Origin: Crocinitomicaceae bacterium | GTDB lineage: Bacteria > Bacteroidota > Bacteroidia > Flavobacteriales_D > Crocinitomicaceae | Assembly: GCA_022447665.1 (NCBI GenBank) | Contig: JAKVAQ010000018.1 | Coordinates: 1 to 64,000 of the forward strand | Reading direction: 5' to 3' | Length of the DNA stretch: 64,000 nt | In this document: piece by piece, positions 1 to 64,000 of the stretch | How the letters are laid out: the number at the start of each line of letters is the position of its first letter | Numbering within the stretch: position 1 is the first letter of the stretch | Made by a program: the position numbers and the translations under genes | Notes under the pieces: generated by a model | Told to the model about the DNA's origin: nothing | Database searches by the model: none | The model's input: only the letters and a program-made list of their open reading frames with translations

Positions 1-943
1 AAATAAAATCTTTAATTCTCTGCTTAATTCCATCCGCAATCGGACTAATGTCCACCGGATTTGCAGGAGGATTTTCCCAATCAATATCAAGCACTTTTGG
101 TTTTCCGGAAAGCTTATAAAATCCAGCAGTTCTAAAGAATAAATTTGGAAGGTTCTTTTTTGAGTAGGCAAAATCACTATCATCCAGTGTTCTCATATTT
201 CCTACTAGTCCTTCAAATCTATTACTCAAGTTTACAGAGTTGTACCCGGCGTTAATAAAGATTACTGGAGTCCCAAGGGCTAAACAAGGCAATGCTACGT
301 GAATTCTAGAAGTAAAAACCAGTTTAGCTTTTGAATATATTTCAATAATGTCCTCCGCATCTTTAACCCGATCCGCCTGACTTCTGTCTCTAGTCGGTCT
401 TCTATGCGTGGTATAAATTATATCTTTTTGATATTCTTCCGGAACTAATTTGTCTCCACAATATTTACCGTATGAATAGGGCCACAAGTTGAATAAAGGA
501 TCGGCCATAACAATACTGTTGTTACGTTCCGTAAACTTATTCTCATAAGTCAAAGTAGCGCAACCTGAGAAGTAGGCGACAACACCTTTTGATTTGAGCA
601 AGTTTGTAGTGTGCATGTCCCTGCATCCAATTGGTTCATGCTTCTTATAGTAAGCTATCATTTCCGGAGAAGTCATCTTCTTGACAGCTCCGTGCTCATG
701 CGAGATATGAAAAGAAATGAATAATGGATCAATATCTTCAGAGGGAGGCCAATGTGTAGGCTCTTCCATAAACCATCCATTAATTATCATTTTAACTTTC
801 TCACCATCTGGAGATTTATAAGCATGTAATTGCTCACGGTCAATTTCTACATCAACTTTAGGTAATTGACGTTTTACTGCAAGGCTCTGTATTTCATCGC
901 CTGTATTCAATGTGGTGTAAGAAACTAGGCCTAATTTGCTCAT
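1..943 (-). CDS. Polysaccharide pyruvyl transferase family protein (3' end cut off by window)
   Basis: The frame is open from an ATG at 943 down to the window edge, giving at least 314 codons with no stop, so the C-terminus is missing. The translation begins MSKLGLVSYTTLNTGDEIQS, with the N-terminal GD-x-x-Q pattern of polysaccharide pyruvyl transferases. It later has FTSRIHVALPCLALGTPVIF, the R-x-H motif and the GT-B-like nucleotide/PEP-binding end of that family. Members transfer pyruvate or act as glycosyltransferase-like enzymes on cell-surface polysaccharides in the cytoplasm. The next gene (970-2538) lies 26 bp upstream on the same strand, so the two are probably co-transcribed away from the nonulosonic-acid operon. 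The family call is fairly safe; the acceptor is unknown. Confidence 0.8.
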   Translation of the reverse strand, partial: MSKLGLVSYTTLNTGDEIQSLAVKRQLPKVDVEIDREQLHAYKSPDGEKVKMIINGWFMEEPTHWPPSEDIDPLFISFHISHEHGAVKKMTSPEMIAYYKKHEPIGCRDMHTTNLLKSKGVVAYFSGCATLTYENKFTERNNSIVMADPLFNLWPYSYGKYCGDKLVPEEYQKDIIYTTHRRPTRDRSQADRVKDAEDIIEIYSKAKLVFTSRIHVALPCLALGTPVIFINAGYNSVNLSNRFEGLVGNMRTLDDSDFAYSKKNLPNLFFRTAGFYKLSGKPKVLDIDWENPPANPVDISPIADGIKQRIKDFI

Positions 944-969
944 AGCTCAAAGTTAGTAATTAAGTTGTC

Positions 970-2538
970 CTAACAATATACAAAAGGCGAATCATTAAGG
1001 ATGCCATCTAGAATAATATCCAAAGATTTAAATTTCCCAGGTAATAAGTCCTTTTCAGATCGAATATTGAACTCATCGACTCTCCTGAAATCTTTCACTA
1101 GCATAATTTCTGAAGGAATTGCTTCTCTGAAGAATCTGTAATACATGTATCGTTTGGCAATATCTGTATCAGGCGCAAAATTAATTTCATCATTTTCTAT
1201 CTGCTCTAATTTCTCAAAATAATCCTTAGAGTCTACAGGATCTATAGTAAATCCATTATGACTATAATGACTTCCTGCTCCAGAGCTAATTACGGGGATT
1301 TCTTTTAACGCCATTTCCAAGCCTACAGTACTTATATGTATAATACCCCAATCAATTTTTTCATATAACCAAAAAGGTTTAAGTTTTTCAGTCTCCGAAA
1401 TAAAGTATATATTCTCACTGAGTCCAATTTTTTTTATCAAAGTTTTGACTCTATACTTCTCGGGCGTGTTCCAGTGATCTTCAGCTGGGTGAGCCTTTAG
1501 GATTAATGCCGACTTATTAGATTTTTTAAAGAAACTAATTGTTTGTTCGATCCAATCAAACATATCCGAAAACTTCCCTTCTGAACTAAATGCAAACGCA
1601 TCCCAGGCAATATTTGTAAACATGCAAAAGATCTTTTTTTCATCATTCTTGGCTATGAAATCTTGAAGATCTGGGCTTGCAGGAACGGCATCTTTAAATA
1701 AGGTAGAAACATTGTCTTGATTTTGATCTTCCCGACTTGCAATATAGTCTTCAACAATACTTAGTTCTTTATCGTTAAGGGCAACGTTCTTAAAATTTGG
1801 CCACTCCGCTTCAGGAAATGGTGCGTTTGGAGCGTTATGATAAAATCGTACAGTGTTTTTTCTGTAAGAACTTCCATATACGTCCACAGGAATGTCCATT
1901 TTCCTTGCAAGTCTGAATAGCGGTCCCCAAGAAATGTATATTCCATGTGTCATGACTAATTTGTTCGGACGCTCCTTTTCTAAAATATTGCTATAAATAT
2001 CAACTAAAAGTGTTGCTGAGCGCGCATTTTGAATAGCCGTATTTCTAAAAACTGTATTCTCCCATTCTGGACCATTACTCAACATTGTTCGTACCGAAGA
2101 TGCAGTAATTAAATCTCCAAGAAATACTCCTTTATAGGTGTAATTCTCAAGTTCTTCACCGGATAATTTTTCTAACCCTTGAACTTTCTTCAAATTCTTG
2201 TTGTAATCACTTGTTCTAACGACATCTAAGCCCATCTTTTCACAAGCTCCGATATTTCCCTTAATCTTATACTTATAAATTAGGTATTCCTTTTTTGTTG
2301 AATAGAATTCGCTTTTTTCAAGGTTCGTATCAAGATAAAGCAATTTACTTTCAATTCCTCTTGCCTTTAAAGCAAGAGCAAAGGTGGTTTCTCGAATGGT
2401 ATTTATTTCAGTTGCATTTAAAGGACAAAAAAGAATTTTTTTATATTTCGTTTTTTCGCCCGATTTAGCTTGAACATTTTTACTGATATCTATCAGATCT
2501 GATAGGACAGCCTTATTTACTTTTCTACGATTATTCAT
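970..2538 (-). CDS. Capsule polysaccharide biosynthesis-like protein (putative glycosyltransferase)
   Basis: This is a 522-residue soluble protein without signal peptide or membrane segments. It contains THGIYISWGP (about residues 198-207) followed by IPVDVYGSSYRK, and later KAHPAEDHW and STVGLEMALKEIPVISSGAG. This order (a THG-type loop, a K-A-H-P motif, then a GLEMAL/GxP motif) is seen in capsule-synthesis proteins and CDP-glycerol transferase-like GT-B enzymes. The predicted role is cytoplasmic transfer of a sugar to a surface glycan. It is divergent from pseB, with 73 bp between the two start codons, so one intergenic region likely drives both directions. A nonulosonic-acid transferase using the product of the neighbouring operon is a reasonable inference but is not shown by the sequence. 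Confidence 0.6.
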   Translation of the reverse strand: MNNRRKVNKAVLSDLIDISKNVQAKSGEKTKYKKILFCPLNATEINTIRETTFALALKARGIESKLLYLDTNLEKSEFYSTKKEYLIYKYKIKGNIGACEKMGLDVVRTSDYNKNLKKVQGLEKLSGEELENYTYKGVFLGDLITASSVRTMLSNGPEWENTVFRNTAIQNARSATLLVDIYSNILEKERPNKLVMTHGIYISWGPLFRLARKMDIPVDVYGSSYRKNTVRFYHNAPNAPFPEAEWPNFKNVALNDKELSIVEDYIASREDQNQDNVSTLFKDAVPASPDLQDFIAKNDEKKIFCMFTNIAWDAFAFSSEGKFSDMFDWIEQTISFFKKSNKSALILKAHPAEDHWNTPEKYRVKTLIKKIGLSENIYFISETEKLKPFWLYEKIDWGIIHISTVGLEMALKEIPVISSGAGSHYSHNGFTIDPVDSKDYFEKLEQIENDEINFAPDTDIAKRYMYYRFFREAIPSEIMLVKDFRRVDEFNIRSEKDLLPGKFKSLDIILDGILNDSPFVYC

Positions 2539-2583
2539 TCTTTACAAGTGACGGCAAATGTAAATTTTTTTGAGGAGTTTTTG

Positions 2584-2591
2584 TACCTTCG
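2584..2591 (+). promoter_or_regulatory. Possible Bacteroidota -7 box before pseB
   Basis: TACCTTCG lies 20 bp upstream of the chosen pseB start and matches the Bacteroidota -7 consensus TAnnTTTG at all but one fixed position. No convincing TTTG -33 element is seen at the usual spacing. It is inside the longer open frame that starts at 2570, which supports the downstream ATG as the true start. Confidence 0.4.
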
Positions 2592-2611
2592 AGCCTTCAT
2601 ATAATAAGAAT

Positions 2612-3631
2612 ATGCTAGATTTAAACGGAAAATCAATTTTAATAACTGGAGGCACTGGGTCTCTTGGAAAGGCACTAGCAAGAAGAATCTTATCGGACTT
2701 TCCAAAGGTCTCTCGTTTGGTAATCTTTTCTCGCGATGAGCAAAAGCAGTATCAAATGACTATGGAATTCCCACAGAGTAAATATCCTGCAATCCGTTAC
2801 TTTATTGGTGATATTAGAGATTATGATCGCGTTAAAAGAGCTTTCAGAGGTGTGGATTATGTTATTCATGCTGCTGCTATGAAACACGTTCCAGTGGCTG
2901 AATATAATCCAATGGAATGTGTAAAAACAAATGTACTTGGCGCCGAGAATATAATAAATGCATCTTTGGAAATGGATGTAAAAAAGGTAGTTGCACTATC
3001 AACAGATAAGGCGGCAGCACCAGTAAACCTTTACGGAGCTACAAAATTGGTTTCTGATAAATTGTTTGTTGCAGCGAACAACATAAAGGGACACAACGAT
3101 ATACAGTTTTCTGTGGTGCGTTATGGTAACGTAATGGGTTCGAACGGTTCGGTAATTCCGTTCTTCTTGAATAAACGTAAAGAAGGAGTACTTCCTATTA
3201 CAGATCCAACCATGACAAGATTCAACATATCTTTAAATGGTGGAGTAGCTCTAGTTTTACATGCTCTAGAAAATGCTTGGGGTGGAGAAATTTTTGTGCC
3301 TAAAATCCCGTCATATAAAATAACCGACGTTGCGGAGGCCATTGCACCAAATTGCGAACAAAAAGTCGTAGGTATTAGACCAGGTGAGAAAATTCATGAA
3401 GAAATGATTACCTCTTCAGATGCATTTAATACTTATGATTTAGGAAAATATTACGTAATTCTCCCTTCTGTTACCGCTTGGGATATTGAAGAGTTTATAT
3501 CAGCCTTTAGTGCAGTGAAAGTTCCTCAAGGATTTAAATATAATTCAGGAGAAAATGATGAGTGGGTTGGTGTAGAAGATCTGAGAGAGCTAATTAAGGA
3601 GCATGTTGATGCTGATTTTTCAATAGCTTAA
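2612..3631 (+). CDS. pseB: UDP-N-acetylglucosamine 4,6-dehydratase (inverting)
   Basis: PseB converts UDP-GlcNAc to UDP-2-acetamido-2,6-dideoxy-L-arabino-hexos-4-ulose, the first step of pseudaminic-acid-type sugar synthesis. The protein starts MLDLNGKSILITGGTGSLGK, with the NAD(P)-binding TGGTGSLG loop. It also has HAAAMKHVPVAEYNPMEC and the catalytic STDKA...NLYGATK segment typical of this extended SDR family. The length of 339 residues is usual. The open frame extends 14 codons upstream to 2570, but the family consensus and the promoter-like TACCTTCG inside that extension favour the ATG at 2612. It is the first gene of a tight rightward operon; the next start is 3 bp after its stop. Confidence 0.9.
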   Translation: MLDLNGKSILITGGTGSLGKALARRILSDFPKVSRLVIFSRDEQKQYQMTMEFPQSKYPAIRYFIGDIRDYDRVKRAFRGVDYVIHAAAMKHVPVAEYNPMECVKTNVLGAENIINASLEMDVKKVVALSTDKAAAPVNLYGATKLVSDKLFVAANNIKGHNDIQFSVVRYGNVMGSNGSVIPFFLNKRKEGVLPITDPTMTRFNISLNGGVALVLHALENAWGGEIFVPKIPSYKITDVAEAIAPNCEQKVVGIRPGEKIHEEMITSSDAFNTYDLGKYYVILPSVTAWDIEEFISAFSAVKVPQGFKYNSGENDEWVGVEDLRELIKEHVDADFSIA

Positions 3632-3634
3632 TTT

Positions 3635-4513
3635 ATGAGTGTTTCTAAACTAATGCTGGGCACCGTTCAGTTCGGTTTGGACTACGGTATAAATAATCAC
3701 GCTGGCAAAGTTAGGGTTGATGAAGTAGCATCAATTCTAAAATTTGCTAAAGAAAATAAATTAAGCTATTTGGATAGTGCAGAGGCTTATGGTAATGCGC
3801 ATGAGGTAATCGGGAAAACAATTTCTAACGATCAAAACTTTAACATTGTCTCCAAATATTCAGCCTCGGTTGTGTCACTTCCTGATACAATGGATGAAAG
3901 AATAGAGGTAATTTTAAAAGACCTTAATTCTACCTCATTATATGGTTATCTCTTCCATAGCTATTCTCAATTCAGAACAATAGAAAAAGGTAAGTTGAAG
4001 GAGCTAGAGAAACAGAAAGAAGAAGGAAAGATCAAGAAAATAGGTGTTTCGGTTTATACCAATGAAGAATTAGAAGAATTAATCCATAACGCTTTCGTTG
4101 AGCTCGTTCAGATTCCATTTAATATGTTAGATAATGCTTCAAAAAGAAAGGAGATTATGGAGAAGGCGAAAACTAATGGTATTGAGATCCATACACGTTC
4201 TACTTTTCTTCAAGGTTTGTTCTTTATGAACCTTGACGATCTCACTGGAAATCTTAAAGGGTTGCGACCTTATCTTGAGCTCTTAAATAACCTCGCTTCA
4301 GAACAAGAACTTTCCATGAATGAACTTGCCTTGCAATACGCATTGAGTAAGCCGTATATTGATAGGGTTCTAATAGGCGTAGATTCGTTAGACCAATTGA
4401 AAAGTAATATTCGAGCGGCGAATAGCAATATCGATAAAGGTCTTTTGGAAAAAATTGATGATATTAGAGTGCAAGAGGTCGAATTGTTAAATCCGGCGAA
4501 TTGGAAAAAATAA
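3635..4513 (+). CDS. Aldo/keto reductase family protein
   Basis: This 292-residue TIM-barrel oxidoreductase opens with LMLGTVQFGLDYGI. It shows the AKR catalytic tetrad pattern: D and Y in LDSAEAYGNAHE (about residues 46-57), K in VSKYSA, and H in YGYLFHSY. The C-terminal LIGVDSLDQLKSNI matches the cofactor-binding end of the family. AKRs reduce sugar or aldehyde carbonyls with NADPH in the cytoplasm. Members of this subgroup are common in nonulosonic acid and flagellin-glycosylation loci, but their substrate there is mostly unassigned. It lies 3 bp after pseB and 3 bp before the SDR, so it is translated as part of the operon. A role in reducing a 4-keto sugar or a later intermediate is inferred from context only. 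Confidence 0.8.
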   Translation: MSVSKLMLGTVQFGLDYGINNHAGKVRVDEVASILKFAKENKLSYLDSAEAYGNAHEVIGKTISNDQNFNIVSKYSASVVSLPDTMDERIEVILKDLNSTSLYGYLFHSYSQFRTIEKGKLKELEKQKEEGKIKKIGVSVYTNEELEELIHNAFVELVQIPFNMLDNASKRKEIMEKAKTNGIEIHTRSTFLQGLFFMNLDDLTGNLKGLRPYLELLNNLASEQELSMNELALQYALSKPYIDRVLIGVDSLDQLKSNIRAANSNIDKGLLEKIDDIRVQEVELLNPANWKK

Positions 4514-4516
4514 AAT

Positions 4517-5269
4517 ATGTTCAGTGATTTAAATGGAAAATCTGCATTGGTTACTGGTGGTTACGGCTACCTGGGCAGGTCTATGTGTTTGGCACTATCA
4601 GGCCAGGGTGCTAAGGTTTATTGTGGTGGTCGTTCAAAGGAGAAGTTTGATGCTGCCTTTAACGGTGCTCAGAATATTGAGTTTCTAGAACTTGACGTGG
4701 CGAAAAGAGACTCTGTCATTAATGCTCTTGCTGAGATTAAATCTCTAGATATATTGGTGAATAATGCCTTTTACGGAGCCCCAAATCATCCTGAACAACT
4801 AAGTCCCGAACAATGGAGAACTGGAATTGAAGGAGGATTAAATCAATGTTATGATCTTATTCACTTAACTATTCCACTACTGAAGAAGTCGGCCGCTGGT
4901 AAAATAGTTAATATAGCTTCTATGTACGGAGTAACAGTTCCTAATTTAGAGATTTATGAAGGGCGTGAGGAATTGTTAAATCCAGCAAATTATGGTGTGG
5001 CTAAGGCAGGACTAGTTCATTTAACGAAATACTATGCTATGTATTTGGCAAAGTATGGTATTACAGTGAATGCAATATCTCCAGGTCCTTTTCCTTCACT
5101 ACAGGTACAAAAAGATGAGCTATTTGTAGAGCGATTAAAAGCGAAAACTAAATTGAATAGAATAGGTGAGCCACATGATCTAGATGGAATCCTAGTTCTT
5201 CTTTGTTCAGAGAAGTCAAGCTACTTAACAGGTCAAAATATAAGTGTTGATGGGGGCTGGACTTTATAA
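4517..5269 (+). CDS. SDR family oxidoreductase
   Basis: This is a classical short-chain dehydrogenase of 250 residues. The cofactor loop TGGYGYLGRS is at residues 14-23, NNAFYG follows beta-4, the catalytic Ser is in NIASMYG, YGVAKAG gives the Y-x-x-x-K pair, and the C-terminus has SYLTGQNISVDGGW. It would oxidise or reduce a hydroxyl/keto group using NAD(P). In this operon it follows the aldo/keto reductase by 3 bp, and its 3' end overlaps the cytidylyltransferase start. SDRs of this type occur in legionaminic and pseudaminic-like clusters (PtmA-like), but the exact substrate cannot be read from the sequence. Confidence 0.82.
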   Translation: MFSDLNGKSALVTGGYGYLGRSMCLALSGQGAKVYCGGRSKEKFDAAFNGAQNIEFLELDVAKRDSVINALAEIKSLDILVNNAFYGAPNHPEQLSPEQWRTGIEGGLNQCYDLIHLTIPLLKKSAAGKIVNIASMYGVTVPNLEIYEGREELLNPANYGVAKAGLVHLTKYYAMYLAKYGITVNAISPGPFPSLQVQKDELFVERLKAKTKLNRIGEPHDLDGILVLLCSEKSSYLTGQNISVDGGWTL

Positions 5270-6068
5270 AATTGGTGCTATTATTCAGGCTCGAATGGGG
5301 TCATCACGTTTTCCCAATAAAGTTTTGATGCCTTTGCCTATTGCTGGTGGCAAATCAGTTTTAGAACATCAAATTGATGCGCTGAAAGAAATAAACCAAC
5401 TTGATGAGGTCGTTATCGCCACAAGCTCTAACCCCATGGATGATGCAATACAATCATTCTGTGAAGAAAATAAAATACCCTTTTTTCGAGGAGATGAAGA
5501 AGACGTGCTTTCGAGATTTTATGCTATTTTAAAAGAGAGAGAATGGGATTTTGTACTTAGACTTACAGGAGATAATCCGGTAGTGGCAACTTCCAGAATT
5601 CTTGAGTTAATTCATTTCTTTGCAGATTCTGAACGAACTTACACATGTACAAAAGGGCTACCACTTGGCTGTAATTTGGAAATCTTTACAAAAGAAGCAC
5701 TGATAGATGCTGGTATTAATGCGACTTCAGACTTTGAAAAGGAACATGTTACACCGTTTATCAGAAATAAAGCGGATCATAAAGTTTTCTATGAATTCGA
5801 TACAAATGGATTTGAAAATCTTAGATTGACCATTGATTATCCATCTGACTATGCAATGATAAACCTCGTAGCAATGGGGATAAAAGACAGCCGATTAACC
5901 TTGAAGAATGTAATAGACTTTGTTAAAGAAAATCCATGGGTGGCTCAAATTAACGAAGACAATGTTCAGTTTGTTCCAGGAAGATCACTCAAAGAAGAAT
6001 CTCTGATTCTGGAACCATATTTAGAAAAAATGGGATTAACAGAAATTAAAAAAGTAATTAAAAAATAG
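5250..6068 (+). CDS. Cytidylyltransferase-type NTP transferase, SpsF-like
   Basis: The translation has the nucleotide-binding motif IGAIIQARMGSSRFPNKVLM at its N-terminus, then RGDEEDVLSRFY and LRLTGDNPVV. This is the signature of SpsF/KdsB-like cytidylyltransferases found in spore-coat and nonulosonic-acid loci. It probably activates the final sugar to a CMP derivative, replacing PseF. The frame is also open from a GTG at 5244. The ATG at 5250 is preferred and still overlaps the preceding SDR by 20 bp, suggesting translational coupling. The 272-residue length is in the expected range. The CMP-sugar assignment is by family and context. Confidence 0.78.
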   Translation: MGAGLYKIGAIIQARMGSSRFPNKVLMPLPIAGGKSVLEHQIDALKEINQLDEVVIATSSNPMDDAIQSFCEENKIPFFRGDEEDVLSRFYAILKEREWDFVLRLTGDNPVVATSRILELIHFFADSERTYTCTKGLPLGCNLEIFTKEALIDAGINATSDFEKEHVTPFIRNKADHKVFYEFDTNGFENLRLTIDYPSDYAMINLVAMGIKDSRLTLKNVIDFVKENPWVAQINEDNVQFVPGRSLKEESLILEPYLEKMGLTEIKKVIKK

Positions 6069-6247
6069 GATTCTTTCCTTTGGAAGTTTGTTGATATACA
6101 GCTTCTTATGTGTTTTAAAAACACTATTATATCCGACCTCTAATCACGTGTTTTTGTGAGTTAAGAATTTAAAATCTAAAGCTCGACTAGGGTAGGCTTG
6201 TAGATCATATTACATTGCTTATATTTATCACTAAATAATTTCATTTA
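6069..6247. other. Intergenic gap inside the sugar operon, with small palindromes
   Basis: This is the only sizeable gap in the first half of the operon. It contains the 15-nt palindrome GTGTTTTAAAAACAC at 6110-6124 and a shorter CAC...GTG pair at about 6146-6160. There is no long T-run and no ORF of note. It may hold an internal promoter or a weak attenuator that sets off the RraA-aminotransferase half of the cluster. I see no RNA gene. Confidence 0.35.
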
Positions 6248-6952
6248 ATGGATATCAAAGAGCAGATAATTAGAAAAATTAAGGAGAACAGGATTTCTTC
6301 AACAGAAATTGCAGACGTCTTAGGCAAAAAAGGACTTGTAAAAGGTCCGAAAATATTAAATAGAGGAATGCATAAAGTAGGAGAGGTTGCCTTTGTTTAT
6401 GCCTATAATAAAAGTAATTGGGAAGTGCATGAACAACTGCATGATCTTGAAGAAGGAAAAATCGTTTATGTTCATCCAATTGAATGTGAAGATAAAGCAA
6501 TATTTGGTGATTTAGTCTCGAAATATATAATGCTCTATAAAAGGTCCGTTGCAATCGTGACAAACGGCGTTATGCGTGACGCTCATACCTTGGTTAAAGA
6601 AAATTACCCAATATGGTGCACTGATGTGTCTCCAATTGGATGTAATAATGTACAAAACACCACTCAGCCAGATTCTAACTTATTGGAAGAATTGAGAAGC
6701 CTGTATCACGGTTCAATTATGGTTTGTGACGATAGTGGAGTAGTGATGATTAAGAAAGAGCATATAAACGCGGAGTTTTTAAAGAAACTTGATTTCATTG
6801 AACTTCAAGAAGATGTATGGTTCCTATGCATGGATACGCATAAGATGTCAACCTACGAAATCGTATGTCAAAAACAATATCTAGATGAAGAGTCAGATAT
6901 TATATCGAAAACAAAAAAAGAGGAGTTAAAGTCCTACTCTACAGCCAAATAA
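6248..6952 (+). CDS. RraA / HMG-aldolase-like family protein
   Basis: The 234-residue protein has the RraA fold motifs: an N-terminal STEIADVLGKKG segment near residues 17-28, then FGDLVSKY, and IVTNGVMRDAHTL with the Arg-Asp pair that binds metal or substrate in 4-hydroxy-4-methyl-2-oxoglutarate (HMG) aldolases. The acidic residue usually found three positions after that Asp is replaced by Thr (RDAHT), so aldolase activity is uncertain. RraA-fold proteins are either RNase E regulators or pyruvate aldolases/oxaloacetate decarboxylases. Placement inside a sugar-acid operon, directly abutting an aminotransferase, argues for a metabolic role. It could make or break a 2-oxo acid, but that is inference. 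Confidence 0.75.
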   Translation: MDIKEQIIRKIKENRISSTEIADVLGKKGLVKGPKILNRGMHKVGEVAFVYAYNKSNWEVHEQLHDLEEGKIVYVHPIECEDKAIFGDLVSKYIMLYKRSVAIVTNGVMRDAHTLVKENYPIWCTDVSPIGCNNVQNTTQPDSNLLEELRSLYHGSIMVCDDSGVVMIKKEHINAEFLKKLDFIELQEDVWFLCMDTHKMSTYEIVCQKQYLDEESDIISKTKKEELKSYSTAK

Positions 6953-8068
6953 TTGGAATTTAATAACATATTAAAAGGAGTTCATCACTCTCAATCCATG
7001 AAAAGAGGGGGGCTCGAAGGTGATTATATCAACTTAGCAATAGGTGCACCTGATATTCCACCACCAAAGGATGTTTCGGAAGCCATTTCCAATTTTCTTT
7101 CAGAAGGAAATTATAAATATTTTAACTCAAGGGGATCTGAAAAAGCAAGAAAAAATGTTTCTACTTTATTGGGGCTTGAAGTTGAGAGTATAGATGAAAT
7201 CACGCTAGTAAACGGTGCAAAATTTGGCATTTACAATGCCTTAAACACCTTATTGAATACAGGCGACGCTGTAGGATTATTTCCTCCTTATTGGTTAAGT
7301 TATCCTGATATCAATAAAATACTTGGACTAAAAACAGTATTTTTTGATTCTCATATCAATGAAAGTAATGACTTGTATTATAGTCTAGAAGAGGTAAAAA
7401 AAAGTATTGCTGAGAATAATATTAGATGTATCATCATTAATGATCCGAATAATCCTTCAGGTCAATTATTTGATCAAATTCTTTTTGACGATCTTCTTAA
7501 GTTTTGTGCTGAAGAGCAAATATGGGTGATAGTAGATGAGGTGTATAAGGATCTCATTTTTGAAGAAGGAAAACCGTTGACTTTTGATATTAAAAAGTTT
7601 GAGAATATAGTCAAGGTGGGTTCGCTGTCAAAGAGTTTATCGGTTCCAGGCTTACGTGCTGGCTATGTTCAAGCAAGCAAAGAAGTAATTTCAAATTTCA
7701 ATCTAATAAACCAACACATCTCTACTTGTATAAATTCATTGACTGATTATGTCTTAGGCTCAATTTTAAAAGAGTCTTTTGATTCATACATTCACGAAAC
7801 TTCTAAAGTTTATCAGAGACGATATGAATTGGCTTCTAAAATACTGACTGAAAAAGGATATAAATTCTTTAGAGCTTATTCTGGTTTTTATATGCTGGTA
7901 AAGGTCGTTCCAAAATACGAAAGTGGCGAGATTGCCGCTGAAGAGCTTCAAAAAGAAGGTGTGTTAGTTACACCAGGGAAAGCCTATGGTGAAGACTTTA
8001 ACGACTATATCCGTCTTTGTCTGACGGTAAATGAAGAAATGTTAATCAAAGCGTTTTTAAAATTTTAA
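6953..8068 (+). CDS. PLP-dependent aminotransferase, class I/II
   Basis: This 371-residue fold-type I aminotransferase has INLAIGAPDIPPP near the N-terminus, IINDPNNPSGQLF, VDEVYKDL, and the Schiff-base lysine K227 in GSLSKSLSVPGLRAGY. It is of the aspartate/aromatic (class I/II) type and not the DegT/DnrJ type, so it is not a PseC orthologue. The start is TTG, one base after the stop of the RraA gene. An ATG at 6998 is an alternative but would remove part of the N-terminal substrate arm. The likely reaction is transamination of a 2-oxo acid or keto sugar. Its ultra-tight link to the RraA-like gene suggests the two act in sequence. Confidence 0.85.
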   Translation: MEFNNILKGVHHSQSMKRGGLEGDYINLAIGAPDIPPPKDVSEAISNFLSEGNYKYFNSRGSEKARKNVSTLLGLEVESIDEITLVNGAKFGIYNALNTLLNTGDAVGLFPPYWLSYPDINKILGLKTVFFDSHINESNDLYYSLEEVKKSIAENNIRCIIINDPNNPSGQLFDQILFDDLLKFCAEEQIWVIVDEVYKDLIFEEGKPLTFDIKKFENIVKVGSLSKSLSVPGLRAGYVQASKEVISNFNLINQHISTCINSLTDYVLGSILKESFDSYIHETSKVYQRRYELASKILTEKGYKFFRAYSGFYMLVKVVPKYESGEIAAEELQKEGVLVTPGKAYGEDFNDYIRLCLTVNEEMLIKAFLKF

Positions 8069-8992
8069 ATGGCGAGAGTTGGATTATACGCAGGGCTTTA
8101 TCAAAATAAAGGCGTAGGACACATTGTTCGAACTGCATCTTTATATCATTATTTAGAATCCACTTATTTCCAACACGAATTTCATTTTGCCACAAATGAT
8201 CCAGCCAAAACAAAACCAATACTTGAAAATTTTGAAATTTTCGCTGATCAACAAGAAATAAACTCATGCGATGTATTACTTCTTGACTCGCCTGAGGACG
8301 AAAATGATTTGTTAGATCGTGTGGAGTATAAAAGATTAATCAGGCTTGACTTTTTTGATTATCTCGATAACAGAGTAGACGTGATCATAAATTTGTTCAA
8401 TCATAACCCAATAACATTAACAGGGTCAGCTAAAATATATGAAGGGTTAGATTATACAATTCTTAAAGATGAAGTGCTAAATGCTCAGGATCATTCTGAA
8501 TCAAAGACAGATAAGAAATTGAGTAAGGTGCTCGTGGCTTTTAGTGGTAATGACCCAGCGAATAATACAATTAAGGCAGTTCAAAGAATGTCATCTTTTG
8601 ATGTAAGAATGAAAGTTGTATGTCCGTCTCAAAAGTCGTTGAATGATTACGTGGATTATGCTGACCAAGCGGTTTTTATTGCTCCAACAAGTAAGTTTGG
8701 TATGCTATTGGCAGATTGCGACTTGTTTATTTGTGCTGGCGGAACGGCGTTGGTAGAAGCATTGTTTTTGGGTAAACCTATTCTAGCTATTGCACAAAAT
8801 GTTATGGAGAAAAGGTTCATTGAGTATGTCGGTGGTGAAGTCAAAATTTACACTTTTGATGACGTAGAGGACATCTCAAATAATTATGGACTTATCGAAA
8901 ATTCAACTCGGAAAGAGTACCGTAAATTAGTTGATGGTAAAGGAAAAGAGAGAATAGGTCGTATTATATTAAATTTATTGGGTGAAGAATAA
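8069..8992 (+). CDS. PseG-like UDP-sugar hydrolase / GT28-domain protein
   Basis: This 307-residue GT-B fold protein starts MARVGLYAGLYQ and has KGVGHIVRTASL, where the GH-x-x-R motif carries the catalytic His of PseG. The second domain shows LVAFSGNDPANNTI and LFICAGGTALVEALFLGKP, the UDP-binding half. PseG removes UDP from UDP-2,4-diacetamido-trideoxyaltrose before condensation with phosphoenolpyruvate. Here the substrate may differ, since the PseC and PseH steps that normally make it are not seen. It begins immediately after the aminotransferase stop. Confidence 0.75.
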   Translation: MARVGLYAGLYQNKGVGHIVRTASLYHYLESTYFQHEFHFATNDPAKTKPILENFEIFADQQEINSCDVLLLDSPEDENDLLDRVEYKRLIRLDFFDYLDNRVDVIINLFNHNPITLTGSAKIYEGLDYTILKDEVLNAQDHSESKTDKKLSKVLVAFSGNDPANNTIKAVQRMSSFDVRMKVVCPSQKSLNDYVDYADQAVFIAPTSKFGMLLADCDLFICAGGTALVEALFLGKPILAIAQNVMEKRFIEYVGGEVKIYTFDDVEDISNNYGLIENSTRKEYRKLVDGKGKERIGRIILNLLGEE

Positions 8993-8993
8993 C

Positions 8994-10190
8994 ATGAATG
9001 TTTTAGTGTTAGGAGCTGGAGCTTATCAAGTTTCGGGTATAAAAAAGCTAAAGGAAAAGGGCTTCTTTGTTGTTGCTCTTGATGGCAATCCTGCTTCACC
9101 AGGGAAAGAATTTGCAAATGAGTTCAAGCAGTGTAATATATTGTCTTTTGAAGAGGTAAAAGATTATATTCTAGAAAAAGGCGAGGATTTTTTTGATGCT
9201 TGCCTTAGCTTTTGCACGGATGCTCCCATGAAAGTCCTAGGAGAGATCAACGATTTTTTTGGATTCATGGGGATTTCAAAGAAATTGGCTCAAATTTCCG
9301 TGGATAAGTTTTTGCAGCGCGAAAAGATGGTAGCGGCCGGTTTACCAACGCCGGCATTTCAATTATTGAATTCGCCAGATGATTTGCTTAATATAGAATT
9401 TCCTTGTGTAGTAAAGCCTGTGGATTCAGCTGGGAGTAGAGGAGTTTCGGTTGTTTGGAGTAAGAAAGAATATGATAAAGCAATAATTAACGCATTTGAT
9501 ACATCGAAATCGGGTAAGTGTATTGTAGAAGAATTTATTGTTGGAACTGAATATACGGCTGAAGTGCTGTTGCACAATGGTCAACAAGAAATCCTAGGGA
9601 TTTCAGAGAAATTCAAACCCCTCCAGAATTATACTGTTTCAAACCAACTTCATTATAATTCACCTAGAGCTAAAAGGCATTATAATCAGATTGCTTCAAT
9701 TTTGAAACGATTTTTTGAGACAGCGCATTACGACAATAGTATTACCCATACCGAGCTGATCTTAAATGAAAAGAATAATCAATTTTACTTGATCGAATCG
9801 TCTCTTCGATCAGGTGGTTTTGCAATTTTTGATGAGGTTCTTCCTTATCTTTCAGATGACGATATAGTTGGTAAAACGATAGATGTTTATTTGGGTAAAG
9901 AAGTTGAATTAGACATTAAAAAGGAGAAAAGTGTAATCATGAATTTTGTGTCTTCGAATCCAGGGAAATTGATTTCTTATTCTATGGATGGAAATGTATA
10001 TTCTAACTTTGAGGGAGCTTCAGAGAAGCACGGTTTTTTTCTTAAGGAAGGAGATGAAGTTAAAGCCTTAGATTCAGATGGAGCTAGAGTAGCTTTCATT
10101 CTTACCTTTGCTGATAATTGGCATAAAGCTTTTGAGCTTTCCAACTTAGTAGAATACAGTATGAATATTGACGTAGAAAGATTAGAATGA
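8994..10190 (+). CDS. ATP-grasp domain ligase
   Basis: This 398-residue ATP-grasp protein (carbamoyl-phosphate-synthase-large-subunit-like) has an N-terminal MNVLVLGAGAYQVSGIKKLK pre-ATP-grasp fold. The ATP loop is VVKPVDSAGSRGVSVV, followed by EEFIVGTEYTAEV and HTELILN...LIESSLRSGG. The last motif usually reads E-x-N; here it is ESS, so metal coordination may vary. ATP-grasp enzymes join a carboxylate to an amine or thiol through an acyl phosphate. In a nonulosonic-acid operon it could attach an amino or hydroxy acid to a sugar amine. The frame extends to a GTG at 8982 but the ATG at 8994 fits the Rossmann start better. It overlaps the next gene by 4 bp. Confidence 0.75.
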   Translation: MNVLVLGAGAYQVSGIKKLKEKGFFVVALDGNPASPGKEFANEFKQCNILSFEEVKDYILEKGEDFFDACLSFCTDAPMKVLGEINDFFGFMGISKKLAQISVDKFLQREKMVAAGLPTPAFQLLNSPDDLLNIEFPCVVKPVDSAGSRGVSVVWSKKEYDKAIINAFDTSKSGKCIVEEFIVGTEYTAEVLLHNGQQEILGISEKFKPLQNYTVSNQLHYNSPRAKRHYNQIASILKRFFETAHYDNSITHTELILNEKNNQFYLIESSLRSGGFAIFDEVLPYLSDDDIVGKTIDVYLGKEVELDIKKEKSVIMNFVSSNPGKLISYSMDGNVYSNFEGASEKHGFFLKEGDEVKALDSDGARVAFILTFADNWHKAFELSNLVEYSMNIDVERLE

Positions 10191-10903
10191 GACTAAATGA
10201 TTCACACTTACATATAAGTTCTGGAATTGATGATTACGATATTGATATTTCATTCAGAAACATAATCTACAATTATATAGAAGAATATAATGAAGAGTCA
10301 GATAAGTACCGTGACTCGTCAACGCATCATACTTTAATATTTGATTTTAGGTCAACTCATAACACGAAATTTTTGATTGATGAAATCAAAGCGAATCGTG
10401 TACATGGGATTAAGATTCATTCAAGAATTCAAAAAATTCTTCCTGATGAGTATGATTTGTTATTGAAGAGATTGAATGAAATTCCAGAATATATACCTAT
10501 TACCTTCGATGCTTTTTATGATGGACCAGATGTTATGTATCAACCATCCATGACTGCTCTTGGTAAGCTGGTAGAGATTTACCCAAACAGAAAAGTCATT
10601 ATTGCGCATTCAGGAGGATACGAAATGTTAAAGTACTTTTTTCATTTTCGTACATTAAAAAATGTTTATTTTGACCTTTCTTTAAGCTTGCACTATCTCA
10701 AAGATAGCTCGGTAAAAACAGACCTAATTAAGCTTCTGAAATTCGTAAACAAGGAAAGAATCATTTTTGGTACTGATTATCCATTTGCTCCTGCTTCTGG
10801 TCAAGTTGATACGCTATTATCATTTTTTGAGGAATTAGATATTAGCAAAGACGAACAGGATTTGGTTTTTTATCAGAATTATTTATCAGTTTTTAAATCA
10901 TAA
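10187..10903 (+). CDS. Amidohydrolase-2-type metal-dependent hydrolase
   Basis: The 238-residue protein carries the H-x-H metal motif at its start (NDSHLHIS), a Lys/His strand (GIKIHSRI), IIAHSGGYE, and the C-terminal FGTDYPFAP with the catalytic Asp. This is the amidohydrolase-2 layout (ACMSD / oxalomesaconate-hydratase relatives). It could hydrolyse an amide or lactone, or decarboxylate or hydrate a small acid. It overlaps the ATP-grasp gene by 4 bp and ends 1 bp before pseI, so it belongs to the sugar-acid operon. Pairing an ATP-grasp ligase with an amidohydrolase suggests a tailoring step, but the substrate is unknown. Confidence 0.75.
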   Translation: MRLNDSHLHISSGIDDYDIDISFRNIIYNYIEEYNEESDKYRDSSTHHTLIFDFRSTHNTKFLIDEIKANRVHGIKIHSRIQKILPDEYDLLLKRLNEIPEYIPITFDAFYDGPDVMYQPSMTALGKLVEIYPNRKVIIAHSGGYEMLKYFFHFRTLKNVYFDLSLSLHYLKDSSVKTDLIKLLKFVNKERIIFGTDYPFAPASGQVDTLLSFFEELDISKDEQDLVFYQNYLSVFKS

Positions 10904-10904
10904 T

Positions 10905-11921
10905 ATGTTTGGCGATAAAGTGTTTATAGTGGCGGAATTATCCGCTAATCATGGTGGAGATATTGAAATTGCTAAAGAAACAATTCGTGCAGCAAAACGA
11001 TGTGGAGCTGATGCTATAAAACTCCAGACCTATACTGCGGATACTATTACGCTAGACGCTAAAACAGATGATTTTTTAATCAAAGGAGGTACAATTTGGG
11101 ACGGAATGTATCTTCATGATTTATATCAAGAAGCTCATATGCCCTGGGAATGGCATGAAGAGCTTTTCAAGACTGCTAAAGAGGAAAATATATTATGTTT
11201 TTCATCACCTTTTGATTTCACTGCGGTTGATCTTCTCGAAAAATTTGATGTTCCAGCTTATAAAATTGCGTCGTTTGAAATAACGGATGTTCCATTAATT
11301 GATTATTGCGCACGAAAAGGTAAGCCCATGATTATTTCAACGGGCGTGGCATCAGAAGAGGACATTCAAACGGCAGTTGATACGTGCAGAAATGCCGGAA
11401 ATAATGACATAACCTTGTTGTTATGCACTTCGGCATATCCAGCAAAAATTGAAGAAGCAAATCTTATAATGATAAAAGATTTGAAAGAACGATTTGCTGT
11501 AAAATCTGGTTTGTCGGATCATACCTTGGGCACACTTGTGCCAATATTATCGGTTGCATTTGGGGCGCAAATGATTGAAAAACACTTCATCTTAGATAAG
11601 AAAATAGGTGGCCATGATGCATCTTTCTCCCTTGATGAAAAAGAATTTTCGGATATGGTAAGCGCCGTTAGACTAGCAGAGTCATCTATTGGGAATGTTG
11701 ATTATAGGGTTACTCCCGAAAAAGAAATAAGAAGAAGATCGGTTAGATCCATATATGTTTCACAAGATGTTAAAAGAGGAGAGATTATTACTCTTAAAAA
11801 TGTGAAGTCAGTTCGCCCTGGCTTTGGTCTGTCTCCCAAGAAACTTAATGACGTTTTAGGTAAAGCCTTTAATGCTGATTATGTAAAGGGAACGGCATTA
11901 AAAGAAGACATGATCTCTTGA
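10905..11921 (+). CDS. pseI: Pseudaminic acid synthase (nonulosonic acid synthase)
   Basis: PseI condenses a trideoxy-hexose with phosphoenolpyruvate to give the nine-carbon sugar. The 338-residue protein has the NeuB barrel motifs VAELSANHGG, DAIKLQTYTADT, FSSPFDFTAVDLL, KIASFEITDVPLI and GLSDHTLGTLVP. It also has MIEKHFILDKKIGGHDASFS, which is typical of the PseI branch over NeuB or LegI. A C-terminal SAF (antifreeze-like) domain follows, with RRSVRSIYVSQDVKRGEII. It is the last biosynthetic gene of the operon, placed before the flippase. The PseI-branch features suggest an L-glycero-L-manno type product. Confidence 0.92.
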   Translation: MFGDKVFIVAELSANHGGDIEIAKETIRAAKRCGADAIKLQTYTADTITLDAKTDDFLIKGGTIWDGMYLHDLYQEAHMPWEWHEELFKTAKEENILCFSSPFDFTAVDLLEKFDVPAYKIASFEITDVPLIDYCARKGKPMIISTGVASEEDIQTAVDTCRNAGNNDITLLLCTSAYPAKIEEANLIMIKDLKERFAVKSGLSDHTLGTLVPILSVAFGAQMIEKHFILDKKIGGHDASFSLDEKEFSDMVSAVRLAESSIGNVDYRVTPEKEIRRRSVRSIYVSQDVKRGEIITLKNVKSVRPGFGLSPKKLNDVLGKAFNADYVKGTALKEDMIS

Positions 11922-12140
11922 CTATTACATCCTTTGCCTTTTCTTGTGACACAAGTGAAAAAGAGATGTTCTCATTATTCCAACTCATTAATGAGTGGGA
12001 ATTATCATTGTTGAAGATGAATAACTTTATCCAGGATATTAACATTAATTAGATTAAAAACGGAATCTTTAAAAATGGATGAAGGGTATAATTATCTAAT
12101 TTTAGAACAAATTCCATTAAAAGTTACCATTTGGGAATAA
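11918..12140 (+). pseudogene. Possible remnant of a small gene between pseI and the flippase
   Basis: Two short open frames occupy this gap. The first runs from TTG 11918 to TAG 12052 (44 aa, with the stretch EMFSLFQLINEWELSLLK) and overlaps the pseI stop. The second frame is open through 12075-12140 (ATG 12075, MDEGYNYLILEQIPLKVTIW) and its stop lies inside the flippase start, the overlap expected of operon neighbours. A frame change between them would join them into one protein of roughly 70 residues. This could be a decayed acyl-carrier or transferase fragment, a real small protein, or chance. I do not recognise a family. Confidence 0.3.
11974..12005. repeat. 32-bp near-perfect palindrome
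   Basis: The two 16-nt arms match at 14 of 16 positions without a spacer. The core is the perfect 12-mer CTCATTAATGAG at 11984-11995. It sits between pseI and the flippase gene. It has no following T-tract, so it is not a standard terminator; a dimeric regulator site or mRNA hairpin is possible. Confidence 0.6.
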
Positions 12141-13618
12141 TCCAAAAGCAAGCGGTTAGAAATACTGTAATTCAAGTTGCAGGAAATATGTTTGGTGCAA
12201 TCACTAGACTATTAATGCCGTTGGTTTTGAGTGCTGCTGAAATCGGTGTTTTCCAGATTCTAGATGCAATTTCCGGATTTTTCAAAATGGTTTTCAATCT
12301 AGGCTTTATCCAAGTTTTATTAAGATTATTTCCAAAATATAGAAATGAAGAGAAGGGGCATCATGGGTTTTTAGCCTTTGGAATTTATATATCACTGATT
12401 GGTATAGCCTTCAGTTATACCTTGTATTATTTACTAGGAACTGGATTTTGGGTGAACGCGAATGATGAAAATTACATATTGGTTCAATCGTTTGTTTGGT
12501 TAGTTATACCAAGAGTTTTCTTTAGAATTCTCTTTGTAAATATTGATGGCTACGTTCGAATGCTTTTCAATTCTGTCATTGGTTCTTTCCTAGAAAGCCT
12601 CGTTATCAAGATAGTAATTGCAACAGGGGTTTTACTTTTCTGGCTTACCTATATCGATTATAGTGCTGTGGTTTATTTCTACATGCTCGCCTTTTGCATA
12701 CCAGGTGTAGTGATTATTATTTACGCTCTTGCTAAGACAAAGAAAATTACTGCTCCTGCTCCTGAATTATATGCTAAGGAAAACAGAAAACAGTTATCAA
12801 GTCTTATGTTGTTTGGGATGCTTGCTGGGGCATCTGGTTCTTTAGTTCTATATGTTGATACCTATATGGTAGCAAACTTAATATCGGTAGAAGCCATCGG
12901 TATATATGGAACACTTTTTTTTGCGGCCAGGCTCATAATAATGCCTTCTAGGGCCATTAATGCAATTGCTAATACTGTATTAGCAGAGTCTTGGAAAGAG
13001 AACGATATGGATAATATCCTGTTGGTGTATCGTAAGAGCTGTCTTAATCAATTGCTTTTGGGTGGATTCTTATATGTTCTTGGTTGGGGACTAATAGAGT
13101 CGGCGCTCAGTTTCTCAGTAAAATTTAATGAATATTCAGATCACCTATATGTATTTTTCTTTCTTGGTCTCTCTGTGATTATAGAAATGGCAACAGGTAC
13201 TAATTCTGCAGTTATTTCTACCTCTAAGAAATATCGATATAATACGTATTTCATTCTCATTCTAGTTGTGGTGCTTATTGCAACGAATTTCATATTTATT
13301 CATTACTTCAACTTAGAGGGAGCTGCAATGGCATCGGCTGTATCAGTTTTTATTGTAAACCTAATTCGTTGGGCCTTTCTCTACAAAACATATAATCTTC
13401 AACCTTTTAACGGCGCATTCTTTAAGACCTTGTTATTTATTGCCGGGATGATGTGCTTGGCTCATTTTGTAAATATTTCTGATAACCAAATTATAAACCT
13501 ACTTGTTAAAGGTTTTATGCTAACAACGGTGTTTTGGGGAGGAGCGATTCTTTTGAAATTATCTCCTGATATCAATGATTGGTTAGCCAAGATTAGAAAT
13601 GTTATTTTGAGAAAATGA
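12131..13618 (+). CDS. Polysaccharide flippase (Wzx / MATE-like)
   Basis: This 495-residue integral membrane protein has about 12-14 hydrophobic segments along its whole length. It starts MGIIQKQAVRNTVIQVAG, a beginning typical of Bacteroidota O-antigen flippases, which supports the TTG start at 12131 although no ATG is nearby. Such proteins move lipid-linked glycans across the inner membrane. As the last transport gene of this operon it probably exports the repeat unit containing the nonulosonic acid. Its stop overlaps the next ATG by 4 bp. Confidence 0.85.
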   Translation: MGIIQKQAVRNTVIQVAGNMFGAITRLLMPLVLSAAEIGVFQILDAISGFFKMVFNLGFIQVLLRLFPKYRNEEKGHHGFLAFGIYISLIGIAFSYTLYYLLGTGFWVNANDENYILVQSFVWLVIPRVFFRILFVNIDGYVRMLFNSVIGSFLESLVIKIVIATGVLLFWLTYIDYSAVVYFYMLAFCIPGVVIIIYALAKTKKITAPAPELYAKENRKQLSSLMLFGMLAGASGSLVLYVDTYMVANLISVEAIGIYGTLFFAARLIIMPSRAINAIANTVLAESWKENDMDNILLVYRKSCLNQLLLGGFLYVLGWGLIESALSFSVKFNEYSDHLYVFFFLGLSVIIEMATGTNSAVISTSKKYRYNTYFILILVVVLIATNFIFIHYFNLEGAAMASAVSVFIVNLIRWAFLYKTYNLQPFNGAFFKTLLFIAGMMCLAHFVNISDNQIINLLVKGFMLTTVFWGGAILLKLSPDINDWLAKIRNVILRK

Positions 13619-14247
13619 TAATTAAGTCTATTAATCGAGCGGATATAAGAACGATTTCTTATCGCGGCAAAAAAGTGAAGACGGGTATCTTTAAAATGCC
13701 TGTTTCAACAGAGATGGAAGTTACTACTAAAGGACTGTCAGGTGACAATGTGGTAGATAAACGCTACCATGGGGATTACGATAAAGGACTTTATGCTTAT
13801 GGTTCGGAACAATATGAATTTTGGAAACCCCAGTATCCAGACCTAGATTTTCAATGGGGTATGTTTGGTGAAAACCTTACCGTTGATGGTTTAGACGAGG
13901 GAGAGATATTTGTCGGAGATCGCTGGCGAATAGGCGAGGAGGTAATCGTTGAGGTTTCGCAGCCAAGAGAGCCTTGCTTTAAATTGGGAGCTCGATTTGA
14001 AACACAAAAAGTAGTAAAGGCATTTGCAAAATCGAATTATCCTGGAGCTTACCTTAGAATTATTCAGCCTGGTATTATAAATGCGGGCGATGAAATTACA
14101 ATAGTGAAGAACGATAAGGAGCGCCTGAGTATTGGTGAAGTTTGGAAATGTCTTTTTCACGAAAAAGATATTGATGGGATTAAAAGAGCCTTAGCGCACC
14201 CTTTATTAGCAGAAGATAGCAAGGAGACTCTATTGAAGAGACTCTAA
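13615..14247 (+). CDS. MOSC domain-containing protein (YiiM-like)
   Basis: The 210-residue protein has the MOSC motifs DKRYHGDYDKGLYAYG, WGMFGENLTVDGLDEGEI and the conserved cysteine region VSQPREPCFKLGARF. MOSC proteins are molybdenum-cofactor sulfur-carrier-like or molybdoenzyme domains that act in the cytoplasm on N-hydroxylated or related compounds. It overlaps the flippase stop by ATGA (4 bp) and is thus co-transcribed, though a link to glycan synthesis is unclear. It ends overlapping the 3' end of the convergent patatin gene by 4 bp. The domain assignment is firm; the function is not. Confidence 0.85.
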   Translation: MIIKSINRADIRTISYRGKKVKTGIFKMPVSTEMEVTTKGLSGDNVVDKRYHGDYDKGLYAYGSEQYEFWKPQYPDLDFQWGMFGENLTVDGLDEGEIFVGDRWRIGEEVIVEVSQPREPCFKLGARFETQKVVKAFAKSNYPGAYLRIIQPGIINAGDEITIVKNDKERLSIGEVWKCLFHEKDIDGIKRALAHPLLAEDSKETLLKRL

Positions 14248-16583
14248 CGTAATCCTCTCTTATTAAAGATTACCCAACCGTAAGATAATTGGAAGGATAA
14301 ACGCTCTAGTGGTGACTTTCCATCTAAATAATTCATTGTACCTCTAATAGGACCTATCACAGAATGGTAAATCACAGAAAGACTTCCGATTCCAAATTGT
14401 CCTTGGAACAATTCACCATCTACGGCAATACCGTTGTCGTTTAAAATTCTTCGAATTGGTTTGAAATAGTAGGCTTCTAGTCGTACATCGAGCTTATTAT
14501 CAAAAAATGAGAACACATTAATAAGCCCACCTGCTAAATACTTATTTGCCCTGAAGTCATAGTAAAAACCAGTCTTCGCATCGGGTATTGGTTCATAAAC
14601 ATGAGAGTTCAGAATACTCGCTGTATAGTTTTGAAAATAAGGCTGGAAAGAATACAAACCTTCTGCCGAAATACCTAAGCTATAGTGTTTTCTCTTTATG
14701 AAATAATTCGTGTAATTTGCCTTGAAGTAAACCCATGTTCTGAATGTTTTAGTTTCATCTCTTAGTAAGGCTGTAGAACCTGGTAAGGTGTGTTCAACTC
14801 CATGGATGAATCGAGATTCAAAGTTAGCTTCCATGCCTTCATTCGCGAATTGCTTTCGGTTAAGGTTTGAAAACTTAAGTGAAACCCCGGGCGAATAATA
14901 ATGGAAGGAGGTAAAATCAGTAGTGTCCAACGCCGTAAAATCCTCTGTTTGATAATAGTCATCTTCATTCGTTCCGTTTACGAAATCTACCGTAAGCTTA
15001 CCCGTTTGTTTAACCCTAAAGTGAGCCTTTAGGCCCCAATAGATCTCGTTTTGTACCAAATAACTTGGTTTTACATCTTCAAAGAAGGTAGCAAAACTTC
15101 TAAAATAGTCCCACCTATTCATAACAAAAACAGGTTCTACATATGAGTTTGCACGTGTAGGCAAGTGGAAGTTTAACCCTGCTTTCACCGAGCCATAAAA
15201 CTTACCAAAGAAGGTGTTGGCATAAAAAGTAATAGGAGATCTCTTAAAGTCGGAATAAGATGCACTCAAGTATCCCATATTTACAGGCCGAGAAGAGTAA
15301 TGTCCTCCAAAAGCTAATCGCAATGGTTTTTCACGTTTAATGGCTAAGTTAAGCTCTTGACTTGTGTCTGTTACATTGGTCAGTGAGGGAAAAATGGAAA
15401 CAACATGATCGTTCTGATATAGATCCAAATATCTAAAATGCAGCTTATCTTTTGTTAATGTCGGAGACTTTTTACTTGGCAAGAATTTTTGTTCCAAGTA
15501 ACTTTCTTGATCTGGAGTAACTCCCGTAATATTGACATTCGTTATTCTACAACTAATTTTCTTTCTATTGTAAGTTTGTCTTCTTGTCAAAAGCTCTTTT
15601 TTACTTTGCCTACGCGTTACAAAAGCTTTTATCGAGTCTATGTTCTCGAGGGTAGTTTCATAACCAATTTGTATTGCTTTTTGAATCTCCGCAAAATCAA
15701 AAGTGCTTATATTGCCAAGGTTTGGCTCTATCATTATCCCTTGCTCACATGGTAATTCATATAGTGATTTTGAAGAGAACATGTTTACGATCTGAGAAAT
15801 TAGATTATCATCTGTTGGAGCTGCCTCGTTAAAGGAAACATTGCTTCCTATTATGAAATCGGGACTAAAATCTTCATACAGTTCAGTTGCAGGGAAGTTA
15901 TTATATAAACCACCATCAAACAATAACTCTCCTTCTACTTCAATAGGGCTTATGAAAAAAGGATAAGTCATACTTGCACGAACTGCCTTGTTTAATTCTC
16001 CGTCTTTGAATACCACACTTGATTTGTCTGCGATATTCGAGGCTACACATCGAAAAGGAACAAAAAGGCTATCGAATGTTTCTTTACTAGCAACAGGATT
16101 AAACCCCAAATAGGTTAATAACTCCAGATCAAGCACTGTAGGGTTAAGTAAGTTGGTAGGCAAAGATTTACTAAAAATTGAATCTTTTGTAAAGTGATAG
16201 GAGATCAACTCAGGAGATTCCTCAACCTCAGAAAAATAGTATCGATCTTCTGGACCTAATAAACCTTGACTAATTAAATAAAACTGCTCGCTTGTCACAA
16301 TAGCCTCAATTTCCCATGGAGAATATCCAGAAGCGTACATAGCACCTACAAGAGCTCCCGCGGAGGTTCCTGTAATATAATCTATTGGAATGTCGTTTTC
16401 CTCCAGAGCCTTCAAAACACCTACATGTGCGAATCCCGATGCTCCACCGCCACTGAAAACAAGCCCAACTTTTTGAGCATAAGTAGTCCAGGTCATGCAA
16501 AATGCAAAACATAAGAACGCGGAACGATATGCCAATTTTCTTAGGCTCACCGGCTCTAATTTACGCTGAATATAAAACAGCAC
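14244..16583 (-). CDS. Patatin-like phospholipase with C-terminal outer-membrane barrel
   Basis: This 779-residue protein has a signal-peptide-like segment ending near TYAQKVG. The patatin domain (about residues 40-250) has the oxyanion loop GGGASGFAHVG, the nucleophile in GTSAGALVGAMYASG, and the Asp in LFDGGLYNNFPA. A POTRA-like part (VNITGVTPDQESYLEQKF) and about 400 residues of alternating, aromatic-rich strands follow, ending ...SYGWVIFNKRGLR, as in surface-antigen/BamA-like barrels. This is the patatin-barrel type of protein common in Bacteroidota and related to type Vd autotransporters. The Ser-Asp dyad is intact. It should act on lipids at the outer membrane. Confidence 0.85.
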   Translation of the reverse strand: MLFYIQRKLEPVSLRKLAYRSAFLCFAFCMTWTTYAQKVGLVFSGGGASGFAHVGVLKALEENDIPIDYITGTSAGALVGAMYASGYSPWEIEAIVTSEQFYLISQGLLGPEDRYYFSEVEESPELISYHFTKDSIFSKSLPTNLLNPTVLDLELLTYLGFNPVASKETFDSLFVPFRCVASNIADKSSVVFKDGELNKAVRASMTYPFFISPIEVEGELLFDGGLYNNFPATELYEDFSPDFIIGSNVSFNEAAPTDDNLISQIVNMFSSKSLYELPCEQGIMIEPNLGNISTFDFAEIQKAIQIGYETTLENIDSIKAFVTRRQSKKELLTRRQTYNRKKISCRITNVNITGVTPDQESYLEQKFLPSKKSPTLTKDKLHFRYLDLYQNDHVVSIFPSLTNVTDTSQELNLAIKREKPLRLAFGGHYSSRPVNMGYLSASYSDFKRSPITFYANTFFGKFYGSVKAGLNFHLPTRANSYVEPVFVMNRWDYFRSFATFFEDVKPSYLVQNEIYWGLKAHFRVKQTGKLTVDFVNGTNEDDYYQTEDFTALDTTDFTSFHYYSPGVSLKFSNLNRKQFANEGMEANFESRFIHGVEHTLPGSTALLRDETKTFRTWVYFKANYTNYFIKRKHYSLGISAEGLYSFQPYFQNYTASILNSHVYEPIPDAKTGFYYDFRANKYLAGGLINVFSFFDNKLDVRLEAYYFKPIRRILNDNGIAVDGELFQGQFGIGSLSVIYHSVIGPIRGTMNYLDGKSPLERLSFQLSYGWVIFNKRGLR

Positions 16584-16669
16584 AATAGGTAATCACAGCA
16601 TTTAACGGAATAATCCTTAATTTAATTACAATTATAGGTAGTTTTATTAATGTCGACAACCTACTGTGT

Positions 16670-18436
16670 ATGAGATTATTTTTTACTTTTTTTCTTTTTG
16701 TTTTAACCACATCAACTTTTTCTCAAAGTACTTACTTGAACTTTTCAGGCCAAGTTAGAGATCGTCAAACAAATGAACCCGTTGGTTTTGTGAAGGTTCA
16801 TAGCAAAGCTACAGGTAGAACAATTATTACAAATGTCAATGGTGAGTTCGAGTTCTATGAAATTTCGGCTACCGATACTGTAATATTCTCTTGTGTAGGT
16901 TATGAACGGAAATATTTAATTATAGAGAACTTAAGTGAGATTCCTGAGCCGGTCTACCTGAAGCAAAAAGAGAACATGTTGAATAACGTTGAAATCTTCG
17001 CTTCTGATCAACCGTATCTTGCAAAAATTTTAGCTTCAGTAAAGAAAAAGGCCACCAAAAAAGTTATTCCTTCTAAGGTCTACTATGAGTTAAAGTCCTT
17101 TCATGACGATCAACAAATAGAGCTACTTCAAGGGTTTTATAACGCCGATATCAAGGGGTATGATATACAAGACCTATCCTATAAAATAGGTAGAGTGGGA
17201 CTACAATATTTTAATGAAAGGATATTTGTTTCATTACAAACTAGTCTATCAATAGTTCTAATGGAAATGCTTGAAGTATCCAACCTCTTTCCAAATCAAC
17301 CCCTTCAGTACGGTAAATCAAAGATCATGAAAAAATTCGACCTCAAGTTGGTAGACAAGTATGCGGAAGAGAGTGATACAATGTTTGTGATCTCTTTTAA
17401 ACCTCGTGTTTCGGAAAAATCAAATTTTTATGGAAAAATATGGGTGACCGAAGTAGGGAACCGCGTGAGTAAAGTAGAGTTTAATATAGAGGATGCTTCA
17501 AAACATCCATTCATTCCTATTTTCCCTGATGATACAATACACTCGGTAGACTTTAATATAACTAGAACTTTTGAGGATGTCAATAATCAACAGTTTTGGG
17601 ATAAAACCTACTTTAACTACGCCATTAATTATCAGTCTAGAGAAGGTGAGCCATTTAGTATCTTTGCTGAGGCCGTGCTTTATGCATACGAATCAGAAAA
17701 TCAATATTATATTCCAGATTTTCAATTTCCGGAAGTTGTTCACGATTATCGTAAGATCTCAGCATTTCCTTATAATGACTTCTTCTGGAATGAAGTAGCA
17801 AAAAATCAGGTGATTCTCGATGACGGGGAACAAGAGGCTTACTATAATGATTCTCTCACCTTGACCATGGATGAGGTGTTTTTTAATAAAAAGTTAAAGC
17901 ACAATAAATTCTATTATTCCCCATATGTACCTTGGACTGGCAAACGTGTCTTATGGAGAGATCTGAGTCAAGAGCAAGAAGAAAATAATAATGGTATATC
18001 TTACAGGTCGACTATTTCTACGGTTCACACCTATTCGAAAGAGTACAATTTAGAGGTTCAGTTGTATTTTGATATTGTTGACTCTGCAGATGGAATGGTA
18101 CAGGTCTCTTCTGCTACTATTTTTGATCCATTTTATAGTTATATGAATTTAGAAATAACCCCGAAAGAACTTTGTTTTATAAATATCTTCTTTGATCTAG
18201 TAGAAGTAGAACGAAGAAAAATGATGGTGAAAATTAATCAATCGGATAGAAAGAAAGAAACTGTTTTGGCTATCTATGCTGCGGCTAAAGAGAAAATAGA
18301 GGAGAATTCAAAAGATTACTTTGGAGAGGTTTTTCATGGTCATAATGAAGAAAAAATGAAGCGTTGGAACGCCAAGGTTTCCGAAGAATTAGGGATTGAC
18401 AACATCAATATCTTTGAGCCTTATACAAAAGAGTAA
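16670..18436 (+). CDS. DUF5686-like protein with carboxypeptidase-regulatory-like N-domain
   Basis: This 588-residue exported protein has a signal peptide (MRLFFTFFLFVLTTSTFSQS). A CarboxypepD_reg-like beta-sandwich follows (FSGQVRDRQTNEPVGFVKVH ... TNVNGEFEF, residues ~25-105), then a long alpha/beta region starting LAKILASVKKKATKKVIPSK. That arrangement resembles DUF5686/PF18939 proteins, though no C-terminal barrel is evident and the length is shorter than the largest members. It is divergent from the patatin gene with an 86-bp spacer. The biochemical role is unknown; an envelope function is likely from the signal peptide. Confidence 0.6.
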   Translation: MRLFFTFFLFVLTTSTFSQSTYLNFSGQVRDRQTNEPVGFVKVHSKATGRTIITNVNGEFEFYEISATDTVIFSCVGYERKYLIIENLSEIPEPVYLKQKENMLNNVEIFASDQPYLAKILASVKKKATKKVIPSKVYYELKSFHDDQQIELLQGFYNADIKGYDIQDLSYKIGRVGLQYFNERIFVSLQTSLSIVLMEMLEVSNLFPNQPLQYGKSKIMKKFDLKLVDKYAEESDTMFVISFKPRVSEKSNFYGKIWVTEVGNRVSKVEFNIEDASKHPFIPIFPDDTIHSVDFNITRTFEDVNNQQFWDKTYFNYAINYQSREGEPFSIFAEAVLYAYESENQYYIPDFQFPEVVHDYRKISAFPYNDFFWNEVAKNQVILDDGEQEAYYNDSLTLTMDEVFFNKKLKHNKFYYSPYVPWTGKRVLWRDLSQEQEENNNGISYRSTISTVHTYSKEYNLEVQLYFDIVDSADGMVQVSSATIFDPFYSYMNLEITPKELCFINIFFDLVEVERRKMMVKINQSDRKKETVLAIYAAAKEKIEENSKDYFGEVFHGHNEEKMKRWNAKVSEELGIDNINIFEPYTKE

Positions 18437-18468
18437 TGAAATGATGCCAAAGGTCTTTAATTATCCTT

Positions 18469-18476
18469 TAACTTTG
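18469..18476 (+). promoter_or_regulatory. Bacteroidota -7 box before the THUMP methyltransferase
   Basis: TAACTTTG is a perfect match to TAnnTTTG and lies 14 bp before the ATG at 18491. It could drive the short operon 18491-20712. A clear -33 TTTG at normal spacing is not seen. Confidence 0.5.
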
Positions 18477-18490
18477 CAGAATTTTATAAC

Positions 18491-19684
18491 ATGAAGTTAA
18501 CTGCTAAAACCTTTTATGGCCTTGAGGATGTTCTTGCCGAAGAGCTTAAAAACCTCGGAGCTACCAATATTAAAAAAGGAAATAGGGTAGTAACGTATGA
18601 AGGTGATACGGAATTGATGTATCGATCAAACCTTTGGTTGAGAACTGCGCTTGCTGTCTTGATCCCTGTGTCAACCTTCAAGTTCAAAAACAAGGACGAC
18701 CTATTTAAGAAGTTCACAAAAATTGACTTTGGCGAATTTATGAGCGATGGTCAAACCTTCGCGGTAAAAGGAGCTGTGAACTCACCTGAATTTACTTATA
18801 CGCAGTTGCCAATGCTTATTTTAAAAGATGCAATTGTAGATTACTTTCGAGATAAGTTTGGAACTCGTCCTGACGTTGATAAGCGCCATCCAAATGTTGT
18901 TTTTGATGTTCACTTACAAGACTATGAATGTACTGTAAGTATAAATACTTCAGGAGCGCCATTGTTTCAAAGGGGCTATAGAAAGGATACTGGGGAAGCA
19001 CCATTAAATGAAGCAGTAGCTGCAGGTATGATTCTTTTAAGTGGTTGGAAGGGTGATACCGATTTTATGGATGTAATGTGTGGAGCTGGTACCTTACCAA
19101 TCGAAGCTGCTTTGATTGCAAATGAAATGCCTCCGAACTTAGCCCGTAAGAGCTTTAGTTTTATGCATCTAAAAGGTTTTGATAAGGAACTATGGAATAA
19201 GGTTTATGACGAAGCGCCAAAAAGACCTAAAAAAGACTTAAAAGTGCGTATTGTTGGTTCCGATACCAATGGCGATGTAATACTAAAAGCGAGAAGCAAC
19301 GCTAAAAACCTACCATTGGGTCAATGTCTTCAGTTTGAAATTAAAGATTTTGGAGATCAAGGGCGTTTAGGAGATGGTGGAATATTGATTACAAATCCTC
19401 CTTATGGCGAAAGAATAGGGGAGGAAGAAGAGATTCCAGCGATGTATAAGAGACTTGGAGATTTCTTTAAGCATAAAATGCAAGGATATGATTGCTGGGT
19501 AATTTCCGCTTCAAGAGAAGGGCTTAAAAATATCGAATTAAAGCCCGATGAAAAAATACAACTCTATAATGGGAGTTTATCTTGCGATTTTAGAAAGTAC
19601 AAGATTTTTGAAGGAAGTTTAGCTGAACATAAGCAGAAGTACTCTAACGAAAGAAGAGTACCAAAACGAAATAAAAAGAAATAG
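18491..19684 (+). CDS. THUMP-domain RNA N2-guanine methyltransferase (RlmL-N/Trm14-like)
   Basis: The 397-residue protein starts with a THUMP RNA-binding domain (residues ~1-155; KTFYGLEDVLAEELKNLG, PEFTYTQLPMLILKDAIVD). A Rossmann methyltransferase domain follows, with DVMCGAGTLPIEAALIA (SAM loop) and the catalytic ITNPPYGERIGEE. This matches the bacterial 23S rRNA m2G2445 methyltransferase family (the N-terminal half of E. coli RlmL). The basic tail ends ...RRVPKRNKKK. The following gene starts 1 bp after its stop. Confidence 0.85.
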   Translation: MKLTAKTFYGLEDVLAEELKNLGATNIKKGNRVVTYEGDTELMYRSNLWLRTALAVLIPVSTFKFKNKDDLFKKFTKIDFGEFMSDGQTFAVKGAVNSPEFTYTQLPMLILKDAIVDYFRDKFGTRPDVDKRHPNVVFDVHLQDYECTVSINTSGAPLFQRGYRKDTGEAPLNEAVAAGMILLSGWKGDTDFMDVMCGAGTLPIEAALIANEMPPNLARKSFSFMHLKGFDKELWNKVYDEAPKRPKKDLKVRIVGSDTNGDVILKARSNAKNLPLGQCLQFEIKDFGDQGRLGDGGILITNPPYGERIGEEEEIPAMYKRLGDFFKHKMQGYDCWVISASREGLKNIELKPDEKIQLYNGSLSCDFRKYKIFEGSLAEHKQKYSNERRVPKRNKKK

Positions 19685-19685
19685 A

Positions 19686-20189
19686 ATGAAGAAATTAGGA
19701 ACGCTAATCGTTTTAATGTTGTCCATCACCATTGCTAGAGCTGATGCATGGGATAATTTAACAAAAGAACAAGCAGATCAGGTGGTGTCATTTATCGAAA
19801 AGAATCCATTTGTTTTTGATTATTGTGATTGTTGCGGAACTCCACCATCTTTAGTTTATGTAACGGGTACTGAAATTGTTCCTTGTTCATGGCAGCCAGA
19901 GGATTACACTGTCCACTATACAGGAACGGTAATCGCTAAGATCTTTATGGAAGAACGAGGGGGAGACCCAAGTAATATAACGCCTGCTAATGACCCTTTT
20001 GAAGGTGATATCTACATGAATTACACGTGGGTTTACAACAAACAATTTCAAGTTGTTGCTCCGTTCTTTGATGTAATCGATTACGGCTATTACGGTGATG
20101 ATAATAGAAGCTGTCACGAATTATTCGGTTTACCAAAAGCAAAGTTGGTAGGAAATAAGATGTATAAAAAGTGGTACAAACAGCAGTAG
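19686..20189 (+). CDS. Secreted hypothetical protein with Cys cluster
   Basis: I do not recognise this 167-residue family. It has a signal peptide (MKKLGTLIVLMLSITIARADAW), a Cys cluster YCDCCGTP near residue 47, further Cys at CSWQPEDY and SCHELFG, and many aromatic residues. The pattern suggests a small disulfide-stabilised periplasmic or secreted protein. It sits 1 bp after the methyltransferase stop and 1 bp before the FMN reductase, so it is probably co-transcribed with both, though they share no evident pathway. Confidence 0.65.
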   Translation: MKKLGTLIVLMLSITIARADAWDNLTKEQADQVVSFIEKNPFVFDYCDCCGTPPSLVYVTGTEIVPCSWQPEDYTVHYTGTVIAKIFMEERGGDPSNITPANDPFEGDIYMNYTWVYNKQFQVVAPFFDVIDYGYYGDDNRSCHELFGLPKAKLVGNKMYKKWYKQQ

Positions 20190-20190
20190 T

Positions 20191-20712
20191 ATGAAATTAT
20201 TAGCCTTTTCGGGAAGTAATAGTTCTACTTCAATAAATCAGTCTTTAGTTACTTCCGTTGCATCAATGGCACGAGAAAACCATGAAGTTGATGTAATACA
20301 ATTAACGAAGTATAATTATCCTTTATACGGAATTGATCTAGAGAAAGCGGAAGGTATTCCTGCGACAATTCAGAGCTTGCTGAGTGAATTTAGCGAATAT
20401 GATGGTTTCATTATATCCACTCCTGAGCACAATAGCACCATTCCCGTATTTTTCAAAAATGTGCTTGATTGGATGTCAAGAATGGAAGGGAAGCCTCTAG
20501 AAGGTAAAAAAGTTGCTTTGCTCTCATGTTCGCCAGGAAGAGGAGGGGCGGCAAAGGCACTGGCATTTGCAGAGAAAGTAATTCCATATTTAGGTGCTGA
20601 AATAGTTGGCACACAATCATTTTCTAGTTTTGGAGAGAACTTTAATGATGGAGAAATTCTGAACCTAGAACTAAAGAATGATATTTCAAATTTATTAGCT
20701 AAGTTGGTATAG
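20191..20712 (+). CDS. NADPH-dependent FMN reductase family protein
   Basis: The 173-residue flavodoxin-fold protein has LLAFSGSNSSTSINQSLV at the N-terminus (phosphate-binding loop for FMN), then DGFIISTPEHNSTIPVFFKN and VALLSCSPGRGGAAKAL. These are the hallmark motifs of the YieF/azoreductase-like NAD(P)H:FMN reductases. It should reduce quinones, azo or metal compounds using FMN in the cytoplasm. It is the last gene of the 18.5-20.7 kb operon. Confidence 0.88.
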   Translation: MKLLAFSGSNSSTSINQSLVTSVASMARENHEVDVIQLTKYNYPLYGIDLEKAEGIPATIQSLLSEFSEYDGFIISTPEHNSTIPVFFKNVLDWMSRMEGKPLEGKKVALLSCSPGRGGAAKALAFAEKVIPYLGAEIVGTQSFSSFGENFNDGEILNLELKNDISNLLAKLV

Positions 20713-20741
20713 TTTAGAAGATTAGAATAACTTAGCAGACT

Positions 20742-23700
20742 ATGATTCAACGAGTTTTAGTCTTTTCCATTATCGTATTATCAAGTCTGTCTTGGGCACA
20801 AGACGAACACCCTTTAGAAACGGTCCTTCAAAATGGTCATGCAAAGTATTTGACGGCTTATGATTTTAGTGACGATGGTCGCTTTGTCGTAACTGGAGGT
20901 TTTGATCAAAAGGTCATTTTATGGAGTACTGAAAAAGGAAAAATAATCAGAACCTTCAACGCACATACCAGTCATATTCGATCGGTTCAATTTAACTCAA
21001 CGGCAACTCAATTAATGAGCGCTGCTGCAGATAATCAAGTTTATATTTATGAGGTTATTACTGGTAAAATTCTTTATCAATATACTATTGAAAAAGATAG
21101 GCTCTGGGAGGCTCATTTCACCGATGATGATTCAGGAGTTCTAATTTCCGACAATAGAGGAGTAGTCAAATATTGTGAAATCGGTACAGATTTTTCTGAA
21201 TCGTTCGATAAAGATTATGGTGCTCCAATTCAATCTTCAATTTATAATCCAAGATCAAAAAATATTCTTGCATACAGAGATTATAAGGGTTTTTATAGCC
21301 TTAATGTGAAAACCAAGGATACTACAGGTTATTTTGAATTTGAAAAACCACGACTTCTTAACTATAGTAGGGAATACAAGTATATAGGTGTGAGTTCAGA
21401 AAAACTTGTAACAAACGTTTATGAAACGAATAAGGGTGCGCTGCTTTACACATTAATTAATAATGATGAGTTGTGTGACGGTTGCAATCAGTATCACGCT
21501 TTTTCAAATAATGAGAAGTACATTTTTACGATCTCGTCAAAAGCCGAAGGGGTACTTTGGGATTTAAGCTCAGGTAAAAAAGTAAAAACTTTTAATACAC
21601 TAAAGAAAAGAATGAATCAGGTATCGTTTTCACCTGATGATTCAAAAATTCTTATTGGGTATTCAGATCATGTTTACATTTTTGATGCTAAATCTGGAAA
21701 GGAAAAAGTTCACCTTGAAAGTGGCTATATCGATTACTATACCTTTCGATTTTCTCCTGATTCAAAGTATTTTATAATGCCGGGCGAAAATGGATCGGTT
21801 GAGCTCAGAGATGCTTCGTCAGGAAAAGTAAAAGAACGTTTATTTGGCTATTTAAATCATGCCAGAGCTGATGGGATGCGATTTTCTTATGATTCCTGGG
21901 GAGATGGCGGAATCCTTCGTAATATCACGCGTAAACGTTCGGCTGAGTTTTCTCCTTCTGGGAATTATATTGCTTTAAGTCATGTAGATTCATCCGCTTT
22001 AGTCATAGAAACTTCTACAGGTAAAACTAAATACAGCTTTGGGAATCATTCACAGCTAGTAACTAGTGTTGATTTTTCAGAGGATGAAAAGTACTTCTTA
22101 ACTACAAGTGCCGATAGAACAATTAATGTTTATGATTTCGCTACAGGAGAACTTCTTCAAAATCTACCGTGGCATAGAGAGGTTGTATTTGATGCAAAGT
22201 TTACTTCAGATGGGAGCTACATTGTGAGTGCAAGTTGGGATGGTACTCTTTATATATGGGATTGGCGCAAGCGCTTTTACCGATATATTGATTTTGGTAA
22301 TGTATCTCCATACGAAATAGCCTTAAGCAAGAATGATCTTTACATTGCTATTGCTAACCTTGGTGAAAAACTACAGGCATATGAATTTGATAGTGGCGAG
22401 TTAGGGAAAACATTTATTGGTCACACGGCAATAACCGGTTCTTTAGCCTTTACCGAAGAAAATGAAATGGTTTCGGCTTCTTGGGACGGAACGGTTAAAT
22501 TATGGGACTTTAATTCAGGAACCTTAGAAGCTAAATTAAAAGGATTCAAGGGTGGTGTTTTTGCCGTGGAAGTTCTTAATGATGGATTGATTGCTGCAGC
22601 AGGCGCAGATAAGAGTATTCGTATTTGGGATCCGAATAAAAACGAAATTAAATTTGAGTTAGTGGGGCACAACTCTGCTGTCACAGATTTATCTTTTGAT
22701 AAACACAGAAACCGCTTGCTTTCTTGTTCTGAAGATGGAGTGATAAAATTGTGGGATCTAGATCAAAAATCTGAAATTTTCACACGTCTTCAAATATCAG
22801 AAAATGAATGGTTAGCGACGAATCAGTTTGGATATTTTGACGGGTCGTCTAAAGCTTTAGGTAATGTTAATTATGTATCTGGAAATGAGGTTTTACCAAT
22901 CAATTCCTTCTTTAAAAAGTATTATTCTCCTGGTCTTATAGAAAGGATAAATGATGGAGAGAAATTTAATGATCAAGGCAGTTATTTCAACGGTAAAATG
23001 AAGACTGTTCCAGATGTTAGCTTTGAGCTTGCCAATAAGCGAAGCGGGATTAATTTAAGTGAGGAAGATACCATACCCAATTGGGTTGAAAATTCAATAG
23101 ATTTAGCGCTAAAAATAAACTCTAAAGGAATTAATGTTGATGACATTCATGTATACAATAATGACAAAATAATTTTTTCTGAAGCTTTGGAGTCAGACAT
23201 CAGCTTTAGAGGAATATCTTCAGATAATAAAAGCATAAATGTCCCACTTGTTGAGGGGGTTAACATTATAAAAGCGGTTGTCGTTAATGAAAATGGAGTT
23301 GAATCTATTCCTACGCAACTTGTGGTAACGAAATCTGGTGAGGCTCAAAAATCAGACCTTTATATTCTCACCTTAGGGATTAATGATTACAAAAATCCTA
23401 GCTATAATTTAAATCACTCCGTGAACGATGCAGAAGCCTTTGGAGACATTCTCAATGAACGTTCATCTGGACTCTTTAATGAAATATATATTGAATCCTT
23501 GGAGAATGGACAAGTCACGAAAGAAGGAGTTGAGACTAAATTAAAAGAGTTAATCGAAAAAATTACCATAAATGATGTTTTTGTCTTCTTTTATGCAGGT
23601 CATGGTGTTTTGGGAGAATCAATAGCGTCTGGTGAACAAGACTTTTTTATGGTTTTACATGATCTTACCAATTTTTATGGAGGTAAAGAAGTATTAAACG

Positions 23701-24125
23701 AGAAAGGTTTTTCAGCCAAGGAACTTTTTGACTATTCTATTGATATTCAAGCGCAAAAGCAGTTGTATGTTATTGATGCATGTCATTCAGGAGGAGCTTT
23801 AAATACAATAGCTCAGCGTGGCAATGAACGGGAGAAGATTATAGCACAGTTGGCGCGCACCAGCGGTACCTACTTTCTTACTGCATCACAGAGTCAGGAA
23901 TACGCAAATGAAGCCAGTGGCTTGGAGCACGGATTATTTACCTATGCTATTTTGGAAGCGCTATCAGGTGATAAAGGAGATTTCGGGAACGAAGTTTCAG
24001 TAGCTGAAATAAAGTCGTATGTAGAACAACGGGTTCCTGAATTAACGGAAGAATATCATGGCACTCCACAATACCCAACAGGCTATGCATTTGGCCAAGA
24101 TTTTCCATTAGTTCTATCAAAATAG
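20742..24125 (+). CDS. WD40-repeat protein with C-terminal caspase-like (C14) peptidase domain
   Basis: This 1127-residue protein has a signal peptide (ending about SLSWAQDEHP). About a dozen WD40 repeats follow (residues ~25-690; examples DGRFVVTGGFDQKVILWST, DGSYIVSASWDGTLYIWDW, RNRLLSCSEDGVIKLWDLD). A linker leads to a caspase/metacaspase-like domain (~870-1120): YILTLGINDYKNPSYNLNHS, VFFYAGHG with catalytic H954, and VIDACHSGG with catalytic C1014. Both catalytic residues are present. It should be an exported caspase-fold protease with a beta-propeller sensor or scaffold. Bacterial WD40-caspase proteins are known but mostly uncharacterised. It may be monocistronic, starting 29 bp after the FMN reductase stop. 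Confidence 0.85.
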   Translation: MIQRVLVFSIIVLSSLSWAQDEHPLETVLQNGHAKYLTAYDFSDDGRFVVTGGFDQKVILWSTEKGKIIRTFNAHTSHIRSVQFNSTATQLMSAAADNQVYIYEVITGKILYQYTIEKDRLWEAHFTDDDSGVLISDNRGVVKYCEIGTDFSESFDKDYGAPIQSSIYNPRSKNILAYRDYKGFYSLNVKTKDTTGYFEFEKPRLLNYSREYKYIGVSSEKLVTNVYETNKGALLYTLINNDELCDGCNQYHAFSNNEKYIFTISSKAEGVLWDLSSGKKVKTFNTLKKRMNQVSFSPDDSKILIGYSDHVYIFDAKSGKEKVHLESGYIDYYTFRFSPDSKYFIMPGENGSVELRDASSGKVKERLFGYLNHARADGMRFSYDSWGDGGILRNITRKRSAEFSPSGNYIALSHVDSSALVIETSTGKTKYSFGNHSQLVTSVDFSEDEKYFLTTSADRTINVYDFATGELLQNLPWHREVVFDAKFTSDGSYIVSASWDGTLYIWDWRKRFYRYIDFGNVSPYEIALSKNDLYIAIANLGEKLQAYEFDSGELGKTFIGHTAITGSLAFTEENEMVSASWDGTVKLWDFNSGTLEAKLKGFKGGVFAVEVLNDGLIAAAGADKSIRIWDPNKNEIKFELVGHNSAVTDLSFDKHRNRLLSCSEDGVIKLWDLDQKSEIFTRLQISENEWLATNQFGYFDGSSKALGNVNYVSGNEVLPINSFFKKYYSPGLIERINDGEKFNDQGSYFNGKMKTVPDVSFELANKRSGINLSEEDTIPNWVENSIDLALKINSKGINVDDIHVYNNDKIIFSEALESDISFRGISSDNKSINVPLVEGVNIIKAVVVNENGVESIPTQLVVTKSGEAQKSDLYILTLGINDYKNPSYNLNHSVNDAEAFGDILNERSSGLFNEIYIESLENGQVTKEGVETKLKELIEKITINDVFVFFYAGHGVLGESIASGEQDFFMVLHDLTNFYGGKEVLNEKGFSAKELFDYSIDIQAQKQLYVIDACHSGGALNTIAQRGNEREKIIAQLARTSGTYFLTASQSQEYANEASGLEHGLFTYAILEALSGDKGDFGNEVSVAEIKSYVEQRVPELTEEYHGTPQYPTGYAFGQDFPLVLSK

Positions 24126-24221
24126 TCGTTTTTTAATAGCTTTGTTAAACACTGTTTTACAGAGTGTTTCGCCGATTGAGTACGTTTTCATAATTTCGAT
24201 TAACCATTTAAAAATCGATAT

Positions 24222-25384
24222 GAAAAAAATCTTTACCCTACTTACATTTTTCGCGTTTTTTGGGAGTGCTGCTATCGCACAAACGATAATAACGCACAGC
24301 TCTTCTGAAGCTATATGGACAGGCGGATCTGCCACATGTTCTGCATCAGGAGCACCTTACATTAATCATTTTATGCGTAGATATGATTTAAATGACTTTC
24401 CTGAGGTCGTTGATACTCTTTTCTATGTAGGCTTTGAATATGGCGTGGAATCTACTGCAGGAGGTGATTATGACGTCTTAATGTACATTTGGGACCTATC
24501 TCTGGTGATTTCCTTTTTGCTAATATGACTGTAGATGTTTGGGAGCCATCAGCAGTATTTCCTGATTCATCCAATTACTTGAGATTTGATACGCTAGGAA
24601 CGGGTGGTTATGCCTTACCGACGCATACAATAGTATTAGACCTAAATACACCGCTTTCTCCGGGGCCTACTTTTACCCAGGTTCAAACCCTTTTGCGGAA
24701 ACTGATGATTCTTATTTAGCTGCTGATAATTGCGCGATCTTTGAACCTTCAACTTTTGTTTCTATCTCTTTTCCGAATTGTCATATTGTACTTCAGCTTC
24801 ATGGAAACCAGAAACCAGATGCTGCGTTGAGTGATGTCGGTGTATTTAGAGATGATACGTTAGAGTTTGTTTATGCTGATTTAGCATCATCCTTTTTAGA
24901 CCCTGATACAGATGATACTCTAAGAGCGATCAGAATTATGGGATTACCTTCCAACGGTTCACTTGAATTAGATGGAACCCCAGTTGCATTGTTTGATGAT
25001 ATTACCGCAGAACAAATTAATTCGCTAGTTTATATACCTTCTCCCGGTTATTCTGGCTCCGATTCCTATGATATTCGCGTAAAAGACGGCTGGCATTGGT
25101 CAAACAATATGAGCAGTGTTTCTATTACTGTTTATGACTGGGCATTAGGGGTAGAAGAGAGTATTTTTGAATTTGAAGTATACCCTAATCCAACAAGTGA
25201 TTTTGTGCAAATTAGCTCAGAAAAAGAAATAGCTTCTTTTAGGGTATTAGATGTTAGAGGAAGGGAAATTATTCCGCCATCCCAAGAAAAACAAATTGAT
25301 TTATCGAGTTTAGAAGATGGAACTTACTTTGCAGAAGTTCTTATTGTTGGCGTAGCTTCGGTAAGTAAAGTAATTAAGAAATAA
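24222..25384 (+). pseudogene. T9SS-sorted surface protein gene with two frameshifts
   Basis: The protein starts MKKIFTLLTFFAFFGSAAIA (signal peptide) and ends with a type IX secretion sorting domain (FEVYPNPTSDFVQISSEKE ... GTYFAEVLIVG...KVIKK). Between these, three reading frames must be joined. The first break is near 24488-24490 (a TTT run: ...DVLMYI then LGPISGDFLFANMTVDVW). The second is near 24671-24674 (a TTTT run: SPGPTF then PGSNPFAETDDSYLAADN). Each is explained by the loss of one T. The remainder reads smoothly and includes cadherin/Ig-like repeats (SNGSLELDGTPV, SPGYSGSDSYDIRVKDG). As given, the gene cannot make a secreted adhesin. Sequencing error in T runs is a real alternative to decay. 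Confidence 0.8.
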
Positions 25385-25386
25385 GA

Positions 25387-26277
25387 TTAATCATTTAGCC
25401 AACGCAAGAACTTACCCCACAAGGTGGTAGGTTCTTGTTTTTGCTCTACAACCTTTTTCTTAGATGGTTTTTTGGGAGCTTGACCTTTAACAGCCTTTTT
25501 AGGTGTACCGTCTTTTTTAGTTTGCGCCATCATATCTTCGTAATGGCGCTTCTTTTTCTCTTTTTCTCGCTCTAGACGTTCTTTTTCTCTCTTTCTTTCG
25601 AAGAACTTTTCACGATTATCTAATTGCTCTTGAGAGAAGTGATAAATACCTTTAGAGTCCTTGTAAATTGAGTTCTCTTCAGCTTCTTCGTCCTTTTCTA
25701 TATTTTCAGCAACTTCAACTGCCTCAGCAACCTTAGCAGTTTTAACATCTTGATTAATCGATTGCATAGAAGCATCAAGCTCATCAATTTCTTCCGTAGA
25801 AGCTTCCTCTACAACCTTTGGTTCAGGTAAATCAATTTTACCAACAACCTTAAATCCTTCCAATTCAACTTTTGGAGCTTTTATTAATTCAGCATCCGGA
25901 TCAACAGGACGTTCAACAAAAGGGTCTAATTCTACTGCTTCAACAGATTCTTCCTCAATTTCATCTGCTGGTAATTCCTCTTCCAACTCTTCTGTAGGTG
26001 CTTCTTCAACTTCTTCTTCTGCTGATTCTGCAGAAACCTCTGCCATTTCTTTCGTCTCTTCATCATTTGTTTTCTCTTCAACAACTTCTGAAACTTCGGC
26101 TGGTTTCTCTTCTGTAACTTCTTCAACCACAAATGCATCAAGAACAGCATCCAAATGCTCTTGTTCAATTTTAACGTTTGGGTCGTGATTTAACTCGGTA
26201 TTGAATTTCTTCTCAATGAATCTTCGAACTTCGTCTTGATTCTTGTTTACTTTTCTAGCAAGCTGACCTAATCTCAT
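25387..26277 (-). CDS. Acidic protein with IF2_N-like N-terminal domain
   Basis: The first ~50 residues (MRLGQLARKVNKNQDEVRRF ... EQEHLDAVLDAF) resemble the small helical N-terminal domain of bacterial translation factor IF-2. A ~170-residue Glu/Val/Ala-rich low-complexity region follows, then a Lys/Arg/Glu-rich coiled-coil-like stretch (REKFFERKREKERLEREKEK) and a basic tail ending WGKFLRWLND. No GTPase or enzyme domain is present, so this is not IF-2 itself. It is cytoplasmic, with no signal or membrane segment. A nucleic-acid or ribosome-associated role is only a guess. Confidence 0.65.
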   Translation of the reverse strand: MRLGQLARKVNKNQDEVRRFIEKKFNTELNHDPNVKIEQEHLDAVLDAFVVEEVTEEKPAEVSEVVEEKTNDEETKEMAEVSAESAEEEVEEAPTEELEEELPADEIEEESVEAVELDPFVERPVDPDAELIKAPKVELEGFKVVGKIDLPEPKVVEEASTEEIDELDASMQSINQDVKTAKVAEAVEVAENIEKDEEAEENSIYKDSKGIYHFSQEQLDNREKFFERKREKERLEREKEKKKRHYEDMMAQTKKDGTPKKAVKGQAPKKPSKKKVVEQKQEPTTLWGKFLRWLND

Positions 26278-26359
26278 TCTTGGAATTGGTTTTCAAAATT
26301 AATCCGGGCAAATATAACTTATTTGTGTTGAATTGACTAGGAATGTCTAGATTTGAATT

Positions 26360-27070
26360 ATGAGTGAATTGAACGGCTCTAAGACTGCTACAGTTGATAA
26401 GGCTCGTGGCGATATGGTGTATTTGGTTTTGGCGGGAACTTTTATTGGACTGCTGATCACCTGCAACTTAATTTTTAAGAAATTTATTGAAATTGATTTC
26501 TTCGGAGTTTACACTTTTGAAATATCCGCCGGTGTTTTACCTTACCCTTTAACATTCTTAATAACCGACCTTATTTCTGAATTATTTGGACTGAAAAAGG
26601 CCAATAAGGTGGTTTTTGTTGGTTTAATTGTTTCAGTACTAGTGATGTTGATCACATTAGCCGCCAATGCCTTTCCAGCGATAGAAAATTCACCTTTGAC
26701 CAATGAGGAATTTGAGAAAACCTTTGGTTTAACTGGGGCGGCGGTAGCTTCCTCTATGATTGCCTATTTGATTGCACAGTTTGTAGATGTTCGCATTTAC
26801 CATTTTTGGAAGCGTGTAACCAAAGGAAAGCATCTTTGGTTGAGAAATAACTTTTCTACCTTAGGAAGTCAGCTTATTGATACTACAGTTGTCCTATTGA
26901 TTCTATGTGGCCTTGGTGTTCTGCCTTGGGATATATTTTGGGCATTATACATAGGAAGTTTCCTCTTTAAGTTTCTTGCAGCATTATTAGATACGCCATT
27001 ACTATACCTGTTTACTGCTTTATTGAGTTCTTATATTGGGCTTAAACCGAATGAAGAGTATGTTGATTAA
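26360..27070 (+). CDS. yhhQ: Queuosine precursor transporter (YhhQ family)
   Basis: The 236-residue membrane protein has about six hydrophobic helices. It carries the family signatures FEISAGVLPYPLTFLITDLI and ELFGLKKANKVVFVG, then AQFVDVRIYHFWKRVTKGKH, WLRNNFSTLGSQLIDT and YIGSFLFKFLAALLDTPLLY. YhhQ/VUT proteins import the queuosine precursors preQ0/preQ1 used in tRNA modification. It is divergent from the acidic protein, and its 3' end overlaps the next gene by 20 bp, suggesting co-transcription. Confidence 0.9.
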   Translation: MSELNGSKTATVDKARGDMVYLVLAGTFIGLLITCNLIFKKFIEIDFFGVYTFEISAGVLPYPLTFLITDLISELFGLKKANKVVFVGLIVSVLVMLITLAANAFPAIENSPLTNEEFEKTFGLTGAAVASSMIAYLIAQFVDVRIYHFWKRVTKGKHLWLRNNFSTLGSQLIDTTVVLLILCGLGVLPWDIFWALYIGSFLFKFLAALLDTPLLYLFTALLSSYIGLKPNEEYVD

Positions 27071-28010
27071 ACTCCCTTCTCCAATACAGAAGTTGAATTC
27101 TGCACTTTATGAAAAGCATGGGTTAGAAGTCTGGATGAAACGAGATGATCTAATTCACGCGGAAATTTCAGGAAATAAATGGCGGAAACTTAAGTTTTAT
27201 ATAGAAAAGTATAAAGCTGGAAATTTCAATGCTTTATTGACTTTTGGAGGAGCTTTTTCCAATCATATTGCAGCGACTGCAGCAGCTGGTAAAATCTATA
27301 ATATTCCCTCAATTGGTGTTATTCGAGGCGAAGAGTTGAACGCTAGTTCAAATGCAACATTAAAGAAAGCCAGTGAAAATGGAATGAAACTAATTTTTGT
27401 TTCCAGGGAGGAATATTCATACAAAGAAGAGAAAGAATACCAGCAAAACTTAAGGGACAAGTTAGGAAGTTTACTCATTGTAAATGAAGGTGGTTTTGGG
27501 TTTGACGGGATGCTGGGTTGCACAGAAATATTGAATGAAGTAGAAGAGGAGTTTGACTTTTATGCTGTAGCAGCGGGAACGGGTACAACATTGGCAGGAT
27601 TGGCATTTGGACTAGAAGAAAATGATAAGCTTATGTGTTTTCCTGCTTTAAAAGGGGGAGAGTTCTTGAAAGAAAATCTTTACAAACTTTTTGCAATGGC
27701 AGGGATCCCGAATGATGAGGCGAATGAGCGTATTCAATCCATTCATTGGGAATTAGATTTTCATTTTGGTGGTTACGCAAAGTATTCTAAAGAGTTGATC
27801 GATTTTATTAATGACTTTTTTGATGAGCATGAAATTGTGCTTGACCATATCTATAATGGAAAGCTCATGTACGGTTTAAATAAGAAGATTGAGAGGGGGG
27901 AATTTCAATCAGGAACCAAAATCTTAGTCCTACATACTGGTGGTGTGCAAGGTTTAAAATCGTTAAGTAAAAGGCTTAGCCCAGAATTGCGAGAGGTAAT
28001 TGAGGGTTAA
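27051..28010 (+). CDS. Pyridoxal-phosphate enzyme, ACC deaminase / D-cysteine desulfhydrase family
   Basis: This is a fold-type II PLP enzyme of 319 residues from ATG 27051 (a TTG at 27036 is the longest option). It has VWMKRDDLIHAEISGNKWRK with the PLP lysine in the SGNKWRK motif, FGGAFSNHIAATAAAGK, AAGTGTTLAGLAFG for phosphate binding, and LHTGGVQGL at the C-terminus. The family deaminates 1-aminocyclopropane-1-carboxylate or removes sulfide from D-cysteine. In Bacteroidota the D-cysteine desulfhydrase-like activity is the more common guess. Sequence alone does not choose. Confidence 0.85.
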   Translation: MKSMLIKLPSPIQKLNSALYEKHGLEVWMKRDDLIHAEISGNKWRKLKFYIEKYKAGNFNALLTFGGAFSNHIAATAAAGKIYNIPSIGVIRGEELNASSNATLKKASENGMKLIFVSREEYSYKEEKEYQQNLRDKLGSLLIVNEGGFGFDGMLGCTEILNEVEEEFDFYAVAAGTGTTLAGLAFGLEENDKLMCFPALKGGEFLKENLYKLFAMAGIPNDEANERIQSIHWELDFHFGGYAKYSKELIDFINDFFDEHEIVLDHIYNGKLMYGLNKKIERGEFQSGTKILVLHTGGVQGLKSLSKRLSPELREVIEG

Positions 28011-28696
28011 AGTCCGTCAGTTTCTCCAACTACAACGCTACTGTGCATATACTCTTCTCCTCTTAGGTGAAAGAGGGGTTTAAAGTTTTCTTTCTTGAAA
28101 AAGGTGGAGAACATCAACATGTATGATTTATGTTTCTTTTCAACTACAAAAACATTTCCGTCATATACATCCTTAAAAATGTAATAGAGCAGTTCCGTAC
28201 AATAGTATTTTTCCGTTGAGAACATGCTAAAGCCATGATCAAATGGAATTTCTTGAGCTAAATAGTGATATGCTCGATCGGCAATTTTATTCCTTAATGT
28301 ATCACCATCCATATCGCTAAAGTTTGGTCTCGAAATAAATAACATAGAGTCTGCTGCATGCGAAACAAATTCGGAAAGATCGATTAATTGCACACCGTCA
28401 CTGCCATATTCGCTGGCCGTGCCTCCAATGGTATGAATTACTTTCCATTCATCATCTTCTTTTACAATGATTCCACAATGGCTGTAGTCTTCCTTTGTAT
28501 GAGCCATTAGGTGAAAAGAAAGTGGACCATTTCCTTTTCTTATAATTATATCGCCGTGTTTAATGTTTTCATAGACATGCTCTGGAAGTTCAGGTGGAAT
28601 ATGAACGTATTCAATAGATTCTTCTTCTTGCTCTTTGTTGTTGCATGAGATTGCCCCAAAGCAAAAAATAAGTACAGTATAGGCTAAGTATTTCAT
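28007..28696 (-). CDS. YiiX-like lipoprotein, permuted papain (NlpC/P60-like) fold
   Basis: The 229-residue protein has a lipobox signal (YTVLIFCFGAISCNN, Cys near residue 18). It carries the permuted papain motifs of the YiiX/YebB family: HGDIIIRKGNG, the His in DYSHCGIIV, and the Cys in YYCTELLYYIF. Such enzymes are cysteine peptidase/amidase-fold proteins that act on peptides or lipids at the envelope. It lies convergent with the PLP-enzyme gene, overlapping it by 4 bp. Confidence 0.8.
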   Translation of the reverse strand: MKYLAYTVLIFCFGAISCNNKEQEEESIEYVHIPPELPEHVYENIKHGDIIIRKGNGPLSFHLMAHTKEDYSHCGIIVKEDDEWKVIHTIGGTASEYGSDGVQLIDLSEFVSHAADSMLFISRPNFSDMDGDTLRNKIADRAYHYLAQEIPFDHGFSMFSTEKYYCTELLYYIFKDVYDGNVFVVEKKHKSYMLMFSTFFKKENFKPLFHLRGEEYMHSSVVVGETDGL

Positions 28697-28716
28697 AAGA
28701 GTACAAAAGTCGGGAT

Positions 28717-28753
28717 AAAAAAAAACCGTCCTGAAAAATCAGAACGGTTTTTT
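28717..28753 (-). terminator. Rho-independent terminator of the DUF4878 lipoprotein gene
   Basis: Stem arms AAAAACCGTCCTGA and TCAGAACGGTTTTT pair with one G/T mismatch around an AAAA loop. Read on the minus strand the stem is followed by a run of T (complement of the A run from 28717). It is 17 bp past the stop of the gene at 28770-29150. Confidence 0.85.
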
Positions 28754-28769
28754 AAAAATTATTGGTGGA

Positions 28770-29150
28770 TTATCCTTCCGCGCCGTCACCCATGTCTAGG
28801 TCTTTAGCGTAGTTAGTAACTTTCCAAGCACCATCAACTTTTTTCAAGTCGTAGTTGAAAGTCATATCCATTCCAGTTCTTTTTTCTTTACACTTACATG
28901 TAGCAGTCTCACCTGACTCTTCACATTCCGTTGATTGAATGTCTGAATCGTAAGCCTCACATCCAGCATCGATAGATCCTTGAACTGACTCTTTTGCAGC
29001 GTCAACAGCCATTTCCATAGCTTTTTCACACTCTCCGTTAGCTAATGCTTTAGCGAATGATTCTGTTACATCCTTTGGAGAAGATCCTCCTCCACAAGCA
29101 GTTAACAATAATGCAGTAGCTGCTCCGGCAAATAATGTTCTTAATTTCAT
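28770..29150 (-). CDS. DUF4878-like lipoprotein
   Basis: This 126-residue lipoprotein (lipobox LLLTACGG, Cys at residue 19) has a domain like DUF4878/lumazine-binding-like: SPKDVTESFAKALANGECEK, with Cys residues at several positions (STECEES, ATCKCKEK) and the end GAWKVTNYAKDLDMG. Members are small NTF2-like envelope lipoproteins of unknown role. It has its own terminator downstream and is divergent from the ABC-F gene. Confidence 0.75.
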   Translation of the reverse strand: MKLRTLFAGAATALLLTACGGGSSPKDVTESFAKALANGECEKAMEMAVDAAKESVQGSIDAGCEAYDSDIQSTECEESGETATCKCKEKRTGMDMTFNYDLKKVDGAWKVTNYAKDLDMGDGAEG

Positions 29151-29251
29151 AACTTTTTTTACTTACTTATTAACGTTAATGCTGCAAATATATATTAGAT
29201 TTCCATAATTCAAAATATTTTTAAAACAAAAGATCAAAAATTGAAGATTAA

Positions 29252-30923
<1,672 letters not shown>

Positions 30924-30939
30924 TATTATAAATAGCTAG

Positions 30940-30966
30940 GTCACTGAGCCTGTCGAAGTGCCGGGA
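30940..30966. repeat. Short interspersed repeat (GTCACTGAGCCTGTCGAAGTG type)
   Basis: The 21-mer GTCACTGAGCCTGTCGAAGTG at 30940-30960 has the sequence of a short intergenic repeat found in many bacterial genomes, including Bacteroidota (reverse form CTTCGACAGGCTCAGTGAC). It can form a weak hairpin through CACT/AGTG. It sits between the convergent ABC-F and SpoIIE genes. The repeat identity is from memory; only one copy was seen in this window. Confidence 0.5.
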
Positions 30967-31036
30967 TAAAACTTTTAGCTATTACTCTGCACTCTTATTA
31001 GGGATAACTATATCAATTTAAAGCGGTTCGCTCACC

Positions 31037-32992
31037 CTAAACTCGCACTCCTATAACGCAGACGTCATCTACCTGCTCGTAGTCTTGACGCCAATTCTCA
31101 AAAAACTTAATTAGTTCCTCTTCTTGGTGTTTGGGAGAGAGTATATTCGTTTCAATAAGGAGACGTTTAAATGGTTTGTATTTGAATTTCTTTCCTCTTT
31201 CTCCTCCGAATTGATCAGCATATCCGTCTGAAAACAAATAAATCGTATCACCCTTCCCCAGCTGAATTGTATGTGAAGTAAATGGCTTCATTTCGGTATA
31301 AAGTCCAACAGGCTGTTTGTCTGCTTTAAATTCATCCATTTCCTCATTTCCGTTTTTTAGGAGATACAAGGCATTATTTGCTCCAGCATATTCTAGTTTA
31401 AGACTTTCAGGGTTTAATTTTATTAATGCTATATCCATTCCATCCCGGACAGATTCTCCGCTTTTAGCAAAAGTGTTGACCACTAGATCTCTTGTTTTAT
31501 TCAGAAGTTGATCAACCTCCGTACATCCAAACTCAAACAAAGCTTGGTGCAATGCATTAGAACAAACCACACTTACCATAGCGCCTGGAACACCATGCCC
31601 CGTGCAATCTGCTGCCGCTAAGTAGATATCGTCATTATGTTTTTCAAACCAGTAAAAATCTCCTGATACTATATCTTTTGGTTTAAATAGCACAAAGCTG
31701 TTAGGAAGGTTGTCCGAAATGTCGTTCAGTGATGGTAAAATTGCTGTTTGAAGTCCCTTAGCGTATTTAATACTCGCTTGAATCTCCTCATGAACCTCTT
31801 CAATAATTACTTTTTGTTGAACAACTTCTCTGGTTCTGTCTTCCACTTTTTGCTCAAGAGTAGCATAAGACTCCTGAAGTTCATCAACCATTTCATTAAA
31901 ATGCTCCCCTAATTCAGTTACTTCATTGTTTCCTGTTATCGGTACCCGTTGTTCTAATGCTCGCTCATTTCTTATTATGTCTATCTTTTGAACCAAATTT
32001 GAGATAGGTGCTGAAAGGCGCTTCGCTCTCCAGAGAATAAGTAAGAAAATTGGCCCTACAAATATTAAAAGGTTAAATAAGAATGATTTGAATTCACTTG
32101 TTCTCAAATTCTGGAGCTTAAGATCGTTGTGTTGAACACGCAATAAGTATCCGTCATGTAAGTGAGCCGATTCCATTTTTAAGTAATGGTATTCAGTTGT
32201 TAAGACTGTTCCATCCACTTTTTCAATGTATTCAGTACTTTCTTTGGTTTCAAGCGTTTTAGTAGCGTTTTCAATGAGTTCCTTTCTGATAGGGTGACCT
32301 TGATAATTCATGAAGTAGGTGGTGCCGAAATAAAGCGTAACAGAATCGATGTTTTCATATCTGTTCGGCATGCTGTTTAATCGATTTACCATGTGTTCAA
32401 CCAGTTTGATAGAAGGTTGATTGTAAATTCCTAGTTCTACAACATAATTAGTATCAAGGGTGCTCTGATACGTATATTTTTTTGGAAGTCGTGTAGAGCC
32501 CTCAATTGAGATTCTATCTTCCATAAACTCCTGTCTTCGCCAGACTTCGTTAAAATGATTTATGAAGTATTCTCCCCGCGCAAAAAAATCCAATCCTAAA
32601 TCTGGCGAATAAGTGGTGTTGACAATAACACCATTGGTATCGATTACGTATATATCATAACCTTCCGGCATTTCAAGTACAGTTCGAATACTATCTAAAT
32701 TCGTTGATAGAATTTCCTTTGTATCTCCGAATATATCGTAAACCAAAGTCGTGCTGAATTTTCTAGCATCGGCGCTCATTTCTTGCTCTAATTCTAGTAT
32801 AGTAATGTCATAGAACTCGAGAAACTCTCCTATTTCGGTTTGAAGTTGATTAATGGCTTCAATTCTACTAGCCTCGAGCTGTTTCTTTTTATCATAAAAG
32901 TTATAAAGTGAAAGGGCCGAAATCAACAGTGTTACCGGGATGAGTACGGAGATTATTAATTGCCTGAATATGGTAGTCCTTTTCTTCTTCAT
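31037..32992 (-). CDS. Membrane-bound SpoIIE-type (PP2C-like) phosphatase with HAMP domain
   Basis: This 651-residue sensor has TM1 at ~11-30, a periplasmic dCache-like region (~31-300), TM2 (SFLFNLLIFVGPIFLLILW), a HAMP linker (RLSAPISNLVQKID), a coiled coil (ESYATLEQKVEDRTREVVQQ), and a C-terminal SpoIIE domain with FKPKDIVSGDFYWFE, AADCTGHGVPGAMVS and FSDGYADQFGG. The acidic metal-binding residues of PP2C are present (D in SGDF, D in ADCTG, D in FSDG). It likely dephosphorylates a serine/threonine on an anti-sigma antagonist or similar protein in response to a periplasmic signal. A paralogous domain is at 59820-61820. Confidence 0.9.
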   Translation of the reverse strand: MKKKRTTIFRQLIISVLIPVTLLISALSLYNFYDKKKQLEASRIEAINQLQTEIGEFLEFYDITILELEQEMSADARKFSTTLVYDIFGDTKEILSTNLDSIRTVLEMPEGYDIYVIDTNGVIVNTTYSPDLGLDFFARGEYFINHFNEVWRRQEFMEDRISIEGSTRLPKKYTYQSTLDTNYVVELGIYNQPSIKLVEHMVNRLNSMPNRYENIDSVTLYFGTTYFMNYQGHPIRKELIENATKTLETKESTEYIEKVDGTVLTTEYHYLKMESAHLHDGYLLRVQHNDLKLQNLRTSEFKSFLFNLLIFVGPIFLLILWRAKRLSAPISNLVQKIDIIRNERALEQRVPITGNNEVTELGEHFNEMVDELQESYATLEQKVEDRTREVVQQKVIIEEVHEEIQASIKYAKGLQTAILPSLNDISDNLPNSFVLFKPKDIVSGDFYWFEKHNDDIYLAAADCTGHGVPGAMVSVVCSNALHQALFEFGCTEVDQLLNKTRDLVVNTFAKSGESVRDGMDIALIKLNPESLKLEYAGANNALYLLKNGNEEMDEFKADKQPVGLYTEMKPFTSHTIQLGKGDTIYLFSDGYADQFGGERGKKFKYKPFKRLLIETNILSPKHQEEELIKFFENWRQDYEQVDDVCVIGVRV

Positions 32993-33037
32993 TTGCTTGA
33001 GAAAGCAAGTTAAGAATTTTACCTGTGATTAAAACCC

Positions 33038-33045
33038 TACCTTTG
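33038..33045 (+). promoter_or_regulatory. Bacteroidota -7 box before the DEAD-box helicase
   Basis: TACCTTTG is an exact TAnnTTTG match ending 16 bp before the ATG at 33062. It is the best promoter-like site in the divergent SpoIIE/helicase intergenic region. Confidence 0.55.
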
Positions 33046-33061
33046 TTCTAGTAATTGCATT

Positions 33062-34414
33062 ATGGACTTTGAATCATTAAATATTAGCAAACAGTTAAGG
33101 TATGCATTGAACGACCTTAACTTTGAAACACCTACACCTATTCAAGAGGCCTCGTTTCCTATCATTAGATCAGGCAAAGATGTTGTGGGAATAGCTCAAA
33201 CAGGTACAGGTAAAACATTGGCGTATTGCTTACCTATTCTTCAAGATTTAAAGTTTTCTACCCAAAAGAACCCTAGAGTATTGGTTTTAGTGCCTACCAG
33301 AGAGCTTGTAGTTCAAGTTGTGGATCAGCTAGATGCTTACGGAAAATACATGAATATAAGAGTCATGGGTGTTTATGGGGGAGCAAATATTAATACGCAA
33401 AGAGATCGTCTTGCTCCTGGGTTAGATATTTTGGTAGCAACGCCAGGTAGGTTATATGATTTGGTATTAAGTGCTGGTGTTAAGTTAAAAAGTATAAAAA
33501 AGCTCGTTATCGATGAAGTTGATGTGATGTTGGATCTTGGATTTCGACACCAATTAACTAACCTTTTAGAGTTGATGCCTGAAAAACGCCAAAACATCAT
33601 GTATTCGGCTACAATGACTGAAGAAGTGGATGAATTAATTGATGATTATTTTGTTGTCCCTGAAAAGATTTCAATTGCCGTAAGCGGAACTCCGTTAGAA
33701 AACATTGAGCAGATAGCTTACAAGGCGCCAAACTTCCATACCAAGACGAACTATATCAGGCATTTCATTTCTAAAAAAGATGAGTTTAAAAAGGTTCTGA
33801 TTTTTATGCCAAGTAAGCGAGCTGCTGATTTGCTTCATAGGCTTTTGGAGGAAGAACACGGCTCAGAACTCGCTGTAATTCATTCTAATAAATCGCAGAA
33901 TTACCGTAACAGAAGTGTATCTCAATTTGATTCGGGTGATAAAAGAATACTGATTGCAACCGACGTAATTGCACGTGGTCTTGATTTAGATAAGGTAACG
34001 CATGTTATAAACTTTAATATTCCTATTTACCCCGAGAACTATATGCATAGAATAGGTAGAACGGGTAGAGCTGAAGAAAAAGGTATCGCCATTAGTTTGT
34101 GTACTGATGAAGAAACTGAGTATTTGGAAGCGATAGAAAGTCTCATGAATAAAAAGGTAATGGATAGCCCTATGCCTGAAAGTGTTGAGATATCTTCTGA
34201 GCTCACTGCTGATGAACAACCAAGAGCTGATGAGGGTTCTACATTACATGCGAGAAACTTAAAGAAGAAAACTTTGCCGGCCGGATTTCATGAGAAAAAG
34301 GCAAAAAATCAAAAAACGAATCAAGGAGGAAGCTATAAACGTAAAATGGCCAGTAAGTATAAGAAGCCAAAAACAAAAGGGGATAAGAATTTTAATCGCC
34401 GAAATAAAAAATAA
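33062..34414 (+). CDS. DEAD-box RNA helicase (DEVD variant)
   Basis: This 450-residue helicase has the Q motif (FETPTPIQEASF), motif I AQTGTGKT, Ia PTRELVVQ, Ib TPGRL, motif II DEVD at residues 151-154 in place of DEAD, motif III SAT, then DVIARGLDLD and HRIGRTGRAEEKG. The C-terminal tail is Lys-rich (KKAKNQKTNQGGSYKRKM...) and should bind RNA non-specifically. It resembles RhlE/CshA-like cytoplasmic helicases in RNA remodelling. The Ala-to-Val change in motif II leaves the metal-binding Asp-Glu intact, so the enzyme is probably active. Confidence 0.9.
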   Translation: MDFESLNISKQLRYALNDLNFETPTPIQEASFPIIRSGKDVVGIAQTGTGKTLAYCLPILQDLKFSTQKNPRVLVLVPTRELVVQVVDQLDAYGKYMNIRVMGVYGGANINTQRDRLAPGLDILVATPGRLYDLVLSAGVKLKSIKKLVIDEVDVMLDLGFRHQLTNLLELMPEKRQNIMYSATMTEEVDELIDDYFVVPEKISIAVSGTPLENIEQIAYKAPNFHTKTNYIRHFISKKDEFKKVLIFMPSKRAADLLHRLLEEEHGSELAVIHSNKSQNYRNRSVSQFDSGDKRILIATDVIARGLDLDKVTHVINFNIPIYPENYMHRIGRTGRAEEKGIAISLCTDEETEYLEAIESLMNKKVMDSPMPESVEISSELTADEQPRADEGSTLHARNLKKKTLPAGFHEKKAKNQKTNQGGSYKRKMASKYKKPKTKGDKNFNRRNKK

Positions 34415-34547
34415 GTACGTAATTATTAATCTTGCTCCTTTGTTTAATAAGTTTTTTCTTGTTTTAGTTACTTTTTAAAAGTACGTTCTATTTACATTCT
34501 GTATTTCTAGCCAATTCATATACTTCCACATTTGGGAAACAAAATTT

Positions 34548-35006
34548 ATGAATATGGAAAATGAAAAAGAAATGAATTTTGATCAGTCGATCAAAACAAC
34601 AGAACCTAAGAATTCAATTTTTAAGCCTACACCTGCCTTCGTTGGAGCTTCATGGTTTTCATTGGCTATAGGTCTAGTAGCTTATTGTATAGGTCTTTGG
34701 AATGCAGAAATGGAATTAAATGAAAAGGGCTATTATTTCGCTGTGATATTGTTCGGGCTCTTTTCAGCTATCTCGGTTCAAAAATGTGTTCGAGATAGGG
34801 CAGAAGGAGTTAAGGTAACAGATATATATTATGGTTTAAGTTGGTTCACAACAATAGCCTCAATCGTACTGTTAATTATAGGTTTAAGGAATACCGACCT
34901 CTTGCTGAGTGAAAAGGGTTTCTTTGGCATGTCTTTTTGTTTGGCTTTATTTGCTGTAATTGCAGTTCAAAAGAACATTAGAGATTTAAGCCTATTCAAA
35001 AATTAG
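34548..35006 (+). CDS. YiaA/YiaB-family inner-membrane protein
   Basis: The 152-residue protein has two copies of a ~50-residue YiaA/B module, each with two helices: FVGASWFSLAIGLVAYCIGL...FGLFSAISVQKCVRDR and YYGLSWFTTIASIVLLIIGL...LALFAVIAVQKNIRD. The family is of unknown function. The N-terminus is hydrophilic. It is convergent with, and overlaps by 11 bp, the gene at 34996. Confidence 0.85.
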   Translation: MNMENEKEMNFDQSIKTTEPKNSIFKPTPAFVGASWFSLAIGLVAYCIGLWNAEMELNEKGYYFAVILFGLFSAISVQKCVRDRAEGVKVTDIYYGLSWFTTIASIVLLIIGLRNTDLLLSEKGFFGMSFCLALFAVIAVQKNIRDLSLFKN

Positions 35007-35652
35007 ACAACACAGTGCTGGTTTTTAATTGGAGTTTTATATTTCCTTGATTAGAAACCAGTACTTCTTCTTTTCCCGCATTATTGTGTAGCTTCCTCTT
35101 GCCATTTTCAATGCTAAAAGTCAATGCTGGTGTTGACCCTACATTTTTGAAACCTATACGCTCAAAATTTTTCCCATTCGACCACTCCTTGTCCACGTAG
35201 GTGATGATGTCATCAGGTCGGTGTTCGTTTATGTAGTATTTGAGAATCTTATCTAGTCCGCCGCGTATAGAAGTGTTAAAAGCAGTGCAGAACCTCATTA
35301 ATTCACTCGAATAGTAAGGAGGATTCTCATGCTTCATAAACAAAGGTTTCGAAAACGCTCCTACACTAACTAGTTCCTGATTATTATATAGTCCTATGTG
35401 TATCTCAGCTTTACAGGATCCCATCAAATGGAATTCTTCCAAAAAAAGCCGGCCTTCTATTTTTTCTATTTTTCGCACTTCAACTTTCCTTCCGTGTAGC
35501 TTTATTTCATTTAATCCTAGAATTGATTTGATCCGATTGATTATCTTTTTAGGGCTTCTTTCAAAGAGGTCTTGATGTATAGTAATACCCTGTGCTGTTG
35601 GATTCCTACATGCCGTATCCAATAGATATAACACCTTGCCCTGTGCCAACAA
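34996..35652 (-). CDS. Unrecognised protein with GNAT-like features, non-ATG start
   Basis: I do not firmly recognise this 218-residue protein. The segment KAEIHIGLYNNQELVSVGAF, then SSELMRFCTAFNTSIRGGLDKILKYY, RPDDIITYVDKEWSNGKNFERIGFK resembles GNAT-fold proteins related to phage Mom-like acetyl/acyl transferases. No ATG is available; the annotated start is TTG. The frame stays open and protein-like (HWRESITKKLSEFTDVEV) 26 codons further upstream, to the TAA of the neighbouring gene at 35731-35733. The true start may therefore be an unusual codon nearer that stop. It is in the same frame and probably in one operon with the DUF1905 gene. Confidence 0.6.
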   Translation of the reverse strand: MLAQGKVLYLLDTACRNPTAQGITIHQDLFERSPKKIINRIKSILGLNEIKLHGRKVEVRKIEKIEGRLFLEEFHLMGSCKAEIHIGLYNNQELVSVGAFSKPLFMKHENPPYYSSELMRFCTAFNTSIRGGLDKILKYYINEHRPDDIITYVDKEWSNGKNFERIGFKNVGSTPALTFSIENGKRKLHNNAGKEEVLVSNQGNIKLQLKTSTVLSNF

Positions 35653-35730
35653 AACATTCTCATTTACTTCTACATCAGTAAACTCACTTAGTTTCTTGGT
35701 TATGCTTTCTCTCCAGTGAATAAGGCTCTT

Positions 35731-36246
35731 TTATTTTTTAAACCTACTAGTTTTAAATTCCTCGTTAAGCTCCTTGAAATCTATTGACCCGTTTGATTTC
35801 TTTAGGTAGTCAAAAATGATAAGCGCTTTTTCCAATTGTTTTTCTTCACTTTTAGGTTTCCCAATAGTGTGCAAAAGTGTCCTTTGCTTGCCTGGTGTTA
35901 GCTTATGAAAAAGCTTGTCTGCTTCAGGGTCTTGAAAACAGAGTTCCTCGAAAAAGTCCGGAACCGCCATACCATATTTCGTTTCGTCTTTCTTTAGTTC
36001 GATGAAAAGCTCGGTTTGATTTTCGGCGTTTAGTTTTTTACGATTCTCTTTGTTTATCATTATAAAAAAACCACCGTTTCCATCAGGCATTAGTGCACAA
36101 TGCCAGCTGATTATATTGTTTATACTACATATTACTCTTCGGTCTGTTCCAATAAACTTTTCGGCAATTTCAATAGGTACGGCAATAGTAAAATCCCAAC
36201 CCAGTGAATTCTTTTCGAGATCTAACTTTGCCTTAAAGCTTTCCAT
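35731..36246 (-). CDS. YdeI/OmpD-associated protein with DUF1905 domain
   Basis: This 171-residue protein has an N-terminal DUF1905 domain (FKAKLDLEKNSLGWDFTIAV, then CALMPDGNGGFFIMINKENR) and a C-terminal OmdA helical domain (VPDFFEELCFQDPEADKLFHKLTPGKQRTLLHTIGKPKSEEKQLEKA, here shortened) as in YdeI/bacteriocin-protection-like proteins. Length and ends are normal for the fused family. It is cytoplasmic and of unknown function. The next gene downstream begins in the same frame after its stop. Confidence 0.8.
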   Translation of the reverse strand: MESFKAKLDLEKNSLGWDFTIAVPIEIAEKFIGTDRRVICSINNIISWHCALMPDGNGGFFIMINKENRKKLNAENQTELFIELKKDETKYGMAVPDFFEELCFQDPEADKLFHKLTPGKQRTLLHTIGKPKSEEKQLEKALIIFDYLKKSNGSIDFKELNEEFKTSRFKK

Positions 36247-36275
36247 GACATAAAAGTATTAAATTAGAATTGTAT

Positions 36276-36500
36276 ATGCAGAACCAAAGTCATGAACTTC
36301 TAGAATTAGTAAAGGTGAAAATGCCTTACGGAAAGTACAAAGGTCGTTTGCTTTGTGATTTACCGGAATTCTATTTGGCTTGGTATAATTCTAAAGGATT
36401 TCCCAAAGGAAAGTTAGGGCGTCAATTAGCGCTCGTGTACGAGATTAAATTAAATGGTTTAGAGTATCTGCTGAAGCCATTAAAGGAAGGCACGATTTGA
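36276..36500 (+). CDS. DUF3820 family protein
   Basis: The 74-residue protein has VKMPYGKYKGRLLCDLPEFY, then LAWYNSKGFPKGKLGRQLAL, the DUF3820 signature. The family is small, cytoplasmic and of unknown role; some members are linked to putative quorum or exonuclease-associated proteins. The start is ATG 36276, six bases after a possible TTG. It is divergent from the DUF1905 gene. Confidence 0.8.
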   Translation: MQNQSHELLELVKVKMPYGKYKGRLLCDLPEFYLAWYNSKGFPKGKLGRQLALVYEIKLNGLEYLLKPLKEGTI

Positions 36501-36572
36501 TATCATACTCTTAATTGATTCAGATCATATAATTCTCATTTTTCATGTTTTATAATTGTTAAAAATTAAATC

Positions 36573-37406
36573 ATGAAAACCATACTATTACCAACCGGTT
36601 TTTCTGAAAATGCATGGAGAGCATTGAGCTATGCAGCGTCTCTATTTGGAGCTGAACCATGTACTTATATTCTTTTAAATACCTACTCTGTTCCAATGGC
36701 AAATTCATTGGTAGATGTAGATGATTTTTATAAAGAAATGCACGGCGATTCGATGGATGAGCTGAAGAAGCTAGAAGAGGACTTTAAAAATTTAGATATC
36801 CACCCAAGTAGTGTGATTGAAATAAAAAGTGAGTCGGGCTATTTAGTTCCAGAGATTATTCAAATAGAAGAGTCGAGAAAAATTGATTTTGTAGTTATGG
36901 GTACAAGGGGTACTTCAGGACCGGGAGAATACTTCTTCGGAACCAATGCTAGTGAAGCTTTAAGTAAGTGTACTTGTCCGGTAATTTGTGTTCCTTTAAC
37001 GGCACAATTAGACCTTACAAAGGAGATTTTATTTGCTATTGATGCAGGAGGGATTAAATATATCTCTATGATTGAACCTATTATAGATATTTGTAAAAGG
37101 TTCGGATCTAAAATTCACTTTGGCTATGTCTCAGAGGAGTTGACAGATAAGGACAAAGAGGTTTAAGAATTGGATAAATATGTAATTGACAATTTTTACG
37201 GAGATGTTGATTACTCATTTGAGCACATCAAAGGAGTTATGGTAGAAGATGAGTTGTTGAACTATGCAAAAGTGAATCAGATAGACCTGATGGTAATGAT
37301 TAAACATGACCGTGGTTTTTGGGGGAACGTATTCCATAAGAGCTTAACTAAAACAACGGCTTTCCATACAGATGTGCCTTTGCTAGTGCTTCACGATAAA
37401 GCTTAA
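36573..37406 (+). pseudogene. Tandem UspA universal stress protein gene with an in-frame stop
   Basis: The frame has 278 codons including two stops and encodes two Usp domains. Domain 1 (MKTILLPTGFSENAWRALSY ... VVMGTRGTSGPGEYFFGTNA) is complete. Domain 2 begins EILFAIDAGGIKYISMIEPI and is interrupted by TAA at 37164-37166, then continues in the same frame with ELDKYVIDNFYGDVDYSF to a normal end (DVPLLVLHDKA). The total of about 276 residues matches Bacteroidota tandem UspA proteins. An A-to-T change in a Lys codon would produce the stop. As given it makes a 197-residue truncated product. Readthrough or sequencing error cannot be excluded. Confidence 0.8.
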
Positions 37407-37438
37407 ACCTTTACAGGGGGCTTAACGTTTTTTAATAT

Positions 37439-37735
37439 GTGAAACCAAATAAGCCTGATAATTGTGATACGTGTGGGAGAGAGGTAAAGCTTACCTTTCA
37501 TCATCTTGTACCGAAAAAGCTTCATAAAAAGCGCAGAACCATACTTAGGTATCCCGATGTTGACTTAAATCACCATGGAATCTGGGTGTGTAAAGATTGT
37601 CATAAAAAAATTCATCGTCTGTTTTCACATGATGAATTGTCGGAGACATATAATACCGTGGAGAAGTTGAAGGAACACGAAACTTTTGCTAAATTCCTTA
37701 AATGGGTTTCAAAACAAGATAAGCGTGTGAAATAG
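37439..37735 (+). CDS. HNH-type nuclease-domain protein
   Basis: This 98-residue protein starts with GTG. It has paired Cys ligands (CDTCGRE and WVCKDCHKKIH) and HHLVPKKLHKKRR, the beta-beta-alpha HNH core. Such small HNH proteins are common in Bacteroidota and need not be selfish elements. It ends with TAG, showing that TAG is used as a true stop beside the broken genes. DNA or RNA cleavage is a family prediction. Confidence 0.75.
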   Translation: MKPNKPDNCDTCGREVKLTFHHLVPKKLHKKRRTILRYPDVDLNHHGIWVCKDCHKKIHRLFSHDELSETYNTVEKLKEHETFAKFLKWVSKQDKRVK

Positions 37736-37742
37736 TTTCGAG

Positions 37743-38957
37743 TTATGGTTTTCTCGTAGTTATTACTTCAACTTCACCATGAAGTGTCTTATGAACGGGG
37801 CATTTATCAGCAATTTTCATCAATCGTGTAATCTGCGAATCATCAAGGTCACCCGATAGTTTTATCTCGCGTTTAAATACATCAATTTTGCTTTCGGGAT
37901 TTTCTACATTTTCACATGATACACAGTGTTCTTTTCCGTGCTCAACAAATACTTCAATTTCTGAGAGTTTCTAACCTTTTCTTTCCGAATACATTTTAAC
38001 CGTCATTGCTGTACAGGCTATTAACCCTGCTGAAACAAGCTCATACGGAGAAGGTCCTAAATCATCTCCTCCCACTTTCTTGGGCTCATCTGCGATTAAG
38101 CTATGTTTAGGGGTGTTTATATGAGTAGTGTATCCTTCCCCCGGTAAGGTTCCAATAACTCCATTGTCCAACTTTTTAGCATCAATATTATCTAGATTAA
38201 GATAACGCTCGGCCCATTCTGCTATTAGTCTTCCTACATACAATGAATCGGTTTTTCTCGAAAGTAGGTGATCGGAGCCATCTAATGAAATAAAGCTTTT
38301 AGGAGCACTGGCTCTTTGAAAAATTTCAAGATCATTTTCAAATTCTACAATATCATCCTTGGGTGCATGAATAACCAGTAGCGGTTTATCTACATGACCT
38401 AAAATCCGAGGTAAATTACATGCTTCAAGATCTTGAATGAAACGATGTCCTATTTCAAATGGCCTTCCTCCAATATTAACTTCTGCTTTCCCTTTTTCAA
38501 TTATCTCTTCTAAGCTATTTTTTAAAAGGAGCTGTACGTGTTGCGGCGCGGCTGGAGCACCAATTGTAGCATAGGCTTTGATACTAGGTATTTCTCTGGC
38601 AGCATAAATAACAGCTGCGCCACCTAAGGAATGACCAATTAACATAGTTGGCGCTATACTTTTCTCTATCTGAAGATAGTTTGATGCTGAAACTAGGTCT
38701 TGAAGATTTGAAGTAAAAGTTGTTTCTGAGAAATCTCCTTCGCTCTCACCAAGCCCTGTAAAGTCAAACTTCAGTACTGCTATACCTTTGTCTATAAGTC
38801 CTTCCGTAATATTTCGAATCGCCAATAAATTCTATGTGCAGGTAAAGCAATGCGCAAATATTGCAAGCTCTTTTGTTTTGGTATGATCCGGTGTCTCTAG
38901 GATTCCGGCTATTTTCTCGTTTTGAAGATTCTCAAAGGTTATTTTTTCTCTAGCCAT
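37743..38957 (-). pseudogene. Bifunctional alpha/beta-hydrolase-OsmC gene with two in-frame TAG codons
   Basis: The frame is continuous for 405 codons from ATG 38957 to TAA 37743, interrupted only by TAG at 38832-38834 and TAG at 37972-37974. The order is an N-terminal hydrolase (KELAIFAHCFTCT-stop-NLLAIRNI, then LKFDFTGLGESEG, IGHSLGGAA with nucleophile Ser, LVIHAPKDDIVEF, DGSDHLL), then an OsmC-like domain (TPKHSLIADEPKKVGGDDLGPSPYELV shortened; YSERKG-stop-KLSEIEVFVEH; ADKCPVHKTLHG with resolving Cys). Related proteins have Lys and Trp at the stop positions, so AAG-to-TAG and TGG-to-TAG changes explain them. The OsmC half normally detoxifies peroxides. Confidence 0.82.
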
Positions 38958-38986
38958 GCTTATAAGTCGTATAGAAATAAAACACC

Positions 38987-40228
38987 TTAATCATTGATTA
39001 GTTTTTTTAATCGAAAGCTGGCGATAATTCCAATGAGGGCAAAGAAAGAGACAGTAGCAAAGATCATTTGAAAACCGTAATTGATTGGGTAGTTATCGAG
39101 AAGATGACCCGTGTAGGGGCCGTAAAACACGTCAGGTAAATAACCTATAATTGACACAATGCCTATGGCGGTTCCCATGAGATGATATGGTATTTTTCCT
39201 TCACGCAAGGCGGCAAAGTAAATCGCACGAATGGCGTATACCCCTGCACCAAATAACCCAATAGAAGCAATAAACAGGATTGACATCGATAATAATTCAC
39301 TCAAAGGAATAGTGACGGCTCCTATTAGAGTGCCTGTAAAGCTTAGTAGGAGTAAGTTCGATACTCCTTTTTTATCGGCAATAAACCCGATAGATATTCC
39401 TGTTAATGGTCTTAAGTATAATAAGACAGTTCCTAGTTGAGCGGCTTCTTCTTCGTTATATCCCAATATTTCATTGGCGTATTGCGGCAGAAAATCAGTA
39501 GACTTATATCCTAGGTATCCACAAAAAATAATGATCATTATCCACCACAAAAATTTATATTCGAGCACAGAAAGAACATCTTTAATAGAAATGTTTTGTG
39601 ATACCCCTTCTTTAGAATCTTTCATGAGTACAAGCACGAGCATGCCTACTCCTAAAACAATAATTGATGAGATGATTAATACCCTTTTAAAGGCGTGTAA
39701 AAGAACTTCAGGATCTTCAGCACTTTCTTCTGGAATTAACATGCTAAAGACAAGTACACCTAATAAACCGAAAGAAGCCCCAACTAATCCTCTTCCTCCA
39801 TCCAAAATTCCAAAGGCCTTTCCTTGACTATTATTTCCTCCCCAAATAGCAGTAGCTTTTAGCATGGCTGCCCAAAACATGAAGATGCTGGTAAATCCCC
39901 AGTAACCATATAGAAAAAGTAAGCCCGTATAATTCGGTGTTGTGTAAATGTAAAAACCTCCCAAAGAGGTTAGAATTAATGCTGTGCCCATGAGTTTGCG
40001 CTCAGAAAACTTATCTGCCAATGTACCTCCAAATAAATAAGAGATTAAAGCAACCGTTCCATAAACTGAGAAGCAGGTACCAATTTCAGTATTATTAATA
40101 TCTAAAGATGATAAATAAGTGGGGCGAAATATTCGAGGAAGAACAAAGGGAAGTATAAAAATACTTTCACCAGCCAACACTAGGAGTGTGATTTGTACAG
40201 TACGCGATATTCCTGAGTAATCTTTCAA
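38987..40228 (-). CDS. Major facilitator superfamily transporter
   Basis: This 413-residue protein has about 12 hydrophobic segments. It contains an MFS loop 2-3 motif variant (GGTLADKFSERKLMG) and a second at the domain boundary (IGFIADKKGVSN). The substrate cannot be read. It follows the hydrolase-OsmC gene on the minus strand with only 29 bp between, so it may be upstream in the same transcript. Confidence 0.85.
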   Translation of the reverse strand: MKDYSGISRTVQITLLVLAGESIFILPFVLPRIFRPTYLSSLDINNTEIGTCFSVYGTVALISYLFGGTLADKFSERKLMGTALILTSLGGFYIYTTPNYTGLLFLYGYWGFTSIFMFWAAMLKATAIWGGNNSQGKAFGILDGGRGLVGASFGLLGVLVFSMLIPEESAEDPEVLLHAFKRVLIISSIIVLGVGMLVLVLMKDSKEGVSQNISIKDVLSVLEYKFLWWIMIIIFCGYLGYKSTDFLPQYANEILGYNEEEAAQLGTVLLYLRPLTGISIGFIADKKGVSNLLLLSFTGTLIGAVTIPLSELLSMSILFIASIGLFGAGVYAIRAIYFAALREGKIPYHLMGTAIGIVSIIGYLPDVFYGPYTGHLLDNYPINYGFQMIFATVSFFALIGIIASFRLKKLIND

Positions 40229-40248
40229 CTGATCTCAAGATACTCAAT

Positions 40249-40998
40249 CTAGTCGATAGTTTTGGAAGAATCCGCAAGGAGAGCATTAAGATCATTTAAT
40301 TCTTTATGGCTTAAATCACGCCATTGACCAACGGGCAGGTCAAGCTTTATATTCATAATGCGAATACGTTTTAGCTTTTTTACCTCGTAATCTAGATGCT
40401 CACACATTCTTCGGATTTGACGATTTAAGCCTTGTGTAAGCACTATTTTAAACACACGATTACTTACTTTTTCTACTTTACATTTACGCGTAATTGTGTC
40501 AAGAATGGGGACGCCATTTCTCATTTTATGTAAGAATTTGTCGGTAATATCTCTGTTTACAGTAACCATGTATTCTTTTTCGTGATTGTTTCTAGCGCGT
40601 AAAATTTTGTTCACAATATCACCGTCATTAGTTAGGAGAATAAGGCCTTCGCTTGGTTTATCTAGCCTGCCGATAGGGAAAATTCGAGAAGGGTAGTTAA
40701 TGAAATCAATAATATTATCTTTTTCTCTCTTTTGATCTGTGGTACAAACAATACCAATAGGCTTGTTTAGCATTATGTAAACCGGCTTTTCCTGATTCAA
40801 CTGAACCAACTTTCCATCCACTTTTACGGTGTCGGTCGGTGAGATCTTTGTTCCAAGTTCAGGTACTTTATCATTTATGGTAACCCTTCCCTCATCAATA
40901 AGCTTATCAGCCGCTCTTCTTGAGCAGTATCCAGCCTCTGTGAGGTACTTGTTAATTCGTATGAGATTTTCTGCAGACAATGGAATTCTTTGTCGCAA
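40249..40998 (-). CDS. rluF: 23S rRNA pseudouridine synthase RluF-like
   Basis: The 249-residue protein has an S4 RNA-binding domain (LIRINKYLTEAGYCSRRAAD ... VTINDKVPELGTKI) and the RsuA/RluF catalytic domain: VYIMLNKPIGIVCTTD, IFPIGRLDKPSEGLILLTND with the catalytic Asp in GRLD, LTQGLNRQIRRMCEHL. Long S4 and QGLNRQIRRM features suit RluF (U2604) over RsuA. It is cytoplasmic. It sits between the MFS gene and the sigma factor/barrel pair, on the same strand, 12 bp after the barrel gene. Confidence 0.87.
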   Translation of the reverse strand: MRQRIPLSAENLIRINKYLTEAGYCSRRAADKLIDEGRVTINDKVPELGTKISPTDTVKVDGKLVQLNQEKPVYIMLNKPIGIVCTTDQKREKDNIIDFINYPSRIFPIGRLDKPSEGLILLTNDGDIVNKILRARNNHEKEYMVTVNRDITDKFLHKMRNGVPILDTITRKCKVEKVSNRVFKIVLTQGLNRQIRRMCEHLDYEVKKLKRIRIMNIKLDLPVGQWRDLSHKELNDLNALLADSSKTID

Positions 40999-41010
40999 AA
41001 GTAGGGATTC

Positions 41011-42291
41011 CTAAAAGAAATAGCTTAATCCTAACCCTGCATGTGTGTACTGCATTTTACGGCGAAAAGGAGCATCATTAGTCATTTCACCGAAAACAGG
41101 CGTGTACTGAACTACAGCGGTACCATAAATATTCTTAGTGATAGGGTAGTGCGCTCTCATTCCAAGAGATAGATTTAAGAATGACTTTTTGAAGATATCG
41201 TCATTACGAGTGTACTCCACCAAGCTATTGTCTTCAATATACGCTCCGTTAGAACGAAGTAGCGAATTAAATCTTCCTTGCGCAAAAATATCTAGCTTTA
41301 ATTTATTGATGTCAATTTGAGTGCCTAGTCCAATTCTTAAGGTCGCATAAGAAAGCTTATTTTTACCTGAATAGTCATATTCTACTAATGCATTTGAAGC
41401 ACTCGTGTAATTAAAGTTTTCATTAAATTCAGAATACCCTAGTCCAGCACTGAGTGTTAAAAATGACTTTGTTCTATAGGTTAAATCAATATTCGTTTCT
41501 GAAGAAAGTAATTGCTTTGTTCCAGTCTCATACATATCCGCGTCCCCAAAAGCTGGATTCGAGTAGAATGCATTATGCATGTTCAGTCCTGATTCTGCAG
41601 TGATGTACCAATAGTTAGGGTATTCAGGAAGTTCAGGGATTTCTACTTTAGGATCCTGCGAAATTCCGAAAACGTATATATTCTTATCATTTACACTCGT
41701 TTCTTCTGCCTCTTGGTTTTCTAAATCGTTCTCATTGTAACGATTTGGAGAAATAATTTCAACTTTAGGAGTTGCTAATTCATTTGCACCGTTGGTGTTT
41801 CCTCCTCTCGGAATGATTTCTGTTTTTGTATAATTCAAGTTAGAAGAGGTATGAACTAAATTGCTATTTGAGTTCGAGACTTTTTGAGAATTGCTTGGGT
41901 TTATAGTAGCAGAAGGATTTTGATTTAAAGTCGTTTCAGGAATCACCGAAATATCTGCGTTTTCGTTAGTCTGATTTGTCAATTGGGAATTCGTTAAGTC
42001 TGTATAGTTGGTTTTAATTCCAGAACTGGCAATGTTATCATTGTAGGCTGCGGAAAAAATCGAAACATCAGTTTTTCCGTAAGCTTCCTCAATGTTTGAA
42101 CTGTTAATAAGCAGAAAAGAAGCTACCGCAACGCCTGTTAAGCCAAGACCACCTAGAATCCAAGTTCCTAATCCAATTCCAGTACCTATTACTTTTGTCA
42201 AGTTTTCCTTGACATGTGCAGGTGCTTTTGTAGATTCTTGGCCGTAAGCTTCGCGAGTAAACTCGTCGATATTTTTGAACATCTTAGCCAT
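41011..42291 (-). CDS. Inner-membrane-anchored protein with C-terminal OM beta-barrel-like domain
   Basis: The 426-residue protein has a cytoplasmic N-terminus (~35 residues, FKNIDEFTREAYGQESTKAP), one membrane helix (VIGTGIGLGTWILGGLGLTG), a ~130-residue Asn/Ser/Thr-rich linker, and a C-terminal ~200-residue part with alternating strands that ends HAGLGLSYFF, an outer-membrane barrel ending. The N-terminal layout is like that of Bacteroidota anti-sigma-type proteins. It overlaps the ECF sigma factor by 8 bp. I infer a sigma-factor partner that may sense barrel folding or state. No named family is assigned. Confidence 0.6.
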   Translation of the reverse strand: MAKMFKNIDEFTREAYGQESTKAPAHVKENLTKVIGTGIGLGTWILGGLGLTGVAVASFLLINSSNIEEAYGKTDVSIFSAAYNDNIASSGIKTNYTDLTNSQLTNQTNENADISVIPETTLNQNPSATINPSNSQKVSNSNSNLVHTSSNLNYTKTEIIPRGGNTNGANELATPKVEIISPNRYNENDLENQEAEETSVNDKNIYVFGISQDPKVEIPELPEYPNYWYITAESGLNMHNAFYSNPAFGDADMYETGTKQLLSSETNIDLTYRTKSFLTLSAGLGYSEFNENFNYTSASNALVEYDYSGKNKLSYATLRIGLGTQIDINKLKLDIFAQGRFNSLLRSNGAYIEDNSLVEYTRNDDIFKKSFLNLSLGMRAHYPITKNIYGTAVVQYTPVFGEMTNDAPFRRKMQYTHAGLGLSYFF

Positions 42292-42844
42292 TTATTATCC
42301 TCTCTCGTGTAATTTTCAGTTCTTCCAACTTGTCTTGAATCATTTTACGAGCCTTAAAAAGTTGTGTTTTAGACGTGCTAACACTAACATTTAAGTATTC
42401 CGCGATTTCCTGGTGCTTTAGATTTTCAAATACATACAAGTTAAAAATGGTTCTGTAACCATCAGGCATTTCGCGTAAAATGTCCAAGATCAAATCTTTA
42501 AAATCTAGCTTTTCCTCTTCAAAGTCCACAGCAATTTCAACTTCTTCAACAAAGTGTGGTTCTCCTTCATCTACAAACTGCATCTTCTTCGCTCTGAAAT
42601 GATTTATAGCTTCGTGAATTACAATTCTTTTAATCCATGCTCCCAGTTCATACTCAAGATTGAATAATTGGCGCTTTTGATAAACTCTTAAAAAGGCATC
42701 TTGCAGAATGTCTGCTGCCTCGTCATGGTTTCTGGTGTAACGCAAACAAACATTGAACATGGCATCACAATACTTGTCGTACATAATACCGAAGGCTTTT
42801 TTATTGCCTTGTACAAATTTTCGTTTTAGTTTATTTTGGTCCAA
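42284..42844 (-). CDS. ECF-family RNA polymerase sigma factor
   Basis: This 186-residue sigma-70-family protein has a region 2 (FGIMYDKYCDAMFNVCLRYT, DEAADILQDAFLRVYQKR, WIKRIVIHEAINHFRAKK) and region 4 (MPDGYRTIFNLYVFENLKHQ, IAEYLNVSVSTSKTQLFKAR). Length and layout are those of ECF factors. Its stop overlaps the start of the membrane/barrel protein by 8 bp, so the pair is co-translated. It would direct RNA polymerase to envelope-related genes; the target promoter is unknown. Confidence 0.93.
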   Translation of the reverse strand: MDQNKLKRKFVQGNKKAFGIMYDKYCDAMFNVCLRYTRNHDEAADILQDAFLRVYQKRQLFNLEYELGAWIKRIVIHEAINHFRAKKMQFVDEGEPHFVEEVEIAVDFEEEKLDFKDLILDILREMPDGYRTIFNLYVFENLKHQEIAEYLNVSVSTSKTQLFKARKMIQDKLEELKITRERIING

Positions 42845-42918
42845 AAACTGTAGTTTATCTCTTGAAAAAACAAGATACTAATAATATTACACAAAAGAAA
42901 GACTAAGGGTTGTCTTAA

Positions 42919-43803
42919 CTATTCAATTGATATAACGCGAACATCATAAACGATGTTGGTGTTTCGGGGTACTAAATCTTGAAGTCCAGCCTTTCCGTAG
43001 GCTAGAGAGGTAGGAATCTCTATAAAAGCATTATCGCCTGCAGAAAGAACACTCATGCCTTGATGAAGGCCCTCAACAACATTATCGTTCTCAAAAATCA
43101 TAGTGAATGGTTCTCCGTTTTGGTAGGAATTGTCATACATTTTTCCTTCCTCACCAACAGTGTAAGCGAAATAATCAAATGTGATTTTTTGACCCTTGGT
43201 AGGTTTTCCTTCCACGGTAGTGTTTTGCCAGATATATACTTTTACTCCTTCATCAAGTATAATCGGTTTGATTTTTTCAACTATCTCAATATCAACGATA
43301 AGGTCTGCTTCAGGAGGAACAATTGAGGAATAACCATTTTCCCCATAGCCTAGTGCGTTGGGAATCATTATTCTACCTTCGTCACCAATATTCATTTCTA
43401 GTAAGCCAGTTTCCCAGCCTGGTACCATCATACCTATATTTGATTTTAACGGTACAGGTTTGCCAATTTTATCGTTGTTGTCGTATTCATCACCGCCTGC
43501 GACACGGGCATGGTAGTTGACCATTACAACATCATTCACTTCAATAGGGTTATTTTCTTTCTTTGTCCATTCTACGCGCAGTCCTGACTCTGCTTGCCAT
43601 ACCATATCATTTGGTGCTCCATTTACAGAGTCTGGCAGAATTAAAGGGTCTACCTCTTCAATTGTTATTAGTGTTGAGTCGATTAAACGATTCCCTAAGC
43701 TGTCTGAATCATTTGATCCCGAGTTTTGAACCCCTTCTAGTTCACAGGAGGCTACGATTAAAAGTGCAAGTAGGCTAAGAGTTTTCACTTTCATTTTTTT
43801 CAA
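42919..43803 (-). CDS. Tandem FKBP-type peptidyl-prolyl isomerase, lipoprotein
   Basis: The 294-residue lipoprotein (lipobox LLIVASCE) has two FKBP domains. The first has VNYHARVAGGDEYDNN, GWETGLLEMNIGDEGRIMIP and LGYGENGYSSIVPPEADLIV; the second has FDYFAYTVG, GLHQGMSVLSAGDNAFIEIP and LAYGKAGLQDLVPRNTNIVY. These catalyse prolyl isomerisation or chaperone outer-membrane and surface proteins. The gene overlaps the upstream GldI-like gene by 29 bp, so the two are tightly coupled. Confidence 0.88.
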   Translation of the reverse strand: MKKMKVKTLSLLALLIVASCELEGVQNSGSNDSDSLGNRLIDSTLITIEEVDPLILPDSVNGAPNDMVWQAESGLRVEWTKKENNPIEVNDVVMVNYHARVAGGDEYDNNDKIGKPVPLKSNIGMMVPGWETGLLEMNIGDEGRIMIPNALGYGENGYSSIVPPEADLIVDIEIVEKIKPIILDEGVKVYIWQNTTVEGKPTKGQKITFDYFAYTVGEEGKMYDNSYQNGEPFTMIFENDNVVEGLHQGMSVLSAGDNAFIEIPTSLAYGKAGLQDLVPRNTNIVYDVRVISIE

Positions 43804-44326
43804 CTTTAATTAATTCAATATCATAAATAACGGTCGATAGAGGTGGGATTTTATCAGTATCACCAATCAACCCATGTGCCATATGGCTTGGTAGTATGAA
43901 TTTTGCTTTGTCGCCCGCCTTCATGAACTTAATCCCCTCGTGTAGCCCACTTTCTACATCTGTTTTTTCAACCATAAATGATTCAGATCCGTTTTCCTCA
44001 CTCGTGTAGCAGATTGTTCCATCTAAAAGTGAAATTTCGAAACGTACATGGGCAATATCATCTACTTTGGCTGAGTCCCCGCTTTCTGAGTTGTAATAAA
44101 CCATGTAGCGCAAACCCGTCCCTGTTTCAGTCATGTTCCAATCTGGTCGTCGCTCTAAAAAAGCATCAATCTCTGCATTTTCTTCCTGCGCGAATGTCGC
44201 ATTCATATCACTCGATACTTCCTGATTCCAATGATCCAATAAATCAATTTCCGGCTCTTCTTGAACCTCCTCAGCACAACTAAAGAGTAAAATAAGGAAT
44301 AGGGGAGTGGACTTAAGAAATTTCAT
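43775..44326 (-). CDS. gldI: GldI-like FKBP lipoprotein
   Basis: This 183-residue lipoprotein (lipobox LLFSCAEE) has one FKBP domain: ADVRF-type strand AHVRFEISLLDGTICY, GLHEGIKFMKAGDKAKFILP, MAHGLIGDTDKIPPLSTVIY. It resembles GldI, the gliding-associated peptidyl-prolyl isomerase of flavobacteria. Its position between a DHH phosphoesterase gene and a second FKBP fits that neighbourhood. The gldI name is tentative; gliding was not otherwise assessed here. It overlaps nrnA by 14 bp. Confidence 0.68.
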   Translation of the reverse strand: MKFLKSTPLFLILLFSCAEEVQEEPEIDLLDHWNQEVSSDMNATFAQEENAEIDAFLERRPDWNMTETGTGLRYMVYYNSESGDSAKVDDIAHVRFEISLLDGTICYTSEENGSESFMVEKTDVESGLHEGIKFMKAGDKAKFILPSHMAHGLIGDTDKIPPLSTVIYDIELIKVEKNESENS

Positions 44327-45347
44327 TAAATGTGGCTTTATTCTTATTAACGAAGTTAGGCAGAATTGTTACCAGTTTATGAAGAGCGGAATTCATTTTT
44401 CCAACAACTTTTCCTCCTGCAGCGTTCAAGTGTCCACCACCTTCAAAATGCTCTTGAGCCAATTGATTTACAGGGATTTTCCCTTTTGACCTAAACGAGA
44501 TTTTTACAATTTCTACATCTTCTTTGAGAAAAACAGCCATCTTCACTCCTTTTATTCCGAGTGCTCGATTTACTAACCCTTCTGTGTCTCCTTTTTTTGC
44601 ATCGAATTTTGCAAGTTCTTCTTGCGTTAAGGAGATATAAGCCACTTCCAAGTCCTTTTTAATAACGAGTTTTTCTAATAAAGTATAACTCGTAAGTTTT
44701 ATTTGATCCTCAGTTGTTTGATCAAAAACACGTTCATGAATCTTGCTTTGATCCAAGCCTATTTCCAGAAGGTGAGCGCCAATTCTGTGTGTTTTACTCG
44801 TAACAGACGAAAACCTGAAAGATCCCGTATCAGTCATTATTCCTGTGTAAATACAAGCCGCACAATCTAGGTTTAAACTCTCTAGTTTGTCCTGACTTTC
44901 AATAAATTCAAAGATTAATTGAGCAGTTGAACAAACAGGAGGTTCTGAAATGTAAGCGTCAAAGAATTCAAGGTCAGGATTAAGATGATGATCAATCATT
45001 ACTTTCTTTCCCTCAAAGTTTCGCAGAAGGTTTTCCATTTTTCCAACTCGGGTAGGGGAGTTGAAATCAAGACAAATAAGTAGGTCAGCTCGGTTAAGAT
45101 GATTCTCAACATCAGCGGAAGACTCTTCATGCGTGTGGATGTCAGAAAACCCTGGCATCCATTCTAAAAAGTCGGGTGCTTTATCTGGGTGGCAAACAGT
45201 AGAGTCTATACTTAAGGCGCTTAGAAAGTGGTATAATGCTAAACTAGATCCAATACTGTCACCATCAGGAGCTTTATGAGCAACGATAACAATGTTTTCA
45301 GCATTGGTTATTAATTCGAAAATTTGATTTGCACTTTCTTGATTCAT
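44313..45347 (-). CDS. nrnA: DHH-family bifunctional oligoribonuclease / pAp phosphatase
   Basis: The 344-residue protein has the DHH motifs AHKAPDGDSIGSSLALY, LICLDFNS, VMIDHHLNP and TGIMTDTGSF, and the DHHA1 end EHFEGGGHLNAAGG. NrnA degrades oligoribonucleotides of 2-5 nt and dephosphorylates pAp, using Mn2+. It is cytoplasmic. It is first of a three-gene transcript with the two FKBP lipoproteins (overlaps of 14 and 29 bp). Confidence 0.87.
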   Translation of the reverse strand: MNQESANQIFELITNAENIVIVAHKAPDGDSIGSSLALYHFLSALSIDSTVCHPDKAPDFLEWMPGFSDIHTHEESSADVENHLNRADLLICLDFNSPTRVGKMENLLRNFEGKKVMIDHHLNPDLEFFDAYISEPPVCSTAQLIFEFIESQDKLESLNLDCAACIYTGIMTDTGSFRFSSVTSKTHRIGAHLLEIGLDQSKIHERVFDQTTEDQIKLTSYTLLEKLVIKKDLEVAYISLTQEELAKFDAKKGDTEGLVNRALGIKGVKMAVFLKEDVEIVKISFRSKGKIPVNQLAQEHFEGGGHLNAAGGKVVGKMNSALHKLVTILPNFVNKNKATFNEIS

Positions 45348-45362
45348 CCTTTTAAAAATAAA

Positions 45363-45390
45363 AAACCCTGACGTGCTATGCAGTCAGGGT
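45363..45390 (-). terminator. Rho-independent terminator after the secreted protein gene at 45412
   Basis: Arms AACCCTGAC (45363-45371) and GTCAGGGTT (45382-45390) pair perfectly around a 10-nt loop. On the minus strand the stem is followed by a T-rich run. It separates the genes at 45412-46870 from nrnA. Confidence 0.88.
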
Positions 45391-45411
45391 TACAAATTTA
45401 GAGTATTCTAT

Positions 45412-45966
45412 TTAGAATCCAGCTTTTGAACTTTTCTTATGTTCAATTAAGACTCCCACACAAACGTTGTCCGATTGTTGTAATTTTTTGTTTTTAGATT
45501 CTCCATCTGAAGGAATGTCCACAGATAAGTACATCTTTCTTGTTTTATCTGTTTTGAATTTAACCAACGGACCGTCTTCGCTATCAGCACTATCAAATAT
45601 TACAACTTTGTCTCTTTTAATAACAGTGCTTCCGTCTGCTTTCTTAGCACGAACAATATCATCTTGTTTTAACTGGAAAGTAACTTTATCCGATGCTCCT
45701 TCCACAATATCAGTGCAAACAGAAATACGATAATTGAAGCTTGAGTATGCAATGAAACTCATTTCATACTTATTATCTTTTTCTTCCTTGTCATCTGCCT
45801 TGTTGAAAACAATACTTTTCGATTGATTATTTAATTCGTAATAATCTGCCTGCTCTTCTTTTGAGAATTGTGATGTACAGAAGTAGTGTACTTTTTTACA
45901 TTGCGCATACGCTTGAAATACAACCGCGCCAAAAATTAATGTTCCTATTATAATTGCCTTTCTCAT
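45412..45966 (-). CDS. Secreted hypothetical protein
   Basis: I do not recognise this 184-residue protein. It has a signal peptide (RKAIIIGTLIFGAVVFQAYA) followed by CKKVHYFCTSQFSKEEQADY. The rest is beta-rich with many Lys and Asp (NKADDKEEKDNKYEMSFIAY). Its end (NVCVGVLIEHKK) gives a third or fourth Cys that may form disulfides. It lies 7 bp after the lipoprotein gene at 45974 and ends at a strong terminator. Confidence 0.6.
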   Translation of the reverse strand: MRKAIIIGTLIFGAVVFQAYAQCKKVHYFCTSQFSKEEQADYYELNNQSKSIVFNKADDKEEKDNKYEMSFIAYSSFNYRISVCTDIVEGASDKVTFQLKQDDIVRAKKADGSTVIKRDKVVIFDSADSEDGPLVKFKTDKTRKMYLSVDIPSDGESKNKKLQQSDNVCVGVLIEHKKSSKAGF

Positions 45967-45973
45967 ACCTCTA

Positions 45974-46870
45974 TTATTTATTGGTTATGTTGTTTCTTAA
46001 TTCGGTTACCTTTTTAGTGACTTCGGTTAGCGTTTTTTCGTTCATTACAAATGAGCCACCACCTGTAACCATCAATACGTCATCTTCAGTATCAACATTC
46101 GAGCCAGACTCTTCAAAGTCCATGTTATTGGTGAATACATCGTCTAAATCGGCTAAGTCACCATAGATATTAGCTACATCTTGATCGTCAGCATAAGTAG
46201 CAATAAAATCAAGGAGATTTTCAAGTACTATTTTTTGATCACCAATCTTTTCAATAATTGGATCCTCGGCATTGTACTCGCCAGCAACGTTACAAACAAT
46301 ATATAAACTTTCAATGTAACCTGAAGCCATGATCAAGGATAATTCAACTCCTAGTTCATTTTCTTCCAAGTATAAATAGCTATCGTAGTATGATTGATTA
46401 GAAATAGCAAAGAGTGAATCAGTATCACCTTCATTATTTTCTATTCTATCCATTAAGTCTTCATCGAAAGCACCAGAAATACCGATATCTGTCCCTAAAT
46501 CTTCAATAGCTTTAAAGTACTTTAGGAATTCGGTTCCAATTCCGAAGCAACTCATGTATGCAAGGTCAGCAGAATAAATACCAAAGTTTAACGCTTTATC
46601 TACCTGAGTGATGTAGTTTTCTTGGTTCTCTAATGGATTAACTAGACCACCTTGCATTTCGCCTCCTTGAAGCTTAATGACTTCGAAGAATTCATTTGGT
46701 GTAGGTACACCATAATCTGTTGTCTCTTCAAAGATCTCAACGATCTCCTCTGTAGTTGTATCAGTAGCGATGATTTTATTCTCGTCCGTATTAAGATCTT
46801 CACCGCCGCACGATACTAACCCAACAAGTCCGAGGGCTAATATGCTTTTGCTAATTGTCTTTGTATTCAT
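45974..46870 (-). CDS. Hypothetical lipoprotein
   Basis: This 298-residue lipoprotein (lipobox ALGLVGLVSCGG, Cys about residue 21) is acidic and mostly helical, for example DKALNFGIYSADLAYMSCFG, EKIGDQKIVLENLLDFIATY, NEKTLTEVTKKVTELRNNI. I know no function. It is probably co-transcribed with the secreted protein that follows 7 bp downstream. Confidence 0.65.
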   Translation of the reverse strand: MNTKTISKSILALGLVGLVSCGGEDLNTDENKIIATDTTTEEIVEIFEETTDYGVPTPNEFFEVIKLQGGEMQGGLVNPLENQENYITQVDKALNFGIYSADLAYMSCFGIGTEFLKYFKAIEDLGTDIGISGAFDEDLMDRIENNEGDTDSLFAISNQSYYDSYLYLEENELGVELSLIMASGYIESLYIVCNVAGEYNAEDPIIEKIGDQKIVLENLLDFIATYADDQDVANIYGDLADLDDVFTNNMDFEESGSNVDTEDDVLMVTGGGSFVMNEKTLTEVTKKVTELRNNITNK

Positions 46871-46927
46871 CTCCTTTATAATGGTTAATGATGTTGAACA
46901 AATATAAACTAAATATTTTAATGTTTT

Positions 46928-47818
46928 CTACGCCTCGTTACCTGCAATGTTACCAGATTCCGCAATTATTTTGTTTGCCAGTTCATTAGATACAGGAACA
47001 AGTGGAAGTCTAACATGGTTCTCACAAATGCCTTTAAATTTCAGGACTTCCTTAATGCCTGCAGGGTTTCCTTCAGCAAATAGTAATGGTATCATATCAA
47101 ATGTTAAGAAGTGATATTTCAAGGCTAACTCATGGTTGTTTTCAAGACCTGCATTAACCATGTTGGAGAATTCTTTGGGAAATCCATTGCCAATGACCGA
47201 GATAACGCCATCGCACCCAGAGGCAATTAATGGCATTGCAATAGGATCATCCCCAGAGGTTACTAAAAAATCTTTCGGTTTGTCCTTTATGATTTTCGTG
47301 ATTTGCTCCATATTTCCTGAAGCTTCTTTAACGCCAATAATATTGTCAAAATCATTTGCTAGCCGCAAGGTAGTTTCTGCCGTTAGATTTGAAGATGTTC
47401 TGCCAGGCACATTGTAGAGGATTATAGGTTTAGGACTAGCCTTTGACATAGCCGCGTAGTGCTGATAAATACCTTCTTGGGTCGGTTTATTGTAATAAGG
47501 TGATGCGGATAGTATTGCATCCACTTTGGTTAAATCAAATTTTGAAAAAGCATCACAAACAACCTTGGTATTGTTTCCGCCGATTCCAAAAACAATGGGT
47601 AGTCTTCCTTTATTTTCATCTGCTACAATGTCTAAAGTTTGCTGTTTTTCCTTGTTGTCTAGTGTTGGAGATTCGCCCGTAGTTCCTTGAACTACCAGGT
47701 AATGCACACCATTATCGATCAAGAAATTTGTTAGTTTTCTCAGCGCAGCCTCATCTATTGATTTATCTTCCTTAAACGGTGTGACCATCGCCACTCCTAA
47801 TCCTCTGAATTTATTCAT
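46928..47818 (-). CDS. dapA: 4-hydroxy-tetrahydrodipicolinate synthase
   Basis: DapA condenses pyruvate with aspartate semialdehyde in lysine and diaminopimelate synthesis. The 296-residue protein has GVAMVTPFKEDKSIDE, VQGTTGESPTL, LSASPYYNKPTQEGIYQHY, LYNVPGRTSSNL with the catalytic Tyr and Arg, and the Schiff-base Lys in IIGVKEASGNM. Length and motifs are normal. It is followed in order by DUF6913 and ligA upstream on the same strand, a neighbourhood seen in flavobacteria. Confidence 0.93.
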   Translation of the reverse strand: MNKFRGLGVAMVTPFKEDKSIDEAALRKLTNFLIDNGVHYLVVQGTTGESPTLDNKEKQQTLDIVADENKGRLPIVFGIGGNNTKVVCDAFSKFDLTKVDAILSASPYYNKPTQEGIYQHYAAMSKASPKPIILYNVPGRTSSNLTAETTLRLANDFDNIIGVKEASGNMEQITKIIKDKPKDFLVTSGDDPIAMPLIASGCDGVISVIGNGFPKEFSNMVNAGLENNHELALKYHFLTFDMIPLLFAEGNPAGIKEVLKFKGICENHVRLPLVPVSNELANKIIAESGNIAGNEA

Positions 47819-47823
47819 TCGGT

Positions 47824-48324
47824 TTAATTTGATATTAAGTTAAGTGTTTCCTTCGCTTGGGTTATAAATGTTTCGTCATTTCCAAGATGGGGCACGAAAA
47901 TATCATGAATTTTCTTTTCATTTTCATCTGAGGCAGAACCAATAATGAGTTTTGTGTTAATTTTTGAAATAATGTAGTCAAGAATTATATCACTACTACT
48001 TAAATCGATGATGATATCAAATCTTCGCTGAACCAAATTGATCACTTCTTCACTCTTTAAACTTCCATTCATCCCGAAGTCTGAAGCATTCAAAACATAA
48101 ACGTTTTTTGGAGTGCTCTCTTTGGCCTTGTTTTGGCCTTTGCATACTAACGCAATTTCTGCATTGCCAAATTCTATTGATGCATATTTCATTAGTTCAG
48201 GACGAAGTTCTTCGGTAACAAGAAGAATATGTCTTACCTCTTGAACTCCAATAGTTTTAGCTGTGCTATTGGTTCTTCGTTTTAGTTTTTTGGCCAGGAA
48301 AAAGCTAACAATTTTTTCTTTCAC
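47824..48324 (-). CDS. DUF6913-like protein
   Basis: The 166-residue cytoplasmic protein (SFFLAKKLKRRTNSTAKTIG, FGNAEIALVCKGQNKAKEST, RRFDIIIDLSSSDIILDYII) has the layout of the small Bacteroidota DUF6913 family usually located next to ligA and dapA. No catalytic motif is seen. It starts 2 bp after the ligA stop and ends 5 bp before dapA, so all three genes form an operon. Confidence 0.7.
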   Translation of the reverse strand: MKEKIVSFFLAKKLKRRTNSTAKTIGVQEVRHILLVTEELRPELMKYASIEFGNAEIALVCKGQNKAKESTPKNVYVLNASDFGMNGSLKSEEVINLVQRRFDIIIDLSSSDIILDYIISKINTKLIIGSASDENEKKIHDIFVPHLGNDETFITQAKETLNLISN

Positions 48325-48326
48325 GT

Positions 48327-50345
<2,019 letters not shown>

Positions 50346-51194
50346 TTATAAATGGTTTGAAGTATCATTCTCATTGCGGTTCATCTCTTCTGCCTCCTCG
50401 ATTTGAATAATTTTTTTCTGGTAACGAGATTGTACGATATCTACTATAACCAGCACTACAATTACGAAATAGAATGTTGTCTTGCTCATCGGTGTTATTG
50501 GATTGTCAAAGAAGTGTATGTGAGCTAAATGCCCTCCCTCAGTGAGAAGCATGATTCCCACAATAAATAACACAAAAAGCCCGAGTACTTCGAACATTCG
50601 ATTCTTTTGTAGAAAGTCCGCTACTTTATTTGCGAGAAGAATCATTAATAACCCGCTGATTACAATTGCTATGGACATTAACGTTAGTTCTGTTGTTTGT
50701 TCACCGATTTCATTCGTCAAGGCCATTGCGCTTAAAATGGAATCAAAAGAAAATACTAGGTTCATAACAACGATCATAGCTATAACGGCATTGGCTGATT
50801 TCTTTTTTTTTGCTCCCTTTTCTTCATCTAATGTTTCGTGAGAAATCATATGCCATATTTCTTTCATAGCAGTATAAACGATGAATCCACCTCCCGCTAA
50901 AACGATAAGGCTATGTCCGTTAAACTTTGATTTCATGAACTCGCCAATGTTCAACTCGAATAATACATCTTGGAAGAGGTCAATTAGGCTTACAAGAACA
51001 AAGAGTAGAACAATCCTTAATACAATTGCTATTCCGATACCAAGAACTCGAACTCTTTTTTGTTTTTCTTTTTCAACTTTTTTTGATTCAAGTGAAATGT
51101 AGAGAAGGTTATCGAATCCTAAGACAGCTTGAAGCATTACTAGCATTAGGAGTGTCATTATGTTCGAAAGTGTGAATATGTCGCCCATGTCCAA
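50346..51194 (-). CDS. TerC family integral membrane protein
   Basis: The 282-residue protein has 7 or so hydrophobic segments. It has the TerC signatures LQAVLGFDNLLYISL (acidic residue in a membrane helix), AVIAMIVVMNLVFSFDSILSAM and FEVLGLFVLFIVGIMLLTEG. TerC proteins are linked to manganese export and tellurite resistance. The gene is 6 bp upstream of ligA on the same strand. Confidence 0.87.
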   Translation of the reverse strand: MDMGDIFTLSNIMTLLMLVMLQAVLGFDNLLYISLESKKVEKEKQKRVRVLGIGIAIVLRIVLLFVLVSLIDLFQDVLFELNIGEFMKSKFNGHSLIVLAGGGFIVYTAMKEIWHMISHETLDEEKGAKKKKSANAVIAMIVVMNLVFSFDSILSAMALTNEIGEQTTELTLMSIAIVISGLLMILLANKVADFLQKNRMFEVLGLFVLFIVGIMLLTEGGHLAHIHFFDNPITPMSKTTFYFVIVVLVIVDIVQSRYQKKIIQIEEAEEMNRNENDTSNHL

Positions 51195-51256
51195 TATTTG
51201 TTATGGTTAAAATTAGAGAGTTTTGTGTTCCGAGATCATTGTTTTTTAAAAAGTAA

Positions 51257-51913
51257 TCAACACCTTTTGATTGCTCTTGTCATTTCTCTTTTGCCTGGTG
51301 GGCCTGGTATTGATTCCAATTCAAAGTTTAGTTCTTTTAGATTTCTTTTAAACTGCCCTTGAGCACAATAAGTAACTAATACGCCTTTAGGCTTCATGAT
51401 CTCGTGTATGACTTCTAAGGTCTTAATTGTCCAAAGTTCGGGTTGGGTGTTTGGACCGAAAGCATCATAATAAACTAAATCAAATTGTTCAGCTTCACAT
51501 TTTAGCTCGGAGATGTCTCCTTCTAATTTAAGAAGGGTAAAATTGTTGTTAAGCTCTACTTCTTCCTCCCAATTTGATTTGTGAAGGATGTTTAAAATGT
51601 CATTTTGGTCGTACTCAGCATAAAGTGTTTTTAAATCTTCCTCTTTTACAGGGTATTTTTCTATTGAAGTATATTCAATTTTTATATCTCTTTTTGCAGA
51701 CCATGTATGTGTTAAGAGACAATTTAGCCCTGTGCCAAAGCCTAATTCAAATATTTTAACAGAGTTTTTGTTTTTATATAGTTCGAGTCCAGAATCGATA
51801 AAAACATGCTGAGACTCCTGAACAGCTCCATGTCTAGAGTGATAAGTTTCATCAAGATCGGGTAGGTAAATGGTTTTAGATCCATCCCCCGTTACAATAA
51901 TTTTTTTTTCCAT
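51257..51913 (-). CDS. mnmD: tRNA (mnm5s2U34) methyltransferase MnmD
   Basis: MnmD methylates the 5-aminomethyl-2-thiouridine at tRNA position 34 using SAM. The 218-residue protein starts EKKIIVTGDGSKTIYLPDLD with YHSRHGAVQES, then IFELGFGTGLNCLL (SAM loop), FDLVYYDAFGPNTQPELW and MKPKGVLVTYCAQGQFKRNL. The length and the DAFGP motif are diagnostic. A GTG start at 51937 is possible but the ATG at 51913 is preferred. It is divergent from the small gene at 51952. Confidence 0.9.
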   Translation of the reverse strand: MEKKIIVTGDGSKTIYLPDLDETYHSRHGAVQESQHVFIDSGLELYKNKNSVKIFELGFGTGLNCLLTHTWSAKRDIKIEYTSIEKYPVKEEDLKTLYAEYDQNDILNILHKSNWEEEVELNNNFTLLKLEGDISELKCEAEQFDLVYYDAFGPNTQPELWTIKTLEVIHEIMKPKGVLVTYCAQGQFKRNLKELNFELESIPGPPGKREMTRAIKRC

Positions 51914-51951
51914 GTGTTTATATATTAACTTTAGCACATCAAAACAGTCCT

Positions 51952-52251
51952 ATGTCTAAATATATTTTAATTAGTTCACTTTTTCTTGGTTTTGCTTCTG
52001 TTAGCTGTGAACGTTGTATGACGTGTTCTTATTCTTACGATGAGACGATAATCATTCAAACGGTTAATGGAGAAGAAGAGCAAGTGAATACATATACTGG
52101 TAGATTTATTTTAGACGATGATGGTCGTCCTTGGTCCCAAGAGTGCATCAAAACAAATACTGGCGAAGATTTCACTATTGAGAATGCTTACGAAAATGAG
52201 AAGCAAACTACTGATTTAGAGAATTTTCAGTATCAATGTCAAGAGCAATAG
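51952..52251 (+). CDS. Small Cys-containing lipoprotein
   Basis: This 99-residue protein has a lipobox signal (LFLGFASVSCERC, Cys around residue 19) and further Cys in CMTCSY, CIKTNT and QYQCQEQ, likely forming disulfides. The rest is acidic (NGEEEQVNTYTGRF). I know no family. It is a single gene between mnmD and the convergent thioesterase. Confidence 0.65.
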   Translation: MSKYILISSLFLGFASVSCERCMTCSYSYDETIIIQTVNGEEEQVNTYTGRFILDDDGRPWSQECIKTNTGEDFTIENAYENEKQTTDLENFQYQCQEQ

Positions 52252-52253
52252 TT

Positions 52254-52658
52254 TCAAAAATGCTTGCTTAGTTCTTCTATTATACTTTTAGGAGGCTGAG
52301 TCGGACGCATATCGGTAGACCTTATAAAAACTAATGTTGTTTCTCCAGTTGTAGTGACAACTCCTTTCTCATTTTTTATTTCGTAATCGAATATAATTTT
52401 TGCTGTAGGTAATTTTGCAATTTTTGTCGTGATCGTAATTTCTTCATCGTAAAAAACTGGCCTCAAGTAGTTAACATTAAGTTTAGATACGGGTAACATT
52501 ATTCCTTGGTCTTCCAATTCCTTATAAGAGACTCCTAAGCTTCTCAATAATTCAACTCTTCCCATTTCAAAAAATTGGGCATAGTTGCCATAATAACAAT
52601 AACCCATTTTATCTGTTTCCCCATACCTAATGCGGGTTTTAATGTTGTGGGTATACAT
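52254..52658 (-). CDS. Acyl-CoA thioesterase, 4HBT (YbgC-like) family
   Basis: The 134-residue hotdog-fold protein has TRIRYGETDKMGYCYYGNYAQFFEMGRVELLRSLG (shortened: YGETDKMGYCYYGNYAQFFE), where the conserved Asp/Glu catalytic helix of YbgC-like enzymes lies, then MLPVSKLNVNYLRPVFYDEE. It should hydrolyse acyl-CoAs. Length and motifs are typical. Confidence 0.85.
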   Translation of the reverse strand: MYTHNIKTRIRYGETDKMGYCYYGNYAQFFEMGRVELLRSLGVSYKELEDQGIMLPVSKLNVNYLRPVFYDEEITITTKIAKLPTAKIIFDYEIKNEKGVVTTTGETTLVFIRSTDMRPTQPPKSIIEELSKHF

Positions 52659-52872
52659 TTTTTTTCTTATTTTTGTAAGTGAGCAAAATAACTTTTTTTT
52701 CTAAAGAGAAGAGTTTTTTGAGGCGAATTTTTTGCCTTTTTCTAGATGTATTTTTTTTTAAAAAAACAATAGCAAAAAGATTTTTTTCTTAACTTTTTTA
52801 TGTCAATATTTGCCCTCTACTTTGATAGATATAGTAAACACCATTATTTAAATCTTTTTAACCTTTGCCTGA
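52659..52872. other. AT-rich spacer between the thioesterase and dnaA
   Basis: The region is very AT-rich with long T and A runs. I see no TTATCCACA-type DnaA boxes and no promoter that fits well. An imperfect box (TTTTTAACCTTTGCC) ends only 6 bp before the dnaA ATG. So the replication origin is not evident here, although low-similarity boxes cannot be ruled out by eye. Confidence 0.4.
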
Positions 52873-54306
52873 ATGAAGAATTCAAAAAACCATGAAACGA
52901 TTTGGACGGACTGCTTAAAAGTTATTAAAGATAACATTACCCTTCAAAGTTTCAAGACATGGTTTGAGCCAATCGTTCCCCTAAAGCTTAAAGGCAAAGT
53001 TTTAACTATCCAGGTTCCATCACACTTTTTTTATGAGTGGCTTGAAGAGCACTATATTGACTTATTAAAGAAAGTAATCAAGAAAGAAATTGGTCCTGAA
53101 GCTAAGTTAGAGTATTCAATAGTAATGGACAGAAGCTCAGATAAGTCGAAGCGTCCTTACACTGTTAATCTACCAACTTCAGGCAAAAAAAATGTTTCGA
53201 ATACACCTCTTAATATGCCATTAGGAGATAATCCAATTCGAAACCCATTTGTAATTCCAGGATTAAAGAAAGTAAATGTTGATTCAAACCTGAATCCAAT
53301 ATATTCTTTCGACAATTTCATTGAAGGGGATTGCAATAGGCTTGCTCGTTCAGCTGCTTTTGCTGTTTCGAACAAACCTGGTGGAACAGCTTTTAATCCA
53401 TTATTAATTTATGGAGGAGTAGGATTAGGTAAAACTCACCTGGCTCATGCTATTGGAATTGGTATAAAAAATCAATTTCCGAATAAGACAGTATTATATA
53501 CGCAGGCAGAGACTTTTACACGTCAGTTCATTGATTCTATAAAGAACAATACGACAAATGACTTCATTAACTTTTACAAGCTTATGGATGTCTTAATTAT
53601 TGATGATGTACAATTCTTTGCTGGAAAAGAGAAGACGCAAGATGCTTTCTTCCATATATTCAATCATCTGCACCAGTCTGGACGTCAGCTTGTATTAACT
53701 GCTGATAAGGCGCCAGTAGAGATGAAAGGAATTGAACAGCGTTTATTGTCTCGTTTTAAATGGGGACTTTCTGCCGATGTACAAGCGCCAGATCTAGAGA
53801 CTAGAATTGCTATTCTTGAGAAGAAGATTTACGGAAACGGAGTTGATTTACCAAGAGATGTTATTGAGTACTTAGCTTACAGTATTAATACGAATATTCG
53901 TGAGATGGAAGGTGCTTTAACTTCGCTTATAGCACAAGCATCTTTGAACAAGAAGTCTATTACAATTGAGTTAGCTAAGAAAATGATTGACAAGTTTGTC
54001 AAGAATACAGCTAGAGAAGTTTCAATGGATTACATCCATAAGATTGTTTGTGATTATTTCAACTTACCTATTGAGTTACTCAAGTCTAAAACTCGTAAGC
54101 GTGAAGTGGTACAAGCACGTCAAATTGCAATGTATTTTGCTAAGAAGATGACGAAATGGTCTCTTGCTAGTATTGGTGCACAATGTGGTGGAAAAGACCA
54201 TGCGACTGTATTGCATGCTTGTAGAACGGTAAATAACTTAGCAGAAACAGATAAACAGTTCAGAGGTTATCTCGAAGATTTAGAAAAGAAATTAAACGTT
54301 AACTAA
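52873..54306 (+). CDS. dnaA: Chromosomal replication initiator DnaA
   Basis: DnaA binds oriC and unwinds it. The 477-residue protein has domain I (WTDCLKVIKDNITLQSFKTW), the AAA+ domain with Walker A LLIYGGVGLGKTHLAHAIG, Walker B VLIIDDVQFFAGKEKTQ, sensor LLSRFKWGLSADVQAP, and domain IV (LLKSKTRKREVVQARQIAMY, KWSLASIGAQCGGKDHATVL). Motifs are complete. It is followed by a clear terminator and so is monocistronic. Confidence 0.97.
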   Translation: MKNSKNHETIWTDCLKVIKDNITLQSFKTWFEPIVPLKLKGKVLTIQVPSHFFYEWLEEHYIDLLKKVIKKEIGPEAKLEYSIVMDRSSDKSKRPYTVNLPTSGKKNVSNTPLNMPLGDNPIRNPFVIPGLKKVNVDSNLNPIYSFDNFIEGDCNRLARSAAFAVSNKPGGTAFNPLLIYGGVGLGKTHLAHAIGIGIKNQFPNKTVLYTQAETFTRQFIDSIKNNTTNDFINFYKLMDVLIIDDVQFFAGKEKTQDAFFHIFNHLHQSGRQLVLTADKAPVEMKGIEQRLLSRFKWGLSADVQAPDLETRIAILEKKIYGNGVDLPRDVIEYLAYSINTNIREMEGALTSLIAQASLNKKSITIELAKKMIDKFVKNTAREVSMDYIHKIVCDYFNLPIELLKSKTRKREVVQARQIAMYFAKKMTKWSLASIGAQCGGKDHATVLHACRTVNNLAETDKQFRGYLEDLEKKLNVN

Positions 54307-54310
54307 TACA

Positions 54311-54338
54311 ATCCCTCGCTTTTAGCGGGGGATTTTTA
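54311..54338 (+). terminator. Rho-independent terminator after dnaA
   Basis: ATCCCTCGC pairs with GCGGGGGAT (54311-54319 and 54324-54332, one G-T pair) around a 4-nt loop, followed by T-rich ATTTTTATTT. It starts 4 bp past the dnaA stop. Confidence 0.9.
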
Positions 54339-54344
54339 TTTACT

Positions 54345-54803
54345 ATGAAAGTATTAATGGTTTGTCTTGGGAATATTTGTCGCTCACCAATGGCAGATGG
54401 AATCTTAAGAAAAAAGATTCAGGACAGAGGGTTGGATATGAAGGTGGATTCAGCAGGTACAGCAGCATATCATGTTGGTGAGGCTCCAGATAGAAGAATG
54501 AGAAGAACAGGAATTGATAATAACGTTCCAATAGACGATCTAAGAGCGCGTCAGTTTGTAGTTCAAGATTTCGACCGATTCGATGTGATTTTTGCTATGG
54601 ACAAATCCAATTATAACAACATTTTGAGCTTGGCTAGGGACGAAGATGATGTTCAAAAGGTGAAAATGATGTTGAATGAGTCCAATCCCGGACAAAACCT
54701 GGAGGTGCCGGATCCTTATTATGGGGGAGATGAAGGTTTTCAAAACGTTTACAATATGCTTGATATTGCTGTTGATGCATTTTTGGAGCGAGTAAATGGC
54801 TAA
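54345..54803 (+). CDS. Low molecular weight protein-tyrosine phosphatase
   Basis: The 152-residue protein has the P-loop MVCLGNICRSPMADGIL (catalytic Cys and Arg in CLGNICRS), a DRRMRRTGI segment and the acid loop DPYYGGDEGFQNVY with the general-acid Asp. It removes phosphate from tyrosine, possibly on envelope kinases. It starts 7 bp after the dnaA terminator and overlaps the next gene by 8 bp. Confidence 0.9.
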   Translation: MKVLMVCLGNICRSPMADGILRKKIQDRGLDMKVDSAGTAAYHVGEAPDRRMRRTGIDNNVPIDDLRARQFVVQDFDRFDVIFAMDKSNYNNILSLARDEDDVQKVKMMLNESNPGQNLEVPDPYYGGDEGFQNVYNMLDIAVDAFLERVNG

Positions 54804-55503
54804 GGGTAAACTTTATATAGTTCCAATTGGAATTAGCGAAGCATCGCTGAATAATGTGCTTCCAGATTACAATACAACCATTGTTAAAGAGCTAAGGTGT
54901 TTTGTTGTAGAGAAATTGAAAACATCACGACAGTTTTTAAGAAAAATGGACCGTGAATTTCCAATTGATGATACGCTATTCTTCGAGCAAAACAAACATG
55001 ACGATTATTCATTTGAAGCTTCTGTTATCGATCAGCTAAAAAATGGTGTTGATGTTGGGTTAATGTCAGAGTCTGGGTATGCTGGAATAGCCGATCCAGG
55101 CGCTAAAATTGTGGCAAATGCTCACAAGATTGGAGTCGATGTAATCCCTTTGATTGGTCCTAGCTCTATATTTCTTGCCTTAGCTGCTAGTGGAATGAAT
55201 GCAAATGGATTTACCTTTCACGGTTATTTGCCAAAGAAAGATCCTGAACGCGGAAATCAAATAAAATCAGTATCTAATCAAGTTTCGAAACTCGGTTATG
55301 CTCAAATATTTATTGAGACACCTTACCGAAATGAATTAATTTTTAAGGACTTTTTGAGGCTAGGAAATGGTGAACATAAACTATGTATTGCTTACGATAT
55401 CACTGGACCAAAAGAAAAAATTCAAACCAAAAGAATATCCGATTGGAAATCAAAACCATTTAAATTTGACAAAACACCTTGTGTATTTGTAATTGGGAAC
55501 TAA
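54796..55503 (+). CDS. SAM-dependent methyltransferase, RsmI-like (tetrapyrrole methylase fold)
   Basis: This 235-residue protein has the tetrapyrrole-methylase layout: KLYIVPIGISEASLNNVLPD at the N-terminus, VGLMSESGYAGIADPGAKIV for SAM binding, VIPLIGPSSIFLALAASGMN, GFTFHGYLPKK. These match the RsmI/YraL-like family that 2'-O-methylates 16S rRNA C1402. The N-terminal part differs from classic RsmI (no YVVGTPIGN), so it may be the second Bacteroidota paralogue. It overlaps the phosphatase gene by 8 bp. Confidence 0.82.
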   Translation: MAKGKLYIVPIGISEASLNNVLPDYNTTIVKELRCFVVEKLKTSRQFLRKMDREFPIDDTLFFEQNKHDDYSFEASVIDQLKNGVDVGLMSESGYAGIADPGAKIVANAHKIGVDVIPLIGPSSIFLALAASGMNANGFTFHGYLPKKDPERGNQIKSVSNQVSKLGYAQIFIETPYRNELIFKDFLRLGNGEHKLCIAYDITGPKEKIQTKRISDWKSKPFKFDKTPCVFVIGN

Positions 55504-55513
55504 AACGTTGAGT

Positions 55514-55981
55514 ATGAAATTTGAAGAAGAAATTAAAGTGCTTCGTGCAACTAGAGAAAACACGATTTCTGTTATTAAAGAACTATCGCTTGAGCAAATC
55601 AATACTATTCCTGAGGGATTTACAGGGAATATTGCGTGGCACTTAGGCCATATGGTGCAGACTCATCGCGGATTGGTGTATCAGCTAAACTCTCAAAAAA
55701 GTGGACTTGAGAAAGAGTTTATAAATAAATACCGTAAAGACTCAAAACCAGAATCTCCAATAGATCAAAGCGAATTTGAGTTCACTACAGAACAACTACT
55801 AAATCAAGTGGAAGAGCTTGAGGCGGATTTGCAAAAAGATGATTTCTTTGGTGAAAATATTCCTTATTCAACCTCATATAACTATGACTTGAATAGCTTA
55901 GAAGAATGCATCAACTTTAGCAATGTGCATCAAGGATTACATTTGGGGTATATTATGGCCTTAAAAAGAATTGTAAAGTAG
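55514..55981 (+). CDS. DinB family protein
   Basis: The 155-residue helical protein has KFEEEIKVLRATRENTISVI, then GNIAWHLGHMVQTHRGLVYQ and SNVHQGLHLGYIMALKRIV, with His residues in the WH-x-x-GH and HQGLHLGY positions where DinB proteins hold a divalent metal. The function is thought to be metal-dependent thiol-linked chemistry. A TTG at 55493 gives a longer frame but the ATG at 55514 is preferred. Confidence 0.75.
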   Translation: MKFEEEIKVLRATRENTISVIKELSLEQINTIPEGFTGNIAWHLGHMVQTHRGLVYQLNSQKSGLEKEFINKYRKDSKPESPIDQSEFEFTTEQLLNQVEELEADLQKDDFFGENIPYSTSYNYDLNSLEECINFSNVHQGLHLGYIMALKRIVK

Positions 55982-55988
55982 GGTTGAT

Positions 55989-56318
55989 TTAATCACTTTC
56001 AAATCCATAATAGAACATCAGTCCTAACTGGGATTCATCCACTTTTACACGATAAACCTTACCTGTTTCGCAGAAACATGTATTACAGTTTAGGTTTCTT
56101 TCACCGGAGATTCTAATCTTCAATGGAATAATTCCATCTGCCTTAAGGAGCGCTTCTAGATTTTTTCGACTTCTATTATCACTATTGTAACTCACCCAAG
56201 TCGGTTTACAACCCCGTTCTTCATATCTCGCCCAAGTCCCGTTAACCGTTTTTGCACAGGAACCTAACATCATTAGCCCTATACCGGCTGTAAATGCCAA
56301 TTTTATAAACTTTTTCAT
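55989..56318 (-). CDS. Small hypothetical lipoprotein
   Basis: The 109-residue protein has a lipobox ([12 protein letters not shown], Cys near residue 22) and Cys pairs at RGCKPTW and [11 protein letters not shown], so a disulfide-rich envelope protein is likely. No family is recognised. It is convergent with DinB and divergent from icmF. Confidence 0.6.
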
Positions 56319-56376
56319 TTGCGATCATTTTGGTCGAAAACGCGCAATTACCGTACCAAAATGAGGCTATTTTCCT

Positions 56377-56384
56377 TATATTTG
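56377..56384 (+). promoter_or_regulatory. Bacteroidota -7 box before icmF
   Basis: TATATTTG is a perfect TAnnTTTG box ending 23 bp before the ATG at 56408. The longer open frame from 56330 would run through it, which supports the downstream start. Confidence 0.55.
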
Positions 56385-56407
56385 AACTTCCTAAATTCAA
56401 CCAATAC

Positions 56408-59400
56408 ATGGAGAAAATCGAGCCTTATAAGCCAAAAAATAAAGTAAGAATTGTAACAGCAGCTTCGTTATTTGACGGACATGATGCGGCAATTAATATC
56501 ATGCGAAGAATTATCCAGTCCACAGGATGTGAGGTAATTCACCTAGGACATGATCGTTCTGTAGAGGAAGTCGTGAATTGTGCTATTCAAGAAGATGCTC
56601 AGGCAATAGCCATGACGTCTTATCAAGGTGGACATACGGAATATTTAAAGTATATGTATGATTTGCTAAATGAAAAAGGCGCCAGTCATATTAAAATATT
56701 TGCTGGAGGTGGAGGAACAATACTTCCTTCCGAGATAGAGGAGTTACAGGCTTATGGCATTACTCGTATTTATCATCCAGATGATGGAAGAGCAATGGGG
56801 CTTCAAGGAATGATCAATGATTTGGTTGAAAAATCTGATTTCCCTACTGGCCAAAACCTTAATGGAGAGGTTGGACATTTAGAGTCTAAGAGCCCTGTTG
56901 ATATTGCTCGTTTGATTTCTGCTGCTGAGAACTTTCCAGAAGAGAGTAAGTCGGAATTGGATAAAGTCCATGAAATGGCAGCGAAAGTTGATACACCTAT
57001 TCTTGGTATAACTGGAACGGGTGGTGCTGGAAAGTCATCATTGGTTGATGAGTTAGTGAGAAGATTTTTAATTGATTTCCCTGAAAAGGAAATAGCAATT
57101 GTCTCTGTAGATCCTTCTAAAAGAAAGACGGGTGGCGCGTTATTGGGAGATAGAATCCGAATGAATGCCATTAAGAATTCAAGGGTTTACATGAGGTCGT
57201 TAGCAACAAGACAGTCAAATTTGGCGCTTTCAAAACACGTATCTGAAGCGTTAGAAATTTTAAAAGCAGCGAAGTTTGATCTGATAATTCTAGAAACTTC
57301 AGGTATCGGTCAATCTGATACTGAAATTATGGACCATTCGGATGTGTCTTTATACGTGATGACTCCTGAATTTGGTGCGGCTACTCAACTTGAGAAAATT
57401 GACATGCTTGATTTTGCTGATTTAGTAGCGTTGAATAAATTCGATAAACGTGGAGCTTTAGATGCAATACGCGATGTAAAAAAACAGTACATGCGTAATA
57501 ATAATCTTTGGGATACTCCAATGGATGAAATGCCTGTATATGGTACAATAGCATCACAATTCAATGATCCTGGAATGAACTCGCTTTACAAGGCGATCAT
57601 GGATAAAGTAGCTGATAAAACTGGTGCAGACCTTAAGTCTGCATTTGAGATCACTGAGGAGATGTCTGAGAAGATCTTCGTTATTCCACCGGCTAGAACG
57701 CGTTATTTGTCTGAGATTTCGGAGAATAACAGAGCTTATGATAAATGGGTTGATGAACAAGTTATAGTAGCCGATAAGTTATTCGGCCTGGACTCATCAA
57801 TAAAGACATTGCAGGAATCTGATATTGAAGATAAAGATAGATTGATAAAAGGGTTACAAGAATCTTTTGAAAAAGTAAAACTTGAACTAGATCCTAAGAA
57901 TTGGGTGATTATAGAAGGTTGGCAAGATAAAGTAAAACGCTACAAAGAACCTGTTTATAAATTCAAGGTTCGTGATAAGGAACTATCGATTCAAACGCAC
58001 AGTGAATCATTATCACACCTTCAAATTCCTAAGGTAGCTTTACCTAAATACAATGGATGGGGCGATGTGTTGAGATGGTCATTGCAGGAGAATGTTCCTG
58101 GAGAATTCCCATACACTGCTGGTTTATTCCCTTTTAAACGTGAAGGGGAGGATCCTACGCGAATGTTTGCTGGTGAAGGCGGGCCTGAAAGAACGAATAG
58201 AAGGTTCCATTATGTTTCTCTAGGAATGCCTGCAAAACGTTTATCAACGGCGTTCGATTCCGTTACGCTTTACGGCAATGATCCTGATTTACGTCCTGAT
58301 ATTTATGGTAAAATTGGTAACTCAGGGGTCTCGATCTGTTGTTTAGACGATGCTAAGAAGTTGTATTCTGGATTCCGTTTGTCTGATCCTAAAACTTCCG
58401 TTTCAATGACCATTAACGGACCTGCGCCGATGTTGTTAGGTTTCTTTATGAATGCGGCAATAGATCAGGAATGCGAGATATATATTAAAGAAAATGAGCT
58501 TGAATCAGAAGTTGAAGCTAAATACAAGGAATTGTATGATGACAAAGGATTAAAGCGACCTGCTTATCAAGGTGATCTTCCGGAAGGGAACGATGGCCTG
58601 GGCTTAATGCTTTTAGGTCTTACTGGAGATCAAGTATTACCTGCGGATGTTTATGCTAAAATTAAAGCAGAGACCTTAACGAAGGTGAGAGGAACAGTGC
58701 AAGCGGATATTTTAAAAGAAGATCAGGCACAAAATACGTGTATCTTCTCAACTGAATTTGCACTAAGATTAATGGGTGATGTGCAAGAGTATTTCATCAA
58801 TAATGGAGTTCGAAATTTCTATTCAGTTTCAATTTCAGGGTACCACATTGCAGAAGCTGGTGCTAATCCAATTTCGCAGTTGGCATTTACGCTAGCAAAT
58901 GGATTTACTTACGTAGAGTATTACCTTTCACGAGGAATGGATATCAATAAATTTGGACCGAATTTATCGTTCTTTTTCTCTAATGGTATTGATCCAGAGT
59001 ATGCAGTGATAGGTCGTGTTGCAAGACGTGTTTGGTCAAAAGCATTGGCTAAAAAATATGGAGCGAATGCACGTGCACAGATGTTAAAATATCATATTCA
59101 AACATCTGGTCGTTCATTACACGCACAAGAGATTGATTTCAATGATATTAGGACTACTCTTCAGGCTTTGTATGCGATTTACGATAACTGTAACTCATTA
59201 CATACAAACGCCTACGATGAAGCTATTACAACGCCAACCGAAGAGTCGGTGCGTAGAGCTATGGCAATTCAGTTAATCATTAACCGTGAATTAGGGTTAG
59301 CTAAAAATGAAAATCCAATTCAAGGGTCGTTCATTATTGAAGAGTTAACGGATTTGGTTGAAGAAGCAGTTCTTACCGAGTTTGACAGAATTACCGAAAG

Positions 59401-59788
59401 GGGTGGTGTTTTAGGTGCAATGGAAACTATGTATCAACGTTCAAAAATTCAAGAGGAATCACTTTACTACGAAACACTAAAGCATACCGGTGAATTCCCA
59501 ATTATTGGTGTGAATACTTTCTTAAGTTCTAAAGGTTCTCCAACTATTGTTCCTGCAGAAGTTATTCGTGCAGAAGAATCTGAAAAGCAGTACCAAATTG
59601 AAATGTTGGGTAACCTACACAAGGCGAAAGAGGAGAAATCTAAAGAGGCCTTGACTACAATTCAGAAGGCAGCAATTCAGAATAAAAATATATTCGAAGA
59701 ACTAATGGAAGCAGCTAAAGTATGTTCATTAGGACAAATAACTGATGCTTTATTTGAAGTAGGTGGCCAGTACAGAAGGAATATGTAG
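56408..59788 (+). CDS. icmF: Fused isobutyryl-CoA mutase (IcmF) with B12, MeaB-type GTPase and mutase domains
   Basis: The 1126-residue protein joins three parts. A B12-binding domain (~1-140) has [10 protein letters not shown], with the cobalt-ligand His25. A MeaB/G3E GTPase chaperone domain (~190-520) has [17 protein letters not shown] with K209. A methylmalonyl-CoA-mutase-like domain (~570-1080) has [37 protein letters not shown] and [20 protein letters not shown]. This order is that of IcmF, which isomerises isobutyryl-CoA and butyryl-CoA (or pivalyl-type CoAs) by adenosyl-B12. The start at 56408 follows the promoter box; a frame from 56330 (26 codons more) is less likely. Confidence 0.93.
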
Positions 59789-59819
59789 AAGGAACAATAA
59801 CCTAACCCCACCATAAGTT

Positions 59820-61820
59820 GTGTTGAAGAAGTTTTTAGTCTTTCTATCCATACTTACCTATACTTTATGGGGCCGAGCAGAGGTGAATATTGATTCTTTA
59901 CAGTCTATAATTATTTCCACGTCTTCCAAAAATGTTGACAAGTTCAATGCCCATATTGAACTTGCTAAGTTCTATTATACCCCAGAGGGCCAGGAGAAGT
60001 GTTTTCAGAATTTAAACGCCGCAGCCGATTACTCTAGGGGTATGGATAATCCGAAATATGGTGCGCAGGTGCATTATATGTTGGGTACCTTGCACTATGC
60101 AACGGGAAATGGCGTAGCAGCAGTTGATAATTTTAATCGAGCAAGTAAGTATAGTTATACATTGTCTAAGGATACCGTTTTAATAATCGAAAACATCAAG
60201 GGAATTATTTACCTTGAAAATAAAGAGTTTGAAAAGTCAAAAAATAGTTTCTTAAACGCCGTAGCCCTTATCGCAGAGGCTTCCGAAGTGTCAGGAAAGA
60301 ATTACGCTCATTTGTATAACAATGTAGGTTTAGCGTATACTGAACTAAATAATTTTGATTCATCCTATTACTTTCATAGTGTATGTTTAAGGAAAAGAAG
60401 GGTACTTCAAGATACAACTGGAATAGGGCAGACCTATAATAATTTGGGAACGCTCTTTTACCAATTTGAACAATACGATTCATCACTTTACTACTTTGAA
60501 CTAGGTTTAAGCAAAAGAGAAATAGCTAGCAATCAACCGGAATCAGGTATTGTTGAGAGTAAGATAAATATTGGCAAGGCATTGATTAAACTTGGTGACT
60601 ATCAGCGTGCTGAGGATCTCTTAATAGAAAGTCACGAGCTAAGTTTGAAACAAAAAAACAAAAGTTTAGAAGTGAGGGTGGCTGAGCAATTGTGGAAGTT
60701 GTACGAAGTTCAAAGACAATATTCTAAAGCGTTACAGTACAGTAATTTGTATCATGAGCTAAATGACGAATTGTTTAGTCTCGATAAAAGAGAGGAATTG
60801 ATTCGACTCAATCATGAGAACATGTACAACCAAAAACTAAGACATGATAGCTTGCTTACATTAGAGCAAGAAAAGGCGAGGCTGATAAAGGAAGAACAAG
60901 AAAAGGAGATTCAAGCGGAAAAGGAAGCTTTTTCAAGACTGATAATAATAAGCATGGGATTAGGGTTAGGTCTAGCACTCTTGTTATTCTTCATTGCATA
61001 TAAAAACTTTAGAAATAAGAAACGTTCAGAAGCATTGATAAGAGCTCAGAAAGATGAAGTCGAACTCAAGAACAGAGAAATCACTGACTCAATCGTTTAT
61101 GCAAAAAGATTACAAGATGCAATTTTACCCTCAGAAGAACTTGTGGCATCGAAGTTTTCAGAAGCATTTATCTACTTCAGGCCAAAAGATGTTGTTAGCG
61201 GCGATTTTTATTGGTTTCTCGAAAGAGATGGGGCGAAGTATTTTGCTGTCGCAGACTGCACTGGGCATGGGGTTCCAGGTGCAATGGTAAGCGTTGTGTG
61301 CAGCACTGCTTTAGATAGTGCAGTTCGGGAGTTTGGCTGTAATGAACCCTGTAAGATTTTAGATAAAACCCGTGAATTGGTCGTAGCAAAATTAACTGAA
61401 AGCAACTCAGGTGTGCAAGATGGAATGGACATAGCACTATGTAAAATAAAGGGCAATCAGCTCTCTTTCGCGGGCGCGAACAATCCTTTATGGTTATTGC
61501 GTCATAATTCGAGCAAAATTGAGGTAATCAAAGGTGATAAACAGCCAATAGGTAATTATGCCTATCAATCAAATTTTAATCAGTTTGATTGTAAAGTGGA
61601 GGCTGGTGACCGTGTTTATCTATTCTCAGATGGTTATCAGGATCAATTTGGTGGGGAGAACGGGAAAAAATACAAAGCAAAGCAGCTTAAGCTAGATTTA
61701 GAGAGTTCGAAAAGAGAGTCTATGTCACAACAAGAAGTCTTAATTCATAGGTCTTTAGAAGAATGGATGGGAACTACGGATCAGTTGGATGATATATGCT
61801 TAGCAGGTATTAAATTTTAA
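59820..61820 (+). CDS. TPR-containing membrane SpoIIE-type phosphatase
   Basis: The 666-residue protein has a signal peptide or TM (LKKFLVFLSILTYTLWGRAE), TPR-like repeats (~40-330; EKSKNSFLNAVALIAEA, LYNNVGLAYTELNNFDSSYY, GQTYNNLGTLFYQFEQYDSS), a TM (LIIISMGLGLGLALLLFFIA), a coiled coil and a SpoIIE PP2C domain (FRPKDVVSGDFYWFLERDG, VADCTGHGVPGAMVS, FSDGYQDQFGG). PP2C acidic residues are intact. It starts with GTG at 59820. It shares a near-identical catalytic core with the phosphatase at 31037-32992 but a different sensor. It overlaps the histidine kinase gene by 11 bp at its 3' end. Confidence 0.9.
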   Translation: MLKKFLVFLSILTYTLWGRAEVNIDSLQSIIISTSSKNVDKFNAHIELAKFYYTPEGQEKCFQNLNAAADYSRGMDNPKYGAQVHYMLGTLHYATGNGVAAVDNFNRASKYSYTLSKDTVLIIENIKGIIYLENKEFEKSKNSFLNAVALIAEASEVSGKNYAHLYNNVGLAYTELNNFDSSYYFHSVCLRKRRVLQDTTGIGQTYNNLGTLFYQFEQYDSSLYYFELGLSKREIASNQPESGIVESKINIGKALIKLGDYQRAEDLLIESHELSLKQKNKSLEVRVAEQLWKLYEVQRQYSKALQYSNLYHELNDELFSLDKREELIRLNHENMYNQKLRHDSLLTLEQEKARLIKEEQEKEIQAEKEAFSRLIIISMGLGLGLALLLFFIAYKNFRNKKRSEALIRAQKDEVELKNREITDSIVYAKRLQDAILPSEELVASKFSEAFIYFRPKDVVSGDFYWFLERDGAKYFAVADCTGHGVPGAMVSVVCSTALDSAVREFGCNEPCKILDKTRELVVAKLTESNSGVQDGMDIALCKIKGNQLSFAGANNPLWLLRHNSSKIEVIKGDKQPIGNYAYQSNFNQFDCKVEAGDRVYLFSDGYQDQFGGENGKKYKAKQLKLDLESSKRESMSQQEVLIHRSLEEWMGTTDQLDDICLAGIKF

Positions 61821-62973
61821 CCTTGAAAAAATACTTTTCATTGGAGTCAAATCTTTCAAGTGCTACTTGCTCAATCAATGAATTAATAATCGCAATTCCT
61901 GTGTTGCTATCTGGAAATTCGTTCGGTTTAAAGTTCTTTCCTGAGTTCCAATACTCATATCGTAAATGCTCATCACAAGAGCTTATTTTTAGATAAATTT
62001 TACCCTTTTCACCATACGGGAAAGCATGTTTAATTGAGTTAGTGATTAACTCGTTAGTTATTAAGCTTAAAGGAATCGCAATGTCTAAATCAACTTTAAA
62101 CGGATAGATATCATATTCAATTTCTATAGAATCAGACTTTCCATAGGAATGAAGTATGTTTTCAGCTAATTCAATAATAAAGCTATCTATTTCGGCCTCT
62201 AGACTATCCTTAGAACGGAACATTTTTTCATGAACCAAGGCAAACGAATTTATTCTACTTTTTACTTCGAATAAGGTTTTTTTCTCAACTTCATCAATAG
62301 AGTTATTCAGCTTTATCTGGATAAGACTAGAGATTAACTGTAAGTTGTTTTTTACCCTATGCTGAAGTTCTTTTAAGATGATCTTCTGCACCTTGTTTTT
62401 TTCTTCTAACTCGGCAGTTTTCTTTTTAACGATACTCTCTAGATTATCTTTATGCTCTCTTAAAACTGCTTTCGTTTCTGTTTCAGCAATTTTAATGGAT
62501 GCCATTGAAGCAATAGCAGATAAAATTTTAAGATCCTTTTCGTCAAAGAAACCGAGCTGTGAATGCTCAGAGTCAATGATTCCTATTACTCGATCTTTGT
62601 AAATAATGGGTACGGTAATTTCTGACAATCTATAGTCGTCATCGACAATATACCTTGCATCTTCTCGCGTGTCACGAATAATTTCAGGTTTTCCTCTACT
62701 GAACACTGTGCCAACAATTCCTCGTCCTGGCTCAATGTATATCGGATTTGTGATTTCTCCTTCATTTTGTTTACTTCCAAATGCAGCTTGTTGAACAAGT
62801 AGACCTTTTTCTTTGTCGTAGAGATAAATGATACAATCTTCATAATTAAGTTTTGATATCGCTTGGTTGGTTACCGCCCAAACGATATCGTTAATAGTTT
62901 CAGCTTCAAATAACGCTTGAGCGAAATCACTGATCGCTTCTAGAAAGTTATCTTTTTCTGAAATATATCCCAT
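61810..62973 (-). CDS. GAF-domain sensor histidine kinase (HisKA_2 type)
   Basis: The 387-residue soluble protein has a GAF domain (~20-165; CIIYLYDKEKGLLVQQAAFG, VPIIYKDRVIGIIDSEH), a coiled coil, a HisKA_2 dimerisation box LKELQHRVKNNLQLISSLIQ with the phospho-accepting His, and an HATPase domain with IPLSLITNELITNSIKHAFP and the end NSGKNFKPNEFPDSNTGIAI. There is no receiver domain and no membrane segment. It is convergent with the TPR-phosphatase and 3 bp from the following oxidoreductase gene, so it may be co-transcribed with the latter. Confidence 0.88.
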   Translation of the reverse strand: MGYISEKDNFLEAISDFAQALFEAETINDIVWAVTNQAISKLNYEDCIIYLYDKEKGLLVQQAAFGSKQNEGEITNPIYIEPGRGIVGTVFSRGKPEIIRDTREDARYIVDDDYRLSEITVPIIYKDRVIGIIDSEHSQLGFFDEKDLKILSAIASMASIKIAETETKAVLREHKDNLESIVKKKTAELEEKNKVQKIILKELQHRVKNNLQLISSLIQIKLNNSIDEVEKKTLFEVKSRINSFALVHEKMFRSKDSLEAEIDSFIIELAENILHSYGKSDSIEIEYDIYPFKVDLDIAIPLSLITNELITNSIKHAFPYGEKGKIYLKISSCDEHLRYEYWNSGKNFKPNEFPDSNTGIAIINSLIEQVALERFDSNEKYFFKVKI

Positions 62974-62976
62974 ATA

Positions 62977-64000
62977 TTATGATCGAGGTTCAATTTTAAT
63001 TTCTACAAATTTTGAAACGGGAGTATTGCTGCCTTTAGCGACACTTTTTAATGGCACAAGCACATTGGCCTCTGGGAAATACGTTACGCAGCATCCTTCG
63101 GCAACATCATATTCGATTACTTTGAATTTATTAGCTCGCCTTGTTTCTCCTTTATATTCTCCTATGAGATCTACAACTTGCTCTTGTCGTAGACCTTGTT
63201 TTTGCATGTCTTTTTTATTTAAAAGTACCACGCGCCTCTCACCAAGAATTCCTCGGTATCGATCGTCCATACCGTAAATTGTAGTGTTGTATTGATCATG
63301 CGTACGATTGGTGATCATAATTAGATGACCATCTTTTACTTTCCGATTTGGAGGATCAACAACTGAGAAATTTGCTTTCCCATTTGGTGTAGTGAATTTA
63401 CGTTCTCTTGCACCGTTCGGTAAATAGAATCCTTGCGGTATTCGAACACGTTTGTTATAGTCTTCAAAGCCAGCTATTGTCGCCTCAATATTATCACGAA
63501 TAATATCATAATTATCAACCATAGTGTCCCATTTAACTAAGTCACTCCCGAATGTAGCATAGCCCATGGCAGCTACAATTGCAGGCTCACTTTTTAGTTC
63601 ATTCGAAGGAGGAGCAAGTGTTCCTTGGCTTTTATGAACAACTCCCATAGAGTTCTCTACTGAAACAAATTGAGGGCCTGATTTTTGTTCGTCGCGATCA
63701 GAACGCGCCAAACAAGGTAATATAATTGCTTCTTTTCCAGTCACTAAATGTGATCGGTTAAGTTTAGTTGAAACTTGAACGGTTAAATCACAATTTTGAA
63801 TGGCTTCTCCAGTTAGTTGCGAGTCAGGTGTGGCTGAGATAAAATTCCCACCCATACACATAAAGAAACGTATTTTATTTTCGTGACAAGCTTCAATCGT
63901 TTCAACAACGTCTAAGCCATGTTCTCTTGGTGCATTAATTCCAAAGTGCTTGTCCAAATTTGCTAAAAAACCTTCCTTTGGCTTTTCCCAAATACCCATT
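62977..64000 (-). CDS. YdeP/FdhF-like molybdopterin oxidoreductase, C-terminal part (start outside window)
   Basis: The frame is open to the window edge (341 codons). The visible part begins GIWEKPKEGFLANLDKHFG, which in relatives lies inside the protein, so the N-terminal half, including any Fe-S motif, is beyond the window. It has FFMCMGGNFISATPDSQLTG, TKLNRSHLVTGKEAIILPCL, GPQFVSVENSMGVV and RTHDQYNTTIYGMDDRYRGI, as in YdeP-type molybdopterin-guanine-dinucleotide enzymes. The substrate is unknown. Confidence 0.8.
   Translation of the reverse strand, partial: MGIWEKPKEGFLANLDKHFGINAPREHGLDVVETIEACHENKIRFFMCMGGNFISATPDSQLTGEAIQNCDLTVQVSTKLNRSHLVTGKEAIILPCLARSDRDEQKSGPQFVSVENSMGVVHKSQGTLAPPSNELKSEPAIVAAMGYATFGSDLVKWDTMVDNYDIIRDNIEATIAGFEDYNKRVRIPQGFYLPNGARERKFTTPNGKANFSVVDPPNRKVKDGHLIMITNRTHDQYNTTIYGMDDRYRGILGERRVVLLNKKDMQKQGLRQEQVVDLIGEYKGETRRANKFKVIEYDVAEGCCVTYFPEANVLVPLKSVAKGSNTPVSKFVEIKIEPRS

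Follow-up and report, generated by a model that had tools for sequence, protein, structure and literature searches.

An RraA-like protein linked to an ATP-grasp ligase in bacterial surface-sugar clusters: a candidate module for N-acylation of amino sugars

The RraA-like protein analyzed here is a member of a rare subfamily, with members at least 43% identical, that is distributed across Bacillota and Bacteroidota in scattered gut and marine bacteria. Because its gene always stands by the gene of an amide-forming ligase in surface-sugar clusters, the two enzymes probably produce a special acid and attach it to an amino sugar, at the position that carries a plain acetyl group in most bacteria.

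RESULTS

Organization of the Locus

The window, which is the whole stretch of 64,000 nucleotides that was analyzed, includes genes for an RraA-like protein, an aminotransferase, an ATP-grasp ligase, and an amidohydrolase, all of which are intact and on the + strand. They lie in the following series of genes, in which NulO denotes nonulosonic acid.

2570–3631, + strand: PseB, UDP-GlcNAc 4,6-dehydratase (inverting), step 1 of the NulO pathway; TIGR03589, 507 bits versus a cut-off of 407.75
3635–4513, + strand: aldo/keto reductase, KidO-like; PF00248
4517–5269, + strand: short-chain dehydrogenase; PF13561/PF00106
5244–6068, + strand: cytidylyltransferase, probably the CMP-NulO synthase; PF02348
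6248–6952, + strand: RraA-like protein with an HMG/CHA aldolase-type site, proposed to make a 2-oxo acid; PF03737, 60 bits, cut-off 24.5
6953–8068, + strand: class I/II amino-acid aminotransferase, proposed to aminate the 2-oxo acid; PF00155
8069–8992, + strand: PseG-like UDP-sugar hydrolase, divergent; TIGR03590, 57 bits, below the cut-off of 153.55
8982–10190, + strand: ATP-grasp ligase, proposed to couple the acid to a sugar amine; PF13535, 69 bits
10187–10903, + strand: amidohydrolase-superfamily protein (Amidohydro_2); PF04909, 50 bits, cut-off 26.4
10905–11921, + strand: PseI, pseudaminic acid synthase type; TIGR03586, 491 bits versus a cut-off of 340.25

TIGR03584 (PseF) is absent among the matches listed for the cytidylyltransferase. 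The aldo/keto reductase is also found in loci L030, L031, and L032 of those described below, and the short-chain dehydrogenase in L030 and L031. In the preliminary description, the four genes were placed in order in one operon with a 1-bp gap between the first two. The order holds, but the PseG-like gene intervenes between the aminotransferase and ATP-grasp genes, and between the end of the cytidylyltransferase gene (6068) and RraA are 179 bp of non-coding DNA, so that a transcript of its own may start at RraA. The gap before the aminotransferase is 0 bp with the TTG start at 6953 or 45 bp with the in-frame ATG at 6998.

Fold and Active Site of the RraA-like Protein

The AlphaFold model of the RraA-like protein (pLDDT 93.5) has its best fold match in the HMG/CHA aldolase 3NOJ (Z 19.1, 2.6 Å over 194 residues) and matches the fold of Escherichia coli RraA with Z values of 14–16. 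Residues Asn71, His75, Asp102, Arg123, and Asp124 of 3NOJ, whose roles in the active site are taken from PMC5065237, align with Asn57, His61, Asp/Glu88, Arg110, and Asp111; in the subfamily alignment Asn57, His61, Arg110, and Asp111 are invariant and position 88 is Asp or Glu in all 14 members. The spacing from residue 88 to Arg110 is 21, as compared with 20 in the D-X20-R-D motif of the aldolase. Thr145 and Lys147 of the aldolase phosphate site are replaced in 14 of 14 members by Cys132 and Asn134, suggesting a different second substrate or changed chemistry. Glu185, Glu188, and Asp189 are invariant in a C-terminal helix that matches a helix of 3NOJ, and the sequence alignment stops before the metal ligand Glu199.

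The Arg-Asp pair lies in the motif MRDAHT and, as previously noted, is not followed by an acidic residue, which is present at that position in none of the 14 members. Its absence had been viewed as a weakness of the aldolase assignment; since an acidic residue there is part of the other RraA metal motif, the assignment is instead strengthened. The curated LigK profiles are not reached (TIGR02798, 40.9 of 304.5 bits; NF006731, 47 of 179 bits), and no RraA equivalog profile gives a match over its cut-off. From the model and the alignments, the protein is proposed to work like LigK and is not classified as LigK.

Distribution and Linkage to the ATP-grasp Gene

The loci were retrieved with RraA alone as the query, and the counts given here refer to 14 intact loci, including the window. 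An ATP-grasp gene is located within 2.5 kb of RraA in all 14, although the 14 RraA-carrying genomes have only 1–4 ATP-grasp_4 genes each, 30 in total. An amidohydrolase of family A4 is present in eight loci (the window, L012, L014, L027, L028, L030, L031, and L033) and, among seven whole genomes searched, was found solely in the two that have a cluster copy. The typed loci are glycan clusters. This distribution, within NulO or 4-amino-sugar clusters, agrees with the tailoring role that had been suggested, but the four genes are not one conserved set, and that grouping was rejected: RraA and the ATP-grasp gene co-occur in every locus and the amidohydrolase in 8 of 14, whereas a class I/II aminotransferase occurs just in the window locus and, as a different enzyme, in L011. 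In a further locus, L032, the ATP-grasp and amidohydrolase genes are kept and RraA is a fragment, which counts against a module.

The mean pairwise identity of the RraA-like proteins is 55% versus 30% for the ATP-grasp proteins of the same loci; between L014 and L029, the values are 68 and 19%. The two trees are discordant, the L014 protein grouping with L012, L009, and L029 in the RraA tree and with L010, L011, and L013 in the ATP-grasp tree. A conserved RraA, a variable ATP-grasp protein, and discordant trees would be expected of a single acid used with different acceptors. The subfamily is absent from the plasmids, phages, and viral contigs searched, the plasmid matches to the query being LigK-type proteins of 24–30% identity. 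The genomes searched from relatives of the window organism have neither the subfamily nor the same PseG subtype. No description of the RraA/ATP-grasp pair in nonulosonic acid or O-antigen clusters appears in the literature searched, outside of which lies the amidoligase survey of Iyer et al. 2009.

Aminotransferase, ATP-grasp Ligase, and Amidohydrolase

Alignment of the aminotransferase with the aspartate aminotransferase 1o4s indicates that the lysine for PLP, the NNPxG and DEVY motifs, and the arginine for the α-carboxylate are kept. The enzyme has no orthologue in the other RraA clusters, which counts against its being part of a module; the AspAT-like gene that adjoins the ATP-grasp gene in L011 encodes a different paralogue. 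In the ATP-grasp family (A6), Lys109, Lys145, Glu258, Glu272, and Arg276 are invariant in 15 of 15 aligned sequences, and the family resembles the L-amino acid ligases 3vot, 4wd3, and BacD by profile match. The window amidohydrolase has the residues D5-S-H-L-H, Lys76, His141, and Asp197, a metal-type set of HxH, H, and D, of which three relatives lack the first His. Its model (pLDDT 72) is an amidohydrolase barrel about equally similar to many members of the superfamily (Z 12.5–15), including 2-pyrone-4,6-dicarboxylate hydrolases, so that the reaction is not readable from the fold. The editing function that had been suggested for this protein is not supported.

Sugar Context

PseB and PseI of the pseudaminic acid pathway are over their cut-offs in the window, and the PseG-like protein is related but divergent. 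The cluster has no PseC, and in the genome none is over the cut-off, the best matches having 294.6 and 298 of 423.5 bits; the best match to PseH in the genome has 42 of 93.1 bits. The two best DegT genes were considered as a PseC encoded elsewhere and were rejected because both belong to different sugar loci: C22 has PIG-L-, WecB-, and sugar-transferase-like genes as neighbors, and C45 has WbpA/B/D-like genes. The C22 gene may nevertheless have a role.

The L012 cluster, from Anaerovibrio JC8, contains PseB (54% identical), PseC (491 bits, cut-off 423.5), PseG (171 bits, cut-off 153.6), and PseI, and no PseH was seen among the genes of the cluster. L027 and L028 have a row of genes for a GT56-type transferase, ATP-grasp ligase, amidohydrolase, RraA, and WecE (typed in L027, 574 bits, cut-off 375); the genes typed near RraA in these loci do not include an acetyltransferase. 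L030 and L031 have a GNAT-sized gene besides the RraA/ATP-grasp module, and because of this gene the ATP-grasp protein in these two loci may act on another nitrogen. The sugar context suggests that the acid is accepted by the amino group of a 4-amino-4,6-dideoxy sugar, and the attachment to a sugar amine envisaged earlier is thereby supported. As a whole, the earlier interpretation is partly supported.

DISCUSSION

The best overall explanation, to which we give about an even chance, is that the RraA/ATP-grasp module makes an acid and uses it to N-acylate a 4-amino sugar in place of acetyl. RraA and the ATP-grasp ligase, often with the amidohydrolase, would form a module for the tailoring of surface glycans that has spread horizontally. 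In the sequence of steps that we infer, the RraA-like protein would act as a class II pyruvate aldolase like LigK, in the synthetic direction, with pyruvate and another small oxo compound as substrates and a small 2-oxo acid or diacid as product; LigK is able to run in this direction in vivo (PMC11951559). In the window, the neighboring class I/II aminotransferase would convert the 2-oxo acid into an amino acid. The ATP-grasp enzyme would then activate the carboxylate as an acyl phosphate and form an amide with the unsubstituted amino group of a 4-amino-4,6-dideoxy sugar bound to a nucleotide. In the window, this amino group would give rise to the nitrogen at C7 of a pseudaminic-type nonulosonic acid. 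The acylation would replace N-acetylation by PseH or WecD. In the protocatechuate 4,5-cleavage pathway, LigK works alongside LigI and LigJ of the amidohydrolase superfamily, and the amidohydrolase may reshape the acid in a similar way, through hydration/dehydration, lactone/lactam chemistry, or the like.

Pyruvate aldolases are also able to build ulosonic acids, and the RraA-like protein might form or cleave a 3-deoxy-2-ulosonic acid, Kdo- or NulO-like, with pyruvate and a sugar aldehyde as the aldol partners, the ATP-grasp gene being a separate tailoring gene. A related CTP-transferase is encoded nearby in L008, L009, L010, and L029, and L010 has a GT99-like gene, GT99 being a family of Kdo transferases. 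However, the PEP-dependent PseI synthase already does this job in the window, L012, and L033, no CTP-transferase or ulosonic acid gene was seen near RraA in L027, L028, and L014, and RraA is tightly linked to the ATP-grasp gene in all loci, which makes this quite unlikely. It is unlikely also that the protein supplies or removes a metabolite as a decarboxylase, or another type of lyase, acting on a dicarboxylic acid such as oxaloacetate and forms no C–C bond. Such a function would fit Cys132 and Asn134 in place of the phosphate-activation residues and the related 3NOJ, which is an oxaloacetate decarboxylase as well as an aldolase (entry name; PMC5065237), but an enzyme yielding plain pyruvate would need no such strict linkage to a ligase. 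That it regulates RNase E-type ribonucleases and is present here by chance is highly improbable and was rejected on residues and gene context: the fold is shared with E. coli RraA, but the aldolase is closer, the catalytic residues are invariant, and an ATP-grasp gene is always near.

The assignment of the aminotransferase allows a mosaic pathway in which RraA and the ATP-grasp ligase still provide the acyl group but the aminotransferase acts on the sugar, for 4-amination in the place of PseC or for amination at C8, with the aldo/keto reductase and short-chain dehydrogenase preparing the keto substrate. The lack of a PseC in the cluster or over the cut-off in the genome, and of orthologues of the aminotransferase in the other clusters, favors this arrangement, as does the 8-amino NulO of the marine Flexibacter maritimus (PMC3210612), which is of the same bacterial group as the window organism. 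We consider it rather unlikely since the aminotransferase is of the aspartate aminotransferase type with the α-carboxylate arginine and not of the DegT sugar type, its gene abuts RraA, and in L011 an AspAT-like gene lies beside the same pair although that cluster has its own DegT gene.

Returning to N-acylation by an acid of RraA origin, a broader formulation, held tentatively and at somewhat less than even confidence, is that the new RraA subfamily consists of pyruvate aldolases dedicated to biosynthesis. They would produce a branched or hydroxylated 2-oxo acid or diacid that yields an unusual amino acid on amination, and in different phyla swappable ATP-grasp ligases would use this amino acid for the N-acylation of 4-amino-4,6-dideoxy sugars and of precursors of nonulosonic acids. 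If true, this would assign an anabolic function to one branch of the RraA family, in which many proteins are without a known role, and would identify the enzyme behind the donor of an unusual class of N-acyl substituents on the surface sugars of bacteria. The strict linkage to the ligase would make RraA a usable genomic marker of such modified sugars, including those of gut bacteria.

Comparison with Known Systems

The RraA-like protein shares its fold with the RNase E regulator RraA but is longer, with N- and C-terminal helices, and has an intact aldolase site and no link to RNA processing. With LigK (3NOJ) it has in common the fold and the site formed by Asn71, His75, Asp102, Arg123, and Asp124, but it is only ~19% identical, has Cys and Asn in place of Thr145 and Lys147, and has one extra residue in the D-X20-R-D motif; it is encoded in glycan clusters, linked to ATP-grasp, and is proposed to be biosynthetic, whereas LigK is catabolic. 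The ATP-grasp protein matches the profiles of the L-amino acid ligases BL00235 and BacD over most of its length, including the ATP and Mg residues, but the acceptor of those enzymes is an amino acid and that proposed here is a sugar amine. The sfm cluster for flagellin modification in Shewanella oneidensis is similar in that PseI-like and PtmA-like genes tailor a nonulosonic acid with an uncharacterised substituent; its product is defined by mass alone, and an RraA-like protein is not mentioned for it (PMC3765264). The CMP-pseudaminic acid pathway (PseB-C-H-G-I-F) has PseB and PseI, both over cut-off, a PseG-like protein, and a cytidylyltransferase in common with the window; it differs in that the window genome is without PseC and PseH over cut-off and has the ATP-grasp ligase, RraA-like protein, aminotransferase, and amidohydrolase instead.

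Gene Order in the Window

The window opens contig C10 of a 4.06-Mb genome, and the genes of the cluster form an operon-like run on the + strand.

Genes of the cluster (start position in the window, strand, product)
2570, +, PseB, first gene of the run
3635, +, aldo/keto reductase
4517, +, SDR
5244, +, cytidylyltransferase
6248, +, RraA-like
6953, +, class I/II aminotransferase
8069, +, PseG-like
8982, +, ATP-grasp
10187, +, amidohydrolase
10905, +, PseI
12131, flippase-like ORF, beyond a gap after PseI

The preliminary description proposed the RraA-like, aminotransferase, ATP-grasp, and amidohydrolase genes as a tailoring set; all four are present in that order, with the PseG-like gene interposed among them, and the gap before the aminotransferase, given there as 1 bp, is 0 bp with a TTG start and 45 bp with an ATG start. 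Directly 5' of RraA the otherwise tightly packed operon has 179 bp of AT-rich non-coding DNA (6069–6247); promoter and terminator scans around this stretch and RraA gave results no better than shuffled sequence. On the − strand, a 522-aa protein (970–2538) has no Pfam match and a weak relative (23%) at 13402–15291 of L030, a locus from another genome; it may be a surface-sugar transferase. Shortly past the cluster, the translation of 14244–16583 (− strand) reads as a 779-aa patatin-like outer-membrane protein.

Linkage and Distribution of the Module

The RraA/ATP-grasp tailoring module of surface-sugar clusters is real and conserved, and apparently undescribed so far. Loci were retrieved by RraA alone, so that partner genes were not selected for. 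In all 14 loci with an intact RraA (the window, L008–L014, L027–L031, and L033), no more than 2.5 kb separates it from an ATP-grasp gene, which in most loci is the next gene. The same 14 genomes contain 30 ATP-grasp_4 genes in ~46 Mb, and the chance of finding one this close to a given RraA is therefore estimated at roughly 0.5%. Because L010/L011/L013, L027/L028, and L009/L029 are close kin, the loci represent about ten independent cases. Eight of the 14 also carry an amidohydrolase of family A4. The module can lose RraA, since L032 keeps the ATP-grasp and amidohydrolase genes with RraA decayed to a fragment. This remnant (L032:9822–10064) is a 90-codon frame with one TGA between the intact ATP-grasp gene and a PseI-like gene. 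Among the loci, only the window has an orthologue-like class I/II aminotransferase; the AspAT-like enzyme that L011 encodes immediately before ATP-grasp is a different one. L011 also encodes a 562-aa DegT aminotransferase ORF (5872–7560) in which a DUF559/Vsr-like endonuclease domain (residues 188–310), perhaps an intein or other insertion, lies between two DegT pieces.

Mean identity between loci is 55% for RraA, 30% for ATP-grasp, and 28% for the amidohydrolase; the L014–L029 pair stands at 68% for RraA and 19% for ATP-grasp. The two trees are incongruent: L014 groups with L012/L009/L029 for RraA (97/96) and with L010/L011/L013 for ATP-grasp (100/99). The higher conservation of RraA and the conflict between trees fit one common small molecule from RraA, with ligases chosen for different sugars.

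No PF03737 gene other than the RraA-like one was found in the window genome. The subfamily of this RraA-like protein, with 43–96% identity among members, was found in none of 58 relatives of the same family and order and in ~1% or less of genomes from other groups (sets of 398, 348, 189, and 344); hosts include Lachnospiraceae, Selenomonadaceae, and Paludibacteraceae. Nine genomes match the PseG subtype of the window, all weakly except its own, and the relatives lack it. Given this rarity and absence from relatives, the locus looks to have been acquired by horizontal transfer.

Sugar Context and the Acceptor

The 4-amine produced by WecE and PseC is normally acetylated by WecD or PseH. L012 (Anaerovibrio JC8), a pseudaminic acid cluster, carries PseB, PseC, PseG, and PseI, and no PseH was seen in it. 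L027 and L028, from the phylum of L014, have the order GT56-type transferase, ATP-grasp, amidohydrolase, RraA, WecE, with an additional RmlA-type nucleotidyltransferase in L027 and no acetyltransferase among the typed genes of either. For the DegT enzymes of L010 and L014, the nearest model is dTDP-4-dehydro-6-deoxyglucose aminotransferase, with scores under its cut-off. On the simplest reading, the ATP-grasp ligase would acylate the 4-amine of the WecE/PseC product with an acid other than acetate, and the mechanism proposed for the module is plausible.

Methyltransferases and a GNAT-sized gene occur in both L030 and L031; in these two loci a different acceptor or a different acid may be used. 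Three stretches of NulO clusters (L030:4392–6179, L031:12079–12720, L032:6768–8581), each beside ATP-grasp and the amidohydrolase, encode a 213–216-aa methyltransferase, joined in L030 by a radical SAM-SPASM gene and in L032 by a probable one; with such neighbors the acid is probably further modified.

No gene of the window genome scored above the cut-off for PseC or PseH, and the best candidate source of the sugar amine is the DegT gene on contig C22. The genome has two more sugar loci: by eye from sequence, L034 on this contig has PIG-L-, WecB-, DegT-, and sugar-transferase-like genes, and L035 on contig C45 has WbpA/B/D/E-like genes. The marine Flexibacter maritimus offers a known case: its complex N-acyl NulO polymer contains 2-hydroxyglutarate (PMC3210612). 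This shows that bacteria of this type can bear such substituents, but it does not identify the acid of the window.

Active Sites and Comparison with LigK

Alignment of the RraA-like protein with the HMG/CHA aldolase LigK (3NOJ) pairs N57 with N71, H61 with H75, D88 with D102, R110 with R123, and D111 with D124. D102 also belongs to the active site of 3NOJ. N57, H61, R110, and D111 are invariant in 14 sequences, and position 88 is Asp or Glu. The acidic residue whose absence the preliminary description held against aldolase activity belongs to the second of the two RraA metal motifs, so the aldolase idea is not weakened. Most RraA homologues carry one of two metal motifs (PMC5065237, also the source for the numbering and roles of N71, H75, R123, D124, T145, K147, and E199). 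In place of T145 and K147 the RraA-like protein has C132 and N134, and its electrophile pocket is thus different. The best match to its AlphaFold model (pLDDT 93.5) is 3NOJ (Z 19.1), in a near-tie with RraAS2 (18.4) and PSPTO_3204 (18.1). Overexpression of LigK in vivo increases 4-hydroxy-4-methyl-2-oxoglutarate formed from pyruvate (PMC11951559), so the synthetic direction is possible.

Aligned to aspartate aminotransferase, the window aminotransferase retains the PLP lysine, NNPxG, DEVY, and the α-carboxylate arginine; its substrate is thus likely to be a 2-oxo acid. The ATP-grasp family of the loci resembles L-amino acid ligases. The amidohydrolase model has the superfamily fold at a modest pLDDT of only 72, and three relatives are missing the first His of HxH. 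In protocatechuate breakdown, LigK has the amidohydrolase-superfamily partners LigI and LigJ, a suggestive analogy, and no more, to the amidohydrolase of the cluster.
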